Position numbers and translations under genes: made by a program. A DNA stretch of 64,000 bases from Sulfitobacter sp. F26169L (GTDB taxonomy: Bacteria; Pseudomonadota; Alphaproteobacteria; Rhodobacterales; Rhodobacteraceae), in contig NZ_JAPMLP010000003.1 in the NCBI RefSeq assembly GCF_026410285.1, forward strand, positions 248,001 through 312,000, written 5' to 3'. Positions 1 through 64,000 of this stretch are shown piece after piece (positions within the stretch are counted from its first letter, which is position 1; every line of letters begins with the position of its first letter). The notes under the pieces are model-generated. The model made no database searches and had not been told where the DNA came from. It was given only the letters and a program-made list of their open reading frames with translations.

Positions 1-360
1 AAGCCAACCAGCCGGGAACACTTCAAACTCAGCCGGATCGAACGGGCGATTGCTTAAATCGTCGCAGAACGCAGTATAGGTCACAAACTCTGTATGCTGC
101 TCCCACTTGAGGAAATACTTCCCCATCGCTCCGTAATAATGTGTTGCGCCTTGATCGGGTCGGGGCGCGCCGTAATGATCAAGCAGCGTAGCCAGATGCG
201 CCATATCCGCTTGGCGGTCGCGATCCCGCGCAGCACCGTTACCCGCCTGCTTGATCGCCAGAAATGCAACCACTTGTGGTGCTTTGACATTAGGAAACGG
301 ACGGGCATGCAACTCTCCGGTCAGGGCATAGCGCAGAGGATGATCGGCAATTGACGACAA
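1..360 (-). CDS. DUF3422 family protein, N-terminal part
   Basis: The reverse strand is open from a TTG at 360 to the window edge (120 codons). The start is chosen because GGAG lies seven bases upstream of this TTG and no in-frame ATG is near. The product begins MSSIADHPLRYALTGELHARPFP; the ELHARPFP stretch near residue 17 is characteristic of the N-terminus of DUF3422 proteins, which are predicted membrane-anchored proteins of unknown function. Residues 80-120 continue in the family style (KYFLKWEQHTEFVTYTAF). The C-terminus, where the family usually has membrane segments, lies outside the window. The assignment is by motif recognition and no function is claimed. Confidence 0.75.
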   Translation of the reverse strand, partial: MSSIADHPLRYALTGELHARPFPNVKAPQVVAFLAIKQAGNGAARDRDRQADMAHLATLLDHYGAPRPDQGATHYYGAMGKYFLKWEQHTEFVTYTAFCDDLSNRPFDPAEFEVFPAGWL

Positions 361-533
361 ATGATGGCTCCGGTTCGGGGTACTGCCTCCATAGTGGAGC
401 GAGCGAACCAACCCCTCAACGCCTTTTTTCGGAAGTTTGCCACAAGTTTCGGGTACACAGGTATACTGTTCCACCTATCGGAAATTGCATGGGGTACGCG
501 CGGGTCTTACGCGCGAACACTTCGCCCAAAGAA

Positions 534-563
534 AAACGCCCCGCTGTTTCCAGCGGAGCGTTT
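534..563 (-). terminator. intrinsic terminator after pntB
   Basis: AAACGCcCCGCTG and CAGCGGaGCGTTT form a stem around the loop TTTC, and T-rich tracts lie on both sides. In the minus direction it ends in a T run shortly after the pntB stop, so it should end the pntAB transcript. The near symmetry means it could also work in the plus direction. Confidence 0.8.
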
Positions 564-614
564 GTTTTTGTCGCCGGAATTGTCCAAATTCCGTTCCGGT
601 TTTTCCAAAACCGG

Positions 615-2054
615 TCAGTCGATCATCGGCAGTAGCTTATCAAGGGACGCCTTTGCATCGCCGTAGAACATGCGCGTGTTCTCCTTGAAGAACAGCGGGT
701 TTTCGATGCCGGAATATCCCGTGCCCTGCCCGCGCTTGGAGACAAACACCTGCTTGGCTTTCCAACATTCCAGAACCGGCATACCAGCGATGGGGCTGTT
801 TGGATCGTCCTGCGCCGCAGGGTTCACGATATCATTCGAACCGATCACAATCGCCACGTCGGTGGAGGGGAAATCATCGTTGATCTCGTCCATCTCCATA
901 ACGATATCATAGGGTACCTTGGCTTCGGCCAACAGCACGTTCATGTGCCCGGGCAAACGCCCTGCAACGGGGTGAATGGCAAAGCGCACATTCTTGCCCT
1001 TCGCGCGCAGCTTTTTGACCAGCTCGCTCACCGCTGTTTGCGCCTGTGCAACCGCCATACCGTATCCGGGAATGATGATAACGCTGTCCGCTTCATTTAG
1101 CGCTGCGGCCACACCCTCCGCTTCAATTGCGATCTGCTCGCCTTCCACGGCCATCTGCTCCCCTGCGGGGCCACCAAAGCCGCCGAGGATCACAGAGATG
1201 AACGAACGGTTCATCGCCTTACACATGATGTAGGACAGGATCGCACCGGAAGAACCAACCAGCGCACCGACAACAATCAGCAGATCGTTACCGAGGCTGA
1301 AACCGATCGCCGCCGCAGCCCAGCCGGAATAGCTGTTAAGCATGGAGACAACCACCGGCATGTCCGCCCCACCAATTCCCATGATCAGGTGATACCCGAT
1401 AAACAGTGCAGCCAGCATCATAAGGAACAGCGGGAAGAAATCGCCGGTGTTGAAGTACCAGACCAGCGTTATCACAGAAAGCGCTGCCGCTGCGATATTG
1501 AGAAGATGACCGCCGGGCAGCTTTTCCGCTGCCGACGAAACGCGACCGGCCAGTTTGCCATATGCGATAACGGAACCTGTAAATGTAACCGCACCGATGA
1601 ACACCCCGAGGAACAGTTCAACCCGCAGGATGTTGATCTCGACCGCCGATTTCTTGGCAATCAACGCCGCAAACGTCCCCAGTTGTGAAATATCGCCACC
1701 AGCTGCCATCAATCCGCTTACGCGTTTAATTTCGAAGTGCGCAATCACGCCGACGAATACGGCGGCCAGACCCACAAGACTGTGCATGGCTGCAACCAGT
1801 TCAGGCATCTGTGTCATCTGCACGCGGGTCGCCAGTTGGTAGCCGATTGCGCCGCCCCCTGCGATCAGCAGGATCGACAAAAGCCAATACCCCGATCCCG
1901 GACCGATCAGCGTGGCCGCAACGGCCAGCGCCATGCCTACAATGCCATACCATACAGCGCGCTTGGCACTCTCCTGACCGGACAACCCGCCCAGCGAGAG
2001 GATAAAAAGGATTGCTGCGACGACATAGGCCGCTGTTGTGAAACCGTAATCCAT
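615..2054 (-). CDS. pntB: NAD(P) transhydrogenase subunit beta
   Basis: This is the beta subunit of the proton-translocating transhydrogenase, which uses the proton gradient to transfer hydride from NADH to NADP+ at the inner membrane. The 479-residue length is close to the usual size (about 460). The N-terminal half has eight or nine hydrophobic segments. The C-terminal third is the NADP(H)-binding domain III, with [14 protein letters not shown] near residue 325 and [12 protein letters not shown] near residue 405. It lies 13 bases downstream of pntA in the same direction, and a strong terminator follows, so pntA-pntB is a two-gene operon. Confidence 0.97.
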
Positions 2055-2067
2055 GTTTCCCGCTCCC

Positions 2068-3642
2068 TTAAGATTTCTGGAACATGGCGAGCATACGCCG
2101 TGTTACGAGGAAGCCACCGAATATGTTGATCCCGCACATAAAGACCGACAAAGCAGCAAGTAAAACCACCAGGAATGAGCCCGAACCGATTTGCATCAGC
2201 GCGCCCAGAATGATGATCGAGGAAATTGCGTTGGTGATCGCCATCAATGGTGTGTGCAGGCTGTGCGCCACACCCCAGATCACCTGGAAACCGATAAATA
2301 CCGACAACACAAACACGATAAAGTGCTGCATAAAGCTGGCCGGCGCGAATAGGCCCACCAGCAGCAACAGCGCGCCGCCAATACCCAGCAACATCACCTG
2401 ATTTTTCGTCTGCGCCTTGAACGCCGCCAACTCGGCAGAGCGTTTTTCATCGGCAGTCAGCTCTTTTACCGCCGGTTTTTTCGGCGCGGCGGCAATCGCG
2501 GCAACTTTGGGAGGTGGTGGCGGAAAGGTTACTTCCTTGGCATGCGTAATCGTTGCACCGCGGATCACATCGTCTTCCATGTCGTGATTGATCACACCGT
2601 CTTTTTCCGGCGTCAGATCAGTTAGCAAATGGCGGATATTGGTCGCATACAAGGTGGAGGCTTGCGTGCCCATCCGGCTGGGGAAATCGGTATAGCCGAT
2701 GATGGTCACACCATTGTCGGTGACAATCTTCTCGTCCGGTACGGTCAGCTTGCAGTTACCGCCCTTTTCCGCTGCCAGATCGACAATCACCGATCCGGGC
2801 TTCATGGCGGCGACCATGTCCTCGGTCCAAAGCTCGGGCGCTTCGCGGTTCGGGATCAACGCAGTCGTAATAACGATGTCAACTTCCGGCGCTAATTCAC
2901 GGAACTTCGCCAACTGCGCCTCACGGAATTCAGGGGAAGAAACAGAAGCATAGCCGCCAGAGGCGGAACCGTCCTGCTGCTCTTCCTCGAAATCCAGATA
3001 CACAAACTCGGCACCCATGCTTTCAACCTGCTCGGCCACTTCGGGCCGCACGTCAAACGCCAACGTAATGGCACCAAGGCTGGTGGATGTCCCGATTGCC
3101 GCCAGTCCGGCCACACCCGCCCCCACAACCAGTACCTTGGCTGGCGGAACCTTACCCGCCGCCGTGATCTGTCCGGTAAAGAAGCGGCCAAAGTTGTTGC
3201 CCGCCTCGATCACCGCACGGTAGCCTGCGATGTTGGCCATGGAGCTTAGCGCGTCCATTTTCTGCGCACGTGAAATCCGCGGGATCATCTCCATCGCGAC
3301 AACAGTGGCGCCTTTCTTGGCAGCCGACTGCATCTTCGCCTCATCCCCAACCGGAGAGAAGAAAGAAATCAGGGTCTGCCCATCGCGCAGACGCTTCATC
3401 TCAGTGTCATCCGGCGCGCGCACTTTGGCAACGATATCTGCCGCTTTCCACAATGCAGCGGCGGTTTTGACAATCTCGACGCCTGCGTCCGCATAGGCCG
3501 CATCGTCAAATCCAGATGCAACTCCTGCTCCGGTTTCTATCAGGCACTCATGCCCCAGTTTTTGCAGTTGAAGCGCACTCTCGGGCGTCATCGCCACGCG
3601 GCGCTCGCCTTCAAATACTTCTTTAGGTGTCCCGATCTTCAC
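2068..3642 (-). CDS. pntA: NAD(P) transhydrogenase subunit alpha
   Basis: This is the alpha subunit, carrying the NAD(H)-binding domain I (residues 1 to about 380) followed by a linker rich in Pro and Ala and three or four membrane helices (about 415-510). The dinucleotide-binding loop reads [14 protein letters not shown] near residue 172. At 524 residues it is the fused, Escherichia coli-type alpha chain, unlike the split PntAA/PntAB of Rhodospirillum rubrum. The start is the ATG at 3642. The upstream gap is shared with a divergent dehydrogenase gene and contains a 21-base palindrome. Confidence 0.97.
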
Positions 3643-3815
3643 TCAAAATCTCCCAAAATTCGATTACTGTGGCGAAACTGGCGTGTCGCAGATGATGCCC
3701 ACCGACCTACCCCGCAGACCCGCGACAAACAAGCGTGGCACAGCCATATTACGCAGTGTTTCGCGAATTTTTCGCAGGTCCGGACGTTTTTTAGGCAATT
3801 CCTTGCTTTTTTAAC

Positions 3816-3836
3816 CGTTGAAATAATATTTCAACG
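3816..3836. promoter_or_regulatory. 21-bp palindrome in the pntA/SDR divergent gap
   Basis: CGTTGAAAT and ATTTCAACG are perfect inverted 9-base arms around AAT. The site lies in the 325-base gap (3643-3967) between two divergent genes, about 175 bases from pntA and 131 from the dehydrogenase. It has no T run that would make it a terminator, so a dimeric regulator site is the simplest reading. Nothing else recognisable was found in the gap except the ribosome binding site of the dehydrogenase. Confidence 0.5.
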
Positions 3837-3967
3837 ACACCACAGGTCAGCGCAACAATGAACCTCGCCGAGAAACAGAATCATCTATTTTGCCGTCACG
3901 TCAGATTACCGCCCTCTATCGCCTGAGGCACCAGCGTCCTAGGCTGGCAAAAACAGGAGAGAGATTC

Positions 3968-4720
3968 ATGACACTGAACGGAAAACACGCACTGGTCACC
4001 GGCGGCGGCACCGGCATCGGGTTTGCCATTGCGCAAATGCTGGTTGAACGCGGCGCACATGTGACCATCACGGGCCGCAGACAGTCTGTGCTGGACGAAG
4101 TTGCAACCGTCGGGATGACACCGATGGCTATGGATGTGCGCGATGAAGACGATGTTGTTGGAAAAATCGCAACCGCTGTCGCAGCCCGTGGGCCGATCCA
4201 GATATGTGTGCCCAACGCAGGTCTGGCCACCGGCAAGGCCGCGCATAAAACCGATATGACATTCTGGCGGGACATGATGGCGACAAATCTCGACGGCGCT
4301 TTTCTGACCATCCGCGAAAGCCTGAAAGGCATGCGCGACACCGATTGGGGCCGCGTAATCGCTGTGTCCTCCATGGCGGGGCTTCGCGGCTTGCCGGGAG
4401 CGGCGTGTTACTCCGCTTCAAAACACGGGATGATCGGCCTGATCCGCTCGCTTTCCGAAGAGTATATGGGCAAGCCCTACACGTTTAACTCTCTGTGTCC
4501 GGGGTATGTGGACACCCCTATCGTTACACGCAACACACAATCCATTTCCGAGCGTGCAGGCATCTCAACCGATGCGGCTCGCGATATGATGGTCAGTGCC
4601 AATCGCCATAACAGGCTGATTACAGTTGATGAAGTCGCCGCAGCTGCTGCTTGGCTTGTTGGCAATGACTCCGGCAGCATCAACGGTCAGAGCATCGAAA
4701 TTGCCGGCGGGATGATGTAG
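3968..4720 (+). CDS. SDR family oxidoreductase
   Basis: This is a 250-residue classical short-chain dehydrogenase/reductase. The cofactor loop TGGGTGIG is at 11-18, NAG at 83-85, and the catalytic set is Ser135, Tyr148 and Lys152 (YSASK). The small residues of the fold and the C-terminal GQSIEIAGG are also typical. The start at 3968 is preferred over an earlier in-frame start because AGGAGA lies just upstream. The substrate cannot be read from the sequence; relatives include 3-hydroxyacyl and 2-hydroxycyclohexanecarboxyl-CoA dehydrogenases. It stands alone, divergent from pntA. Confidence 0.9.
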   Translation: MTLNGKHALVTGGGTGIGFAIAQMLVERGAHVTITGRRQSVLDEVATVGMTPMAMDVRDEDDVVGKIATAVAARGPIQICVPNAGLATGKAAHKTDMTFWRDMMATNLDGAFLTIRESLKGMRDTDWGRVIAVSSMAGLRGLPGAACYSASKHGMIGLIRSLSEEYMGKPYTFNSLCPGYVDTPIVTRNTQSISERAGISTDAARDMMVSANRHNRLITVDEVAAAAAWLVGNDSGSINGQSIEIAGGMM

Positions 4721-4775
4721 CGGCAGATCCCGCCATCATCTGCGCAGGCGTACAGTCGCCTGCGCTCGAAAATCC

Positions 4776-5555
4776 TTAAACCGCGCGCGCCACAGCAGCA
4801 GGCCGCGCACCCGAGGCCCATTCACGCGCTGCCGCGCCAAAAGCTTCGAACAACGGACGCGACACCGGATCGTTTGCCGCCTCATATTCAGGGTGCCATT
4901 GCACCGCGAGTGTGAATCCCGGCGCGCCATCCACATAGATCGCTTCGGGTGTGCCATCTTCCGCGAAACCGTCCACCACAATACGTGGGCCGGCTTTCTT
5001 TATCCCTTGTCCGTGCAATGTGTTGGTCCTCACAACCTCCGATCCCATGACACGGTGAAAAACCCCACCTTTGGTGAACCGTACGTCATGGCGCAACTCG
5101 AACTTTTCTTCGATGGAGCCTTCGGGCGGCATCCGGTGGTTCATCCGTCCCGGCAAATCACGGATTTCGGGGTATAGTGATCCCCCCATCGCAACATTCA
5201 CTTCTTGAAACCCGCGACAGATGCCGAACAAAGGCTGCCCCGTGGCAACACACGCCCGCGTCAGTTCTAACGCCAGCGCATCACGCGCGCGGTCAAAATC
5301 CCCGTGGGCCGGTGTTTCGGTCTCGCCGTATTCTTCAGGATGCACATTGGGCCGCCCGCCGGTAAGCAGAAAACCGTCGCAGCAATCCATCAGCTCCGCG
5401 ACAGACACAAGCGAAGGATCGGAGGGAACGACCAAAGGCATACAGCCCGACACCTCCGCAACCGCCTGGGAATTCATCAATCCACCCGCATGCACACGGT
5501 ACTGATCGTTCAAAAGATAGCTGTTGCCAATAATGCCGATAACCGGTCGACTCAT
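4776..5555 (-). CDS. gamma-glutamyl-gamma-aminobutyrate hydrolase family (peptidase C26)
   Basis: This is a class I glutamine amidotransferase-like hydrolase of the PuuD/C26 family, 259 residues long. The nucleophile elbow GICRGFQE places Cys113 as the catalytic cysteine, and QWHPE provides His221 and Glu223. The TGG stretch near residue 65 is the usual oxyanion region. Family members release glutamate from gamma-glutamyl conjugates, for example in putrescine breakdown. No puu genes are adjacent, so the in vivo substrate is unknown. Confidence 0.88.
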   Translation of the reverse strand: MSRPVIGIIGNSYLLNDQYRVHAGGLMNSQAVAEVSGCMPLVVPSDPSLVSVAELMDCCDGFLLTGGRPNVHPEEYGETETPAHGDFDRARDALALELTRACVATGQPLFGICRGFQEVNVAMGGSLYPEIRDLPGRMNHRMPPEGSIEEKFELRHDVRFTKGGVFHRVMGSEVVRTNTLHGQGIKKAGPRIVVDGFAEDGTPEAIYVDGAPGFTLAVQWHPEYEAANDPVSRPLFEAFGAAAREWASGARPAAVARAV

Positions 5556-5674
5556 ACCCGATAACTCCCGCTCGAAAAATTTTGCGGACAGCCTACAATC
5601 AATCTATAAAAGCCTCAACAGACCATTCGGGGCCGCGCTGTATACAGGCCGACCTCCGATAAGCGCTGTGGGTT

Positions 5675-6100
5675 TTAGACTTCACCAACCAGATTGGCCG
5701 CTTCAATCCCCGCCATTGCGGCGATCGCATCATTGTCGGATGTATCGCCCGTCACTCCAACGGCACCAATGACCGCGCCTTTGGCCGAACGCAGCAAGAC
5801 ACCACCCGGCACGGGGATAACCTGCCCCCCAAACACACCGTTTACAGCAGCCATAAAATAAGGTTGCGCTTCGGCGCGCGCCATCTGCGCCTCGCCCGCC
5901 ATGCCCAGCATAACAGCACCATAAGCCTTGCCATGCGCGATCGCGAAACGCCCCGGCGCTGCACCGTCCTGCCGCTCGAAGGCAATCACATGGCCACCCG
6001 CATCCAGAACCACAGCAGACAATGGCTTCAATTCCATCTCCGCCCCTTTTTCAAAGGCCTTGCGGATCACCGTCCGCGCTTTTCTCAATGATACACTCAT
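5675..6100 (-). CDS. GlcG/HbpS family heme-binding-like protein
   Basis: This is a 141-residue protein of the GlcG/HbpS (DUF336) family. The middle contains VVLDAGGHVIAFERQDGA and a GGQVIPVPGGVLL segment followed by GAVGVTGDTSDND, all typical of the family. GlcG is encoded with glycolate/glyoxylate genes in many bacteria, and here it lies 84 bases downstream of the malate synthase gene glcB on the same strand, which supports a link with C2 metabolism. Its biochemical role is not settled; some relatives bind heme. Confidence 0.85.
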   Translation of the reverse strand: MSVSLRKARTVIRKAFEKGAEMELKPLSAVVLDAGGHVIAFERQDGAAPGRFAIAHGKAYGAVMLGMAGEAQMARAEAQPYFMAAVNGVFGGQVIPVPGGVLLRSAKGAVIGAVGVTGDTSDNDAIAAMAGIEAANLVGEV

Positions 6101-6142
6101 GTCGCTATCCCGTTTCTTTTGGCTAAAAATATCCCGGGAAGT

Positions 6143-6162
6143 CTGAAGGGCTGGCCCTTCAG
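6143..6162. repeat. palindromic element between glcB and glcG-like gene
   Basis: CTGAAGGGC and GCCCTTCAG are perfect 9-base arms with two bases between them. On the minus strand the hairpin is followed by CCCGGGATATTTTTAGCC. Short palindromes next to such a GGGATATTTT string recur in Rhodobacteraceae intergenic regions as far as I recall, so this may be a dispersed repeat or a weak terminator after glcB. Confidence 0.5.
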
Positions 6163-6184
6163 TCCCCCAGTACGATTACAGACA

Positions 6185-8314
6185 TCACCCGGCGGCTTTC
6201 AACTCCAACCGACGTGCATGCAAAACAGGCTCGGTATAGCCTGAAGGCTGCGTTGCCCCCTCAAGCACCAGTTCGCAAGCCGCCTTAAAGGCAATCCCGT
6301 CAAATGCCGGTGCCATCGGTTGATACAACGGATCACCTGCGTTCTGACGGTCGACAACTTCCGCCATCTTGCGCATCCCCGCCATAACCTGATCCTCACT
6401 GACCAACCCGTGATGCAACCAGTTCGCAAGTGCCTGCGCAGAAATGCGGCAAGTAGCGCGGTCTTCCATCAAACCGACATCATTGATGTCCGGCACTTTG
6501 GAGCACCCAACCCCCTGATCGACCCAGCGAACTACGTATCCAAGAATCCCCTGGGCGTTATTTTCGATTTCACGGGTGATTTCCGTATCACTCAGATTGC
6601 GGCCTGCCATGACCGGAATAGTCAGCAGATCGTCCAACGTGCCACGCGCGCCGCCTGCGGCAATCTCGTCCTGACGCGCCATCACATCAATCATGTGGTA
6701 GTGCATTGCGTGCAGAGTGGCCGCTGTCGGGGATGGCACCCATGCACAGGTTGCGCCCGCTTTCGGGTGGCCGATCTTGGCTTCCAGCATCTCACCCATG
6801 AGGTCCGGCATGGCCCACATACCCTTGCCAATCTGCGCCCGTCCTTTCAGACCGCAGGCAAGGCCGATGTCCACATTGCGATCCTCATACGCACTGATCC
6901 AAGCAGAGGATTTCATCTCCCCTTTCGGCACCATCGGTCCCGCCTGCATGGAGGTATGGATTTCGTCGCCTGTGCGATCAAGGAAGCCCGTGTTGATAAA
7001 CGCGACCCGTGATTTCGCGGCGCGAATACACTCGGCAAGGTTGACCGACGTGCGCCGCTCCTCGTCCATAATCCCCAGCTTAACAGTGTTGGCAGGCAGG
7101 CCCAGCACGTTTTCGACATGGCTAAATATCTCGTCGGCAAAGACCACTTCCTCGGGGCCATGCATCTTGGGCTTTACCACATAGACCGATCCGGTGAGGG
7201 AGTTACCGCCCTCGCGCTTCAGATCATGCATCGCGATCAGCGTTGTAACCATCGCATCCATCAGGCCTTCGCCCACTTCCAGACCGTCACGGTCCAACAC
7301 CGCAGGATTGGTCATCAGATGCCCCACATTTCGCACCAGCATCAAGGAGCGCCCTTTGAGGGTCAGCGTGCCACCATCAGGTGCCGTATAGATGCGGTCG
7401 GGGTTCATGCTGCGGGTGACGGTCTTGCCGCCTTTTTCAAAGCTTTCCTCAAGGTCGCCACGCATCAGCCCCAGCCAGTTGGAATAGGCGACAACCTTGT
7501 CTTCCGCATCCACTGCCGCAACGCTGTCTTCGCAATCCATAATGGTGCTCAACGCGGATTCCATCACAACGTCAGCCACATGCGCAGGATCGTTTTTGCC
7601 GATAGCGTGGTCGGCGTCTATCTTGATCTCGACGTGCAGACCGTTATTTTTCAACAGTACCGCTGATGGCGCATCCGCGTCGCCTGTGTAGCCTGCGAAC
7701 TGTTTAGGGTTTCGCAAAGCGGGCACAAGTGCGCCGTCACTTACGCTATATCCGGTTACATCAACGTGACTGCCGGATGCCAGCGGCGCGACATCATCCA
7801 GAAACGCCTTGGCGCGCGCCACAACGCGCGCGCCACGCGCTTCGTCGTAACCGCCCCCCCCAGGCAGATCGCCCAGCGCATCCGTGCCATAAAACGCATC
7901 ATACAAAGACCCCCAGCGCGCGTTCGCTGCATTCAGCGCAAACCGTGCGTTGGTAATCGGAACCACAAGCTGTGGTCCGGGCGTTGTAGCGATTTCAGCA
8001 TCGACATTGGCAGTATCAATCTCGAACGGCGCGCCTTCGGGCACCAGATATCCGATTTCTTTGAGGAACGCAGTGTAGGCCAGCGCATCATGCTCCTGAC
8101 CCTGACGCGCGCGATGCCATTCGTCTATCTGGCGCTGGATTTCGCTGCGCTTTTCCAACAATGCGCGATTCTGCGGGCCTTTTTGGTGAACCAGCTCCGA
8201 AAAGCCTTTCCAGAAGGTATCCGCAGAAACATCCAGACCATTCAGCGCTTTATCTTCAATGAAATCTGCCAGTTGCTTATCAACTTGCAAGCCGTTGCGA
8301 TCAACTCTTTTCAT
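6185..8314 (-). CDS. glcB: malate synthase G
   Basis: This enzyme condenses glyoxylate and acetyl-CoA to malate in the glyoxylate/glycolate route and acts in the cytosol. The protein is 709 residues from the ATG at 8314, close to the 723 of E. coli GlcB. That start is chosen over one 19 codons upstream because GGAGGGA lies directly before it. Recognisable G-form stretches include [11 protein letters not shown] near residue 280, GHLMTNPAV near 325 and the late [12 protein letters not shown] segment. A GlcG-like gene follows on the same strand. No isocitrate lyase is in the window. Confidence 0.96.
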
Positions 8315-8343
8315 GATGTGTCCCTCCGTGCGCTGCACATAAG

Positions 8344-8357
8344 TTTCCGATAGGAAA
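8344..8357. promoter_or_regulatory. dyad just upstream of glcB
   Basis: TTTCC-GATA-GGAAA is a short perfect dyad 30 bases upstream of the glcB start codon, a plausible operator position. Apart from this dyad and the terminator at 8634-8654, the 365-base stretch 8315-8679 holds nothing I can support; an open frame across it on the minus strand has no ribosome binding site and no recognisable protein. Confidence 0.3.
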
Positions 8358-8633
8358 GTTAGTTTCTGCAAGGGATAATCCCAACAGGCCCGTCTCGCAA
8401 GCAGGATTAAGGATCGCTTTGGCGCGCGCGGCTTTTCCGGCTACCGGCCTGCACGTCCGTTTCGCTCCCTTTTGCACCGCTGCGAACAATACCGGACCTC
8501 GTCCCAGACCGCCGCCCACTTCTTGCGCCAAGTGAACGGCCTGCCGCAAGTGGCACATATTTTCTGGGCTAAATCCGACTTCTTGGTATGCTTTGACATG
8601 TGCAAAAACTAGGCCTTTGCCGGACAGAAAAAA

Positions 8634-8654
8634 GGGCATCTTAGAAGGATGCCC
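8634..8654 (-). terminator. intrinsic terminator of the small membrane protein gene
   Basis: GGGCATC and GATGCCC form a 7-bp stem around TTAGAAG; on the minus strand the stem is followed directly by a run of six T residues. It lies 26 bases beyond the stop of the 82-residue gene. Confidence 0.85.
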
Positions 8655-8679
8655 TGATAAGCTTGTAAGATTGACCGGT

Positions 8680-8928
8680 TTAATCTGTTGCAGTCGGTGT
8701 CGCGCTGCTGTTTGTTCCCGGCTCGTAAGTGTCTGTAGCCGGTGCGGTGGTTGTCGGCCCTGTTGCGTCCGAGTCGGTTGCGTCATCATCTCCGGTCGAA
8801 GTGATCAGACTGAACCCCACAATGCCGAGGAAAATCAATACGACGATCAACATCGCACCTTTCACACTCCAAAGCGACGGACGGTGGCGTTTCTCTTGTT
8901 TGTTGATATTTGTGTCGGGTGCAGACAT
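8680..8928 (-). CDS. small single-pass membrane protein, unknown function
   Basis: This encodes an 82-residue protein with a basic N-terminus (KQEKRHRPSLWSVK), one membrane helix (about residues 25-45, AMLIVVLIFLGIVGFSLI) and a low-complexity Asp/Thr/Ala-rich tail. The reading is supported by AAGGAG placed eight bases before the ATG and by a dedicated terminator downstream. The topology predicts the acidic tail in the periplasm. I do not recognise a family. It is transcribed divergently from pepN. Confidence 0.75.
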   Translation of the reverse strand: MSAPDTNINKQEKRHRPSLWSVKGAMLIVVLIFLGIVGFSLITSTGDDDATDSDATGPTTTAPATDTYEPGTNSSATPTATD

Positions 8929-9023
8929 GGTCTGTTCTCCTTATTCGCTGCTCCTGCCTTGCAGGCAGGGTGTTGCAGACTTAACGTGCCACCTGACAAA
9001 TTGTTCCAGCAAAAGGCTTCCAG

Positions 9024-11594
9024 ATGCGTGACGCGGCTCCCCAGACAATCTACCTGTCCGACTATACCCCATACCCCTGGACAGTCGAAAGCGTCGAATT
9101 GCACTTTGCGCTGGACCCGCACGCCACCCGCGTGCGCAGTACCATCCGCTTTGCGCCGAATCCCGTGTACGTCGAAGATCCCGATGCCCCGCCCAGCACG
9201 ATGTTTCTTCACGGTGAAAACCTCAAGTTGATCTCGGCGCAGATCAACGGTGATCCCGTCAGAGCCGAAGTCACCAGCGAAGGGTTGACGACAGATGTGC
9301 CGGAGGGTGCTTTTACCTGGGAAGCCGAGGTCGAAATTGACCCGGCGGGAAACACTGCGCTTGAGGGACTTTATATGTCAAACGGCATGTATTGCACCCA
9401 ATGCGAGGCAGAGGGGTTTCGCAAAATCACCTACTACCCCGACCGCCCTGACGTGATGAGCGTTTTTACCGTGACAATCGAGGGGCCGCATCCTGTCTTG
9501 CTATCCAACGGCAATCCGTTGATCGCCTCCAAACACTCGGCCAAGTGGTATGATCCATGGCCAAAACCGGCCTATCTGTTTGCCCTTGTGGCCGGTGATC
9601 TGGTAGCCCATTCCGACCGTTTCACAACCCGCTCGGGGCGTGTTGTGGATTTGAACCTTTATGTGCGTGAAGGCGACGAGGGCAAATGCGCCTTCGGGAT
9701 GCAAGCCTTGAAGGACAGCATGAAATGGGACGAAGACGTTTACGGACGCGAGTATGATCTGGAACTTTTCAACATTGTCGCGGTGGATGATTTCAACATG
9801 GGCGCGATGGAGAACAAGGGTCTGAATATCTTCAACTCCTCTGCCGTGCTGGCCTCTCAGGCCACCTCCACCGACAGCAATTTCGAACGCATCGAAGCAA
9901 TCATCGCGCATGAGTACTTTCACAACTGGACCGGCAATCGCATCACCTGCCGCGACTGGTTCCAGCTGTGTCTCAAGGAGGGCTTGACCGTGTTCCGCGA
10001 CAGCCAGTTCACCGCCGATATGCGCGGCGAGGCGGTCAAGCGCATCAGCGATGTGATTGATCTGCGCGCCCGCCAGTTCCCCGAAGATCAAGGCCCGCTG
10101 GCCCACCCTGTGCGTCCCGAAAGCTTTCAGGAGATCAACAATTTCTACACCGCTACGATCTACGAAAAAGGGGCGGAAGTGATACGCATGCTTAAAACCC
10201 TTGTCGGGGATCAGGCCTACAGCGATGCAGTGACACTGTATTTCGATCGCCACGATGGTGATGCCGCCACGATAGAAGATTGGTTGAAGGTTTTCGAGGA
10301 TACCACAGGGCGCGATCTGACACAGTTCAAACGTTGGTATTCACAGGCCGGCACCCCGCGCCTCAAGGTCGAGGAAGACTGGGCCGAAGGCGCATTGACG
10401 CTGACATTCACGCAAAGCCTTGCCGCAACTTCTGCCACCCCCGCGCCGCAGCCGCAGGTCATTCCGCTGGCTGTCGGCCTGATCGGCCCTGACGGAGCCG
10501 AAGTTGCCGAAACCCGCGTGCTGGAAATGACAGAAACCAGCCAGAGCTTTAAATTCGACGGCTTATCAGAGCGGCCTGTCGCCTCTATCCTGCGCGGTTT
10601 CTCTGCGCCGGTTGTGCTGGAACAGCCGCTAACAGATGCCCAGCGCGCGCATCTACTGGCACACGACACCGATCCGTTTAACCGTTGGGAAGCGGGGGAG
10701 ACAATGGCGCGCAACACACTGCTTGCTATGATCCTCGAAGGGACGCGGCCCGATCCTGCTTATTTGCGCGGCTTACATGCCGTGGTGACCGATGGTACGC
10801 TGGACCCCGCCTTTCGTGCCATGATCCTGTCGTTACCACGCCCCTCTGATCTGGCCACTGCCCTGCACGATGCGGGTCATGTACCAGAGCCGGATATCAT
10901 CCACGCAGCCCTTGAAACCCTGCGCGACGCCATCGCGCGCGAACTATGCGATGTGTTGCCAGAGCTTTATGAGGACAACCTCGTCACGGAGCCCTACGCC
11001 CCAGATGCCATTCAATCGGGCAAGCGTGCGCTGGCGAATTCCGCGCTGAGCCTGCTCTCACGCAGCGATGATGGTAAACTGGCCCGAGAACAGTATGACG
11101 CTGCTGACAACATGACGCAGCAGCTTGCCGCGCTTGCCTGTCTCATCCGCGCTGGTCGCGGCGAGGCCGCGATCAAAGCGTTCGAGGAACAGTGGAAGAA
11201 CGACCGTCTGGTGATGGATAAGTGGTTCGGCCTTCAGGTAAATGAGGCTGATCCAGAAGATGCACACGAAGTTGCCGCCAACCTGACCAAACACCCCGAC
11301 TTCAATTGGAAAAACCCAAACCGCTTTCGCGCCGTGTTCAGCAGCCTTGCCATGCATCATGCCGGGTTCCATCATGCATCCGGCGCGGGCTACAAACTGC
11401 TGGCCGACTGGTTAATCAAACTTGATCCGGTAAATCCGCAAACCACCGCCCGAATGTGCAGCGCTTTCCAGACGTGGAAACGGTATGACCGGTCTCGACA
11501 GGAGTTGATGCGCGCACAGGTTGACCGGATACTGGCAACGCCAGACCTCAGCCGTGATACAACCGAGATGTTGACGCGGATTTCGAATGGGTAA
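9024..11594 (+). CDS. pepN: aminopeptidase N (M1 family)
   Basis: This is a zinc metallopeptidase of the M1 family that removes N-terminal residues from peptides in the cytoplasm. The exopeptidase motif GAMEN is at 260-264. The zinc site HEYFHNW gives His296, Glu297 and His300, with the third ligand Glu319 in LKEGL. The length of 856 residues fits the bacterial PepN type (about 870). The C-terminal half is the helical domain. It has its own 95-base upstream gap shared with a divergent small gene. Confidence 0.96.
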   Translation: MRDAAPQTIYLSDYTPYPWTVESVELHFALDPHATRVRSTIRFAPNPVYVEDPDAPPSTMFLHGENLKLISAQINGDPVRAEVTSEGLTTDVPEGAFTWEAEVEIDPAGNTALEGLYMSNGMYCTQCEAEGFRKITYYPDRPDVMSVFTVTIEGPHPVLLSNGNPLIASKHSAKWYDPWPKPAYLFALVAGDLVAHSDRFTTRSGRVVDLNLYVREGDEGKCAFGMQALKDSMKWDEDVYGREYDLELFNIVAVDDFNMGAMENKGLNIFNSSAVLASQATSTDSNFERIEAIIAHEYFHNWTGNRITCRDWFQLCLKEGLTVFRDSQFTADMRGEAVKRISDVIDLRARQFPEDQGPLAHPVRPESFQEINNFYTATIYEKGAEVIRMLKTLVGDQAYSDAVTLYFDRHDGDAATIEDWLKVFEDTTGRDLTQFKRWYSQAGTPRLKVEEDWAEGALTLTFTQSLAATSATPAPQPQVIPLAVGLIGPDGAEVAETRVLEMTETSQSFKFDGLSERPVASILRGFSAPVVLEQPLTDAQRAHLLAHDTDPFNRWEAGETMARNTLLAMILEGTRPDPAYLRGLHAVVTDGTLDPAFRAMILSLPRPSDLATALHDAGHVPEPDIIHAALETLRDAIARELCDVLPELYEDNLVTEPYAPDAIQSGKRALANSALSLLSRSDDGKLAREQYDAADNMTQQLAALACLIRAGRGEAAIKAFEEQWKNDRLVMDKWFGLQVNEADPEDAHEVAANLTKHPDFNWKNPNRFRAVFSSLAMHHAGFHHASGAGYKLLADWLIKLDPVNPQTTARMCSAFQTWKRYDRSRQELMRAQVDRILATPDLSRDTTEMLTRISNG

Positions 11595-11726
11595 TACAAC
11601 GGACCGCAGCGAAACCGCTTGCAAACCTGTGTGGGCTTGCGGAAATTAGGGTATGGTAACCCTAGCAATTTCAACGGTTCGCCGTTTACCCTGAACGGCG
11701 GGGGATTGTCTAACCGGAGAAGTTGA

Positions 11727-12257
11727 ATGCTCACCACCCTATTGCTCTGTAGCGCGGCTGTCGCGGCGTTTTTGCTGTATCGCCATTTTCAGCGTGGCGC
11801 GCATGTCGTGGGTGGTTTCATTGATGCCCCCCCCGCTGTGCGCACGGCTGCCAAGCGCCTCGGATTTCGCGCGCAACCCAACGTTCATTCAATCGTGAGC
11901 CTGCACAGTCCTGATTTGTGTGTCGCGGCTATGGCCGTTGCATTTGCCCGAATGGACGAAAACACAACACTCGCCGATGCGACCCTTGCTGCGTCCCTCA
12001 CGAAACATCTCCAGATTGACCCGTCTGAGGTGGATGACGCGATTATCCTTTCGGCATGGCTGGTTGATCAGGGCGGCGGCCCGACATCCGCGTTCGAGCG
12101 GCTCACCAAGCGGCTGAAGCAATTGGACCACGGCCCCTACTTCAGCAAGATGATGAGCGTGCTGGGAGATGTCACCGCGGCAGGCACACGCGGAATGCCC
12201 AGCGCGCCGCAAGCGGATGCAATGGGGGCTCTTGCCCGTATCTTCCGCACGGCATGA
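11727..12257 (+). CDS. membrane-anchored helical protein, unknown
   Basis: This 176-residue protein starts with a hydrophobic segment (residues 2-18, LTTLLLCSAAVAAFLLY) followed by a mostly helical domain with the stretch DLCVAAMAVAFARMDENTTL. The helical pattern with acidic positions recalls TerB-like domains, but this is only an impression. The ATG follows CCGGAGAAGTTGA, a good ribosome binding site. The stop overlaps the start of the next gene as ATGA, so the two are probably translationally coupled. Confidence 0.7.
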   Translation: MLTTLLLCSAAVAAFLLYRHFQRGAHVVGGFIDAPPAVRTAAKRLGFRAQPNVHSIVSLHSPDLCVAAMAVAFARMDENTTLADATLAASLTKHLQIDPSEVDDAIILSAWLVDQGGGPTSAFERLTKRLKQLDHGPYFSKMMSVLGDVTAAGTRGMPSAPQADAMGALARIFRTA

Positions 12258-12688
12258 GTCTGCCTTACCACTATCAAAGCAACGGGCGGCGCCGCGCAAC
12301 TACAATCACGGTGGCAATCGTCTGGGCGATGCTGGCGCTGGCGTTTCTCCTACTGGACGCCGCGCCATTGGTGCTTCTGTTTATCTTCTTATTCACCCTG
12401 CCGGCACTCTACGATCTAGTGGCTGATCCTGTTTCTACGCTGTTCCTAGATGATACGCATCTGCGTTGGAAAACCCCGCGACAGCGGGCCGACATACCCG
12501 TGACCGAGATTGATCACCTGCGGTTTGACACCCGCCTTGATATGTCCGTGCGCCTTACAATAGTGCGCCCTTCCGGTGTGAAAATCCGCATTCCGTTTGC
12601 CGCAACGCCGCCGCACCTTACGTTTGAATCCGCCGCAAGACAGGCAGGCATCAAAACCGAGCGGCACCATTTTTCATTGATGGGTTAA
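12254..12688 (+). CDS. two-helix membrane protein with soluble C-terminal domain
   Basis: This encodes 144 residues, with two adjacent membrane helices (about 18-58) and a C-terminal beta-rich part (LFLDDTHLRWKTPRQ, IPVTEIDHLRFDTR) that resembles the small membrane-tethered PH-like domains seen in other bacteria. It overlaps the preceding gene by four bases and probably forms an operon with it. No specific function can be given. Confidence 0.68.
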   Translation: MSLPYHYQSNGRRRATTITVAIVWAMLALAFLLLDAAPLVLLFIFLFTLPALYDLVADPVSTLFLDDTHLRWKTPRQRADIPVTEIDHLRFDTRLDMSVRLTIVRPSGVKIRIPFAATPPHLTFESAARQAGIKTERHHFSLMG

Positions 12689-12698
12689 TACTGTCGCA

Positions 12699-13460
12699 TC
12701 ACGGACGCGCTTTTGGCCGCGTGGCATTGGGCAGCTTACAGTAGGTCTGGCTTTTCAGCCATGCCGCCATATTGCCGCGTTTTTTCTCATTGCGCATCGG
12801 TCCCCAGTCTGCCGATACCCCGCGCCATTTGATATCGCGCCCGTGTATAACGCCGTCACGCCCAACCGTATGGGTCATTATACGAATGCCGCAGCTAAGG
12901 TTGGCCGCACCGCTTTTCAACGCCTCTCCGGTGCCTGCGGCGCATTTATATCCGCGCGCTGTTGCAGGCAAAATCTGGAGCAGCCCGTACCATCTGCCGC
13001 CGCCGCCCACTGCCCACGGTTTATACGTGCTTTCGTATTTCGCCAGTGCTGACATATAGCCCACCCAAAAGGCCCGCCGCATTGCATCGCTGTTTGTGGG
13101 ATAAGCCGGACACCAATCGGTAATGTCACGCGGCACCATCTCCACCAGCGGGCTGCCGTGATCCTTCAGCGCAGACAGCGCGGCCCGTGTCCACAATGTA
13201 TTGCCCTGCATATGCTGCCAGCGTGTACGCGGCACATGCGTCGGGCGCGCAGGCGGGCGGATCGTGTAAGTCTCGCCATCCAGAATTGCGGCATCCTGCG
13301 CCGCGGTAACTTCGATGGCCCCATCCGGTTTCAGTGTAATATCCGCCTCTTGGGCAATCGCCGCACTATGGCCCAGCATTATCATACAGGCCACACCGCA
13401 CAACAGCTTGGACACCGCGTTGCCGTGCACAATAGCTGGATGGGAGATCTTGCGTTTCAT
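12699..13460 (-). CDS. exported transglycosylase SLT-like protein
   Basis: This is a 253-residue protein with a long N-terminal region ending in a signal peptide (hydrophobic about 17-36, AIAQ|EA). The C-terminal half has the lysozyme-like soluble lytic transglycosylase pattern: ALAKYESTYKPWAVG, with Glu as the likely catalytic acid, then GRWYGLLQILPATARGY and a late ANLSCGIRIM. This predicts cleavage of peptidoglycan glycan strands in the periplasm. The family is clear from motifs; the specific enzyme type is not. Confidence 0.82.
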   Translation of the reverse strand: MKRKISHPAIVHGNAVSKLLCGVACMIMLGHSAAIAQEADITLKPDGAIEVTAAQDAAILDGETYTIRPPARPTHVPRTRWQHMQGNTLWTRAALSALKDHGSPLVEMVPRDITDWCPAYPTNSDAMRRAFWVGYMSALAKYESTYKPWAVGGGGRWYGLLQILPATARGYKCAAGTGEALKSGAANLSCGIRIMTHTVGRDGVIHGRDIKWRGVSADWGPMRNEKKRGNMAAWLKSQTYCKLPNATRPKARP

Positions 13461-13537
13461 GCTGCGCAGTATGATCCGCGAAAAACGCTTCTGACAAGTA
13501 TTATACGCACGTGCCCCTGCCCAATTATCCGCTTCCA

Positions 13538-13592
13538 GGCAACACTTTCGGCGTTTCGCAACAATCCGCCCGAACCACGCAACAATCCGCCC
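13538..13592. repeat. tandem 15-bp direct repeats in a divergent gap
   Basis: CGCAACAATCCGCCC occurs identically at 13557-13571 and 13578-13592 (period 21), and a degenerate third copy begins at about 13538 (GGCAACACTTTCGGC). The repeats sit in the 263-base gap between the transglycosylase-like gene and the unrecognised 470-residue gene. The two-helical-turn spacing fits a protein binding site. Confidence 0.5.
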
Positions 13593-13723
13593 AATTTCTC
13601 AGGTGATCTCTATCGCCCGCCCAGCGAAATTCGCGACATCACCCTGCCAAAGCCACTTTCGCGCCCCATTGATCGGGGATGTTCGGACAAGACAATCTTC
13701 GGCATTTAACATTAGGTGACAGC

Positions 13724-15136
13724 ATGACGCAAATGGCCTCCCTGCTTCGCAAACTGAAAGGCATTAGCCCCAGTGTGCAACGCGCCGACATTGCCGATGA
13801 CGGCAGCAAACGCGCAGATGCTCAAACGGCTGCCGGCGTAAACTCAACCACACCCGCCAAACCTTCGCCGTTTCGCAAACGCAACAGTCCACCTGCCGCA
13901 AAGAAGCTATGCACAGAGACCGTGCAAGAAGACGCGCCCGTCCGCAAAAAGAACTCGCGGCAATCAGATACTACAGCCAGAATTCTGAACAGTCTAAGCA
14001 TCCCCTGCCCCGATCCGACGCTGGAGGAGCGCACCCGCGACGCGCACCAGAACCACGCATTGCGGCTGGTGCGGCAGGAGGACTGGGAAAAGTTGTCAGG
14101 ATTGATTAATGAGGCAGACCGCAACAATACCATGACTCCGGGCGGGATGAGCGTGGCAGAGCTGCTGGCGTTCGGCGCCCGTGCCGATGTCGTAATGGCA
14201 GCAGAACACGCTTTACTCGACAGCGTACCCGAACACGATGCACCCCTGATGCGTGGCATCGAAGCGTTAGAGTTTGTGCTGGCCGAATACCCCGACGATT
14301 ACATCATCGGCTGTATCGTCGCCCATGCACACATGGATATGGCTTGGGCGTGGCGCGGCATTGGCTGGGATGTAGAAATTGCCCCCCGGAATCGTGAAGC
14401 ATTTGATGCTCATTTTGCCCGCGCCCGCGACATTGTGAAATCGCTGCGCAACGCGCCAAAGGATTCGGCACTGTTGGCCAGTACGTCCTGCGCTCTGTTA
14501 CGCGGTGATAATATCAGCACAAAATCCATCGCTGACCGTTACGAAGCGTTGATTAATCTTAACCCAGAAAACACCAGCCCCTTGCGTGCTCTTGGCACAC
14601 ATATGCTACCGCGTTGGTATGGAACTTATCAGGAGCTTGAGCTTGAGGCCCGTCGCACAGCCGCGCGTACGCAACAGATATGGGGAGCGGGTGGTTATAC
14701 GTGGGTGATGTTTGACGCAATCAGCGTTGATGACGAAGCCTGTGCGCGTCTTGATCTGCCATTCTTCATGGAAGGTCTGCACGATATCGTCATGCGCCGC
14801 CCCGACCCGCATACTGTGAATCTGCTGGCGGCATATTGTGCTAATACCATGGGGCAGGCCTATTCCGGCAATGACGCCGCCGATCATATCCGCGCCCAGA
14901 TTGCGGCCTGTGCCAGATGGATCGTACGCGAACACCTGACCGAGTTGCACCCGATGATCTGGGCACACGCGGCGCAGGGATTTGTGAACAACTTGCGTGT
15001 TTCCTCTGCCTCACGATTTGCGGCGGCGGGTCAGGATGATGCCCTGCGCATTATTGCAGGTTTATTCAAACGCGAAATCGCGGAAGGCAAACGCATAATC
15101 TTCACCGATGAAGGCCCAATCGCGACCGCTGTGTAA
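13724..15136 (+). CDS. unrecognised 470-residue cytosolic protein
   Basis: I do not recognise this family. The start at 13724 is chosen because AGGTGAC precedes it. Residues 1-95 are low in hydrophobicity and rich in Lys, Pro, Ala and Ser (probably disordered); about 100-470 is Ala-rich and helical, with repeat-like spacing that could be a TPR-type solenoid. Conserved-looking stretches are HAHMDMAWAWRGIGWD (about 218) and GTHMLPRWYGTYQELE (about 310). No signal peptide or membrane helix is visible. It is a single gene between a divergent transglycosylase and an acyl-CoA synthetase. Confidence 0.75.
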   Translation: MTQMASLLRKLKGISPSVQRADIADDGSKRADAQTAAGVNSTTPAKPSPFRKRNSPPAAKKLCTETVQEDAPVRKKNSRQSDTTARILNSLSIPCPDPTLEERTRDAHQNHALRLVRQEDWEKLSGLINEADRNNTMTPGGMSVAELLAFGARADVVMAAEHALLDSVPEHDAPLMRGIEALEFVLAEYPDDYIIGCIVAHAHMDMAWAWRGIGWDVEIAPRNREAFDAHFARARDIVKSLRNAPKDSALLASTSCALLRGDNISTKSIADRYEALINLNPENTSPLRALGTHMLPRWYGTYQELELEARRTAARTQQIWGAGGYTWVMFDAISVDDEACARLDLPFFMEGLHDIVMRRPDPHTVNLLAAYCANTMGQAYSGNDAADHIRAQIAACARWIVREHLTELHPMIWAHAAQGFVNNLRVSSASRFAAAGQDDALRIIAGLFKREIAEGKRIIFTDEGPIATAV

Positions 15137-15202
15137 CGGAGCACCGTCAGTCTGGACACGCTGTTCACCTCTGCCTAAGCTGCGGTTCAGGGAGAGAATA
15201 TA

Positions 15203-16753
15203 ATGACATATCACACAGCCGCCGCAGACATCGCGCTGCGCGACCAATCCATTACAGAACGGGTTTTCGAGAATCTCGTCACCCGCCCCGATGAGGTGGT
15301 GCTGACCGATGGCACAACAGGCGTGGGCATGACCGCAGCCGAGTTTATGGCCCAGGTGAAAGCCCTTGCAGGCGGGTTAACCGCACGCGGACTGGGGGCG
15401 GGAAAAACCGTTGCGTTGATGTCGCCGAACAACCCGCATTACTGCGTTGTGTTTCATGCAGTCGCTTGGGCTGGCGGCACAATTACAACCATCAACCCAA
15501 CCTACACCGCCTCCGAAGTTGCGCACCAGTTGCGTGACAGCGCCGCAGATGTTCTGATCACTATCCCGATGTTTTTGGAAACCGCCCACGCCGCTGCCAA
15601 AGATGCAGCAGGGCAGCCCGTGGTGGTGATGGGTGAAGCTAGCGATAATGCCGAACCGCTTTCGGCGTTTTATGGCACCCCGATCGAACAGCAGGTGCCG
15701 GTCGATCTGGACGAACACTCCGTCGTGTTGCCCTATTCCTCGGGGACCACCGGAATGCCGAAGGGTGTTCGTCTGTCTCACCGCAATCTGGTGGTGAACG
15801 TCGATCAGATTATTGCGGGTGGTGATGTGCGTCCGGGAGAGGTTGCCGCGGCGTTTTTGCCGTTTTTCCATATTTACGGGATGAACGTTCTGATGAACGT
15901 CCACCTTGCGGCAGGTGGTGCGCTCGTCACGATGCCCCGCTTTGATCTGGAGCTGTTTTTGCAGATCAGTCAGGATTACAAGGCACGCCGCATGTGGATC
16001 GTACCGCCTGTAGCGCTGGCACTGGCCAAACATCCGGCGGTGGATAATTACGATCTGTCCTCGATAGAGCAGATATTCTCGGGCGCGGCCCCCTTGGGCG
16101 CCGAGGTTTCTGACGCAGTTGCAAAGCGGATCGATTGTTTGTCTGTTCAAGGCTTCGGCATGACAGAACTTTCGCCTGTCTCCCACACCACCCCGCTGGG
16201 CAAGCCGAAATCTGGTTCCTCCGGCGTGGCTCTGCCCAATACGCAGTGCCGTATTGTCGATCCCGAAACCGGAGAAGACCTGCCCGCCGGGAAAGAGGGC
16301 GAATTGTGGATTAAAGGCCCGCAGGTGATGAAAGGCTATCTGAACAACGAGAAAGCCACCGCCGAAACTCTGACGCCTGACGGATGGCTCAAAACCGGTG
16401 ACATCGCATATATCGACGATGAAGGCTATATGTTCATCGTGGACCGACTGAAAGAGCTGATAAAATTCAAGGGGTTTCAGGTCGCCCCTGCGGAATTGGA
16501 AGCGACGCTGGTAACACATGACGGCATCATCGACGCCGCCGTCATTGGCGTACCAGATGACGAAGCAGGCGAAGTTCCTATCGCTTTTGTCGTGGCGACA
16601 GATCCCCACCCGTCAGAAGATGAAATCAAGGCACATTTGGCCAAAACGCTGTCATCTTACAAACAGATCCACCGCGTGAATTTTGTGGAAGAGATACCCA
16701 AATCTGCGTCCGGCAAAATTCTACGCCGTGTACTGAAAGCACAGATCGCCTAA
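15203..16753 (+). CDS. AMP-dependent acyl-CoA synthetase, 4-coumarate-CoA ligase type
   Basis: This is a member of the ANL superfamily, which activates a carboxylic acid with ATP and transfers it to CoA. The 516-residue protein has the P-loop SSGTTGMPKGV at 179-189, the YGMTE-like GFGMTELSP segment near 325, the hinge DRLKELIKFKG near 420 and the C-terminal catalytic lysine (about 505) in SASGKILRR. A GGGAGAG ribosome binding site precedes the ATG. Its similarity to 4-coumarate ligases suggests an aromatic or medium-chain acid, but the substrate is not determined. Confidence 0.9.
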   Translation: MTYHTAAADIALRDQSITERVFENLVTRPDEVVLTDGTTGVGMTAAEFMAQVKALAGGLTARGLGAGKTVALMSPNNPHYCVVFHAVAWAGGTITTINPTYTASEVAHQLRDSAADVLITIPMFLETAHAAAKDAAGQPVVVMGEASDNAEPLSAFYGTPIEQQVPVDLDEHSVVLPYSSGTTGMPKGVRLSHRNLVVNVDQIIAGGDVRPGEVAAAFLPFFHIYGMNVLMNVHLAAGGALVTMPRFDLELFLQISQDYKARRMWIVPPVALALAKHPAVDNYDLSSIEQIFSGAAPLGAEVSDAVAKRIDCLSVQGFGMTELSPVSHTTPLGKPKSGSSGVALPNTQCRIVDPETGEDLPAGKEGELWIKGPQVMKGYLNNEKATAETLTPDGWLKTGDIAYIDDEGYMFIVDRLKELIKFKGFQVAPAELEATLVTHDGIIDAAVIGVPDDEAGEVPIAFVVATDPHPSEDEIKAHLAKTLSSYKQIHRVNFVEEIPKSASGKILRRVLKAQIA

Positions 16754-16924
16754 ACCGGTATCATCGCGACAAGCCCCGACTTTGGCTTGCCGCTTCTAAC
16801 TGCCAGCCAGACACTGTTGATTGATACATATCAATGCTGCGGTGAATTAATCGTGAGATACTCACAGAAACAATCGGCGACAATAGGTCCGCCATGTCCC
16901 AACCCAAGCGGAGTTTCAGTACCG

Positions 16925-17338
16925 ATGACGATTATCAAACCTCTCGCCCCGTTTTTCGGCATCGCGTTGCTCGGGGCCTGTGTCGCAGGCCTTATGCCGC
17001 AAAACGCCAGCGTTCAGCGTGGCAAGGTTATTTATGCCAAAGAGTGTTCACATTGCCATAGCCCGACGGGCGACGGCGCGGGTGCTGCATCGCTGGGCCT
17101 CGGTGTTGCGCCGCCCGATGTGACGGGTCTCACTGCGCGCAATGATGGCGTTTTCCCGCGCGAATTTGTGCATCGCTTTGTGCTTGGTACTCTTGAGAAA
17201 GAAGATCCTGACGCCGCAATGCCAGAGTTTGGAAAAGTTGGTTTGCAACATGCCTCTGCCGATGGCACCCCCGCTGGCGAAGTATCGACAGCTGATATGA
17301 TTGCCCTGCTGGATTACGTCGAGACAATACAGAAATAG
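16925..17338 (+). CDS. cytochrome c family lipoprotein
   Basis: This is a 137-residue exported protein. Its N-terminus has a lipobox-like signal (GIALLGAC, Cys at about 18) and the heme-attachment motif CSHCH near residue 43. The axial methionine is probably in DAAMPEFG. This is the pattern of small class I cytochromes c anchored in the membrane by a lipid. The start at 16925 is chosen because it places the hydrophobic signal at the N-terminus; an upstream in-frame start would add an unlikely leader. The electron partner is unknown. Confidence 0.82.
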   Translation: MTIIKPLAPFFGIALLGACVAGLMPQNASVQRGKVIYAKECSHCHSPTGDGAGAASLGLGVAPPDVTGLTARNDGVFPREFVHRFVLGTLEKEDPDAAMPEFGKVGLQHASADGTPAGEVSTADMIALLDYVETIQK

Positions 17339-17506
17339 CAGACCAATCGGGTAACGCGCAAATCAAAAGATTATGCGCACCGGAACAAGCTCAAATGACC
17401 TCTCGGTCAGAGCGCGCGATGATCAATTCAGGCGTCAACCCCCTCTTGCAGCACCTTCGCCGCACCGCTAAACCCGTGCCAACAACCATAGACAAGGTGC
17501 TTTCCC

Positions 17507-19018
17507 ATGCTCGACCTCACCTACGACACGCCAAAAGTCCGCACTATTGCGGGGGCCAAGCAGGATTGGGAGCTGGTGATCGGCATGGAGGTCCACGCGC
17601 AGGTGTCCTCGCAGTCAAAACTTTTCTCGGCGGCCTCGACCAAATTCGGGGCCGAACCGAACAGCAATGTCGCCTTTGTGGATGCGGCAATGCCGGGTAT
17701 GTTGCCTACCATCAACGAATTCTGCGTCGAACAGGCCGTGCGCACAGGTCTTGGCCTGAAAGCAAAAATCAACCTCTGGTCGGCGTTTGACCGCAAAAAC
17801 TATTTCTATCCCGATTTGCCCCAAGGCTATCAGATCAGCCAGCTCTACCACCCCATCGTCGGCGAGGGTGAAGTGCTGGTTGAGATGGGCGATGGCACGG
17901 CAAGGCTTGTCGGGGTTGAACGTATCCACCTTGAACAGGACGCGGGTAAATCCATCCACGATATGGACCCGAACATGTCTTTTGTGGACCTTAACCGCAC
18001 AGGCGTTGCCCTGATGGAGATTGTCAGCCGCCCCGACATTCGCGGGCCCGAAGAGGCGGCGGCCTACCTTGGCAAACTGCGCCAGATCCTGCGCTATCTT
18101 GGCACCTGTAACGGTGACATGCAGTCAGGTGCCATGCGTGCGGATGTGAACGTATCTATCTGCGCCCCTGGCCAGTACGAAAAATACGCAGCCACAGGTG
18201 ATTTTTCGCACCTTGGCACCCGTTGCGAGATCAAGAACATGAACTCCATGCGCTTTATCCAACAAGCGATTGAAGTAGAAGCAAAACGCCAGATTGCGAT
18301 TGTTGAATCCGGCGGTGAAGTCGTGCAGGAAACCCGCCTGTTTGATCCGGACAAGCAGGAGACACGCTCCATGCGCTCCAAAGAAGAGGCACATGATTAC
18401 CGTTACTTCCCCGACCCCGATCTGCTGCCGCTGGTGATTGAGCAAGATTGGGTTGACCAGATCAATGCCACCCTGCCCGAGCTGCCCGACGCCAAGAAGG
18501 CCCGCTTCATCAACGATTTCGGCCTGTCCGATTACGATGCCTCCGTGCTGACGGCTGATCTGGATTCCTCCAGCTATTTCGAGGAAACAGCAAAAGGGCG
18601 CGATGGCAAAATGGCAGCCAACTGGGTGATCAACGAACTGTTCGGCCGTTTGAAGAAAGACGAAAAAGATATTTCGGACAGCCCCGTTCCCCCTGCGCTG
18701 CTAGGCGGAATCATTGATCTGATCGCATCAGGTGCAATCAGCGGAAAAATCGCGAAAGACGTGTTCGAAATCACCTACACCACCGGCCGCGACCCCGCCG
18801 AGGTGGTGGAAACCGAAGGTTTGAAACAGGTCACTGACACGGGCGCAATCGAAGCTGCGGTAGATGAAATCATTGCCGCCAACCCTGATCAGGTTGCAAA
18901 AGCGCGCGAGAACCCGAAGCTTGCAGGTTGGTTTGTGGGTCAGGTGATGAAAGCAACGGGCGGCAAAGCCAACCCCAAGGTTGTGAACGAGATGGTCGCA
19001 GCCAAGCTGAACGGTTGA
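17507..19018 (+). CDS. gatB: Asp-tRNA(Asn)/Glu-tRNA(Gln) amidotransferase subunit B
   Basis: GatB is the tRNA-binding and kinase-type subunit of the GatCAB enzyme, which converts misacylated Glu-tRNA(Gln) or Asp-tRNA(Asn) to the correct product in the cytosol. The protein has 503 residues, as expected. Hallmark stretches are [18 protein letters not shown] near residue 24, the [18 protein letters not shown] block near 90 (here [14 protein letters not shown]) and the C-terminal YqeY-like domain. AAGGTG precedes the ATG. gatA and gatC are not in the window. Confidence 0.97.
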
Positions 19019-19087
19019 AGCATAACTGCGGATACTGCGGCGGTTGCGCCCCACAAGGCGCACCCCCGTAATTTGCAGGAGACTGAA

Positions 19088-19891
19088 ATGGCGACATTCC
19101 ATGTGCATATCGGTCTTCCCAAAACCGGATCGACAACATTTCAGAAAGCACTGCAACTGAACACTGAAAAGCTGTCCCCGAAGCTGTGCGTGATAAACCG
19201 CATGTCTTTCGGCCCACAGCGCAAGGGATTGATGCGCGCGCATGCCTATATCCGCCAGAACTACGAAACCGGAATAAACCGCGCAACGCTTGCCAGCCAT
19301 CTGGAAACAGCTCTTGAGATGCCCTTGGCCGAGGTCAATGATGACAAGCCGGTGCTGATGACGGATGAAGGCTTGTCAGGGCCACATCCGGGACAGTTTG
19401 AAACCCACACCGGAGTTTTTCCAGCCCTTTCGCATGCCCTTGATGCGCTGGCAGATGTTTTGCCGATAGAAAATACCGTGTTTCATATCGTGGTGCGCGA
19501 TCATCAGAAATGGGTCAAAAGCCTGTATAACCAAGCGGTAAAGCAAACCCGCTACACCCACGACTTGCAGGCGTTCAAAGATACCCTGCCAGCGGATTTC
19601 GATATCACCACACACATCGCGGCGGTTTCCGAGGCACACGGCGACAAGGATATCCGTATTCACAAAATGGAAGACGCCGCCCTTTTCCCCGGTGAAGGTA
19701 TTCTTAAGGCGTGCGGTGTACCGGCGGCGGAACTCGCCACATTCGAAATACCGCAAAGCGTCAACAAAAGCTGGTCATCGGGGATGTTGCGGGCAATGCG
19801 GGTGATTAACGGCGCCGATATCGATGACAAGACCAGAAACATTCTGCGCAGGGAAATCGCCCAACAGCGCGCAATTTTTAACGATAGCTGA
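19088..19891 (+). CDS. sulfotransferase-like P-loop protein
   Basis: This is a 267-residue protein whose N-terminus, HIGLPKTGSTTFQKAL, is the PAPS 5'-phosphosulfate-binding loop pattern of bacterial sulfotransferases (K, T and S in GLPKTGST). The later VVRDHQKWVKSLYNQAV corresponds to the 3'-phosphate-binding region, including an Arg and a Ser. AGGAGACTGAA directly precedes the ATG at 19088. The acceptor is unknown; relatives modify surface polysaccharides or lipids. Confidence 0.75.
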   Translation: MATFHVHIGLPKTGSTTFQKALQLNTEKLSPKLCVINRMSFGPQRKGLMRAHAYIRQNYETGINRATLASHLETALEMPLAEVNDDKPVLMTDEGLSGPHPGQFETHTGVFPALSHALDALADVLPIENTVFHIVVRDHQKWVKSLYNQAVKQTRYTHDLQAFKDTLPADFDITTHIAAVSEAHGDKDIRIHKMEDAALFPGEGILKACGVPAAELATFEIPQSVNKSWSSGMLRAMRVINGADIDDKTRNILRREIAQQRAIFNDS

Positions 19892-19977
19892 GGGGTGCGC
19901 TGCGACATCCTCAGCGTTACGGCCGGAACCAGAAATACAATCTCGCAGGTTTGGAAACCACGTGCTAGACCTTGCAC

Positions 19978-20457
19978 ATGACAGATATTTTCCGCTCCTC
20001 CCCGCTCACCGTTTTGCCAGAATGGATCGACTACAACGGTCATCTGAACATGGCATATTATTCCGTTCTGATGGATCAGGGGGCAGATCAGGCCTATCCG
20101 CATCTGGGCTTTGGCCCCGATTACCGCGAACGTACCGGATGCACCACCTACGTGGCTGAATTTCACATTTGTTACCTGCGCGAATTGCATGAAGGTGACC
20201 GCGTCATATCAACACTTCACCTGCTGGATTACGATGAAAAACGTTTTCATATATATCAGGAGCTTTGGCACGAAGACGGTTGGCTGGCCGCTACGGGTGA
20301 AGCGCTGACGCTGCATGTCGACCAATCCGGCGAAACGCCCAAAGTCGCAAAAATGCCCGATGACATCATGGCAAAACTTGCAAACATCGCAAAACAGCAA
20401 GCCGACTTGCCAAAGCCCGAGCGTATGGGCCGCAAGATCGGGATTACGCGCAAGTAA
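19978..20457 (+). CDS. hotdog-fold thioesterase family protein
   Basis: This encodes about 159 residues with the hotdog pattern: WIDYNGHLNMAYYSVLMDQG near residue 16, which includes the catalytic-type Asp (here DYNGH), followed by TYVAEFHICYLRELHEGD. It resembles acyl-CoA thioesterases of the 4-hydroxybenzoyl-CoA type and the thioesterases linked to carnitine degradation. The start at 19978 is weak, with no clear ribosome binding site. No carnitine genes are adjacent, so the substrate is left open. Confidence 0.78.
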   Translation: MTDIFRSSPLTVLPEWIDYNGHLNMAYYSVLMDQGADQAYPHLGFGPDYRERTGCTTYVAEFHICYLRELHEGDRVISTLHLLDYDEKRFHIYQELWHEDGWLAATGEALTLHVDQSGETPKVAKMPDDIMAKLANIAKQQADLPKPERMGRKIGITRK

Positions 20458-20630
20458 TCGCCATGCATTGAGATGGCACGGGCGCGCGGCTGCCGCTTTC
20501 GAGGACATATCACCTTCAACATGAGTCTGACAAAGCACCGCGCCTGAAATGTCAAGGGTTTGTCTAATGCTGCCTGTTCCCTTTCGCGTCGCCGCGCGCT
20601 AAAACATGCCAAACCACCGGAAGTTCCCCC

Positions 20631-21116
20631 ATGCCCCGCTATGAATACAAAGTTGTCGCCGCCCCTTCAAAAGGGATAAAAGGAAAAGGCGTTCGCGGCG
20701 CCGAAGCGCGTTTTTCCTATGCCCTTCAAGAGCTTATGAACGGAATGGCAGGTTACGGCTGGGAGTATCAGCGCGCTGAAACGCTGCCATCAATCGAGCG
20801 TTCAGGAATTGCCGGATCAATGACGGAGTGGCGCAACGTTTTGGTTTTTCGCCGTTTGCGCAGTGGCGATGCTGAAGAGTTCCAGCCCGAACTTCTGCCA
20901 GCGCCCCCAGTGTCCACGCAAGACGAGACAAATGCGCGCCAGAGGCATTTCCAATCAGATGACGATGATGAAGAACTACTTTCCGATAACGGTGTTGAAG
21001 ATACGCAGAGCAACAAATCCATTGGCCCCTCGCTGAGCATCCTCGCCCGCGCGCGCAGCGTCGCCTCAACTGCCCGGGATGATACAGCCGAAAAAGGCGA
21101 AAAGCCCGAAACCTAA
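20631..21116 (+). CDS. DUF4177 domain protein
   Basis: This is a 161-residue protein. Residues 1-85 have the small DUF4177 fold signature (YEYKVVAAPSKG at the start, then a helix, GYGWEYQRAETLP and VLVFRR). The remainder is an acidic, low-complexity tail (about 90-161) with runs of Asp and Glu. Function is unknown. Its stop overlaps the end of the convergent bolA gene by four bases. Confidence 0.78.
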   Translation: MPRYEYKVVAAPSKGIKGKGVRGAEARFSYALQELMNGMAGYGWEYQRAETLPSIERSGIAGSMTEWRNVLVFRRLRSGDAEEFQPELLPAPPVSTQDETNARQRHFQSDDDDEELLSDNGVEDTQSNKSIGPSLSILARARSVASTARDDTAEKGEKPET

Positions 21117-21370
21117 GCCGAAATATCCAGCGACAACGCGTGAATGCGCGCAATCAGCTCCGCCCCCAGCGCTGAATGAACGGCGCGGTGTTTTGCCACA
21201 CGGCTTAGCCCATCAAAATCGGGGGCGACAATCACCACATCAAAATGCGTCTCGCCTCCCTCGCGAAAGCCTGCATGGCCGCGATGCGCTTCGCTAACGT
21301 CTGTCACGGACAAACGCTTAACCGCGAATGCATCGCGCAACGCGCTTTCGATCTCGTCTTTTACAGGCAT
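21113..21370 (-). CDS. BolA family protein
   Basis: This 85-residue protein has the BolA fold signature: a C-terminal VAKHRAVHSALGAEL helix with the invariant His, and the central EAHRGHAGFREGGETHFDV segment. BolA proteins work with monothiol glutaredoxins in iron-sulfur cluster handling or act as DNA-binding regulators. It is divergently placed from the J-domain gene, an arrangement I recall from related genomes. The paralogue (BolA, IbaG or BolA3 type) cannot be told apart here. Confidence 0.92.
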   Translation of the reverse strand: MPVKDEIESALRDAFAVKRLSVTDVSEAHRGHAGFREGGETHFDVVIVAPDFDGLSRVAKHRAVHSALGAELIARIHALSLDISA

Positions 21371-21464
21371 AAACCCTCCAATAGGGGCGTTTTATTTCAC
21401 ACCGCCCCTTCCCTCTGTCAGCCATATGTCTAGAGTGGATGCTTCGAGTCGGAAAGGTGCACCA

Positions 21465-22091
21465 ATGCAAAAAAACGATCCCTTTGGTTTTGATATGTCT
21501 GTCTCTTCCGCAAAGAAGAAGAACCCGCGTGGGCGGCGTGGAATGTCGGGCGCGTCCGAAACGTCGCGCCGCATCTGCGACCATGACGGTTGCAACGAGG
21601 CAGGCAAATACCGCGCGCCTAAAGCGCCTGATGTGCTGGACGACTACTTCTGGTTCTGTCAGCAGCACGTACGTGAATACAATACAAAGTGGAACTTCTT
21701 CCACGGCACGACCGAGGCGGAGATGAACGCCAAACTGTCCGAAGACAAAGTCTGGGACCGCCCCACGAAACCTATGGGCGACCCCGAAGCCCGTGCATGG
21801 GCCCGTCTGGGCATCGAGGACCCGCATCAGGTGCTGGGCGCAAACGCCACGCAGAACCCCGGCAAGGGGCCACAAGCAGGCCGCCGCCTACCCCCTGTTG
21901 AACGTAAAGCGCTAGAGATTCTGGATGCAAAGGATAACCTGACGAAGCCGGAAATCCGTAAGATTTACAAATCTTTGATCAAGGTTCTTCACCCTGACAT
22001 GAACGGCGGCGACCGCTCGCAGGAAGAGCAGTTGCAACAGGTCGTCTGGGCATGGGACCAGCTTAAAACCAGCCGTAATTTCAAGGATTGA
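21465..22091 (+). CDS. J-domain (DnaJ-like) protein
   Basis: This encodes 208 residues. The C-terminal 60 residues form a J domain with the HPD tripeptide in LIKVLHPDMNGG near residue 180, which stimulates DnaK ATPase. The N-terminal part has an RRICDHDGCNEAGKYRAP stretch with two Cys and ends around a conserved WFCQQHVREYN block (about 60-75), so it could bind a metal. The start at 21465 is preferred since AAAGGTGC precedes it. It lies next to bolA and upstream of cobS, as I recall from other Rhodobacteraceae. Confidence 0.88.
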   Translation: MQKNDPFGFDMSVSSAKKKNPRGRRGMSGASETSRRICDHDGCNEAGKYRAPKAPDVLDDYFWFCQQHVREYNTKWNFFHGTTEAEMNAKLSEDKVWDRPTKPMGDPEARAWARLGIEDPHQVLGANATQNPGKGPQAGRRLPPVERKALEILDAKDNLTKPEIRKIYKSLIKVLHPDMNGGDRSQEEQLQQVVWAWDQLKTSRNFKD

Positions 22092-22093
22092 AT

Positions 22094-22131
22094 GGCCGCG
22101 CGCGCTTCAATGCTGTGCTGCGCGCGCGGCT
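22094..22131. terminator. GC-rich hairpin after the J-domain gene
   Basis: GCCGCGCGCGC and GCGCGCGCGGC are arms around a 14-base loop, two bases past the stop. There is no T run, so it is at best a weak or factor-assisted terminator. The rest of the 286-base gap to cobS (22092-22377) has a small hairpin GCCCC-TATC-GGGGC near 22341-22354 and no cobalamin riboswitch box that I can find. Confidence 0.4.
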
Positions 22132-22377
22132 GCGCAGTACCGCGCAAACCGGGCGTATCCATGCATCCCCGTGAAGCGGCCCGATCACAACAATATGGTG
22201 TTAGCGTGATGGCTTCTGCGGCGCAGCTACGATCAGCTCCAGCGCCTTCAGGCGCAACGGCGTAACGGGATTGCTTATCAGGTGTAATTTAGGCCTTTCC
22301 CTTGAACCCTGCCGCGATATGTTGCATCCGAGACGGGAACGCCCCTATCGGGGCAGATAGATTTAGGATGATTTCAC

Positions 22378-23364
22378 ATGGCTGACGGCGGACTGGACCT
22401 CAACGCAACCCCGACCAAGGATATCTCGGTACGTGAGGTTTTTGGCATCGATACAGACATGACCGTGAAGGGCTTTGAGCAGCGCACGGATCGCGTGCCC
22501 GAGTTGGACAGCACCTACAAGTTTGATGCCGACACAACGCTGGCGATTCTAGCAGGGTTTTCGCACAACCGTCGCGTGATGGTTCAGGGCTATCACGGCA
22601 CGGGCAAATCGACGCACATCGAACAGGTGGCAAGCCGCCTGAACTGGCCCACGGTACGCGTAAACCTTGATAGCCACATCAGCCGGATTGATCTGATCGG
22701 TAAAGATGCAATCAAGCTGGTAGATGGCAAGCAGGTTACATCGTTTCAGGAAGGTATCTTGCCTTGGGCTCTGCGCACGCCCACCGCGATTGTATTCGAC
22801 GAATACGATGCAGGCCGTGCCGATGTGATGTTTGTAATCCAGCGTGTGCTGGAAGTGGATGGCAAGCTAACGCTGCTGGACCAGAACAAGGTGATCACGC
22901 CCCACCCGTATTTCCGCATCTTTGCAACCGCCAACACTGTTGGTTTAGGCGATACGACGGGCCTTTATCACGGCACCCAGCAGATCAACCAAGGCCAGAT
23001 GGACCGCTGGTCACTGGTGTCGACGTTGAACTACCTTAGCATTGATGCCGAAAGCGCAATCGTGCTGGCCAAGAACCCGCATTTCAACACCGCCGAGGGC
23101 CGCAAGATCATCAAGCAGATGGTCACTGTTGCCGACCTGACGCGTACCGCATTTATGAGCGGTGATCTTTCGACAGTAATGTCACCGCGTACGGTAATTG
23201 CTTGGGCGCAAAACGCCGAGATATTCAAAAACGTTGGATATGCTTTCCGCCTCAGCTTCCTCAACAAATGTGACGAGTTGGAGCGCCAGACAGTGGCTGA
23301 ATTCTACCAGCGTCTATTTGACGAAGAATTGCCCGAAAGCGCGGCAAGCGTAAGCTTGGGCTGA
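22378..23364 (+). CDS. cobS: cobaltochelatase subunit CobS
   Basis: CobS is the AAA+ subunit of the aerobic cobaltochelatase, which with CobT drives CobN to insert cobalt into hydrogenobyrinic acid a,c-diamide. The 328-residue protein has Walker [10 protein letters not shown] (71-79) and Walker B IVFDEYD (138-144), as in the family. A strong bidirectional terminator follows the stop. cobT is further downstream on the same strand, separated by two reverse-strand genes, so the two are probably transcribed separately. Confidence 0.97.
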
Positions 23365-23380
23365 CAACTAAGCGCAAATG

Positions 23381-23415
23381 AAAAGGCCCCGATGCTACGT
23401 GCATCGGGGCCTTTT
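23381..23415. terminator. bidirectional intrinsic terminator
   Basis: AAAAGGCCCCGATGC and GCATCGGGGCCTTTT are a perfect 15-bp stem with a five-base loop. It ends cobS on the plus strand and the 91-residue exported protein gene (23434-23709) on the minus strand. Confidence 0.95.
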
Positions 23416-23433
23416 CTTTCAGATGAACTGATA

Positions 23434-23709
23434 TTAGTCGTCGTTCTTGGCATCGTCTTCTACGAGCGAACCGTCGGCGTCTTTCACAACATCGGCATCT
23501 TCATAGGCGTCTTCGCCCTGGTTTGCCTTGGCGGTGTCTTCCATAGATTCGCCGGTTGTCTTTACACCGTCATCCGCTTCTGCGCTTTCATCGGGGTCAG
23601 CGGCAATTGACTGCGCGGGTGAGCCTGTTTCAGCTGCGAAAACGGACATTGGTGCCGCTGCAATCAGGGCAATCAGGGCTGCGCGGGCTGTTGTGGTAAA
23701 ATCTGTCAT
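23434..23709 (-). CDS. small acidic exported protein, paralogue A
   Basis: This 91-residue protein has a signal peptide (hydrophobic ALIALIAAAPM, cleavage expected near Ala25-Ala26) and a strongly acidic mature part rich in Asp and Glu with DADVVKDADGSLVEDD. The second of two adjacent ATGs (23709) is taken as the start because it lies six bases from AGGAG, while the first lies only three or four. It shares signal peptide and layout with the gene at 24024-24293. I do not recognise the family; no enzyme motif is visible. Confidence 0.75.
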   Translation of the reverse strand: MTDFTTTARAALIALIAAAPMSVFAAETGSPAQSIAADPDESAEADDGVKTTGESMEDTAKANQGEDAYEDADVVKDADGSLVEDDAKNDD

Positions 23710-23974
23710 CATAATCTCCTGAGGTTGCCAAATCTTGCAGACATTGGTGCTGCGTTGGCTTCTGCTGGTGATACAACGGCAGCGAAGGCAATCTGTTCCG
23801 ATTTATTTCCACCAACTGCGGAATAACCTCATGAACTATTGTAAAATATGGATTTTTTGAAATTAAGCTTTTTACGCTCTGCCCGCACCTAATGGATTGT
23901 TGTTTCTCTCGATGCGCAGATTTTTTCAAAGCAAAAGCGCGCCAGTTTGAATTGGCTATGTGAAGAACGAAAAA

Positions 23975-24000
23975 AGGCCCCGACAAAATTGTCAGGGCCT
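23975..24000 (-). terminator. intrinsic terminator after paralogue B
   Basis: AGGCCCcGACAA and TTGTCaGGGCCT form a stem with a two-base centre; on the minus strand it is followed by a run of T residues (TTTTTT). It lies 24 bases beyond the stop of the gene at 24024. Confidence 0.85.
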
Positions 24001-24023
24001 AAATCAAATAGCGTCAGTAGCTA

Positions 24024-24293
24024 TTAATGATCGCGCTTCGCGTCACCCTTGTGAATAGAACCTCTGATCTCATCGACAACCCGCGCCTTGTCGAATGAAT
24101 CGTACAAGGGCTGGGTTTCGTTACCGCGGTTAGACGAGCTTACTGTCGGCTCGGGTGCGGCATGTTCACGCGGATGCTCTGCAACTGACTGCTCTGGCGA
24201 GCCGCTCTGCGGAGCAGCCAAAGCTGCCATCGGTGCTGCTGCGATCAGGGCAATCAGTGTTGCGCGGGCGGTGTTTACTTTAAAAGTGCTCAT
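24024..24293 (-). CDS. small exported protein, paralogue B
   Basis: This encodes 89 residues with a signal peptide (ATLIALIAAAPMAALAA) and a short hydrophilic mature region. The hydrophobic core ALIALIAAAPM (here ATLIALIAAAPM) and the following SGSPEQS match GSPAQS in the neighbour at 23434, so the two are tandem duplicates that have diverged in the C-terminal half (this one is His- and Lys-containing rather than strongly acidic). AGGAG lies seven bases before the ATG. Unknown function. Confidence 0.72.
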   Translation of the reverse strand: MSTFKVNTARATLIALIAAAPMAALAAPQSGSPEQSVAEHPREHAAPEPTVSSSNRGNETQPLYDSFDKARVVDEIRGSIHKGDAKRDH

Positions 24294-24594
24294 AGTAGTC
24301 TCCTTTAATTTCTAGCGGCTTAAGTGCAAATGTTGCTGTCTCATCCGCTGTCACAGTTACAACACTGCGCGCTTTGGATGGTTCCTTATCGGTTCATCTT
24401 TTTTTTAACCAAAGCTGACTATCGCTTCGCACGTAAAATGATGGGCTATTTGTCTCTCTCTGCGCACTCAGAACTTCATATGCTCGCAATCGCCCGTTTG
24501 CCGCATTGGCAAAGGGATGTTTTTATTCTCACCTCCTTTGACCCTGCCCGGAAAACCTGCGAAATGTTGTGCAACCATTCTGGGCGAGGACACC
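24294..24594. other. intergenic stretch upstream of cobT
   Basis: These 301 bases are less GC-rich than the flanks and must carry the promoters of the divergent small gene and cobT. I see no dyad, riboswitch box or convincing gene; an open frame across it (about 24324-24602) lacks a ribosome binding site and looks fortuitous. Confidence 0.4.
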
Positions 24595-26469
24595 ATGAGT
24601 AAATCTGACAACCCTGCGGACGTTTTCAAAAAGGCACTCGCCGAAGCATCGAAAGTAATGGCGAATGACCCCGATCTGACGGTGAGCTATTCTGTCGATC
24701 CGGCTGGCCTGTCCGGTGACACGATGCGTCTGCCTCAGGTTACGCGCCGCATGACCCGCGATGAAGTACTGCTGGCCCGTGGCACCGCCGATGCATTGGC
24801 TCTGAACCGTCGCTATCACAACGGACAGACCCATGCGCGATATCAACCGCAGGGCGAAATGGCGCGCGACCTCTACGAGGCGATGGAAACCGCCCGCTGT
24901 GAGGCTGTCGGTGCGCGCGATATGCCGGGCACCGCGGGAAATATTGATGCAAAGATAAAGCACGAAGCCCTGCGCAAAGGTTACGATCAGGCCAAGACGG
25001 CAGCGGATGTGCCGTTGGCTGTGGCGGCGGGTTATCTGGTGCGCCATCTTGCTACGGGGCGCGACATGCCTGCCGGTGCGGAAAATGTGATGGAGCTGTG
25101 GCGGGGCTATATTGAGGAGCAGGCAGGCGGTACGCTGGATGATTTGGAAAATGCACTGAACGACCAGACCGCTTTCGCCAAGTTTTCGCGCCAGATCATC
25201 ACCGATCTGGGATATGCCGACCAGCTGGGCGATGATCCCGACGGGATCGACGAAGATCAGGAAGACGAAGCCGAAGAAGGCGCCGAGGAGCAGGACGACC
25301 CCGACAGCACGGGCAGTGACGACGACGAGCAAGAGGATGCCGATGCCTCACCCGAGCAGTCGCAGGAAGATCAGCAGGATGCCGCGCAGGCCGAAGTGTC
25401 TATGGACGACATGGCCGATCAAGAGATGGGTGAAGATGCGGAAATGCCCGAAGGCGAAGCCCCGATGGAGCCGCCTGCCCCCCAGCCTGTATCGGACGCT
25501 GACCCGAACTATACCGTTTACCTAAGCGATCATGACGAGGTTGTCGGCGCCGAAGAACTGGCTGAGCCCGCCGAACTGGAACGCCTGCGCGCTTATCTCG
25601 ACCAGCAGTTGGAACCGCTTAAGGGTGCCGTTAGCCGGCTGGCCAACAAGCTGCAACGCCGTTTGCAAGCCCAGCAGAACCGCAGTTGGGAGTTTGATCT
25701 GGAGGAAGGCACGCTTGATGCGGGCCGTCTGGCACGCATTGTCGCGAACCCGACAACACCGCTGAGCTTCAAGGTGGAAAAAGATACCGAGTTCCGCGAT
25801 ACTGTTGTGACACTGCTGCTAGATAACTCCGGCTCGATGCGGGGTCGCCCCATTTCGATTGCGGCGATCTGCGCGGATGTTCTGGCCCGCACGCTTGAGC
25901 GGTGCAACGTGAAGGTCGAAATACTGGGCTTTACCACCCGCGCATGGAAGGGCGGACAAGCCCGCGAGGCATGGCTGAACGATGGGCGCCCCACCGGCCC
26001 CGGACGCCTGAACGATCTGCGCCACATCATCTATAAGTCCGCCGATGCACCCTGGCGGCGGACGCGGCCCAATCTGGGGCTGATGATGAAAGAAGGATTG
26101 CTGAAAGAAAACATCGACGGCGAAGCGTTGGAATGGGCGCACCGCCGGATGATAGCGCGCTCTGAATCGCGCAAGATACTGATGGTGATTTCCGATGGTG
26201 CCCCCGTAGACGACAGCACGTTGTCAGTGAACCCTGCAAATTTTCTGGAAAAACACCTCCGTGATGTGATTGCGATGGTAGAAAAGAAAAAAGCGGTGGA
26301 ATTGCTGGCGATCGGGATCGGGCACGACGTAACCCGCTATTATGACCGCGCGGTTACGATCACGGATGTCGAGCAACTGGCCGGTGCCATGACAGAGCAA
26401 CTGGCATCGCTATTTGAAAGCGACCCACGCAAAAGGGCGCGTGTGATGAACATGCGTCGCGCAAGCTGA
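24595..26469 (+). CDS. cobT: cobaltochelatase subunit CobT
   Basis: CobT is the partner of CobS in the aerobic cobaltochelatase. The 624-residue protein has an N-terminal domain, an acidic Glu/Asp-rich low-complexity middle (about 215-290) and a C-terminal von Willebrand A-like domain with the metal-binding DNSGSM motif (about 409-414) and later [12 protein letters not shown]. The start at 24595 follows GAGGACACC; an upstream start would lengthen the N-terminus by 26 residues without support. The Asp/Glu-rich linker is typical of the family. Confidence 0.96.
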
Positions 26470-26513
26470 AGCCGTTAGACTAAACTTATAAGAAAAGTGA
26501 AGAAAGGGGCGTG

Positions 26514-28304
26514 ATGTTCCAGACTTTTGAGGTCACGGCCCGACCGGAACAGGGTCCGCCACGTCTGCAAGAATTGCGCAAAAAGATTAGCGCAGCAAAG
26601 CTGGATGGCTTTATCGTGCCACGTGCCGATGCCCATCAGGGCGAGTATGTGGCGGCGCGTGATGCGCGGTTGGCGTGGTTGACGGGCTTTACCGGATCTG
26701 CAGGATTTTGTGTTGTTCTGCCCGAAATCGCGAGCGTGTTTATTGACGGGCGCTATCGTACGCAGGTCAAAGCGCAGGTGGCGGATGTCTATACACCGGT
26801 GCCGTGGCCGGAAACGACGATGGCCGACTGGCTGCGCTCACAGTTGCCCAAAGGCGGACGTGTGGGATTTGACCCTTGGCTGCATACGGTTGAGCAGATT
26901 ACGCAGGCTGAAAAAGCGCTGGCAGGCAGCGGTGTGGAACTGGTGAAATGCGAAAATCTGGTCGATTTGGTCTGGGAGGATCAGCCCGATGCGCCGATGG
27001 AACCGGCAAAGGCCCATCCCATCGAATATGCAGGCGAGTCTCATGAGGACAAACGTGCGCGCCTTGCCAACACGCTAGTTTCCGGTGGCGAACGGGCGGC
27101 GATCATTACTTTGCCTGACAGCATTTGCTGGCTTTTGAATATTCGCGGTGCGGATATCGAACGTAATCCGGTTGTTCATGCCTTTGCGATCCTGCACGCG
27201 GATGCGTCGGTTGACCTGTTTTCACAGCCGCACAAATACGACGATCTTTCCACGCATCTTGGGGCTGATGTGCGCATTCACCCCCCTGCCGGTTTTCTGG
27301 AGGCGGTTGGCGCGTTGGAAGGTCCGGTGCGCATTGATGTTACCACCGTGCCGCAGATTGTAGCGGATGTGTTGGGAGATTCTGCCAGACACGGTGCAGA
27401 GCCCTGCGCCCTGCCCAAAGCGTGCAAGAACGAAGCCGAGATTGAAGGTGCGGCACAGGCCCATCTGCGCGACGGGGCGGCGGTGGTTGAATTGCTGTGC
27501 TGGCTGGACGCGCAACCGCCGGGCAGTGTGAGCGAAATACAGGTCGTCAAACAACTGGAGCAGATGCGCCGCCGTGACGATGCGCTTCAGGATATCAGCT
27601 TTGAGACGATTGCGGGTACCGGACCGAACGGCGCGATCATGCATTACCGCGTAACCGAAGAAACCGATAGCACGCTGGAGGATGGCCACCTGATTGTGCT
27701 CGACAGTGGCGGGCAATATCTGGACGGCACCACCGACATTACCCGCACGATCGCCATCGGCACGCCCCCGCGTGTGGCATGCGAAGCCTTTACACGTGTG
27801 CTGGCCGGGATGATCGCGATGAGCCGCCTGCGCTGGCCATCGGGCCTTGCCGGTGCGCATATCGAAGCCATCGGGCGTATGCCCCTCTGGCTGGCCGGAC
27901 AGGACTTTGATCACGGGTTGGGCCACGGTGTCGGCGCTTATCTAAGCGTTCATGAAGGCCCCCAACGCCTGAGCCGTATCAGTCAGGTGCCGCTGCAAGC
28001 CGGTATGATCCTCAGCAACGAGCCGGGTTATTACCGCGAGGGCGCCTTTGGCATTCGCATCGAAAACCTGCTGGCTGTTCAGGATGCGCCCGCGCTTGCA
28101 AATGGGGATGCACACCGCAAAATGCTGGAGTGGCGCACGCTGGCTTTTGCCCCGATTGATCGCCGCCTGATCCTGCCGGAGCTTCTGGACCCGGCCGCGC
28201 GGGACTGGCTGAACAGCTATCACGCGCAGGTTGCAACAAAGATCGGGCCAAGGGTTACCGCCGCTGCAAAAGAGTGGTTAAGTGCAGCAACTGCGCCAAT
28301 TTAG
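26514..28304 (+). CDS. pepP: Xaa-Pro aminopeptidase (M24B)
   Basis: This is a cytosolic metallopeptidase that removes N-terminal residues preceding proline. The 596-residue chain has two creatinase-like N-terminal domains and a pita-bread catalytic domain (about 310-560). Metal ligands are the two Asp in LDSGGQYLDGTTDITRT, the His in HGLGHGVGA, and the Glu residues in LSNEPGYY and IRIENLL. Its length is like the long eukaryotic XPNPEP1 type rather than the 440-residue E. coli enzyme. The ATG at 26514 is preferred to the overlapping GTG at 26511. Confidence 0.93.
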   Translation: MFQTFEVTARPEQGPPRLQELRKKISAAKLDGFIVPRADAHQGEYVAARDARLAWLTGFTGSAGFCVVLPEIASVFIDGRYRTQVKAQVADVYTPVPWPETTMADWLRSQLPKGGRVGFDPWLHTVEQITQAEKALAGSGVELVKCENLVDLVWEDQPDAPMEPAKAHPIEYAGESHEDKRARLANTLVSGGERAAIITLPDSICWLLNIRGADIERNPVVHAFAILHADASVDLFSQPHKYDDLSTHLGADVRIHPPAGFLEAVGALEGPVRIDVTTVPQIVADVLGDSARHGAEPCALPKACKNEAEIEGAAQAHLRDGAAVVELLCWLDAQPPGSVSEIQVVKQLEQMRRRDDALQDISFETIAGTGPNGAIMHYRVTEETDSTLEDGHLIVLDSGGQYLDGTTDITRTIAIGTPPRVACEAFTRVLAGMIAMSRLRWPSGLAGAHIEAIGRMPLWLAGQDFDHGLGHGVGAYLSVHEGPQRLSRISQVPLQAGMILSNEPGYYREGAFGIRIENLLAVQDAPALANGDAHRKMLEWRTLAFAPIDRRLILPELLDPAARDWLNSYHAQVATKIGPRVTAAAKEWLSAATAPI

Positions 28305-28339
28305 CTGGCGTTTCAGACATCCGTTCGGGGGGAGACAGA

Positions 28340-28684
28340 ATGACAAATCATATTCAAATTCGTAAAGCTACAGGCACATGGACCGTTCGCGCAGGTGGTG
28401 CCGTACTGGGCGAAAGCACAAATGCGCTGGAGCTGGTTGAGGGGGATTATCCACCGGTCATTTATTTCCCGCGCGAGGACATCGCGATGGCCTTTCTTGA
28501 TCCAAGCGATAAAACATCACACTGCCCGCACAAGGGCGATGCGCGCTATTTCAGTGTTGTGACAAAAAGCCGGACGTTGGAAAATGTTGTCTGGTCTTAT
28601 GAAGACCCCAACGAGGTAGCAGCGCAGGTGCGCGACCACCTCGCGTTTCACAACATCGACGAAGTGACTGTCGAGAAAATCTAG
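28340..28684 (+). CDS. DUF427 family protein
   Basis: This is a small (114-residue) protein of the DUF427 family, with YFPREDIAMAFLDPSDKTSHCPHKGDA as the family core (the CPHKG motif is distinctive) and a C-terminal VRDHLAFHNIDEVTVE. A very strong ribosome binding site (GGGGGGAGACAGA) precedes the ATG at 28340. It lies downstream of pepP and converges with the CLC gene; function is unknown. Confidence 0.85.
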   Translation: MTNHIQIRKATGTWTVRAGGAVLGESTNALELVEGDYPPVIYFPREDIAMAFLDPSDKTSHCPHKGDARYFSVVTKSRTLENVVWSYEDPNEVAAQVRDHLAFHNIDEVTVEKI

Positions 28685-28699
28685 GCCCACAAGCGCTGT

Positions 28700-30388
28700 T
28701 CAGGAATGTTCTTCGGCGGCAGTTGCTGCCAGCGCGCGATTGTAAGCGCGCAGTGCATCCACATGAAACAACGCCCCGAGTAGTTCGGGCGGGGATGCAT
28801 CCGCAGACAGTGTGACAACGGGCAGAAACTGCACACTGGTCTTTTCAAAGATTGGCATCGCCGTTTCAAGCGTTGCAGCAGCGTCGAGGTACGTGCCCTC
28901 GCCGATCATCTCCCAGCAACGGTCGACATTGGCCGCACGCGGGTCGTCAGTGGTGCGCATGGTTTTAGCTGCTGTAAACATCGCCAGCAGATAGGCCTGC
29001 GGACCTGCCGCAAGGCGAATGCCGCGCCGCTCGATCTGCGTAAGGAAAAAGCTGCGCTTGACCATATTGGACGACAGCGCCGTGGACATGCTTACCGCGA
29101 CCATTACCGCCAGACCGGTCTGCCAATCGCCTGTCAGCTCGAAGACGATCAGCGTCGTCGAGATCGGCGCACCCAACACCGCAGCCGCGACAGCCCCCAT
29201 ACCGGCAAGCGCATAAAGCGAAGTGGAACCGGATACATCGGGGAAAAAGCCGGTGGCGATCATGCCAAAGGCCAGCCCGACCAACGCCCCCACCATCAAA
29301 GAAGGTGAGAACATGCCACCCCCCATGCGACCGCCTAATGTGATCGTGACAGCGACGACCTTCAAAACAGCAAAAACAGTCGCTTCATGCAGGGCCAACT
29401 CACCTGTCAGGGCAAGTGATGTGGTCTCGTAGCCGACACCGATGATATGCGGGAACCACAAGGCAATCACGCCCAATAAAGCACCGGCAACCATAGGTCG
29501 CAGATACCGCGGCAGGTTGGTTTGGTCCTGGATGTGATTACCGATGTCATCAGCCCAAAAAATCGCGCGCATCAGCACCACAGCCACCAAACCACAGGTC
29601 AGGCCGAGCAGAAGGAAGGCGGGCAATTCGACATAAAATTGCAGATCACCCATGGTAGGCAGTTTGAACTCAGTCACCCCGCCAAACTCCAGACGGTTAA
29701 TCACAGTGCCCGATACGCTGGCAATTACGATAGGTGCAAATGCGTGAACCGCAAAATGGCGCAGCACCACTTCAAGGGCGAAAAGCGCGCCTGCGATTGG
29801 CGCATTAAAACTGGCCGATACCGCGGCGGCTACGGCACAACCCAACAGATCACGCCCCGTAATGCCATCAGCGTTGATGCGCCGGTTTACCCATGTTGAG
29901 ATAACAGCGGCCAGATGCACCACAGGCCCCTCTCGCCCTGACGAGCCGCCAGTGCTGAGCGTCACCAACGAGGCCATCGCCGAGGCAAGCCCCGCGCGCG
30001 CCTCAACCCGCCCGTCATGCAAAGCAGAGCCGACAATCACATCCGCGACCGAACGCGCGCGCGCATCACGCGTGAAAAAGTGCAGGATAAGACCTGAAAT
30101 CAACCCGCCAAACGTCGGGATCAGAATGATCCAGTACCACTCCAGTCCACTGATAAAACTATGCAGGTATTGCACATCGTCCGTGCCATACAGGGTTTCC
30201 TGCAACAGATTGATGCCCTTGCGAAAAAGCAACGCGGCAAACCCTGCTGCGATACCGATCAACAATGCGATGAACCAGAATGTAACCTTGCTTGGCCCCT
30301 TTTGGCGCAGGACCCGCCACGCTTCGCCTGCGCTGACGACAGCGGCTGAGATATGTCGGGCTACAAACGAGCGGATAGGCGCGGTCAT
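28700..30388 (-). CDS. CLC family chloride channel or transporter
   Basis: This is a 562-residue inner membrane protein of the CLC family. The gating-glutamate loop GSSGREGPVVHLA (about 155) and the second anion-pore loop GGRMGGGMFSPSLM (about 350) are present, and the membrane core spans about residues 35-430. The C-terminal 130 residues look like a regulatory CBS-pair remnant (VQFLPVVTLSADA). Whether it is a channel or a Cl-/H+ exchanger depends on the internal proton glutamate, which I did not locate with certainty. It is convergent with the DUF427 gene. Confidence 0.93.
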   Translation of the reverse strand: MTAPIRSFVARHISAAVVSAGEAWRVLRQKGPSKVTFWFIALLIGIAAGFAALLFRKGINLLQETLYGTDDVQYLHSFISGLEWYWIILIPTFGGLISGLILHFFTRDARARSVADVIVGSALHDGRVEARAGLASAMASLVTLSTGGSSGREGPVVHLAAVISTWVNRRINADGITGRDLLGCAVAAAVSASFNAPIAGALFALEVVLRHFAVHAFAPIVIASVSGTVINRLEFGGVTEFKLPTMGDLQFYVELPAFLLLGLTCGLVAVVLMRAIFWADDIGNHIQDQTNLPRYLRPMVAGALLGVIALWFPHIIGVGYETTSLALTGELALHEATVFAVLKVVAVTITLGGRMGGGMFSPSLMVGALVGLAFGMIATGFFPDVSGSTSLYALAGMGAVAAAVLGAPISTTLIVFELTGDWQTGLAVMVAVSMSTALSSNMVKRSFFLTQIERRGIRLAAGPQAYLLAMFTAAKTMRTTDDPRAANVDRCWEMIGEGTYLDAAATLETAMPIFEKTSVQFLPVVTLSADASPPELLGALFHVDALRAYNRALAATAAEEHS

Positions 30389-30461
30389 CGGAGACTCTCA
30401 TTCAGCGGGCACAGTGCCATCCTGACCCTTCGTTTCATGCCCCACGGACAGTCTCACGCCC

Positions 30462-32111
30462 TCAGGCAGAGAGCAAGGCGCGCGCTGCCTCTCGGGCTGC
30501 ATCGGTGATCTTGTCCCCCGATACCATTCGCGCGACTTCATCCACACGCTCGCTCAGCGACAGGGGAACGACATTTGTGGTGGTCATGCCTTTTGTCACC
30601 GATTTTTCGACCCGCCAGTGATGTGCGCCAAGGGCCGCAACTTGCGGCGAGTGGGTCACAACCAGCACCTGACCGCCAGCAGCAATCGCAGCCAAACGGC
30701 GGCCAACAGCATCGGCTGTCGCCCCGCCTACACCACGGTCGATTTCATCAAAAATCAGGGTCAGACCAGATTGGCCTTGGGTCAGACAAACTTTTAGCGC
30801 CAGCAAAAATCGGCTCAGCTCGCCCCCCGAAGCGATCTTGTTCAAGGGGCCGGCAGGCGCGCCCGGATTGGTCGCAACGGTAAAGGACACCGCATCACGG
30901 CCCTCCGGCCCCTCCGCCTCTGCGGTAATCTGCGTTGCGAAAACAGCCCGTTCCATTTTTAGCGGCGCCAGTTCACCGCTTACCGCCTTATCAAGTTTTT
31001 TCGCTGCTTTCTGGCGCGCAGCACTCAGCGCGGCTGCTGCGGCGTCGTAGGCCGCTTCGGCAGCGGCAACATCTGCGCGTAACTTGCCCTGCTCGGCCTC
31101 ACCCGCATCAAGCGCGTCGAGTTTGGCGCGCAACGTACCGGCGAATCCTGCCAGTTCATCGGGCTGAACATCGTGTTTACGGGCAAGACCGCGAATGGCG
31201 AACAGCCGTTCTTCTGTTTCCTCCAACTCGTGGGGATCAAACGACATCGCCTCAATTGCGCTCACGACACCTTCCATCGCGCTGTCGAGTTCTACCATCG
31301 CGCGGTTCAGGGCCGCCATCGGTTCCTCAAGCATCCCTTCAGCGCGTGCAGCGGCACCGTCAAGCCAGCGGAACGCATCAGCCATTTGCGCTTCTGCACC
31401 GCTTTGTCCCATTGCCTCATAGGCGTTGACCACATCGGCGCGAATTTTTTCCGCTGCCTGCATAGTGCGGCGTTTGATATCCAGCGCCGCTTCCTCCCCT
31501 TCTTCGGGTTTCAGCTTGTCCAGCTCCGCGACCGCATAGCGCAGGAACTCTTCCTCGGCGCGGATTTCTTCTTGTACCTTTGCAGCGGCGGCCTCTGCCT
31601 TGCGGGTACGGGCCATCTCGCTCCATGCGCCGCGCACTTTGGCGCGGGCGCCATCAAGGTTGCCGAATGCATCCAGGATACTGCGATGGCCACGCGGGTT
31701 CAGCAACCCGCGATCGTCGTGCTGGCCGTGTAACTCCACCAATGTTTCGCTAAGAGCCCGCAGCACTTCGCCGGAACAGCGGCGGTCATTTACCCATGCT
31801 GTTTTGCGCCCGTCCGCCGTATTAATACGCCGAAGGATCAGCTCGTCCCCTGCTGGCAGGCCGGCCTCTTCCAGTACGGCATGTGCCGGATGCCCTTGGG
31901 GTAGGTCAAACCAGGCGGTCACCTCACCCTGCTCGGCCCCCTGCCGCACTAGATCTGCGCGGCCACGCCAGCCTAGCACGAACCCCAAACTGTCCAGCAG
32001 AATCGATTTACCCGCCCCTGTTTCACCGGTCAACACGTTCAGACCCGACTGGAAATTCAACTCCAGCCGCTCAATGATCAGCATGTCCGATATATCAAGA
32101 CCGCGCAGCAT
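30462..32111 (-). CDS. recN: DNA repair protein RecN
   Basis: RecN is an SMC-like ATPase for double-strand break repair. The 549-residue chain begins with the N-terminal head (Walker A TGETGAGKSILL near residue 32), has an Ala/Glu-rich coiled coil in the middle (about 150-370), and ends with the signature and Walker B segment SGGELSRFLLALKVCL and LIFDEIDRGVGGATADA. It lies downstream of lpxC and bamD on the same strand, with 47 bases to bamD, so it may be read with them. Confidence 0.96.
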   Translation of the reverse strand: MLRGLDISDMLIIERLELNFQSGLNVLTGETGAGKSILLDSLGFVLGWRGRADLVRQGAEQGEVTAWFDLPQGHPAHAVLEEAGLPAGDELILRRINTADGRKTAWVNDRRCSGEVLRALSETLVELHGQHDDRGLLNPRGHRSILDAFGNLDGARAKVRGAWSEMARTRKAEAAAAKVQEEIRAEEEFLRYAVAELDKLKPEEGEEAALDIKRRTMQAAEKIRADVVNAYEAMGQSGAEAQMADAFRWLDGAAARAEGMLEEPMAALNRAMVELDSAMEGVVSAIEAMSFDPHELEETEERLFAIRGLARKHDVQPDELAGFAGTLRAKLDALDAGEAEQGKLRADVAAAEAAYDAAAAALSAARQKAAKKLDKAVSGELAPLKMERAVFATQITAEAEGPEGRDAVSFTVATNPGAPAGPLNKIASGGELSRFLLALKVCLTQGQSGLTLIFDEIDRGVGGATADAVGRRLAAIAAGGQVLVVTHSPQVAALGAHHWRVEKSVTKGMTTTNVVPLSLSERVDEVARMVSGDKITDAAREAARALLSA

Positions 32112-32158
32112 CAGAAGATATCCGTCACAGGCGCACGCGCGCGCAGGTTAATTGCAGG

Positions 32159-33031
32159 TTAAATCCAGTCGCCCTTGAGCATTTGGCGATAGATCGCCGA
32201 CAACCAGTTATTGCCAAAAGATTTCAATTCCAGTCCCCGCCCTGTCAGCAGCTTGTAACTGTCCTCGTACCAATCGGTCGAGCGATAGTTGTGCCCCAGA
32301 ATCGCCCCTGCTGTCTGCGCCTCTTCGGTCAGACCAAGGCTCAGATATGCCTCAACCAGACGGTGCAACGCCTCGGCAGTGTGGGTTGTGGTCTGAAAAT
32401 CCTCAACCACAACGCGGAAACGGTTGATCGACGCGGTATAGTGATCGCGGCGCAGATAATAGCGGCCGATCTCCATTTCCTTGCCTGCAAGATGATCAAA
32501 CGCCAAGTCAAATTTGAGAATCGATGAACTCGCGTATTCGCTGTCAGGATAGCGCTCGATCACCTGACGCAGGCTTTGCAAGGCCTGAAACGTCAGCCCC
32601 TGATCACGGCCGACATCGTCAATCTGGTCATAATAGCTGAGCGCCAAAAGGTATGCGGCATAGGCTGCATCATCATCATCGGGGTAAAAATCAATGAATC
32701 GCTGCGCTGCAGAGCGGCTGTTGGGGTAATCGGCGTCTTGATGATAGGCAAAGGCTTGCATGATCAGCGCCCGCTTGGCCCATTCGGAATAGGGATAAAG
32801 ACGTTCGATCTCGGCGAAATAAAAGGCACCTTCGGCTGGACGCCGACGGTTAAGCTCGAATTCTCCACGCTCGAATATCTGTTCGGGCGTGTAGGTTTCC
32901 AGCGGGATTTCCTGCGGGTTGAAGAAACTCTTCGTAAACCGGCCCGCATCACGCGCCCCACCACATGCGCTCAACGCTGCTACAGCCACCAGTGTGACGG
33001 AAAGACGTCTTGCAGACCTTCCAAAACCCAT
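32159..33031 (-). CDS. bamD: outer membrane assembly lipoprotein BamD
   Basis: This is the BamD/ComL lipoprotein of the beta-barrel assembly machine, anchored in the outer membrane facing the periplasm. The 290-residue precursor has a signal ending in the lipobox LSAC near residue 22, and the mature part carries TPR-type repeats (for example PYSEWAKRALIMQAFAYH and SYYDQIDDVGRDQ). The start at 33031 follows AAGGATGGCC. Its downstream neighbour is recN. Confidence 0.94.
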   Translation of the reverse strand: MGFGRSARRLSVTLVAVAALSACGGARDAGRFTKSFFNPQEIPLETYTPEQIFERGEFELNRRRPAEGAFYFAEIERLYPYSEWAKRALIMQAFAYHQDADYPNSRSAAQRFIDFYPDDDDAAYAAYLLALSYYDQIDDVGRDQGLTFQALQSLRQVIERYPDSEYASSSILKFDLAFDHLAGKEMEIGRYYLRRDHYTASINRFRVVVEDFQTTTHTAEALHRLVEAYLSLGLTEEAQTAGAILGHNYRSTDWYEDSYKLLTGRGLELKSFGNNWLSAIYRQMLKGDWI

Positions 33032-33150
33032 CCTTGGCCATCCTTATTTTTTTACCGCTTGCGAGTACATAGGAGGCAGACCTCCCGTTTGACATTGTGT
33101 TAGCACACTATTTACCGGTGCAAAACGCCCATTTCCCACTTTGTCAAAAA

Positions 33151-33172
33151 GCCCGAAGCAATCACCTCGGGC
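33151..33172 (-). terminator. intrinsic terminator after lpxC
   Basis: GCCCGA and TCGGGC pair around the loop AGCAATCACC (plus-strand reading), and on the minus strand the stem is followed by TTTTT. It lies 30 bases past the lpxC stop, so lpxC is the last gene of the dcw run. Confidence 0.8.
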
Positions 33173-33201
33173 CTTGGTATATATTTACTAGATTAATCGG
33201 T

Positions 33202-34125
33202 TCAGGCAACCGCAGGAATTTCGTTCCAGACCAGACCATGGCCCGGCAACCGCGAGGCCTTCTGGCCATCACACTGCACCAGACGCACCGCGCCCGGCGT
33301 TGCAAACAACGCACGCAGCAATGTGTTGGTCAGGGAGTGACCTGCGCGCAGCCCTGTGTAATGCCCCAATAGCGGCGCACCAGCCAGAGCCAGATCGCCC
33401 AACGCATCCAGCATTTTATGGCGAACGGGTTCATCCGCATGGCGCAAACCACCGGGGCTAGTGACGGCATTGCCATCAAACACTACTGCGTTTTCACCTG
33501 GCATACCGCCCAAAGCAAGACCGTTGAGCTGCATCGCGTCCACATCCGCCTGACGGCAGAAGGTGCGGCTGTCGCACAGCTCACGCGCAAAAGAGCCATT
33601 GTTCATCACCAGAGATTTCTTCTGGTTGCCAATCGCCGCATCCGTGAAATCAATCTCGAAATCAATGCGCAATGTGTCGGAGGGTGCAATTGTTGCTACC
33701 GCATCACCATCGCGCACAGTGACTTCCTTCAGCACCTCATACGCCATAACCGGCGCAGCCTGCATCTGCACACCACGCGCCATGATACCCCGCACAAACG
33801 GCGCGGCTGATCCATCAAGAATCGGTACCTCTGGGCCATCGATCTGAATCAGCACGTTGTGAATGCCACAGCCAGCCAGCGCCGCCATCAGATGTTCGAC
33901 AGTCGAAACCTGAACGCCATTGGCATTTTCCAGCTTTGTACAAAGAGGTGAACGGTTCACCGCATCCCAGCGCGCGGGAACCAGACGATCCCCCAGATCC
34001 ACGTCGGTGCGTTTGAACCAGATACCGAAATCAGGCGCCGCAGGCAGAATCGTGACGGTCGCAGGCTTGCCAGAGTGCAGGCCCCTTCCTGTGAAGCTAA
34101 TCGCTGTTTTTACAGTGTTTTGCAC
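33202..34125 (-). CDS. lpxC: UDP-3-O-acyl-N-acetylglucosamine deacetylase
   Basis: LpxC is the zinc deacetylase of the first committed step in lipid A synthesis. The 307-residue protein has the zinc-binding His in VSTVEHLMAALAG and the second set in RHKMLDALGDLAL, with the basic-catalysis region near the C-terminal GHYTGLRAGHSL. It is downstream of ftsZ, as in the E. coli cluster, but the two are separated by a terminator and a 207-base gap, so it probably has its own promoter. Confidence 0.97.
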   Translation of the reverse strand: MQNTVKTAISFTGRGLHSGKPATVTILPAAPDFGIWFKRTDVDLGDRLVPARWDAVNRSPLCTKLENANGVQVSTVEHLMAALAGCGIHNVLIQIDGPEVPILDGSAAPFVRGIMARGVQMQAAPVMAYEVLKEVTVRDGDAVATIAPSDTLRIDFEIDFTDAAIGNQKKSLVMNNGSFARELCDSRTFCRQADVDAMQLNGLALGGMPGENAVVFDGNAVTSPGGLRHADEPVRHKMLDALGDLALAGAPLLGHYTGLRAGHSLTNTLLRALFATPGAVRLVQCDGQKASRLPGHGLVWNEIPAVA

Positions 34126-34290
34126 GATGCCGTCCTCGGTTTAGGTTCAAGTTTACACTTGATTAACCCCAAGATACGGTTTGGGTTGCCTTCAAACAAA
34201 TCAATCATTGCAACGAACTGAAACATCGCTGTCACAAACGGGCGCAATACTGCTATCGTCGTCGTAAGGCCTTAATCCAAAACACAAAAA

Positions 34291-34308
34291 GGCCGCCCAA
34301 AGGCGGCC
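34291..34308 (-). terminator. intrinsic terminator after ftsZ
   Basis: GGCCGCC and GGCGGCC form a 7-bp stem with loop CAAA; on the minus strand a T run (TTTTTGTG) follows. It lies 25 bases past the ftsZ stop. Confidence 0.88.
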
Positions 34309-34332
34309 CCTCTGATCACGAAATTGCGTGAC

Positions 34333-36033
34333 TTAGTTTGCTTGACGGCGCAAGAATGCCGGAATTTCAATGCGTTCCTGTTCGGGATCGGCTTCCTGAC
34401 GCGGCTGCGGTGCTGCCGCTGTTTGCTGGCTTTGCACCGGGGGTTGCTGACGCGCGGGCTGGCTTGGCGCTGCGGCGCGAGGCTGCTGCTGTCCTTCGCC
34501 TTCTTGTGTGCCTGTCATCCGGTTGATCAGGGAATTGATACCAAAGCGGGGCCGTTCACCCTGCCCTGTTGCAGCCGGTGCCTGACGCTGCGGAGCGGCA
34601 GCAGGTGCGCGTTGCTGTTCTGACGGGGCCGCACGCTGGGCTGCTGCGCGCAGACGCGCCATTGCCTCGGGTGATGGCGTACCGGGCGTCGGCGCGCGCG
34701 GCGCGATGAAGGCTTCCGGTTCTGCTTCGATATGCTCGGGCTCGGGATCATAGGCTTCCGGCTCTGGTGTATAAGCAGGCGGGGGCAGATCATCGGCAGC
34801 TTCTTGAACCGGCTCGTAACGGCGTCCCTCGAACATGTCTCGGGTGTTGTCCGCACGGGCGGTCTGCTGGGGTGCGTCGTCAAAGAAACTTGGCGTTTTT
34901 GGCTCGGCTGCCTCTGTCGGCTGTTGCGTTGACACAGCGGCGGCAACGGGTGCGGCTTCACGTACCGGCGATGGCGCAGGCGATTCTTCGCGCGCTTCTT
35001 CGGAAACTTCCTGCGTCAGAGGGCGCGACATAGAGCGGCGCGGAACCGGCATTTCCGTGTTCACATCCAGCGCATCTATGCCGGTAGCAACAACGCTTAC
35101 ACGCATCATACCACCCATTTCTTCATCAAGCGTGGAACCGACGATGATGTTCGCTTCTGGGTCTACTTCCTCGCGGATACGGTTTGCGGCTTCGTCCAGT
35201 TCGAACAATGTCAGGTCATGGCCGCCTGTGATGTTGATCAGGACACCCTTGGCGCCACGCAGGCTGATTTCATCCAGCAGCGGATTCGCAATCGCCGCTT
35301 CGGCAGCCTTGATCGCGCGATCTTCGCCGTCGGCCTCGCCCGTGCCCATCATGGCTTTGCCCATCTCGTCCATTACGGCACGCACATCGGCAAAATCAAG
35401 GTTGATCAGGCCGGGGCGGACCATCAAATCGGTAACGCCTTTTACACCTTGATACAAAACATCATCTGCCAGCGAGAACGCCTCAGTGAATGTAGTTTTT
35501 TCATTCGCCAGACGGAAAAGGTTCTGGTTGGGAATGATGATCAGCGTATCAACGACCTTCTGCAGCGCTTCGACACCGTCTTCGGCCTGGCGCATCCGCT
35601 TGGCGCCTTCAAACTGGAACGGCTTGGTTACAACGCCAACGGTCAGAACACCCAGTTCACGTGCTGCCTGCGCGATGATTGGCGCGGCCCCCGTGCCCGT
35701 ACCACCGCCCATACCTGCGGTAATAAAGCACATATGTGCCCCCGCCAGATGATCGACGATCTGTTCGATGCTTTCCTCGGCAGCGGCCGCGCCCACGGTT
35801 GCTCGTGCACCTGCGCCCAAACCTTCGGTAACCTTGATGCCCAATTGTACGCGGCTTTCTGCCTTGGCTTGCTGAAGCGCCTGCGCGTCTGTGTTCGCGA
35901 CCACAAAATCAACGCCATCGAGGTTTTTCTCGATCATGTTGTTTACGGCGTTACCGCCCGCCCCGCCTACACCGAAAACGGTAATGCGTGGCTTGAGATC
36001 TTCCTGTCCCGGCATCGAGAGGTTCAATGTCAT
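34333..36033 (-). CDS. ftsZ: cell division protein FtsZ
   Basis: FtsZ is the tubulin-like GTPase of the division ring. The start at 36033 is used because AGGCGGAACCAAG precedes it and homologues begin near [12 protein letters not shown]; an earlier ATG would add 17 residues. The 566-residue chain has GGAGGNAVN near residue 22 and the GTP motif [10 protein letters not shown] near 108, with the T7 loop NLDFADV (about 200). Residues about 320-540 are a long Pro/Ala/Glu-rich linker, and the end ([16 protein letters not shown]) is the conserved tail that binds FtsA and ZipA-type partners. Long linkers are common in alphaproteobacteria. Confidence 0.98.
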
Positions 36034-36206
36034 CTTGGTTCCGCCTGTTCTGCTTGCCCGCACCGCGCGGGTCATTTTTCCCAAATTTCCTTAACAGTAA
36101 ACGCCATGGCGTCTGTCGTCACGTAAAAAAGGCCTTTTTCGCGCTAAATATAGGCAATTTTTTGCCAATCTTCACCGCATTTCGTCGTTTTCACCCCATC
36201 TAGGGC

Positions 36207-37541
36207 TTACCAGTTGTCCTTGAACCATTTCACCGCGCGCTTTAGCGAGCGCGCCGGATAGCGATCTGCGGGAATGTCGAAATCCCACCATTCGTCCTGC
36301 GGGTTTGCTGCAAACAATGCCAGCCCCACCGCAGAGGAGAACCCCGGCCCTGTTGCGGCCTGTGGCAGGCCATGAACCCGCAGCGGACGGCCAAGGCGCA
36401 CCTGCTGCCCCAAAATTTTGGTTGCCATCATATCCAGTCCCGGAATCTGGCTGCCACCGCCTGTAAGAACAATCTGCTGGCTGGGCAAGTGATCAAATCC
36501 CGCGGCATCCAGACGCGCGCGGACTTCTTCCAAAATCTCTTCGACGCGCGGACGCATGATGCCGATCAGCTCGGCGCGGCTGGCAGTGCGCCGGTCATGT
36601 TCGTAATCGCCTGTTTCGCCACCGATCTCGATCATCTCGCGATCATCCATGCCAGTTGCCTGCACCCCGCCATAAAACGTCTTGATACGTTCGGCATTGG
36701 CAGTCGGCACCTGCAACCCCATAGAAATATCCGATGTTACGTGATCACCACCCATGCGGATGCTGTCGGAATAGATCATGTGCTTTTTAATAAAAATTGA
36801 CACGCCGGTTGCACCGCCGCCCAGATCAATACAGGCCGCGCCCAGTTCCTGTTCGTCTTCGACCAACGCCGCAATGCCGGACACATAGGCCGATGAGGCA
36901 ATACCGGCCAGTTCCAGATCACAGCGCTTGATGCAGTACGCCAGATGCTGCACCGCCGCAGCATCGACCGTTAGCATGTGCAAATCAACGCTCAATTCAT
37001 TACCAAGCTGGCCGCGCGGATCAATCAGGCCGCTGCGGTGATCGAGGGCAAAATTCACCGGCTGCGCGTGCAGCACTTCGCGCCCCTCGCCGTATTCGGG
37101 CACATCGCAATGGCTCAGCACGCGCGCCACGTCGTCTTCACCGACCACCTGATCTTCCAGCGTGATCATCGCATCAAGCCCGTAGCTTCGCGGCTCGCCG
37201 CCGCTAAAGCAGGCAATCACATGATCTACACGGATACCGGCCATCTTCTGCGCCGCCTGCAAGGCGGTACGAATGGCGCGCTCTGTCTCGCCCATGGCGG
37301 CGATTTCACCAAAACGCACACCGCGCGAACGTGTAGTGGCCGCGCCAATCACGCGAAAACCGGACTGCCCCGCCAGCGAGCCCATCTCGCCTTCGTCGTC
37401 CAGCCGTGCGGTCCCGTCGAACCGCAAAACAAGTGCGGCAATTTTGGAACTGCCGACATCCAGAATAGCAACTACCCCGCGCTGCATCGCAAGTTTGCGC
37501 ATCTGCCGCATTGTGCGCTGGCTATCATATAGATCATTCAT
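36207..37541 (-). CDS. ftsA: cell division protein FtsA
   Basis: FtsA is the actin-like protein that tethers FtsZ filaments to the membrane. The 444-residue chain has ILDVGSSKIAALVL near residue 27 and the phosphate loop GGSQIPGLD near 360; the C-terminus (RSLKRAVKWFKDNW) is the amphipathic membrane-targeting helix. It overlaps ftsQ by four bases (ATGA). The ftsZ start lies 173 bases downstream, giving room for extra promoters. Confidence 0.97.
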   Translation of the reverse strand: MNDLYDSQRTMRQMRKLAMQRGVVAILDVGSSKIAALVLRFDGTARLDDEGEMGSLAGQSGFRVIGAATTRSRGVRFGEIAAMGETERAIRTALQAAQKMAGIRVDHVIACFSGGEPRSYGLDAMITLEDQVVGEDDVARVLSHCDVPEYGEGREVLHAQPVNFALDHRSGLIDPRGQLGNELSVDLHMLTVDAAAVQHLAYCIKRCDLELAGIASSAYVSGIAALVEDEQELGAACIDLGGGATGVSIFIKKHMIYSDSIRMGGDHVTSDISMGLQVPTANAERIKTFYGGVQATGMDDREMIEIGGETGDYEHDRRTASRAELIGIMRPRVEEILEEVRARLDAAGFDHLPSQQIVLTGGGSQIPGLDMMATKILGQQVRLGRPLRVHGLPQAATGPGFSSAVGLALFAANPQDEWWDFDIPADRYPARSLKRAVKWFKDNW

Positions 37542-38428
37542 TTGTTTTTTGCCCTAAATGCTGCCTGTTGGGCCATCCGTTCTTCGGCGGCCTGGTTTGT
37601 CATTCGCACTGTTGGTCGGCGTGCCAGCCGCATGTCTACCCGCGCAACATCGCGGGTCAGAATATCCTGCGCGCTTTCCAGCGCAATCACGCGTTCAAGC
37701 GCGCGCAACGGGTCGTCTTCCGGAAGCATGATACGCTGGTCACGGTCCAGCACCACATCCCAGCGCCGCGCGCCCATACGTACAAATCCGCGCAGACGGT
37801 TACCCAGAGGAGCCGCTGCTTCGATCAGTTCCAGCGCTTCCTTGACGTGTTTGTCAGCACCTTCACCTGCAATCAGAGGTAGATCAGGGCGCGCATGGCG
37901 GCTGGTTGCAGCGGCAACATAGATGCCGTTCTCGTCCACCAGCGCCAATCCGTCCGCATTGCGCCACAAGGCGACAGCTTTGCGCTGCTGCACATCGATT
38001 TGCAGCACACCGCCCGGACGGATCCGCACAGAAGCGGATTTGACGGCAGATATCTGGGACACCGTCGCGCGCATCGCATCCAGATCCAGATCAAAGCTCG
38101 AGATTGGAAAATCCAGCGGCAGGCTGTCGCGGATGTAGGTGGCCAATTCGTCTTTGGCCCCGTCTACGGCCATGAGGTTTACCATGAATTCGGGGCGGCT
38201 TTCGATGCTCGCGCGGGCATCGGCAACCGCTTGCTGGATGGCGCCGCGACGCCCCTCGTCAGAAAGATACCATGTGCCAGCCATCAGTGTGATGCAAAAC
38301 GGCACACCGGCCCGCAGGGCAAACCGGAAACCCGGTGTCAACATCAGGCGCTGCATCCGCCATGCCCAACGCGACGGTGCAGGATCGGGGCGGCCAGCCA
38401 CCGGCTGCTTGCGGTTCAGCGGCCACAT
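37538..38428 (-). CDS. ftsQ: cell division protein FtsQ
   Basis: FtsQ is the bitopic inner-membrane scaffold of the divisome. The start at 38428 (MWPLNRK) is chosen because GGAGGACGCAAC precedes it; an earlier ATG lacks a site. The 296-residue chain has one membrane helix (about 35-60), a POTRA domain after it (VDGAKDELATYIRD and neighbours) and a conserved C-terminal FtsQ domain. It overlaps the end of ddl by 13 bases. Confidence 0.95.
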   Translation of the reverse strand: MWPLNRKQPVAGRPDPAPSRWAWRMQRLMLTPGFRFALRAGVPFCITLMAGTWYLSDEGRRGAIQQAVADARASIESRPEFMVNLMAVDGAKDELATYIRDSLPLDFPISSFDLDLDAMRATVSQISAVKSASVRIRPGGVLQIDVQQRKAVALWRNADGLALVDENGIYVAAATSRHARPDLPLIAGEGADKHVKEALELIEAAAPLGNRLRGFVRMGARRWDVVLDRDQRIMLPEDDPLRALERVIALESAQDILTRDVARVDMRLARRPTVRMTNQAAEERMAQQAAFRAKNK

Positions 38429-39333
38429 GTTGCGTCCTCCACCATCCAGGCGCAAAGCGCGGGAAAGGTCATTCCAGTGGCTTGCGCCTGTTCAGGGGTC
38501 AGTGATGTGCTAGTCATGCCGGGCTGAGTGTTGGTTTCCAGCAGGATCAGACCCTCCACGCCGCGCGCCTCATCCCAGCGGAAATCGGTTCGGCTCACGC
38601 CGCGACACCCCAACGCACGGTGCGCGCGCAAGGCATACTCAAGACACAGATCAAAGATTTCCTGTGGCACGTCAGCGGGCACGATATGGGATGATCCGCC
38701 CTCTTTATACTTTGCATCGTAATCATACCAGCCGGTGGTGACGATATCCGTCACCGTCAACGCGCGCTCACCCACTACTGTGGTTGTCAATTCCCGCCCG
38801 GGTGCAAATGTTTCGACCATAACCATCTCGGGCATATCCGCATCAAGGCGCGGTGGCCCGTTGTTTTCAACGTCAACCAGATACACCCCGACAGAAGACC
38901 CTTCGTTGTTGGGTTTCACAACATAGGGCGGCTGCATCACATGGCGCGCGCGCACCTCATCGGCCGGAACAATTACGCTTTCCACCACAGGCAATCCGGC
39001 AGCGCGAAAGATTTCTTTGCTGCGCTGCTTGTCCATCGCCACAGCCGAGGCCAGCACACCGGAATGGGTATAGGGAATTTTCAACCATTCAAGGATACCC
39101 TGCACGCAGCCATCCTCGCCCCAGCGGCCATGAAGACAGTTCAACACGACATCCGGTTCAAGCGTTGTCAGAACAGCGCTCAGGTCGCGGCCGGCATCGA
39201 CCTCCACCACATTTTCATAGCCATATTCCCGCAGTGCGGCCGCGCATGCGCGCCCCGAATTGAGCGATACCTCGCGCTCTGACGAGGGTCCGCCCATGAG
39301 TACCGCCACTGTGGGGTTTGTCCTGCTCGACAT
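38416..39333 (-). CDS. ddl: D-alanine-D-alanine ligase
   Basis: Ddl joins two D-alanine molecules for the cell-wall precursor in the cytosol. The 305-residue protein is ATP-grasp. It has the N-terminal AVLMGGPSSEREVSLNSG, the KPNNEGSSVGV loop near residue 135, the ATP-site ETFAPGRELTTTVVG, and ETNTQPGMTSTSLTPEQA near the C-terminus. It lies between murB and ftsQ on the minus strand. The murB-ddl gap holds two opposite-strand terminator-like hairpins. Confidence 0.97.
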   Translation of the reverse strand: MSSRTNPTVAVLMGGPSSEREVSLNSGRACAAALREYGYENVVEVDAGRDLSAVLTTLEPDVVLNCLHGRWGEDGCVQGILEWLKIPYTHSGVLASAVAMDKQRSKEIFRAAGLPVVESVIVPADEVRARHVMQPPYVVKPNNEGSSVGVYLVDVENNGPPRLDADMPEMVMVETFAPGRELTTTVVGERALTVTDIVTTGWYDYDAKYKEGGSSHIVPADVPQEIFDLCLEYALRAHRALGCRGVSRTDFRWDEARGVEGLILLETNTQPGMTSTSLTPEQAQATGMTFPALCAWMVEDATCGR

Positions 39334-39354
39334 ACCCAGTGCCTCGATTGTCCC

Positions 39355-39394
39355 GAGCCTTATGGCTCTTTTTGTTTGTGGGGGCCTTTGGCCC
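39355..39394 (+). terminator. two tandem terminator-like hairpins opposing the operon
   Basis: On the plus strand GAGCC-TTAT-GGCTC (39355-39368) is followed by TTTTTGTTT, and GGGCC-TTT-GGCCC (39382-39394) by TTGTTTTT. Both have the stem-then-U-run order only on the plus strand, where no gene lies upstream except the antisense of ddl. Confidence 0.5.
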
Positions 39395-39447
39395 TTGTTT
39401 TTATAGATTTGCCGCTTGTCGCGGCGGTCGTCCCTACAAATCGACGA

Positions 39448-40365
39448 TTATTTTTCGCCTATTCGCATAATTTCCCACTGTAACGTGATACCGCTTGAAT
39501 CGTAAACCTTTTTTCGCACGTCTTCGCCCAACCCTTCCAGATCGGCGGCGGTGGCATTACCTGTGTTGATCAAAAAATTGGCGTGTTTGGGCGACATTTG
39601 CGCCCCGCCCCTGCGCGCACCCTTCATCCCTGCGTCCTGAATGACCTTCCACGCCTTCAAATCATGCACATCATCCGCGCGCCCTGTTGAGCTGAAACCC
39701 GCCGGATTGCGAAACGTCGAACCTGCGCTGCGATCCTTAGTCGGCTGGGTTGCGTCGCGTTTGGCCAGCTGCTGTTCCATCCGCGCATGTAGTGCGTCGG
39801 GATCACCCGTGGGTGGTGCGAAGGTGGCGTTGATAATCACGGCACCATCGGGCAGCTCGGTCTGGCGGTATTGGAACTCCAGATCGTCGGCCGTGAGGGT
39901 GATCAGCTCCCCCTGCCGTGTAACGGCCTGTGCGCGTACAAAATGATCCGCAGTATAAGTGCCGTAACATCCCGCATTCATCCGCACCGCGCCCCCGATG
40001 CTTCCCGGAATGGTGCGCAGGAATGTCAGATCCAGCCCGGCATCAGCCGCTTTGCGCGCCACATGCGCACCAAGTGCGGCAGCACCGGCTGTCACTTCGC
40101 CCCTGTCAATGACGATAGAATTGAACCCGCGGCCAAGCCGGATCACAACCGCGCGCAATCCCCCGTCCCTCACAATCAGGTTTGACCCGACGCCCATGGC
40201 GAATACGTCAATCGCCTGACCCAGATCGCGCAGGAAATCTTGCAGATCGTCAACATCGGCAGGCTGAAACAGGAAGTCCGCAGGCCCTCCTACACGCAGC
40301 CACGTCAGATCAGACAGGGATCGCTGCGCGGTCAGCTTGCCGCGCACAACTGGCAAATCGGTCAC
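39448..40365 (-). CDS. murB: UDP-N-acetylenolpyruvoylglucosamine reductase
   Basis: MurB is the FAD enzyme that reduces enolpyruvyl-UDP-GlcNAc to UDP-MurNAc. The 305-residue chain has the FAD-binding [16 protein letters not shown] near residue 22, the [10 protein letters not shown] loop and [17 protein letters not shown], and the catalytic Ser in [10 protein letters not shown]. It is of the shorter type II, lacking the large Tyr loop. It overlaps the upstream DUF2484-like small protein by four bases. murB and ddl are adjacent, as in other members of the group. Confidence 0.97.
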
Positions 40366-40640
40366 GATGCATCGACCTTGCTGCTGCGAAATCCCCGTAC
40401 AAGACGCCCCAAAAGCCAGCCGACACCCACTGCCGAAATCGCATACATGAGGGAAGCCAGATGCGCAGCCAACGCGGGCGGCGACAGCGGCTTTGCGTCC
40501 AGTCCGAACACCATCCAGAGGGTGTTCAACCCCATACCAACCGCTACAATCAGCACAAACAGACCGAACCGTTTATGATATCCGGCGTAGCCACAGCCGA
40601 ACATCCACACCGCAAGTACAGCCACCAGAAGATAGACCAT
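40362..40640 (-). CDS. small membrane protein, three-helix, between murC and murB
   Basis: A 92-residue protein with three hydrophobic segments (about 2-17, 26-45 and 58-78) and a basic C-terminus. It overlaps murB by four bases (ATGA) and follows the DUF2484 gene with six bases. It is similar in size and position to the DUF2484 proteins beside it but I do not see a clear sequence match. Function unknown; translational coupling suggests a role linked to wall synthesis or only a shared transcript. Confidence 0.68.
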
Positions 40641-40646
40641 TACAAA

Positions 40647-40907
40647 TTACTCCGCAGGGGTGTTGCGGCCACCACGGCGCAACCATCGCCCCAAATAGAT
40701 CACCGGCCAGCGCAGAACCGAACACGCCCCCGCCAGCACCAGCAAGCCGATCCACGGACCGTGCTGCATCACGACATATCCCAGGATCGGTATGCCCACG
40801 GCAACCAGTATATAGGCATTGCGCCAGTGATAGTCACGGCTGGGCGTCATGGCCAGAACGTTGGCGATCAGTGCCCATAGGCAGGCAAGCAGAAGAGAAG
40901 CGCTCAT
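40647..40907 (-). CDS. DUF2484 family membrane protein (copy 1)
   Basis: An 86-residue hydrophobic protein with three helices, of the DUF2484 type. The shared pattern with the next gene is an N-terminal Leu/Ala helix, a YILVAVGIPILGYV helix, and a closing segment LVLAGACSVLRWPVIYLGRWLRRG, which aligns with AAFVSMFRNPLRYIAARLRG in the neighbour. The family is largely confined to Rhodobacteraceae and has no known function. Confidence 0.75.
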   Translation of the reverse strand: MSASLLLACLWALIANVLAMTPSRDYHWRNAYILVAVGIPILGYVVMQHGPWIGLLVLAGACSVLRWPVIYLGRWLRRGGRNTPAE

Positions 40908-41155
40908 TCAGGGATCTCCGGGTTTTCACCCCGCAAACGCGCCGCGATATAGCGCAGCGGATTGCGGAACATGGATACAAACGCGGCCAGCCCGAGCAGC
41001 GCGTAAATCCAGCCGAACTGGAAGCCCGCCATGACGATCAGCACCGGCGCGGCGACCAGCAGCGCAATACCGGGAACATACTGCCGCCGCATCGGCAACA
41101 TCGCCGTGGCAGCAGACGCAAACACCCAAGCAATCGAAAGCCAGATCAACGTCAT
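40904..41155 (-). CDS. DUF2484 family membrane protein (copy 2)
   Basis: An 83-residue protein with the same layout as copy 1: three hydrophobic segments followed by a basic R/K-rich end (SMFRNPLRYIAARLRGENP). It overlaps copy 1 by four bases and the upstream 107-residue protein by four. The two copies look like a tandem duplication. Confidence 0.75.
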   Translation of the reverse strand: MTLIWLSIAWVFASAATAMLPMRRQYVPGIALLVAAPVLIVMAGFQFGWIYALLGLAAFVSMFRNPLRYIAARLRGENPEIPE

Positions 41156-41475
41156 GCGCGGTGCCCTTTAATGCGGGAGTAGGCAAACGAAGCAAGTGCA
41201 CCGGCAGCAATACCAGCAGCGATCCACACTCCGCTATACGCAACGATGATCACCAGCGGTTTCAGCACATCCGCCTGCATCATGTAACGCCATGTGGACA
41301 GGATGGTTGCATCGGCATGTTCCAGACTGCGCAGGGCAAAATAGACGAAAGGCGCGATGATATACAGCAATAGCAGCACACAGCAGATTGTCACCGTCCG
41401 AAGGACGCCGAAAAGAAACACCATCGGCACAGCGCCAAACGGCAAAAGCAGTAAAAGGGCCGCAAACCAGGTCAC
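41152..41475 (-). CDS. three-helix membrane protein directly after murC
   Basis: A 107-residue protein with hydrophobic segments at about 2-20, 27-48 and 73-97 and a C-terminal basic tail (SRIKGHRA). Its start overlaps the murC stop by four bases, so it is probably translated by coupling. No family recognised. Confidence 0.68.
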
Positions 41476-42887
41476 GCAGCCGCACCTTTCAGCGCGCGCA
41501 GCGCGTCCGGTAGATCGTTGACCCAGTTACTGATTGTTCCCGCACCGAGGCAGATAACCATATCACCTGCACGCGCTTGCTCGGCGACAAGGCGGGCGAT
41601 GTCGTCGGGTCCGTCAATACGGCGCGCATGGCGGTGGCCATGCTGGATCAAGCCGGACACCAATGCATCACGGTCCGCGCCTTCGATCGGATCCTCACCT
41701 GCGGCGTAGACTTCTGTAATGCCGACAACATCACTATCGTTGAAACAGGCACAGAACTCATCGAAATGATGACTCAGGCGGGAATAGCGGTGCGGCTGGT
41801 GAATGGCGATGACACGCCCCTCGGCAGATTGACGCGCGGCCTTCAGGGCGGCGGCAATTTCAACCGGATGGTGCGCATAATCGTCAATGATCGTGACGCC
41901 ATCAACAACGCCCACCTTGGTAAAGCGGCGGTTCACCCCTCCAAAGCCTTCAAGTGCTGCGCGGATTTCCTCGGTCTTCATGCCCAGATGCCGCGCCACA
42001 GCAACCGCCGCCAGCGCGTTGGAAACGTTATGATCGCCCGGCATCGGCAGCTGGCAATCCTTGATCACGATATCGTCGTTTTGCAGATGCACATCAAAAT
42101 GCGCCACACCGTTCTTATACTGCAATCCCACGGCTCGCACATCGGCCTGCGCGTTGAAGCCATATGTAATCACGCGGCGGTCGGTGATCTTGCCCACAAG
42201 GTTCTGCACCTCGGGGTGATCAATGCAGCACACCGCTACACCGTAAAACGGAATGTTGGAGGTGAAATCGAGGAACCCCTGACGCAAATTCTCGATCGTG
42301 CCCCAATGCTCCATATGCTCGGGGTCAATGTTGGTCACGATGGCGATGGTGGCAGGCAGGCGGTTGAAGGTGCCGTCACTCTCGTCGGCCTCTACCACCA
42401 TCCACTCGCCCTCGCCCTTGCGCGCGTTACTGCCATAGGCGTGGATGATGCCGCCGTTCACTACAGTGGGATCAAACCCGCCGCCATCCAGCAGAGCCGC
42501 AACCATTGTCGTCGTGGTGGTTTTGCCGTGAGTGCCTGCAACGGCGATATTTGATTTCAGCCGCATCAGTTCGGCCAGCATTTCGGCACGGCGCACAATC
42601 GGCAGGCCCATCTCGCGCGCGGCGTCCAGTTCAGGGTTGCCCTGCTTGATCGCGGAGGAAATCACAACAACCTGTGCGTTCTTGATATTTTCAGCGCTCT
42701 GACCTTCGAATATTCTAGCGCCCAGCTCGGCCAGCCGATCGGTAATCGGCGTGGATTTCAGATCAGAACCCTGCACGTCATAGCCGTGATTCAACAAAAC
42801 CTCGGCAATACCCGACATGCCGATACCGCCGATCCCGACGAAATGAATGGCGCCCACATCTCCGGGCAATTTGGTTGCGGCGTTCAT
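41472..42887 (-). CDS. murC: UDP-N-acetylmuramate-L-alanine ligase
   Basis: MurC adds the first residue, L-Ala, to UDP-MurNAc. The start at 42887 gives [18 protein letters not shown], the usual N-terminus just before the GGIGMSG nucleotide loop; an earlier in-frame start adds 48 residues of murG-overlapping, unrelated sequence. The 471-residue chain has the P-loop [11 protein letters not shown] (about 117-127). The ATG overlaps the murG stop (ATGA). Confidence 0.97.
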
Positions 42888-43990
42888 TGGCTGGGCTCCT
42901 TGGGGATGGTTAGGTTTTCGACCATATCGGCAAGCGTTTCCGCCGCCTCCGGCTTGCCCAACGACAATGCGCTGTTGGCCATTTTGGTGGCAGCAGGACC
43001 GTTGGTGAGGATCATCTGGATGTATTCGCACAGACTGTCGGGATAGGCGGCCTCTTCGCGGATCAAAATAGCTGCCTCAGCGTCAACCAACCCTTGCGCA
43101 TTGGCAACCTGATGATCCCCAGCAGCAGCGGCAAACGGGATCAGGATTGCGGGCCGCCCGATGACGGTAATATCAGCAATCGAAGACGCACCCGAGCGGC
43201 TGATGACAAGTTGTGCTTCGGACATGCGCCGCGGGACATCGTGGAAAAACGGCTGCACATCCGCATTGATACCATTCTCGGCATAGTATTCGGAAACGCG
43301 TGTTGCGTCTTCGTCGCGGGCCTGATGGCTGACGCGAATGTTACGCAGCATTTCCATAGGCAAGGCGGCAATAGCTGGTGGCACCACGTCACTGAGGATG
43401 CGCGCCCCTTGCGATCCGCCCATTACCAGCAACTCCATCGGGTAATCACCGGGCGCGATATAGCCTGCGCCCGCACGCTCCAGAACAGCAGCACGCACCG
43501 GATTACCCACATGCACACCGTTCACGCCCTCGGGCAACGTTGTCGGCCATGTTCCGCAGGCAACAGCATCCACGCGTCTGGCAAACACTTCGTTTACGCG
43601 ACCGAGGACGCCGTTTTGTTCATGAATCATCCGCGGCAGGCGCAATATCCACGCAGCCCCGATTGCCGGGATCGACGGGTACCCGCCAAAACCGACAACA
43701 GCGGCAGGCTTATCGCGCAGCATCCGCCACACGGACCTGACCGTGCCAGCCGCAATGCGAAACGGCACCAAGGCCTTCGTCCAAATACCGCCGCGCGCAA
43801 ACGTCGCGCTTGCGATCTGTTCAATCTCCACAGCGTCAGAAAAACCGCTTGTGTATCGTGCCCCGCGGGCATCGGTGCTCAGCTTGACGCGCCAGCCGCG
43901 CGCCAGCATCACCTCTGCCAGTGCCTGTGCGGGAAACATATGCCCGCCGGTCCCTCCGGCTGCAATCACAAGAAGCGGTGCCCGGTTCAT
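42884..43990 (-). CDS. murG: UDP-GlcNAc:undecaprenyl-PP-MurNAc-pentapeptide transferase
   Basis: MurG transfers GlcNAc to lipid I, making lipid II at the inner face of the membrane. The 368-residue GT-B protein begins [14 protein letters not shown] (glycine-rich loop), has [13 protein letters not shown] near residue 120 and the C-terminal donor-site stretch [23 protein letters not shown]. It overlaps ftsW and murC by four bases at each end. Confidence 0.97.
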
Positions 43991-45153
43991 GTCCTGCTCC
44001 GCGCCAGCAGGGCGCTGATTTCACCTTGCGGGCGAGTGCGCGTGAACGCCAGCAACATCCCCAGCGCAATGCCAGAGGCGATAACGGACGAACCGCCATA
44101 GCTAACGAACGGCAATGTCATTCCTTTGGCTGGCAACAAACGCACGGCAACCCCCATATTGATCATCGCCTGCACGCCGAACATGCAGGCCAGACCAGTT
44201 CCTGCAAGGCGGATAAACGGGTCACGTTCCCGCACTAGGCGCAGCAATGAGCGGACCACAACAGAGGCATAAAGCGCGATGATGCACAGCACCAGCACCA
44301 GTCCGTATTCCTCTGCCGCGACCGCAATGATAAAGTCGGTATGCGCATCGGGAAGTGACCATTTCACTTCCCCCTCGCCCACACCAACGCCAAACAAGCC
44401 ACCCTCGCGGATTGCATTGGTCGCATATCCCAGCTGGGTTGTCGGATCGACATCCACGCTAAGGAAGCCATCAATGCGGCGGGCAAAATGTTCCGAGCTA
44501 GCATAGGCAAAATAGCCTGCCATCACAACCAGCCCCGCCATACCGACCAGCAGCACCATCGGCGCACCGGCGACAAAATACATCACACCCCAACCGAACA
44601 GCACCAGACATGCCTGACCGAAATCGGGTTGCAATGCCAACATCAAAACGATTGTTATACACAGTCCGAATGACCATGCTTTGCCTGGGGGGCCGTTAAT
44701 CTCAAGGCTGGCGGCCATCATCCACGCGGCAACAACCACAAAACCGGGCTTGAGGAATTCGGAGGGCTGCACAGACGCAAAACCGAGGCTATACCAGCGC
44801 GTTGCGCCCTTACCAAAATCTGTCCCGAACACCGGCAGGAACATCAGGGCGACAAAAGATGCAAGAAACCCCAAAACCGCCAGCCGCCGCACCATTGTCG
44901 GCGACATCATGGATGTCAGCATCATCGCAATCATCGCGAGTCCACCAAAGAACGCTTGCCGCTGGACATAGTGAAACGGCTCAAACCCGTTTTTTTCTGC
45001 AAGTGGCGGTGAGGCTGCAAGGCCCAACAACATGCCAACGCCAAACAGCATCAAAATGCAGGACAACGCCCATTTGTCGAGCGTCCGCCACCACTTGGGG
45101 AGGATTGGTTCGCCGTCCCTGACGGGAACCGCGCCATAAACCATTTCTGTCAT
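43987..45153 (-). CDS. ftsW: peptidoglycan polymerase FtsW
   Basis: FtsW is the SEDS glycosyltransferase that polymerises septal peptidoglycan together with FtsI. The 388-residue protein has 9-10 membrane segments and the family motifs [17 protein letters not shown] near residue 125 and [18 protein letters not shown] near the C-terminus. Its start lies 110 bases from the end of the peroxiredoxin-like gene, and this gap contains competing hairpins. Confidence 0.96.
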
Positions 45154-45180
45154 GGGTACGTGCCTTAAACTGCCTGTGCG

Positions 45181-45239
45181 CCCCCTTTGCGGGGGTCTAG
45201 CCCTGACTGTAACGCGTAAATCTGTGCGCGGCTAGACCC
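45181..45239 (-). promoter_or_regulatory. competing hairpins in the ftsW leader
   Basis: GGGTCTAGCC (45193-45202) and GGCTAGACCC (45230-45239) are a perfect 10-bp inverted repeat with 27 bases between them. CCCCC (45181-45185) and GGGGG (45191-45195) form a second hairpin that shares three bases with the first, so only one can form fully. No T run follows in the minus direction. Confidence 0.45.
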
Positions 45240-45262
45240 TTTGCCCTGTTTTAAATCGCTGA

Positions 45263-45787
45263 TCAGCGCACATGTGTTCCACGAACAGGGTAATCGTTTT
45301 TGCGGATAAACTTGATACCACTCAAGAGACTATCCAGATCGGGCCGTGAAAATGGTGCGTTGGACACATCTACGATCTGGATCGCGCCGTCAGCATTTAT
45401 TACAAACAAACCCGGCTCGGAGAACGGCCGGTCGGTTTCCTTTTCGCTGCGCGGATCGGATATATAAAGGCCAAGCGCATCCATCTGATCCAAGCTCAAG
45501 TCATAACCGATCGGCAGCGTCAGTTCTTTTTCATCACGGAACGCGCGTGCCTTTTCTTCTGGATCACCAGACACGGTGACGACATCAACTCCCAGATCAT
45601 TGAAATCGGCTTCAAGCTGTTGAAGCGTGGCCAGATAAGACTTACACAACGGGCAATGAAGGCCACGGTAAACCACCACCAATTGCCAATCGTGACCGCC
45701 TTGCGGCACACCGAGTGTCAGGGTGCCACCGCCCAATCTCGGTACTTCTGTCTTTGGAAAAATGCTCGCTGCGGGAAGGGCTGTCAT
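45263..45787 (-). CDS. peroxiredoxin-like (AhpC/TSA, redoxin) protein
   Basis: A 174-residue thioredoxin-fold protein with VVVYRGLHCPLCKSYLATLQQ near residue 35, a CxxC-type site (CPLC) in the position where peroxiredoxin-like proteins have their peroxidatic Cys, and the conserved VSGDPEEKARAF. AGGAGAGAACAT precedes the start at 45787. It lies inside the dcw cluster between murD and ftsW, next to the plus-strand flavoprotein. The role is presumably peroxide or disulfide handling; the electron donor is unknown. Confidence 0.82.
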   Translation of the reverse strand: MTALPAASIFPKTEVPRLGGGTLTLGVPQGGHDWQLVVVYRGLHCPLCKSYLATLQQLEADFNDLGVDVVTVSGDPEEKARAFRDEKELTLPIGYDLSLDQMDALGLYISDPRSEKETDRPFSEPGLFVINADGAIQIVDVSNAPFSRPDLDSLLSGIKFIRKNDYPVRGTHVR

Positions 45788-45895
45788 ATGTTCTCTCCTG
45801 ATTTGAATATTGATCACCTAACCAACACATTCTAGACCACAAGCCCTGTTCACGAACGCTTGACCACCCGCACGGCATAGGGCACCTGAAGTCCC

Positions 45896-47071
45896 ATGGA
45901 ATACGATACAGCAATCATTGGTGCAGGTGCCGCAGGCATGATGTGTGCAGCGCATCTGAACGGGCGCACGTTGCTGGTGGATCATGCCAAGGCGGCGGGT
46001 GAGAAGATCCGCATTTCGGGCGGGGGACGGTGCAACTTTACCAATCTCTACACCGATCCCGATGCTTTCATCAGCGCCAATCCACATTTCGCTAAATCGG
46101 CGCTTGCCCGCTATACCCAATGGGATTTTATCACACTGGTGGAGGCGCACGGCATCGCGTGGCACGAGAAAACGCTGGGCCAGCTGTTTTGCGACAACAG
46201 CGCAAAAGACATTATCGCGATGTTGCACAAACTGATGGCCGCGCGTGATGTCAACTTGCAGTTGAAAAGCCAGATCAGCGACGTGGAAAAACAAGGGGAA
46301 CACTTCACCTTCACGCTGGAAGGCCCTGATAAAAAACAAAGAGTAACAGCGCGAAACCTGATCATCGCAACTGGCGGAAAATCCATTCCAAAAATGGGTG
46401 CTACGGGGTTTGCCTATGATATCGCGCAGCAATTCGGGCTGCCCGTCACACAGACGCGCCCTGCATTGGTGCCGTTCACATTTTCGGACGGTCGGTTTGC
46501 CGAAATCTCGGGCGTTGCCACGCCTGCGCGTGTTCATGCAGACGGGCCGGTGTTTGAAGAGGCCCTTTTGTTCACACATCGCGGCCTGTCCGGCCCGGCG
46601 ATCCTGCAAGCATCCTCTTACTGGACAGAGGGCGCGCCTGTGACGCTCAACATTGTTCCCGATGGTCTATACGAGGCCCTGCGCCAACAGCGACAGGAGG
46701 CGGGCCGGCGCAATTTTACAACCGAGCTTTCGCGCCATCTGCCCGCCCGGCTGGTGGAGCATTTGGCCGGTCGGTTCGATCTGGGCGGAAATCTGGCGGA
46801 TTGGTCCGACAAACGGCTTGGCGCATTGATCGAAGGACTACGTGAGTGGAAGCTAACCCCGAATGGCACCGAAGGGTATCGCACCGCAGAGGTCACGCTG
46901 GGCGGTATCGACACGGATGCAATCAACGCCCGCACCATGGCTGCCAAGGATCATTCCGGCCTATACTTCATCGGTGAGGCGCTGGATGTCACGGGCTGGC
47001 TGGGCGGATACAATTTTCAATGGGCGTGGTCGTCTGCAATGGCAGCGGCCAGCGCAATCAACGACCACTAG
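45896..47071 (+). CDS. HI0933-family NAD(P)/FAD-dependent oxidoreductase
   Basis: A 391-residue flavoprotein of the HI0933/YhiN family. The Rossmann loop [16 protein letters not shown] is at the N-terminus, followed by [11 protein letters not shown], which is diagnostic of the family, and [17 protein letters not shown]. The C-terminal [19 protein letters not shown] completes the FAD site. It is the only plus-strand gene within the dcw cluster and overlaps the end of murD by four bases. Function unknown. Confidence 0.9.
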
Positions 47072-48465
47072 CCAAGATGCGCCTTAACCAGCCGCACAAA
47101 ATCGTCACCGCGTTTTTCAAAACTGTCGTATTGATCAAAACTGGCGGCGGCGGGCGCCAACAGCACCACGTCCCCTGCCTCGGCATCCGCAATTGCGCGT
47201 GAAACGGCTGTGTCCATGGTTGTGCACACCTCTGCTTCTACATTCAGTTGCATCGCAAACCCCGCGGCCTCCCGCCCAATCACATAGGCTTTGCGCACCG
47301 TATCCGCAGCCCCCGCCAGTCCGGACAGACCGCCCTCTTTCTCCAACCCGCCACAGATCCAGCGGATATTTGTGAATGCCGCCAGCGCTTTGGCTGCCGA
47401 ATCGACATTGGTGGCCTTGCTGTCATTCACAAACCTGACGCCATCCTTTTCACCGATTGTCTGACTGCGGTGGGGCAATCCGCCAAAGCTGTGAAAGGCT
47501 GCTTCGATCACCTTGGGCGCCAGACCCAGTGCGCGGCACGCGGCGTAAGCACAGCAAGCGTTCTGGTGGTTGTGTGATCCGGGCAATCCGGCAACGCCGC
47601 GCAGATCAATCGATGCTGCCTGTTTGCCGTTGCGGTACTCGCTCAGAAACCCTTTGCGCGCAAACACCTGCCAGCCGGGGCCGGTCAGCTTTCGCGCAAC
47701 GCTCACGCGGATCACACGATCATCAACCGCCCCTTCGCTGAGCTGCCCTGCCAGAAATGCGCCCTCGGCCTCATCCACACCGACGATGGCACGGTCTGGC
47801 CCGCCTTCGGCAAATAGGCGCCGCTTGGCCGCGAAATAGCCGCCCATGCCAGCGTGACGGTCAAGATGATCCGGCGACAGGTTGGTCAATACGGCCACAT
47901 CAGGCGTCAGATTGCGCGCCAGATCAGTCTGGTAGCTGGACAATTCCAGCACAACCACCCCGCCCGAGGACGCAGGCTCGATATCCAGAACACCGCGCCC
48001 GATGTTACCCGCCAGTTGCGCGTTGCGCCCCGCATGTTCAAGAATGTGGTGGATCAGCGCGGATGTGGTCGATTTCCCGTTTGATCCAGTCACCGCCACA
48101 ACGCGCGGCGCGATATCGAAGTTGTTCCACTCGGATGTAGCGAAGCTTTGGAAAAACAGGCCGATATCGTTATCGACAGGCACACCGGCCTCTAACGCCG
48201 CCGCAACGACAGGATTGGGCACTGGGTAAAGATGCGGAATACCCGGACTGACGATCAGCCGCGCGATACCTTCAAACGCGCCCTGTTTGGTCAGCTCGGC
48301 ACATGCAAAACCTTCGGCCTCTGCTGCCGCGCGTGCCTTTGGGTTGTCATCCCAGCAAAGCGGCTCTGCCCCGCCCGCCCTAAGTGCACGCGCAGCCGAC
48401 AGACCGGAACGGCCCAACCCCAATACGGCAACTTTTGCGCCGCCAAGCCCCTGTACCGGTATCAT
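47068..48465 (-). CDS. murD: UDP-N-acetylmuramoyl-L-alanine-D-glutamate ligase
   Basis: MurD adds D-glutamate to UDP-MurNAc-L-Ala. The start at 48465 is used since homologues begin near [20 protein letters not shown]; an ATG 11 codons earlier is less likely. The 465-residue protein has the ATP loop [13 protein letters not shown] (about 117-129), [13 protein letters not shown], and the C-terminal [17 protein letters not shown]. Confidence 0.97.
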
Positions 48466-48540
48466 TTTTGCCGCCCCCTGTTTTGTCAGCCAGTGCAAAT
48501 GTCACACTGATCAGAACCCCGTATTCAGCACCTGCGCCGT

Positions 48541-48933
48541 TCAGGTGGCCTCGGCCAACGCAGACAGCAAGGCCACAGCCCGCGCAGCATCCTGGGCAGG
48601 CACAAAAGCATGATCGTGGTGCGCACCGGCAACCATGTTGCATGCAATGCCTGCACGCGCCAGTTCACCCGCCACGGCGGCAGTCAGCCCCACACCGTCA
48701 AGCGCGGAATGAACCGTGAACGTGATCCGCATCATGGGCAGCGCGCTTTGCAATCCATGCTCAGCCGCGACATCTTCCGACAGGATCAGCGATAGTCCCT
48801 CGTCCTCACGAAAGCTGGCGAGCGCCTGCGGCAACAGCTCTTCGGGGGCAGTGCAGAAATGATAAACCGTTTCATCAAGCAGCGGAGCCATGCCGGAAAT
48901 CATCGCCCGTGTGTCTTTTACCGCTTGCGACAT
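48541..48933 (-). CDS. ACT domain protein between mraY and murD
   Basis: A 130-residue protein with a double ACT-like layout: a first half ending in SLILSEDVAAEHG and a second with RITFTVHSALDGVGLTAAVAGELARAGIACN, typical of amino-acid-sensing ACT domains. Its ATG overlaps the mraY stop (TAATG), so it is translationally coupled to wall synthesis genes. Whether it senses an amino acid of the peptide stem or only shares the transcript is not known. Confidence 0.8.
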   Translation of the reverse strand: MSQAVKDTRAMISGMAPLLDETVYHFCTAPEELLPQALASFREDEGLSLILSEDVAAEHGLQSALPMMRITFTVHSALDGVGLTAAVAGELARAGIACNMVAGAHHDHAFVPAQDAARAVALLSALAEAT

Positions 48934-50015
48934 TACCGGACCTTTAGTGTGGCCAGACCGATCAACGCCAGGATCAGCGAAATAATCCAGAAGCGGATCA
49001 CAATCTGCGGCTCTGCCCAGCCCTTCTTCTCATAATGGTGATGGATCGGGGCCATCAGAAACACCCGCTTTCCGGTGCGCTTGAAATAAAGCACTTGCAC
49101 AATCACCGACAGCGCCTCGACCACAAACAGGCCACCGACAATGCCCAGAACCAGCTCGTGCTTGGTTGCCACTGCAATCGCGCCCAACGCGCCGCCCAGC
49201 GCAAGCGACCCGGTATCGCCCATAAACACTGCCGCAGGTGGTGCATTGTACCACAAGAACCCGAGGCCACCGCCAAAGATACCTGCGGTAAAGACCAGCA
49301 ACTCTCCCGTACCGGGAACGTAATGGACATCGAGATATTCTGTGAAATCAACACGGCCAACGGCATAAGCAATAACACCCAGCGTCCCCGCCGCGATCAT
49401 CACAGGCATGATCGCCAGCCCGTCCAGCCCGTCGGTAAGGTTCACCGCATTGGCAGCACCAACGATCACGATCATAGCGAACGGAACAAATACAAATCCA
49501 AGATTGATCAAGGTGTTCTTGAATACCGGCAGCGCCAGTTGCGCTTGTAAGTGTTCGGGATGATAGGCTGCGGCCCAGTAACCGGCGATTCCCGCAATTG
49601 CAAATCCCAGCAGCAGCCGCAGTCTTGATGATACACCGGCAACGGTTTGCTTGCTTACCTTGGCGTAATCATCTGCAAACCCGATAACAGCGAAGCTCAT
49701 CGTGACGAAAAGAACCATCCAGATGAAGGGGTTATCCAGACGCGCCCACAAAAGCGTCGAGGTAAGTAGCGCGCCGACAATCAGCAAACCGCCCATGGTT
49801 GGGGTGCCAGCTTTGGCGAAATGCCCTTCGGGACCGTCATCGCGGATCGGCTGGCCCTTGCCCTGTGTACGGCGCAACATGTTGATCAGCGGCTTGCCAA
49901 AGATGAACCCGAATATCAGCGCCGTGAGGAATGCGCCGCCTGCGCGAAATGTGATGTAGCGGAAAAGGTTAAAAAAATCGCCGCCATCCGACAGCAGTGT
50001 CAACCAATAGAGCAT
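48933..50015 (-). CDS. mraY: phospho-MurNAc-pentapeptide transferase
   Basis: MraY moves phospho-MurNAc-pentapeptide onto undecaprenyl phosphate, forming lipid I in the inner membrane. The 360-residue protein has about ten membrane helices and the diagnostic motifs GFADDYAKV (Asp pair), [13 protein letters not shown] and [12 protein letters not shown]. It lies between murF and the ACT gene; 76 bases separate it from murF. Confidence 0.98.
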
Positions 50016-50091
50016 ACATCGTCCTTACTTGTTAAGCCGCACCGATGCCCACATGTTGTAGGAATCGTCACCACTTCCCCTGCATAGGGCA

Positions 50092-51519
50092 TCAAACATC
50101 TGTTACCGGATGGCCCATTTTACGGATGGCGTCAACGATCAGGCCTAATTTCATGCTCAGTGATCCTTTGGCCAGCACCACATCACCCGCGTCGAGCCGG
50201 TGGCGTAGGCCTTGGCACATTTCCTCGGATGTTTCAAACCAGTCACCCCGCTGGTGTTCGGGCAACAATTCATAAAGGGCGCGCATCAGCGGCCCGATGC
50301 AATGCACAACGTCCAGCTTTTTGGTGGCCTCCAGATGGGCAAGCCCTGCGTGAAGGGCCACGTCATCCGCGCCCAGTTCTTTCATATCCCCCAGAAATGC
50401 AATCCGGCGGCCTTTGCCGATACGGCCCACGCCATCCGTGGTCTGCGCTCCTGCCAGCACCTCCAGCGATGCGGCCATAGAGGTGGGATTGGCATTATAA
50501 CTGTCATCAATCAGGGAAAGCCGCTTTTGCGGCTCGACCGGATCGAGCTGGATCACCTCACGCAGGCCGCGCCCCTTGTACGGGGTCCAGCGGCCCAGCG
50601 CGGCAACCGCCTGCGCCAGATCGGCACCAATCGCCTCGACGATCGCAAGCGCGCCCAGACCGTTCATGGCAAAATGGCGCCCCGGTGTGGCAAGCTTGAA
50701 CAGCAGCGGCTTGTCGTTCACCTCTGCCTGAACAACAGTTGTGTCCCCCTGAATGGTCAGCTCTTTAAGCTTCCAGTCGAAACCGTTTTCACCAAAGGCA
50801 ATTCCGTTCAGGCGTTTGTCATGCGCCTTGGCCGCCAGGATGGCCGATGTTTCAACGTCAGCGTTATAGACCGCCGCGCCGCCAATCGGCAGGCTGTCGA
50901 AAATGCTGGCTTTTTCAACAGCAATTCCTGCGATATTCTCAAACGCTTCCAGATGGGCCGCGGCAACGGTTGTGATCAGCGCGGCGTGGGGCCGCGCGAG
51001 CATGGTCAGGGGCAGAATTTCGCCCGGATGGTTCATGCCCATTTCGATGATTGCGTATTCGGTGTCGGCAGGCATACGCGCCAGCGTCAGCGGTACGCCC
51101 CAATGGTTGTTGTAGCTGGCCACCGAAGCATGTGTGCGCCCTTGCTCTGACAGGATCGCCAGCAGCATTTCCTTGGTCGAGGTTTTGCCAACCGATCCGG
51201 TGATACCGATTACGCAGGCATCCGTGCGCGCGCGCGCCGCCGCACCCAGTGCCTCCAGCGCCTTCAGGACATCGGGCACAATCAGCAAGGGCGCGTCGTC
51301 TGCGACCCCGTCAGGTATGCGTGACACCAGTGCGGCACCCGCACCTTTTTCCAAAGCAGCGGCAACAAAATCATGGCCGTCACGCACATCTTTCAGGGCG
51401 ACAAACAGATCCCCTGCCGCAATCGTGCGGGTGTCGATGGATACGCCGTTTACGTCCCAATCACCGCGCAACTCCCCGCCGGTGGCGGCTTGCGCCTCTG
51501 CTGCTGTCCACAAGCTCAT
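50092..51519 (-). CDS. murF: UDP-MurNAc-tripeptide-D-alanyl-D-alanine ligase
   Basis: MurF adds D-Ala-D-Ala to the tripeptide precursor. The 475-residue chain has the P-loop ITGSVGKTSTKEML near residue 105, MGMNHPGEI, and the C-terminal VLAKGSLSMKLGLIVDAI. It overlaps murE by four bases. Confidence 0.97.
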   Translation of the reverse strand: MSLWTAAEAQAATGGELRGDWDVNGVSIDTRTIAAGDLFVALKDVRDGHDFVAAALEKGAGAALVSRIPDGVADDAPLLIVPDVLKALEALGAAARARTDACVIGITGSVGKTSTKEMLLAILSEQGRTHASVASYNNHWGVPLTLARMPADTEYAIIEMGMNHPGEILPLTMLARPHAALITTVAAAHLEAFENIAGIAVEKASIFDSLPIGGAAVYNADVETSAILAAKAHDKRLNGIAFGENGFDWKLKELTIQGDTTVVQAEVNDKPLLFKLATPGRHFAMNGLGALAIVEAIGADLAQAVAALGRWTPYKGRGLREVIQLDPVEPQKRLSLIDDSYNANPTSMAASLEVLAGAQTTDGVGRIGKGRRIAFLGDMKELGADDVALHAGLAHLEATKKLDVVHCIGPLMRALYELLPEHQRGDWFETSEEMCQGLRHRLDAGDVVLAKGSLSMKLGLIVDAIRKMGHPVTDV

Positions 51520-53000
51520 GTCAGTCTCCCGTCCAGTGCCGCCACGGCAACGCTGGCCTGTTCCACATCATCAAAGGGCAGCACATCATCGCCGATGGTC
51601 TGGCCGGTTTCGTGCCCCTTGCCTGCGATCAGCAGCGCATCACCGGGTTCCAGTATATCCACCCCGCGCAGGATCGCCTCGGCGCGGTCACCGACCTCGG
51701 TGGCGTCAGGGCATCCTTCCATCACCGCCGCACGGATCGCGGCAGGATCTTCCGAGCGCGGATTATCATCGGTGACAAACACAACATCGGCGTGCTCAGC
51801 AGCAGCAGCCCCCATCAGCGGGCGCTTTGCCCTGTCGCGATCCCCCCCGGCGCCGACAATCGCAACCAACCGTCCCATCACGTGTGGGCGCATCGCCGCG
51901 AGTGCAGTGGCAATTGCATCGGGTGTATGGGCATAATCGACAAACACAGCCGCCGAATTATCGCGGGTGGCGGCCAGCTGCATCCGGCCCCGCACAGTTG
52001 TCAGATGCGGAATAGTATCAAACACTTCGGACGGATCAGCACCGCAAGCGATCACCAGCCCGGCGGCCAGCAGCACATTGTCTGCCTGAAATCCGCCAAT
52101 CAGCTCAAGCCGTTTTTGATACGCCTTACCGCGCCACACAAACCGCAAATCCTGCCCTGTGGCGTCAAAACGCTGTGCGGTCAGGTGCAAGTCCCCTCCG
52201 TCACGGCCAACAGTTATCACGTCACAGCCGCGCGCCCGTGCGATTGCCGCCATTTCAACGCCTTTCGCGTCATCGATGTTGATCACAGCGGTGCCATCTT
52301 CGGGCAACACACGCGCAAACAACCCGGCCTTGGCGTCAAAATACGCTTCAAAGGTTTCGTGATAGTCCAGATGATCCTGGGTAAAGTTGGTAAATCCTGC
52401 GGCGGTCAGGGTCACGCCGTCAAGGCGGCGCTGGTCCAGCCCGTGCGATGATGCCTCCATCGCGCCATGGGTGATGCCGTTGGCGGCCGCCTGCGCCAAC
52501 GTGCGGTGCAATGTGATCGGCTCTGGCGTGGTGTGCGCCAGCGGGGCGGCCCACGCGCCCTCTACCCCTGTTGTGCCCAGATTTACCGCCTCAAGCCCCA
52601 TTTCGATCCATATCTGGCGCACAAACGTACTGACAGAGGTTTTGCCGTTGGTGCCCGTGATGGCAACCATTGTTTTTGGCTGCGCTCCGAACCAAAGCGC
52701 GGCCGTACGGGCCAACGCCTCACGCGGCTGCTCGGAAATGACCAGCGCGGCGCCTGCGGCGCGAACGGCATCCCCCGCGATCTGCGCACCGGCCGGATCA
52801 GTCAGGATTGCAACCGCGCCTTGCGCAAGCGCCTTATCAACAAATCTGGCCCCGTGCACCAATGATCCGGGCATAGCGGCAAACAGAGTGCCCTGTTTCA
52901 CACGGCGGCTGTCAACCTCGACGCCGCTGAGCGCCGGATTCTCACCCCCCGCGGCCATCAGCCCCAAGGAATTGAGAGAGATACTTGGAGCGGTGTTCAT
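51516..53000 (-). CDS. murE: UDP-MurNAc-L-Ala-D-Glu:meso-diaminopimelate ligase
   Basis: MurE adds the third residue of the stem peptide. The P-loop ITGTNGKTSVSTFV is near residue 112. The motif DNPR (in VTDDNPRSEDPA) near residue 405 specifies meso-diaminopimelate rather than lysine, so the wall should be of the usual Gram-negative A1gamma type. The 494-residue chain is of normal length; only 16 bases separate it from ftsI. Confidence 0.97.
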   Translation of the reverse strand: MNTAPSISLNSLGLMAAGGENPALSGVEVDSRRVKQGTLFAAMPGSLVHGARFVDKALAQGAVAILTDPAGAQIAGDAVRAAGAALVISEQPREALARTAALWFGAQPKTMVAITGTNGKTSVSTFVRQIWIEMGLEAVNLGTTGVEGAWAAPLAHTTPEPITLHRTLAQAAANGITHGAMEASSHGLDQRRLDGVTLTAAGFTNFTQDHLDYHETFEAYFDAKAGLFARVLPEDGTAVINIDDAKGVEMAAIARARGCDVITVGRDGGDLHLTAQRFDATGQDLRFVWRGKAYQKRLELIGGFQADNVLLAAGLVIACGADPSEVFDTIPHLTTVRGRMQLAATRDNSAAVFVDYAHTPDAIATALAAMRPHVMGRLVAIVGAGGDRDRAKRPLMGAAAAEHADVVFVTDDNPRSEDPAAIRAAVMEGCPDATEVGDRAEAILRGVDILEPGDALLIAGKGHETGQTIGDDVLPFDDVEQASVAVAALDGRLT

Positions 53001-53016
53001 ATAGGGGCCTGTTGGC

Positions 53017-54810
53017 TTAGTTGCTGCTGGTGAGCGTTATACCAGCGACACCTGCGGGTTCAATGGCCGGACGCATTCCCAAAAGCGGGGCAACGCGGCG
53101 GATCATTTCGGCAGCAATCGGCACGGCGGTCCAGCCTGCTGTGCGGCGCGGTTTGCCACTCGACGTCTCGACAGGTTCATCCAGCGTCACGATCAGCACA
53201 TAGCGCGGATCATGTGCGGGGAACATCGATGCAAATGTTGTGATCGTTTTGTCTTTGTAATACCCGCCACGCGGTTTCGGCTTGTCCGCTGTACCAGTCT
53301 TGCCTGCTACAAAATATCCGGCCACTTCGCCAAAACTGGCGGTGCCGTCATCGCCCACAACCACATCGCGCAACATACGGCGCGCTGAAGCCGCGACCTC
53401 GGGGCGCAAGACCCGCGCACCCATCTGCTGCTCTGTCTGCTTTACCAGCGTCGGCTTCACAACGCGGCCACCGTTGGCAATGGCAGCGTATCCTGCTGCC
53501 AGATGCATTGCTGTTGTCGAAATCCCGTGACCGTAGGAGATAGTAACCGCAGACAGATCGGTGTAGCGCGCAGGCAGCAGTGGCTTGCCACCGGATGCCT
53601 CGACAATCTCGAACGGGGTGCGGTCAAACAAGCCGAGACTGCGCAGAAACTCCTGCTGGCGCTCCTTACCCACCATCAGCGCCAGACGGCCCGTGCCACG
53701 GTTGGACGACTTTTCAATGATCTGGCTGACAGTAATAGTGCCGTAGTTCTTGTTGTGAAACTCGCCGATTCTGTGGCCGCCCACCTTCATCGGGCCTGCC
53801 GTATTGATCATCGTATTTTCATTCACAAGCCCCAGTTCCATCGCCTGGGCTGCGGCGAAAATCTTGAACGTAGAGCCAAGCTCGTACACGCCTTGCACCG
53901 AGCGGTTGAACAACGGGCTGTCGGAGGGATCGCCCTCGATCGCCGGACGTGGCCGGTTGTTGGGATCGAAGCTGGGCAAGGACGCTACGCTGATCACTTC
54001 GCCGGTATGCACATCCATCAAAATTGATGTAGCACCTTTGGCATTCATCAGCTTCATACCACCTTCCAACACTCGCTCGGAGGCGGCTTGCACTGTCAGA
54101 TCAAGGCTGAGTTCCAACGGTTTGCCAGCATTGGCAGGATCACGCAGATAGTCATCAAAGTACTTTTCTACGCCCGCCACACCGATCACCTCGGCAGCGC
54201 GCACGCCCTCGCGGCCAAAACTGGCGCCCCCCATGATATGCGCGGCAAGCTTGCCGTTGGGGTAGAGGCGCATGTCACGCGGGGCAAACAGCAACCCCGG
54301 ATCACCGATATCATGCACGGCCTGCATCTGTTCGGGGCTGATTTTCTTTTTCACCCACAGGAACTTGCGCTTGCCGGTGAAATCCTTGATCAGCCGCTCT
54401 TCTTTCAGATCGGGGAAGATTTTCGCGAGCTTGCGCGCCGCCGCTTCGGGATCGATCATATGCGGCGGCTGCGCATAAAGCGCGTGGGTATCCAGATTGG
54501 TTGCCAGAATGCGGCCGTTACGGTCAACGATATCGGCGCGGGTGTTCGCAATAACCGATCCGGGCGCATGTGCGCGCGGCTCGACGGGGTCGGACACGGC
54601 CAGCAGGCCCATCCGCGCGCCAACCACAGCGAACGCGCAGAAAAAGAACATGCCAAGCACCAGCAACCGCCCCTCTGCGCGGCTGCGATCCTGATCGCGC
54701 ATCTGTTCATGGCGGATACGACGGTTCTGATGTTCGATTGCATCGGGGTTTTCACCCTTTGCGCGGGCCTCAAGAATGCGCGCCAAGGGACGTAGGGGTG
54801 TGCGGATCAT
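53017..54810 (-). CDS. ftsI: septal peptidoglycan transpeptidase FtsI (PBP3 type)
   Basis: FtsI is the class B penicillin-binding protein that cross-links peptidoglycan at the septum. The 597-residue protein has one membrane helix (about 49-71), a dimerisation domain, and a transpeptidase domain with STFK (nucleophile Ser313), SSN at 368-370 and KTG at 504-506. It overlaps ftsL by four bases. A cytosolic N-terminal tail of about 48 residues is longer than in E. coli. Confidence 0.97.
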   Translation of the reverse strand: MIRTPLRPLARILEARAKGENPDAIEHQNRRIRHEQMRDQDRSRAEGRLLVLGMFFFCAFAVVGARMGLLAVSDPVEPRAHAPGSVIANTRADIVDRNGRILATNLDTHALYAQPPHMIDPEAAARKLAKIFPDLKEERLIKDFTGKRKFLWVKKKISPEQMQAVHDIGDPGLLFAPRDMRLYPNGKLAAHIMGGASFGREGVRAAEVIGVAGVEKYFDDYLRDPANAGKPLELSLDLTVQAASERVLEGGMKLMNAKGATSILMDVHTGEVISVASLPSFDPNNRPRPAIEGDPSDSPLFNRSVQGVYELGSTFKIFAAAQAMELGLVNENTMINTAGPMKVGGHRIGEFHNKNYGTITVSQIIEKSSNRGTGRLALMVGKERQQEFLRSLGLFDRTPFEIVEASGGKPLLPARYTDLSAVTISYGHGISTTAMHLAAGYAAIANGGRVVKPTLVKQTEQQMGARVLRPEVAASARRMLRDVVVGDDGTASFGEVAGYFVAGKTGTADKPKPRGGYYKDKTITTFASMFPAHDPRYVLIVTLDEPVETSSGKPRRTAGWTAVPIAAEMIRRVAPLLGMRPAIEPAGVAGITLTSSN

Positions 54811-55157
54811 AGCGGATCCTCCGCATTCATGGTCGACACATCAACCGGATTGGTAATGGGTAGTAATTCAGGCACAGGGTAGCGGACCTCGTCCACTTGA
54901 CCAAACTGGTCGGGGTGAAGCGGCAACAACTGCAACCGCTCGAAATTCAGCTCTGCCAGATCGCGCAGGCGGTCGGGGCGGTTCTGGTATGCCCATTCAG
55001 CGCGCAAGATAGCCAGCCGCGCGTGGGCGTTGCGAATTTCGCTGTGCAGTTTGTCGGTGTCGTTCAGTACCGCCTGCGTGGCGTAATTTTCACGATACGC
55101 CCAGAAGGCCAAGCCGATGACGCCCAAAGCGGTCAACACGTAAATTACGCTTCTCAT
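54807..55157 (-). CDS. ftsL: cell division protein FtsL
   Basis: A 116-residue bitopic protein with a membrane helix at about 4-20 and a predicted coiled-coil region ([21 protein letters not shown], about 35-70). Position between rsmH and ftsI, size and topology identify it as FtsL, although sequence conservation in this family is low. It overlaps both neighbours by four bases. Confidence 0.88.
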
Positions 55158-56137
55158 TGCTTTTTCTCCTTCATCATTGGCATCCCGATGGCGCGCGCCT
55201 CGATTGTGCCAGCGGGGGCATCCGTGCGCGTGGCAACGCGTAACTTGGCACTGCGCGAGCGCGGATTTTCATCCAGCTCCTGTGCGTCCGGTCCGATGGC
55301 CTTGCGGGATTTCAGCGTAAATTGCGGCGGGTCCTGCGCCACCTCGGGAGCAAAGCGGTTGGCATTGCCCCCTGCCCCTGCGCGCGCTGTCAAAAAGCGT
55401 TTGACCATGCGATCCTCAACCGAATGGAAGGTGACGACGGCCAGCTTGCCCCCCGGCTTGAGGGCACGTTCCGCGGCCATCAAACCCTCCCAAAGCTCGC
55501 CGTATTCGTTATTCACAGCGATACGCAGCGCCTGAAATGTGCGCGTGGCAGGATGGCTCTGGTTCGGTTTGGCGCGGGGCAGACAGCTTTCAACCAGCCT
55601 GGCCAGCTCCAGCGTGCGTGTCAGCGGTGCATCAGCGCGTGCCAATACAATCTTTTTGGCGATGCGACGGCTTGCGCGCTCTTCCCCATAAAGAAAAATG
55701 ATGTTGGCAAGTTCCTCTTCCGAGGCTTCGTTCACCAGGTCAGCGGCGGAGGGACCGTCCTGCGACATCCGCATGTCCAGCGGCCCGTCGCGCATGAACG
55801 AAAAGCCACGCTCCGCCAGATCAAGCTGCATGGACGAAACACCCAGATCAAGCACCACCCCGTCGAGGTTTTGCGCGTATTCATCCATTTTAGAGAAAAC
55901 ACCCTGCTGCATCACCAGACGGTCTCCGTAAGTAGCTGCCCACGGCTTTGCCATCTCGAACGCCAGCGGATCACGGTCCACTGCAATCACGCGCTCTGCA
56001 CCTGCATCCAGAAATCCGCGGGTGTAGCCGCCTGCGCCAAACGTCCCGTCCAGCCACACCCCCTCAACAGGGGCCACAGCCGCCAGAATAGGGCGTAGAA
56101 GAACAGGTATATGCGGAGAGGGTTGAGGAGCAGCCAT
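55154..56137 (-). CDS. rsmH: 16S rRNA (cytosine(1402)-N(4))-methyltransferase
   Basis: RsmH (MraW) methylates N4 of C1402 in 16S rRNA in the P site region. The 327-residue protein begins with [14 protein letters not shown] and then [19 protein letters not shown] (SAM loop), followed by [19 protein letters not shown]. The start at 56137 lies six bases after the mraZ stop. Confidence 0.97.
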
Positions 56138-56143
56138 ACCGCG

Positions 56144-56647
56144 CTACACCTCGACGGGTCCGTCCAGGAACTGCATCGGATCGAAATCCTCAGGCAGTTC
56201 GTCGAGCCATGCTTCCTGCTTGGCGCGCTCTTCGGTGTCATATGTCTCGGGCCGCCAGATCTGGAACGTGTCACCCATGCCGATGAAAAACGCCTCTTTA
56301 TCCAGATCAATCTTGCCGCGCAGTTTCGCAGGCAATACCAGCCGTCCGGTTTCATCGACAGTCGTGGGAAACGACTGCCCGTGAAACAGGGCCTGAAGCA
56401 TCTTGCGCTGCATGGAGCCACGTGGAAGCGCGTCAATCTTCGCGTCGACCTCTTCGATTGCGGCCATTGTGTAACATTCAAGATAGCTGCGGCGGTGATC
56501 GCCATACACAATCACCAGTTCGGGTGTTTCGCCGGATTTCCAGTTCGGATCAGATGCCTCCAACACACGCCGAAAAGAGGCGGGTATAGATACCCTCCCC
56601 TTTGTGTCGACCTTGTGATGGCTTTCGCCTCTGAACCTTCGGCTCAC
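56144..56647 (-). CDS. mraZ: transcriptional regulator MraZ
   Basis: MraZ is the AbrB-fold ring-shaped DNA-binding protein that represses the dcw operon. The GTG at 56647 is taken as the start because the protein then begins MSRRFRGESHHKVDTKGR, as homologues do, with AAAGGA eight bases upstream. The 167-residue protein contains two MraZ repeats: HHKVDTKGRVSIPASFR and VDETGRLVLPAKLR. Upstream TGGG repeats on the same strand look like its own operator. Confidence 0.96.
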   Translation of the reverse strand: MSRRFRGESHHKVDTKGRVSIPASFRRVLEASDPNWKSGETPELVIVYGDHRRSYLECYTMAAIEEVDAKIDALPRGSMQRKMLQALFHGQSFPTTVDETGRLVLPAKLRGKIDLDKEAFFIGMGDTFQIWRPETYDTEERAKQEAWLDELPEDFDPMQFLDGPVEV

Positions 56648-56733
56648 CCTGTTTTCCTTTACCCGCGATTTGCGCGGCGTCTGTCCCGTACTGTGATCGG
56701 GAATTGCGCACCCGACCCCCTGAATGTAAAAAG

Positions 56734-56767
56734 GGCGGATTGATCTGCTGCCACTGATCAACCCGCC
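56734..56767 (-). terminator. terminator-like hairpin in the mraZ leader
   Basis: GGCGGGTTGATC and GATCAATCCGCC (minus-strand reading) pair over 11 of 12 positions around a ten-base loop, followed at once by CTTTTTA. The element ends 87 bases upstream of the mraZ start codon, in the direction of dcw transcription, so it could terminate or attenuate a leader transcript. Confidence 0.6.
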
Positions 56768-57122
56768 ACTTGTTCCCACCGTGGTGGGGAAGTCCGACTG
56801 CGCGCGCCACCTGGGGGGATGTCTGCTCGCTCACGCGCCGGATCTCTTGGTCTGATGAAATCGAGGCCTGTATGAAACCTGCTAGAGTTTATTTTTATAT
56901 GGGGTCGTTTGGTGCCCCTGTCTCGCTCTCATCCGATGCACAAGGGATGCCACGGGAATTCATGGGCGTAAATAGTTTTCTTCACGCTAAGGCACAATAT
57001 GTTGCTTTTTGGCACAGGTAAAAACAAGATTTAGTACGAAGAATCTGCAATTTTTGGAACATTTGCCACATATTTTCGCCACACACACCATATATAGTGC
57101 AGACAACGGAGCGAAAAAAATT

Positions 57123-57136
57123 CCCACAATTTCCCA
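57123..57136 (-). promoter_or_regulatory. paired MraZ-type TGGG boxes, proximal
   Basis: On the minus strand TGGGAAATTGTGGG has two TGGG boxes with a ten-base period. They lie next to an AT-rich patch with TATATA (about 57090-57095) that could be a -10 element. The arrangement matches the reported MraZ operator (TGGGN repeats separated by five bases). Confidence 0.5.
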
Positions 57137-57268
57137 GACGCAACACTCACGAAATGTGAACATTACATAACACTTTTACAGATTCCCCTTCTGTTCTCAC
57201 ACCCCACAGACAAGGAGGCAGAATCCGGCCCGAATCCCGCGAATCCTTCCACGGTGAAGGGTTCACCA

Positions 57269-57325
57269 CCCATGGCCTGACACCGATTTCCCATAATCTC
57301 CCACGTCGCCACCCATGTTTTCCCA
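57269..57325 (-). promoter_or_regulatory. phased MraZ-type TGGG boxes, distal cluster
   Basis: Minus-strand TGGG boxes lie at 57322, 57312, 57300, 57290 and 57269 (first plus-strand base of each CCCA), that is, spacings of 10, 12, 10 and 21. This is one box per helical turn over about 57 bases. The 949-base region 56648-57596 between mraZ and the next gene holds this cluster, the proximal pair and the leader hairpin; no gene or RNase P RNA could be supported in it. Confidence 0.6.
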
Positions 57326-57596
57326 TACGAAGGGGCGCTTGCCCCGCTTCGGGGCTTTGCGGCGACATTTACGCCGTGAACCTTTTGCAAATCATCAAGG
57401 CGCCCCGCTCCTTTCAACCAATAGAATGCGTGGGAAGGCGCAGAATTATACGTTAGCAGCGCCATTTCGCGAGATCGGGGCGGGGATGAAGTTAGATCAT
57501 TTTCGACACACCCGCGGTGGTGCGATTACGGCTTGTCTTGTTATACTCGTGCGAACACGTCAGAAAGAGAGCATAACAGTTGCAAACAGGTTTCAT

Positions 57597-58373
57597 GTGA
57601 ACTCCGCCGTCGACCTACTGCGCCATGCCCTTAACCTTGTGATCCGCCGCCCGCTTACTACTGTGTCGGTGGTGGCGCCGGCGCTTGTCCTGATGTGCGG
57701 CGTCGGATTAATCACAGCAGTCATGGCACCGGAGTTGTTGACGCTCGATCCGACCGGCCCCGAATTGCAGAATGTCAAATCGGTGAAGCTGGCCCTGATC
57801 CTGCTGACGACTTTTATCCTAAGCTATGCGTTGATGGCGATCCTGTGGCACCGGCACACCCTTTCCGAGACAGGAAACCCTTCCCCGATGAGCGCATCAT
57901 TGGTTTTTGGATACCTCTGGCGGGTCATGGCGCTGGCCTTCATCCAGCTGGTGGCAGGGCTGGTGCTGGTGGTCCCGTTGATAGCGGCAGGCCATAATAA
58001 CGGGGCCAGTGGAGAAACGCCTGCCCTTATCTCCATGCTCTTAACTACTTTTGTGACGCAGCTGTTGATGTTGTGGCTTTCGCTGCGCCTCAGCCTGATC
58101 CTGCCTGCCGCCGCTTTGGGCCGCCCAATAAAGATAAAGCAAAGCTGGAGATATACGCGCCCCATTTCGCGCACCCTGTGGGGTGTCGCAGCGGGGCTGG
58201 CATTTATCAACACCACTCTAACGGCACTGGTCACATCATTTGAACTGACCCAGCCCGCCTATGTGCTGGCGCTGGAGCTGCCAATCTACATCATCGAAGG
58301 GCTGTTGATCTTCAGCGTACTCACAACCCTCTATGCACAGCAGATCCAGCGCAAAGACCCCGACGGATTGTAG
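57597..58373 (+). CDS. multi-pass membrane protein, unknown
   Basis: A protein of about 258 residues with five or six hydrophobic segments (about 25-50, 65-85, 105-140, 150-175, 200-220 and 230-250). The GTG at 57597 with CAGG six bases upstream is the preferred start since it yields NSAVDLLRHALNLVIRRPL, a typical amphipathic lead-in to a membrane domain. An ATG at 57487 and an earlier one are open alternatives without better sites. No family recognised. It converges with the Mrp gene. Confidence 0.72.
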   Translation: MNSAVDLLRHALNLVIRRPLTTVSVVAPALVLMCGVGLITAVMAPELLTLDPTGPELQNVKSVKLALILLTTFILSYALMAILWHRHTLSETGNPSPMSASLVFGYLWRVMALAFIQLVAGLVLVVPLIAAGHNNGASGETPALISMLLTTFVTQLLMLWLSLRLSLILPAAALGRPIKIKQSWRYTRPISRTLWGVAAGLAFINTTLTALVTSFELTQPAYVLALELPIYIIEGLLIFSVLTTLYAQQIQRKDPDGL

Positions 58374-58376
58374 CCG

Positions 58377-59453
58377 TTAGGCCATACCGCCCTTAATCAA
58401 TCCTTCAGCAATGCGGGCGTAGGCCTGCGCCATTGCACCGTCACCGGCGGCTACCGGCGTGCCGCCATCCCCCGCCAGACGCGTTTCAAGATCAATCGGC
58501 AATGTTCCCAACAGCGGCACACCCATCTTATCAGCTTCCGCAGCAACACCGCCCTGCCCGAATATCTGATGCTCTGATCCGCAATCAGGGCAGACAAACA
58601 TCGACATGTTCTCGATCAGCCCCAACACAGGTGTTTTCAGCGTCGCAAACATATCCAGCGCCTTGCGCGCGTCAATCAGGGCTACATCCTGCGGCGTACT
58701 GACGACAATCGCGCCGGAAAGCTCCGACTTTGTACACAGAGTCAGTTGCACGTCCCCCGTCCCCGGCGGCAAATCAACCAGCAGGACATCCAGCTCGCCC
58801 CACTCCACCTGTCCCAACATCTGCTGAAGCGCCCCCATCAGCATTGGGCCACGCCAGATCGTGGCTTTACCCTCCTCCATCATGAAGCCGATAGACATCA
58901 AAGTGACGCCATGGGCGTGTAGCGGAATGATGGTTTTGCCATCAGGACTGGCAGGGCGTTTGTTAACGCCCATCATACGGGGGATGCTTGGGCCGTAGAT
59001 GTCGGCATCCAACAGCCCCACCTTGCGGCCCTGTCTGGCCAGCGCAACAGCTAGATTGGTGCTGATCGTGGATTTCCCAACGCCCCCTTTACCCGATCCG
59101 ATAGCAACGATGCGCTGAACCCCGCTCGGTTTGGACGGGCCTTCTTGCGGCTTGGGGTGCCCGCCGATTTTCAGGCTGGGTGGCGGTGTTGACGGCTTTT
59201 GCGCCGGACCATGCGCCGTAAGAGCGACCGACACCTGAGTAACGCCAGCAAGTTCGGACACGACCTTTTCCGCAGCATCGCGCAGCGGACCCATCGAGCG
59301 GGCGGTATCAGGATCAGGGGCCTCGATGACAAAACGCACCACGCCGCCCTCAACTGTAAGTGCGCGCAGGAAATCATGTGCCACAAGGCTGCGCCCGTCC
59401 GGCAGGTTTATCCGCTCTAGGGCCGCTGTTACATCTGCTTTGGTGACGGACAT
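58377..59453 (-). CDS. Mrp/ApbC family iron-sulfur carrier ATPase
   Basis: A 358-residue cytosolic P-loop protein that carries Fe-S clusters to target enzymes. It has an N-terminal DUF59-type domain (about 1-90), the deviant Walker A GSGKGGVGKSTIS near residue 118 and CPDCGSEH near 285, whose two Cys bind the cluster in the dimer. The start at 59453 follows GGAGTAGCAAG; an ATG 24 codons upstream is less likely. Confidence 0.94.
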   Translation of the reverse strand: MSVTKADVTAALERINLPDGRSLVAHDFLRALTVEGGVVRFVIEAPDPDTARSMGPLRDAAEKVVSELAGVTQVSVALTAHGPAQKPSTPPPSLKIGGHPKPQEGPSKPSGVQRIVAIGSGKGGVGKSTISTNLAVALARQGRKVGLLDADIYGPSIPRMMGVNKRPASPDGKTIIPLHAHGVTLMSIGFMMEEGKATIWRGPMLMGALQQMLGQVEWGELDVLLVDLPPGTGDVQLTLCTKSELSGAIVVSTPQDVALIDARKALDMFATLKTPVLGLIENMSMFVCPDCGSEHQIFGQGGVAAEADKMGVPLLGTLPIDLETRLAGDGGTPVAAGDGAMAQAYARIAEGLIKGGMA

Positions 59454-59580
59454 CTTGCTACTCCATTTGCTTGATCCTGACATGGCAGATTGAGAAAAAT
59501 CTGCAAGACCACTAACCTGCGTCATCGCAGCGCTGCGTACCGTGTTGGATACTTATTACACGGAATCAACGCTTGCGCTT

Positions 59581-59627
59581 GCTGCATAGCAGCATTGCAA
59601 ATTCAATCATTGTGCAATTGCAGCATT
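59581..59627. repeat. GCAGCATT boxes upstream of anti-SD array 1
   Basis: GCAGCATT occurs at 59589-59596 (within the dyad TGCTGC-ATA-GCAGCA) and 59620-59627, just before the first hairpin array. The octamer recurs before and within the DUF1127 gene (59879 and 60016). These look like sites of one regulator or a dispersed motif. Confidence 0.4.
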
Positions 59628-59644
59628 TAGGATTATTAAACGTA

Positions 59645-59763
59645 TATGAAAACAATCCTCCCGATGGTTTTCTTGATTATCTAAGGGGCCTCCATCCTCC
59701 TCCCGGTGGTCCCCTTTCTTTCGGCGGCGACATCCTCCTCCCTGATGTCGTCGCCTTTTTTTT
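59645..59763 (+). ncRNA. anti-SD hairpin array 1 (cuckoo/CcsR-like RNA)
   Basis: Three hairpins in tandem expose CCTCCC in their loops, at 59657, 59696 and 59734 (spacing 39 and 38). Hairpin 1 is GAAAAC/GTTTTC, hairpin 2 AAGGGG/CCCCTT with CCTCCTCCC, and hairpin 3 a 12-bp stem (59723-59755, one G-U pair) with CCTCCTCCC, followed by eight T residues, i.e. a strong intrinsic terminator. CCUCCUCCC is complementary to the Shine-Dalgarno sequence. The layout matches the two-hairpin cuckoo RNAs of alphaproteobacteria, for example CcsR1-4 of Rhodobacter sphaeroides. It lies about 200 bases upstream of a DUF1127 gene. The 5' end is not fixed. Confidence 0.75.
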
Positions 59764-59863
59764 CAACATGCATATGATACCATCTAATAGCGTCCGGATT
59801 TCGGACCATAAAATTTTTTTATTTTTCTAACAACAAGTTAACTTAATGCCGCACTTGCACTGG

Positions 59864-59886
59864 GCGCATAGCTGCAATGCAGCATT
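59864..59886. repeat. GCAGCATT element upstream of the DUF1127 promoter
   Basis: GCGCATAGCTGCAATGCAGC-ATT ends at 59886, five bases before the -35-like CTTGAA. It resembles the sequence at 59581-59600 (GCTGCATAGCAGCATTGCAA), suggesting that array 1 and the DUF1127 gene share a regulator. Confidence 0.4.
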
Positions 59887-59890
59887 GAGC

Positions 59891-59919
59891 CTTGAAGCTT
59901 TATCTGCTGAGCTTAGATA
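59891..59919 (+). promoter_or_regulatory. RpoH-like promoter of the DUF1127 gene
   Basis: CTTGAA, a 17-base spacer and TAGATA lie 45 bases before the ATG. CTTGAA is the -35 element of heat-shock sigma factors; the R. sphaeroides DUF1127/CcsR locus is known to be driven by RpoHI/RpoHII. The -10 is only moderately similar. Confidence 0.45.
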
Positions 59920-59964
59920 CTCATCACAACGAGACACAGTAACGATGATGAAGAAGAGAATAAA

Positions 59965-60180
59965 ATGACATACTTCGATACAACCGCATCCGCCGCATCA
60001 CAGCCTAGCCGCATTGCAGCATTTTTTGACGGGATCGCCCTCAAAATGCGTCAGCGCAAAATCTATCGCCAAACGTACAACGAGCTGTGCACGCTGACAT
60101 CACGCGACCTGGCCGATCTGGGTCTTTGCCGCGCAGATTTTCGCCGCCTGTCAATCGAGGCGTCCGAGCAAGTGAAGTAA
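59965..60180 (+). CDS. DUF1127 protein, CcaF1-like
   Basis: A 71-residue basic protein whose C-terminal half has the DUF1127 signature LTSRDLADLGLCRADF (about 45-60) following a helix RQKIYRQTYNEL (RQRKIYRQTYNEL). The start at 59965 follows GAAGAAGAG. In R. sphaeroides the 71-residue DUF1127 protein CcaF1, encoded next to CcsR1-4, binds RNA and affects maturation of those sRNAs. Identical length and the same hairpin neighbourhood support an equivalent role here, but this is inference. Confidence 0.85.
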   Translation: MTYFDTTASAASQPSRIAAFFDGIALKMRQRKIYRQTYNELCTLTSRDLADLGLCRADFRRLSIEASEQVK

Positions 60181-60564
60181 TTACGGAATTCCCCGCTGTC
60201 TGGTCCTCCCACTGGGCGGCGGGTGAATATGCAACGCGGCAGTGTCTCGCCTCCCCGATGACCCCGCGCTGTACAAGATGTATGGTTCCGTTCCTCCCGA
60301 TTGGAAATATGCACTTGTCAGAACGGCGGCCCCACCTCCCTGTGGGCCGCCGTTTATGATTCTTGGACTGCCCTCAAGGAGGTCACCGGGCTGGCACTCC
60401 AGCACCGCGCAAATCTTTGCTAACGTCTCGAAACGGACGCCCTTTACTTTACCCGACTTGAGCAGGCTCAGATTTTGCTCGGTAATCCCGATAGCATCCG
60501 CCAGTTCCTTCCCCTTCATCTTGCGCCGCGCCAGCATGACGTCGAGCCTTACAATAATCTCCAT
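60181..60564 (-). CDS. Cro/C1-type (YozG-like) transcriptional regulator with extended tail
   Basis: A 127-residue protein. Residues 1-68 form the YozG-like helix-turn-helix: MEIIVRLDVMLARRKMKGK, then ADAIGITEQNLSLLKSGKV and ETLAKICAVLECQPGDLLE. GAGGAATTTATCTG precedes the ATG. Relatives usually end shortly after the DLLE stretch; here the frame stays open for about 60 Gly/Ser-rich residues that lie antisense to the hairpin array and stop one base from the DUF1127 stop. It is coupled to the upstream DUF2975 gene (TGATG overlap), a known pairing. Confidence 0.8.
   Translation of the reverse strand: MEIIVRLDVMLARRKMKGKELADAIGITEQNLSLLKSGKVKGVRFETLAKICAVLECQPGDLLEGSPRIINGGPQGGGAAVLTSAYFQSGGTEPYILYSAGSSGRRDTAALHIHPPPSGRTRQRGIP
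60191..60355 (+). ncRNA. anti-SD hairpin array 2 (cuckoo/CcsR-like RNA)
   Basis: Four CCTCCC motifs lie at 60205, 60250, 60293 and 60335, spaced 45, 43 and 42 bases, each between inverted arms: CCCGC/GCGGG, CGCGG/CCGCG, TTCC/GGAA and the long last stem AACGGCGGC-CCCAC/GTGGG-CCGCCGTT (13 bp plus one bulge, loop CTCCCT), which is terminator-like but followed only by a short T run. The array starts 10 bases after the DUF1127 stop, so it is probably cotranscribed and processed, as in R. sphaeroides. It lies entirely antisense to the 3' end of the regulator gene 60181-60564. Confidence 0.7.
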
Positions 60565-61094
60565 CAGATAAATTCCTCGTTTTCGCGGGCAACGCGGATT
60601 GCCTCGCGCATCACCAATCCGAGGAACAAAAAACAAAACCGGAAAATACTACGCCTACATTACCGCTGTCATACCAAAATCGCAGGGGCAAAGGCCCCCC
60701 CGGCATTATGCGAGGACCGTATCATCGGGTTGACCGCCCCCGCAAACAACGCAGTTGTACTCGACAGGAATGCCAGCAGCCCCATCCAGGGCAAGCGATG
60801 CGCAATGCGCGGATCAAACATCACCCCTCTAAGCAACAGGATCAACGTGGAAAACACCACCAGATAACTCAGCGTGCCAAAAAAAATCGGCACGACCCAA
60901 ACTGTGAAAAAGACAACACGCGTTCGCACCGCAATGTGCGCATCAGGGTCAACCCAGCGATCATTGCGCGTCCAACGTTCCGGATCGAGAGACGACAATT
61001 CCAAGTTCCACGCCAGCGCTTCGTAGGGATAGTAAATTATCATCGGCAGCATCACGATCATCGCGAACAAAGACAGAGAGCGGATGCGCGTCAT
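60564..61094 (-). pseudogene. DUF2975 membrane protein gene with two homopolymer frameshifts
   Basis: From the ATG at 61094 the frame reads 141 residues with three membrane helices (about 5-25, 60-90, 102-125) in DUF2975 style, then stops early at 60669. If the run of seven C at 60695-60701 had six and the run of six A at 60628-60633 had seven, the frame would continue as RFWYDSGNVGVVFSGFVF, then LFLGLVMREAIRVARENEEF and end in a TGA that overlaps the regulator ATG (176 residues, normal for the family). The C-terminal REAIRVARENEE is typical DUF2975. It is either a true pseudogene, slippage-dependent, or a sequencing artefact. Confidence 0.7.
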
Positions 61095-61116
61095 AAAATT
61101 GTTCCGTAATTAATTA

Positions 61117-61812
61117 TTGTTTACAGTAATTTTCTGTTCGTATTTCAGTCAATATTGTTTCTCGATTAGAGAACCTGTTGAATTGAAGAGTAAAATTTCG
61201 AAATTGATTTCAAAGGCCGCCGCCCTCGCCCCAGCCGGGGCCGATACAAACGTATTCGGCAACGCAGTGATCATCGGCACGGTCGCCGATCTCAAGCTGG
61301 GCCGTAAGCAAAGCGAATTTTACAAATACTAACGCAGCCAGAAATCATACTTCGGAGCGCTTTACGTGCGCGAAGGATCCGATGATTACGGCTACAGACT
61401 CAACTTTCACAATATGGACACTGTAAAATCGGCTGCAAACCGATTCTGTAAGTATGCTGCGGGTGGGAAAGCCTGCACACTTTACGCCGTGACCTACTCC
61501 AAAGGGCTGAACCCAAAGGCAAAAAGCATCAAAGGCTTCAGCCGGCCCGCCACAAATGACCTTCAGGACCGTTACAAGCGTCGCCAGAAGCCGGGAAAAT
61601 ACGGCGCCTTTGCGATCAACCGCGCACATGGATATGGCATGTCTTTCGACTGGAAGGCCGCCAAAGAAGCGCGCGAAGTCGCCCTTGCCTACTGCAAAGC
61701 GGACACGGCCAACGCGTTGGCCCCGCGGGGCATTGAGGCCGTAAATGGGTTCTCGTCAGGGTGGGCTGGACAGGTGTACCCTTGTGGACACCCACACGCC
61801 GAACTGAACTGA
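61117..61812 (+). pseudogene. DUF4189-like protein gene interrupted by an in-frame TAA
   Basis: One frame runs from about 61117 to 61812 with a single TAA at 61330-61332. The part before it ends QSEFYKY and the part after it begins RSQKSYFGALYVREGSDDYG, which reads as one protein. Two similar units follow: YFGALYVREGSDDYGYRLNF with a CxxxxxxxxC pair, and YGAFAINRAHGYGMSFDWKA with a Cys helix. This is the pattern of DUF4189-type exported proteins. No ribosome binding site or signal peptide is evident at the 5' end, so that may be lost too. Confidence 0.65.
61123..61152 (-). promoter_or_regulatory. candidate promoter of the DUF2975-regulator pair
   Basis: On the minus strand TTGACT, an 18-base spacer and TACTGT lie about 29 bases before the ATG at 61094, in an AT-rich patch. 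This is a reasonable sigma-70 type match; it overlaps the start of the plus-strand pseudogene. Confidence 0.4.
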
Positions 61813-61813
61813 C

Positions 61814-64000
61814 CTAAAACGGCACATCATCCGCTGCCGTCAGAAAACGGGCGACGACCTTTTTGTCGCCCGCCTTTTCAAACGCAACTTCCAACTTGTC
61901 CCCCTCAATGCCGATAATAGCACCGTAGCCGAATTTCTGGTGAAAGACGCGCTCGCCCATCACAAAACTGCTGGTCGCGGTCATATCGATCGTGATGTTT
62001 TTCGCCTCTGACGGCTGGCTTGTCCCACGGCTTCCAGCGCGCGCCTGCAACCTGCGCCAGCCCGGCGAATTATAAACGTTCGCCTCGGCTGCGGCATCAT
62101 GCAGCGTGCTTTTGGGCATCGTCGCAGCACCGAAACCGCCGCCATACAATCCCGGCGGGGTCAGAACCTCGACGTGTTCTTCGGGTAGTTCATCAATAAA
62201 CCGTGACGGCATCGCGTTTTGCCACTGCCCGAACACCCGGCGGTTGGCTGCAAACGATATCGTGCAAATCTCTTCGGCGCGGGTGATGCCCACGTAGGCA
62301 AGGCGGCGCTCTTCCTCCAGCCCCTTCTGCCCGCTTTCATCCATCGAACGTTGCGAGGGGAACAGTCCGTCCTCCCACCCCGGCAGAAAAACGGCAGGAA
62401 ATTCCAGCCCCTTGGCCGCGTGCAGCGTCATAATGCTGACCTTCTCGCCTTCGCCTTCTTTCTCATTGTCCATGATCAGGCTGACGTGTTCCAGAAACCC
62501 TTGCAGGTTCTCGAATTGCTCCAGCGCTTTGACCAGTTCCTTGATATTTTCCAACCGCCCCGGGGCTTCGGGTGTTTTGTCGTTTTGCCAGTGGCCGGTA
62601 TAGCCGCTTTCGTCCAAAATCATCTCGGCCAGTTCCATATGATTGATCTCTGGTGGGCCGTATTCCATGCGCAGCGGCGCGCCATTATCCAGAACGCTGT
62701 CGTCGTTCACTTCGATGCGCGGACCACGCAATTTGGACGACCAGCGGTCGATCCCTTCGATCAACAGACGCAGTTGCGCACCGCCTTTCCCGCCGATGCC
62801 GTTTTGCGCCAGCAAAATCCGCGCGCCTTCCACCAGATTGGTGCCGTTTTCGCGCGCTGTGATCTGTATTTTCTGCTGTGCTTTGTCGCCAAGGCCGCGC
62901 TTGGGCGTGTTCACGATCCGCTCGAATGCCAGATCATCGTCCGGTGAAGTCACGATACGGAAATACGCCATCGCATCGCGAATCTCCATGCGCTCGTAAA
63001 AACGCGGCCCCCCGATCACGCGGTAGGGCAAGCCGATGGTCAAAAACCTGTCCTCAAAGGCGCGCATCTGGTGGGAAGCGCGCACAAGGATCGCCATATG
63101 ATCAAGACTGAACGGGCGCAGCCCGCGCGTGCCGCGCTGAAGCGATTCGATCTCTTCCCCGATCCAACGTGCCTCTTCCTCGCCGTCCCAATGGCCGATC
63201 AGGCGCAGCTTTTCGCCGTCAGTCGCCTCTGTCCACAAGGTCTTGCCCAAACGCCCTTCGTTGCCGGCAATTACACCGGATGCAGCGGCAAGGATATGCG
63301 GGGTCGAGCGGTAGTTCTGCTCAAGCCGTACGACATGCGCGCCGGGGAAATCTTTTTCAAACCGCAGGATGTTGCCCACCTCGGCGCCGCGCCAGCCATA
63401 GATTGACTGGTCGTCATCGCCAACGCAGCAAATGTTTTTATGCCCCCCCGCCAGCAACCTCAGCCAAAGGTACTGGGCAACGTTGGTATCCTGATATTCG
63501 TCCACAAGGATATATTTGAACCAGCGCTGGTACTGGTCCAGAACGTCTTCGTGTTTTTGGAATATCGTGACCATGTGCAGCAGCAAATCGCCGAAATCGG
63601 TTGCGTTCAGCTCGCGCAGGCGGGTCTGATAGGCGGCATACAGCTCTGCGCCACGGTGGTTATAGGCCCCCGCATCCGCTGTAGGAATTTTGTCAGCTGT
63701 CAGCGCGCGGTTCTTCCAGCCGTCGATGATGTTTGCCAGCATCCGGGCGGGCCAACGCTTGTCGTCGATCCCTTCGGCAGACACCAGTTGTTTAAGCAAG
63801 CGAAGCTGGTCGTCGGTGTCCAGAATGGTGAAGTTTGATTTCAGCCCGACCAGTTCCGCGTGCCGGCGCAACAGCTTGACACAGATCGCGTGGAACGTGC
63901 CCAGCCACGGCATACCCTCTACCGGCTGCCCCAGCATTGCGCCCACACGGTTTTTCATTTCGCGCGCGGCTTTGTTGGTGAAGGTCACCGCCAGAATTTC
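61814..64000 (-). CDS. UvrD/PcrA-type DNA helicase, C-terminal part
   Basis: A superfamily 1A 3'-5' helicase for DNA repair. The window holds residues from motif Ia (AVTFTNKAAREM) to the C-terminus, about 728 residues; the Walker A region lies beyond the right edge. Motif II is LVDEYQDTN, III VGDDDQSIYGWRGAE, IV RLEQNYRST, V VSIMTLHAAKGLEFP and VI RRLAYVGITRAEE. The last 60 residues (GERVFHQKFGYGAIIGIEGDK) are the usual UvrD/PcrA tail. It is convergent with the DUF4189-like pseudogene. Confidence 0.95.
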   Translation of the reverse strand, partial: EILAVTFTNKAAREMKNRVGAMLGQPVEGMPWLGTFHAICVKLLRRHAELVGLKSNFTILDTDDQLRLLKQLVSAEGIDDKRWPARMLANIIDGWKNRALTADKIPTADAGAYNHRGAELYAAYQTRLRELNATDFGDLLLHMVTIFQKHEDVLDQYQRWFKYILVDEYQDTNVAQYLWLRLLAGGHKNICCVGDDDQSIYGWRGAEVGNILRFEKDFPGAHVVRLEQNYRSTPHILAAASGVIAGNEGRLGKTLWTEATDGEKLRLIGHWDGEEEARWIGEEIESLQRGTRGLRPFSLDHMAILVRASHQMRAFEDRFLTIGLPYRVIGGPRFYERMEIRDAMAYFRIVTSPDDDLAFERIVNTPKRGLGDKAQQKIQITARENGTNLVEGARILLAQNGIGGKGGAQLRLLIEGIDRWSSKLRGPRIEVNDDSVLDNGAPLRMEYGPPEINHMELAEMILDESGYTGHWQNDKTPEAPGRLENIKELVKALEQFENLQGFLEHVSLIMDNEKEGEGEKVSIMTLHAAKGLEFPAVFLPGWEDGLFPSQRSMDESGQKGLEEERRLAYVGITRAEEICTISFAANRRVFGQWQNAMPSRFIDELPEEHVEVLTPPGLYGGGFGAATMPKSTLHDAAAEANVYNSPGWRRLQARAGSRGTSQPSEAKNITIDMTATSSFVMGERVFHQKFGYGAIIGIEGDKLEVAFEKAGDKKVVARFLTAADDVPF

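Follow-up and report, generated by a model that had tools for sequence, protein, structure and literature searches.

The mrp-DUF1127 locus and its hairpins

The DNA analysed here, a 64,000-nucleotide stretch of a Sulfitobacter contig (the window), contains a small DUF1127 gene that lies between two arrays of short hairpins on the same strand, with mrp/apbC as its divergent neighbour upstream (Table 1). The encoded protein has the 71 residues of CcaF1, and the domain proposed for it in the sequence-only reading is confirmed by a match to PF06568. On the far side, a convergent gene of the HTH_26 (Cro/C1-type) family lies on the reverse strand; its reading frame (60181-60636), with a putative extension, crosses the antisense of the downstream array as far as 60181. 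The same genome has three other DUF1127 genes; no array was found in the stretches examined around them, one of which (L068) holds a lone CCTCCC.

Both arrays are built around CCTCCC, which starts on the forward strand at 59657, 59699 and 59737 upstream of the gene, with spacings of 42 and 38 nt, and at 60205, 60250, 60293 and 60335 downstream of it, with spacings of 45, 43 and 42 nt. The sequence-only reading of seven motifs in two regularly spaced groups is borne out, apart from its first spacing of 39, which fits only if counting begins from CCTCCTCCC at 59696. Seven copies on one strand within 684 nt have a Poisson probability of ∼2e-10 (lambda 0.14, uncorrected for scanning); across the whole window the motif is not enriched, with 19 copies observed on both strands and 26.4 expected. 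When each hairpin is folded singly, the motif lies in the loop in all seven, as had been claimed, and entirely so in five; in the other two, hairpins 1 and 6, a single C is base-paired. The complete CCTCCTCCC is present in just two of the seven loops, those of hairpins 2 and 3.

Hairpin 1 by itself is not unusual, 23 of 200 shuffled sequences being equally stable, and when the entire upstream region (59640-59770) is folded the lowest-energy structure exchanges it for another pairing, although the centroid structure retains it. Folding of 60215-60360 likewise rearranges hairpin 5. The eight-T terminator that had been noticed at the end of one array is indeed present directly 3' of hairpin 3, at 59756-59763; a terminator scan with a loop limit of 8 missed it.

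Table 1. Features of the locus, in window coordinates
Feature	Positions	Strand	Remarks
mrp/apbC, divergent neighbour	58377..59525	-	Domain match and synteny; marks the conserved site
P1 box 1, TGC[AG]-N6-GCAT	59574..59587	+	Spans roughly -71 to -58 relative to the inferred start
P1 VtlR/LsrB near-match, TGCATAGCAGCATTG	59583..59597	+	2 of 15 positions mismatched to the published motif
P1 inferred core	59610..59638	+	TTGTGC 59610-59615, 17 nt, TTATTA 59633-59638; start near 59645, inferred from spacing
P1 second box, TGCAATTGCAGCAT	59613..59626	+	Overlaps the inferred -35
Inferred stand-alone sRNA, ∼119 nt	59645..59763	+	Full-length ar14 match; NfeR1 is 123 nt
Hairpin 1, upstream array	59648..59672	+	CCUCCC 59657-59662; z -1.30
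Hairpin 2, upstream array	59683..59716	+	Loop CCUCCUCCC; z -1.92
Hairpin 3, upstream array	59723..59763	+	Loop CCUCCUCCC, then eight T; unit terminator; z -7.55
P2 boxes	59856..59879	+	TGCA-N6-GCAT 59856-59869; VtlR-like CGCATAGCTGCAATG 59865-59879, 3 mismatches; upstream of the DUF1127 gene
CcaF1-like DUF1127 gene, 71 aa	59965..60180	+	PF06568, E 2.2e-9
Hairpin 4, downstream array	60190..60226	+	Loop CCUCCC; z -2.90
Hairpin 5, downstream array	60230..60273	+	Loop CCUCCC; z -2.15
Hairpin 6, downstream array	60276..60315	+	CCUCCC largely in the loop; z -2.35
Hairpin 7, end of downstream array	60317..60360	+	Short T run after; z -5.67

Conservation, RNA family and distribution

A search with the DUF1127 protein gave matches in all 46 genomes of the genus, that of the window included, and in 1 of 32 other genomes. 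In the best 30 of these 46, which form the genus set, at least two motifs lie upstream of the DUF1127 gene in 30/30 loci and at least two downstream in 29/30 (L030 has one); true hairpins number two to four per upstream array among the genus loci listed. The stems of the last two upstream hairpins are maintained by compensatory change: in the alignment of the 30 loci 93.3% of cells are paired, compared with 82.6% after shuffling, 13 of the 22 pairs are altered on both sides, and the 74 cells changed on both sides, compared with 21 in shuffles, were reached in none of 500 shuffles. The helix of hairpin 2, the penultimate one, is altered on both sides at 10 of its 11 pairs around a CCTCCTCCC loop that is invariant in all 30 rows, and hairpin 3 has 99.4% of its cells paired, with 3 of 11 pairs so altered. 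The last downstream hairpin, hairpin 7, behaves similarly (98.2% of cells paired, 10 of 13 pairs covarying). Variable stems kept by compensatory change are a mark of the cuckoo RNAs, and the upstream array has them. A covariance model made from the upstream alignment recovers the upstream array at 88.1 bits, by construction since the window sequence is part of the model, and also picks up the downstream one (22.7 bits, E 1e-4). Run genome-wide, with 150 of 1184 candidates scored, it found no second locus, and it missed the downstream array too.

Within the window's own group, nine loci (L005-L013), the distance from the promoter box to the first motif is 72-74 nt, and in the other 21 genus loci it is 105-112 nt; this suggests that only in that group does the 5' hairpin carry an anti-Shine-Dalgarno (anti-SD) loop.

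Rfam covariance models were run on the window with gathering scores and on 59400-60500 with an E-value threshold. No family reaches its gathering score anywhere in the window. Over 59638-59759 the upstream array matches ar14 (RF02344) along the full length of the model, with 48.3 bits (E 1.5e-7; gathering score 58.8), and it matches CcsR1 (RF02791) with 38.1 bits (E 1.7e-7; gathering score 65.3). The downstream array, in which none of the four loops has the nine-mer, matches weakly (ar14, E 0.086; CcsR1, 14.4 bits, E 1.7). The earlier assignment to cuckoo/CcsR-type hairpins is thus upheld for the upstream array, at scores below gathering; the downstream array combines weak scores with strong covariation in its last hairpin. 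Of the outcomes that the sequence-only reading named as refuting it, two are contradicted: there are covariance matches, and the stems show compensatory changes among relatives. Two to four adjacent hairpins are part of the published definition of cuckoo RNAs, and a single family has been proposed for RNAs that have two, three or four of them (PMC3927594, section 2.7). The upstream array fits this description, having three hairpins, two of them with the nine-mer CCUCCUCCC in the loop and the first with CCUCCC alone. We therefore classify it as cuckoo-type and, because the Rfam gathering scores are not reached, not as a curated Rfam member. Neither the type of RNA nor its hairpin counts are new, since ar14 (NfeR1, 123 nt; PMC10746234) has been published in just this form, about 120 nt long with three hairpins and anti-SD loops.

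The upstream array is restricted to one lineage. Named relatives were represented by 80 loci, the best among at least 398 candidates, and in 80/80 at least two motifs lie downstream of the DUF1127 gene; some of these loci come from the same genomes as genus loci, so that not all rows are independent. Judged, like these counts, from motif positions in unfolded sequence, a tandem upstream array is present in Sulfitobacter and in four metagenome-assembled genomes labelled Roseobacter or Rhodobacteraceae (L087, L103, L105, L106), and was not seen in Shimia, Yoonia, Ruegeria, Leisingera, Tateyamaria or the other loci among the 80. An Mrp protein tree of 90 rows, some from the same genomes, was built by a quick method with SH-aLRT support only; 20 of the 110 loci (30 + 80) were left off for want of a usable Mrp match; of these, 19 are named loci that lack a tandem upstream array, and the other, L025, carries one. 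On this tree the presence (49 rows) or absence (41 rows) of the array requires two changes, compared with a mean of 30 after shuffling. All 49 bearers fall within a single supported Sulfitobacter-like clade of 50 rows, whose sole row without the array is S. sabulilitoris (L130). The two-unit arrangement is a variant specific to this lineage. Where the array is present, 439-612 nt (median 520) separate mrp from the DUF1127 gene; loci that lack it have 219-1478 nt there (median 284). These sizes fit a single insertion of ∼240 nt at this site.

Class-wide, the ar14 model gave matches in 7 of 142 genomes, with up to 22 candidates scored per genome, and none exceeded the cut-off; the nine-mer pattern occurred in 4 of 385, one being a relative (G014) at this same locus and one (G135) also having control matches. 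Neither search gave a recognisably rhizobial locus. At DUF1127 loci of other families (seven genomes, five with a match, 23 loci) there was no regular array, one locus (L192) having five scattered downstream motifs. The tandem CCTCCC pattern is itself unspecific, the reversed control also being frequent among the matches listed across 48 genomes.

A second DUF1127 match followed within a few hundred nucleotides by tandem CCTCCC, seen in unfolded sequence, occurs in at least five genomes of the genus (G009:C1:886709-886790, G045:C28:329177-329294, G003:C16:1385159-1385201, G008:C5:122206-122291 and G039:C1:2282653-2282695). These genomes perhaps carry a second locus of the DUF1127-array kind.

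Promoters and candidate regulators

The upstream array is preceded by a promoter-like region, P1, and the DUF1127 gene by another, P2, and the two share conserved boxes at conserved spacing. The box TGC[AG]N6GCAT is found in 18/30 genus P1 regions (shuffled mean 1.3), 30/30 genus P2 (0.6) and 78/80 named P2 (2.9), and the looser ATG[CT]N7GCAT in 27/30 genus P1 (1.2). TTGTGC-N4-GCAGCA occurs in 28/30 P1 regions and can be seen in the alignment for the remaining two (L013, L028); the broader TGC-N3/4-GCAGCA is counted in 30/30, a figure to which box 1 can also contribute. GCAT lies 26-27 nt from TTGTGC, the inferred -35 element, in 30/30 P1 regions, and a TTG lies 26 nt from GCAT in 30/30 genus P2. 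A strict sigma-70 consensus scan found no promoter at P1, where the -10 is poor. With this promoter-like region before it and the eight-T terminator behind it, the upstream array would form a separate transcription unit, as the sequence-only reading had proposed.

Aligned on GCAT, P1 resembles the P2 of other genera (29 P1 and 57 other-genus P2 regions): both have GCtGCATaGCAGCATTG followed by aTTGTGCA...GCAGCA. It is Sulfitobacter's own P2 that has drifted from this pattern (30 P2 regions; L006 has no P1 anchor in the comparison). From this promoter similarity and from its position, rather than from any homology of the stems, we infer that the upstream unit originated within the Sulfitobacter lineage, most likely when the ancestral DUF1127 promoter and hairpins were duplicated into the gap between mrp and the DUF1127 gene.

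Which regulator would act here? PhaR, whose operator is CTGCN3GCAG, initially appeared a strong candidate at P1, and would make the sRNA responsive to polyhydroxybutyrate status. The site reported for R. sphaeroides is CTGCNNNGCAG; the operator pattern is present in 24/30 P1 regions (shuffled mean 0.4) and in all 30 phasin promoters examined; and SMc02051, a small S. meliloti gene that lies downstream of NfeR1, is reported from proteomics to be PhaR-repressed and has a predicted site, its binding entry being given as 'NE'. The middle three bases speak against it. All 35 phasin operators have RNY at these positions, but just 1 of the 24 P1 sites does, and RNY is the published consensus in S. 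meliloti and B. diazoefficiens, that of R. sphaeroides being given as NNN; the second P1 box, moreover, is spaced TGC-N4-GCA. Control of P1 by PhaR is thus unlikely. P2 is another matter: the window P2 contains an RNY site, CTGCAATGCAG, 3 of the 6 such sites in genus P2 having RNY, and PhaR acting at P2 in the window's subclade is a candidate reading. All 30 phasin promoters examined (L154-L183) share a conserved word, TGCTGC-RNY-GCAG, which is located 100-152 nt before the phasin match and is likely to be the PhaR operator of the genus; the phasin and PhaR genes are here presumed from inspection of their translations.

The boxes point instead to a LysR-type regulator of the LsrB/VtlR kind. 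The published VtlR motif is CAATGCAGCCATGCA, which reversed reads TGCATGGCTGCATTG; the window P1 has TGCATAGCAGCATTG. Up to three mismatches to this motif are found in 30/30 P1 regions (24 of them within two), 18/30 genus P2 and 63/80 named P2, where shuffling gives means of 1.3, 0.4 and 1.9. The motif is not wholly specific, since three mismatches or fewer are also found in 10 of the 30 phasin promoters, which contain a similar word and so make a demanding control. LsrB is reported to activate NfeR1 by binding its promoter between -72 and -57, and Brucella VtlR to control an AbcR sRNA and three DUF1127 genes. Because both promoters carry an LsrB/VtlR-type box, we propose that an LsrB-like LysR regulator probably activates both P1 and P2.

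The genome encodes an LsrB-like protein. The best match of the LysR protein at L226:590-1486 is PDB 9HH1, at 234 bits, the next chain scoring 94 bits; 9HH1 is the LsrB structure from an A. tumefaciens study. No LsrB model is among the 25 NCBIfam matches listed for the protein. A match to the box pattern begins 14 nt after the stop codon of its gene and is followed by the sRNA SorX (49.6 bits; gathering score 46.6). The pattern has 13 matches in the genome and 3 in the reversed control, and its occurrence beside this gene could possibly be due to chance. The order on contig C24 (L226:590-1518 and 1610-1663) is LsrB-like gene, VtlR-like box and SorX, ahead of a frame that we take, from its translation, to be purL-like. 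In A. tumefaciens, similarly, vtlR is reported to be followed by sRNA genes. One recent paper describes LsrB as unique to Rhizobiales, and the trxB-lsrB neighbourhood is absent here, trxB lying elsewhere with no LysR neighbour in the stretch examined; for these two reasons we call the protein only LsrB-like. The LsrB reading also has to accommodate a strict box in only 18/30 P1 regions, a VtlR near-match in only 18/30 genus P2, and the reported control of the R. sphaeroides CcaF1-CcsR operon by RpoHI/RpoHII (PMC10253847). Elsewhere in the same genome, another DUF1127 gene has a LysR-type box match (G000:C28:48235-48252) some 110 nt ahead of its protein match.

Proposed mechanism and relation to known systems

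We suggest that the locus comprises two transcription units. In the first, P1, three hairpins and a terminator would yield an sRNA of about 119 nt, of cuckoo/ar14 type; the second would be the DUF1127-plus-array operon found family-wide, of the CcaF1-CcsR type. The sRNA would block translation through pairing of its CCUCCC loops with Shine-Dalgarno regions, a mode of action proposed from the loop sequence and from published work on NfeR1, which supports pairing with the translation-initiation regions of mRNAs. The DUF1127 protein may assist in processing the downstream array. For this scheme as a whole, at its core a stand-alone anti-SD sRNA that is controlled by an LsrB-like regulator and pairs in this way, we estimate a probability of about 0.6; the transcription, regulator and targets of the sRNA are deduced from the features described above. 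More tentatively, and with the odds somewhat against so broad a scheme, the Sulfitobacter lineage may have copied the promoter of an ancient DUF1127-cuckoo operon to give a free NfeR1-like sRNA, and an LsrB/VtlR-like regulator, of a kind described as confined to Rhizobiales, may run a Rhodobacterales circuit that takes in two anti-SD arrays, DUF1127 genes and SorX.

The position of the upstream array, on the same strand as the DUF1127 gene and ahead of it, would also suit an untranslated leader or attenuator of that gene with no free sRNA, and a leader attenuator of a DUF1127 gene has been reported in S. meliloti. Such a leader is improbable given that the array ends in a terminator-like hairpin with eight T, that its stems are maintained by compensatory change, that a conserved box of its own precedes the DUF1127 gene at all 30 genus loci, and that other genera have the gene and the promoter type with no upstream array. 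That the array is instead a relic of duplication, a stack of terminator-like hairpins with no function of its own, would agree with its lineage-specific origin, its absence from one named species (S. sabulilitoris) and the weakness of hairpin 1. Retention in 49 of 50 clade rows with compensatory changes, together with the invariant penultimate loop CCTCCTCCC, makes this the least likely of the readings considered.

In a different use of the same RNAs, the arrays would mainly titrate ribosomal or initiation components, a role that the sequence-only reading had raised for ribosomes, or soak up other regulators, rather than pair with individual mRNAs. The repeated, near-identical loops do resemble the anti-SD of 16S rRNA, and the number of upstream hairpins varies from two to four among the genus loci listed. 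By our reasoning, however, a CCUCC loop is of the same sense as the anti-SD of 16S rRNA and would compete with it for the Shine-Dalgarno sequences of mRNAs, not bind ribosomes through the motif, and the published NfeR1 work favours mRNA pairing; we regard titration as unlikely.

Among known systems the upstream unit is closest to ar14/NfeR1 of S. meliloti (RF02344), which shares its three hairpins, anti-SD loops, intrinsic terminator and length of about 120 nt, has a LysR-type box at a similar distance from the start (a start that is inferred here), and likewise lies upstream of a small gene. The window array differs in scoring 48.3 bits where the gathering score is 58.8, in having only CCTCCC in hairpin 1, in its setting between mrp and a DUF1127-array operon, and in a candidate regulator gene unlinked to trxB. 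NfeR1 (1667613-1667492) is placed in the gap between tig and SMc02051, upstream of and on the same strand as SMc02051, ahead of which a PhaR site is predicted at 1667000-1666980. This parallel is drawn from the published coordinates, since our class-wide searches gave no recognisably rhizobial locus. One paper gives SMc02051 as DUF1137, for which our guess is a slip for DUF1127. If SMc02051 is a DUF1127 gene, Rhodobacterales are not alone in having an NfeR1-type unit in front of such a gene, whether the arrangement was inherited from a common ancestor or evolved independently, and the layout described here is less new than it looks.

The second unit resembles CcsR1-4/CcaF1 of R. sphaeroides (RF02791), in which a 71-residue DUF1127 gene is followed by a hairpin array; both this operon and the name CIN1 for the association with DUF1127 are known (PMC10253847). 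The Sulfitobacter locus is of the CIN1 type, having a small DUF1127 gene with an array directly 3' of it, but its downstream array consists of four hairpins that all lack the complete nine-base loop, and scores weakly with CcsR1 (14.4 bits), and there is the additional unit upstream. The architecture does therefore differ from that of R. sphaeroides, as the sequence-only reading stated, in the presence of an upstream unit beside the DUF1127-array operon; the three-hairpin form itself is that published for ar14/NfeR1.

With the LsrB/VtlR circuit of Rhizobiales, which takes in AbcR, NfeR1 and DUF1127 genes, the locus has in common a similar promoter box, the proposed combination of sRNA and DUF1127 targets, and an LsrB-like protein encoded in the genome; it differs in belonging to Rhodobacterales, in having no LysR gene beside trxB, and in the sRNA that follows the regulator gene, which matches SorX and not AbcR. 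We conclude that the locus is real and conserved and belongs to a known kind, here in a two-unit variant specific to one lineage, with an LsrB/VtlR-like switch that is plausible and open to test. It offers a natural example, located on a phylogeny, in which an anti-SD RNA operon acquired a further unit whose promoter is related to its own, so that deletions in a single strain can separate the role of the free sRNA from that of the protein-linked array. Should the regulator be correctly identified, a redox- and nitrogen-linked circuit of Rhizobiales extends to marine Rhodobacterales, where the control of CcsR-type RNAs becomes open to experiment.
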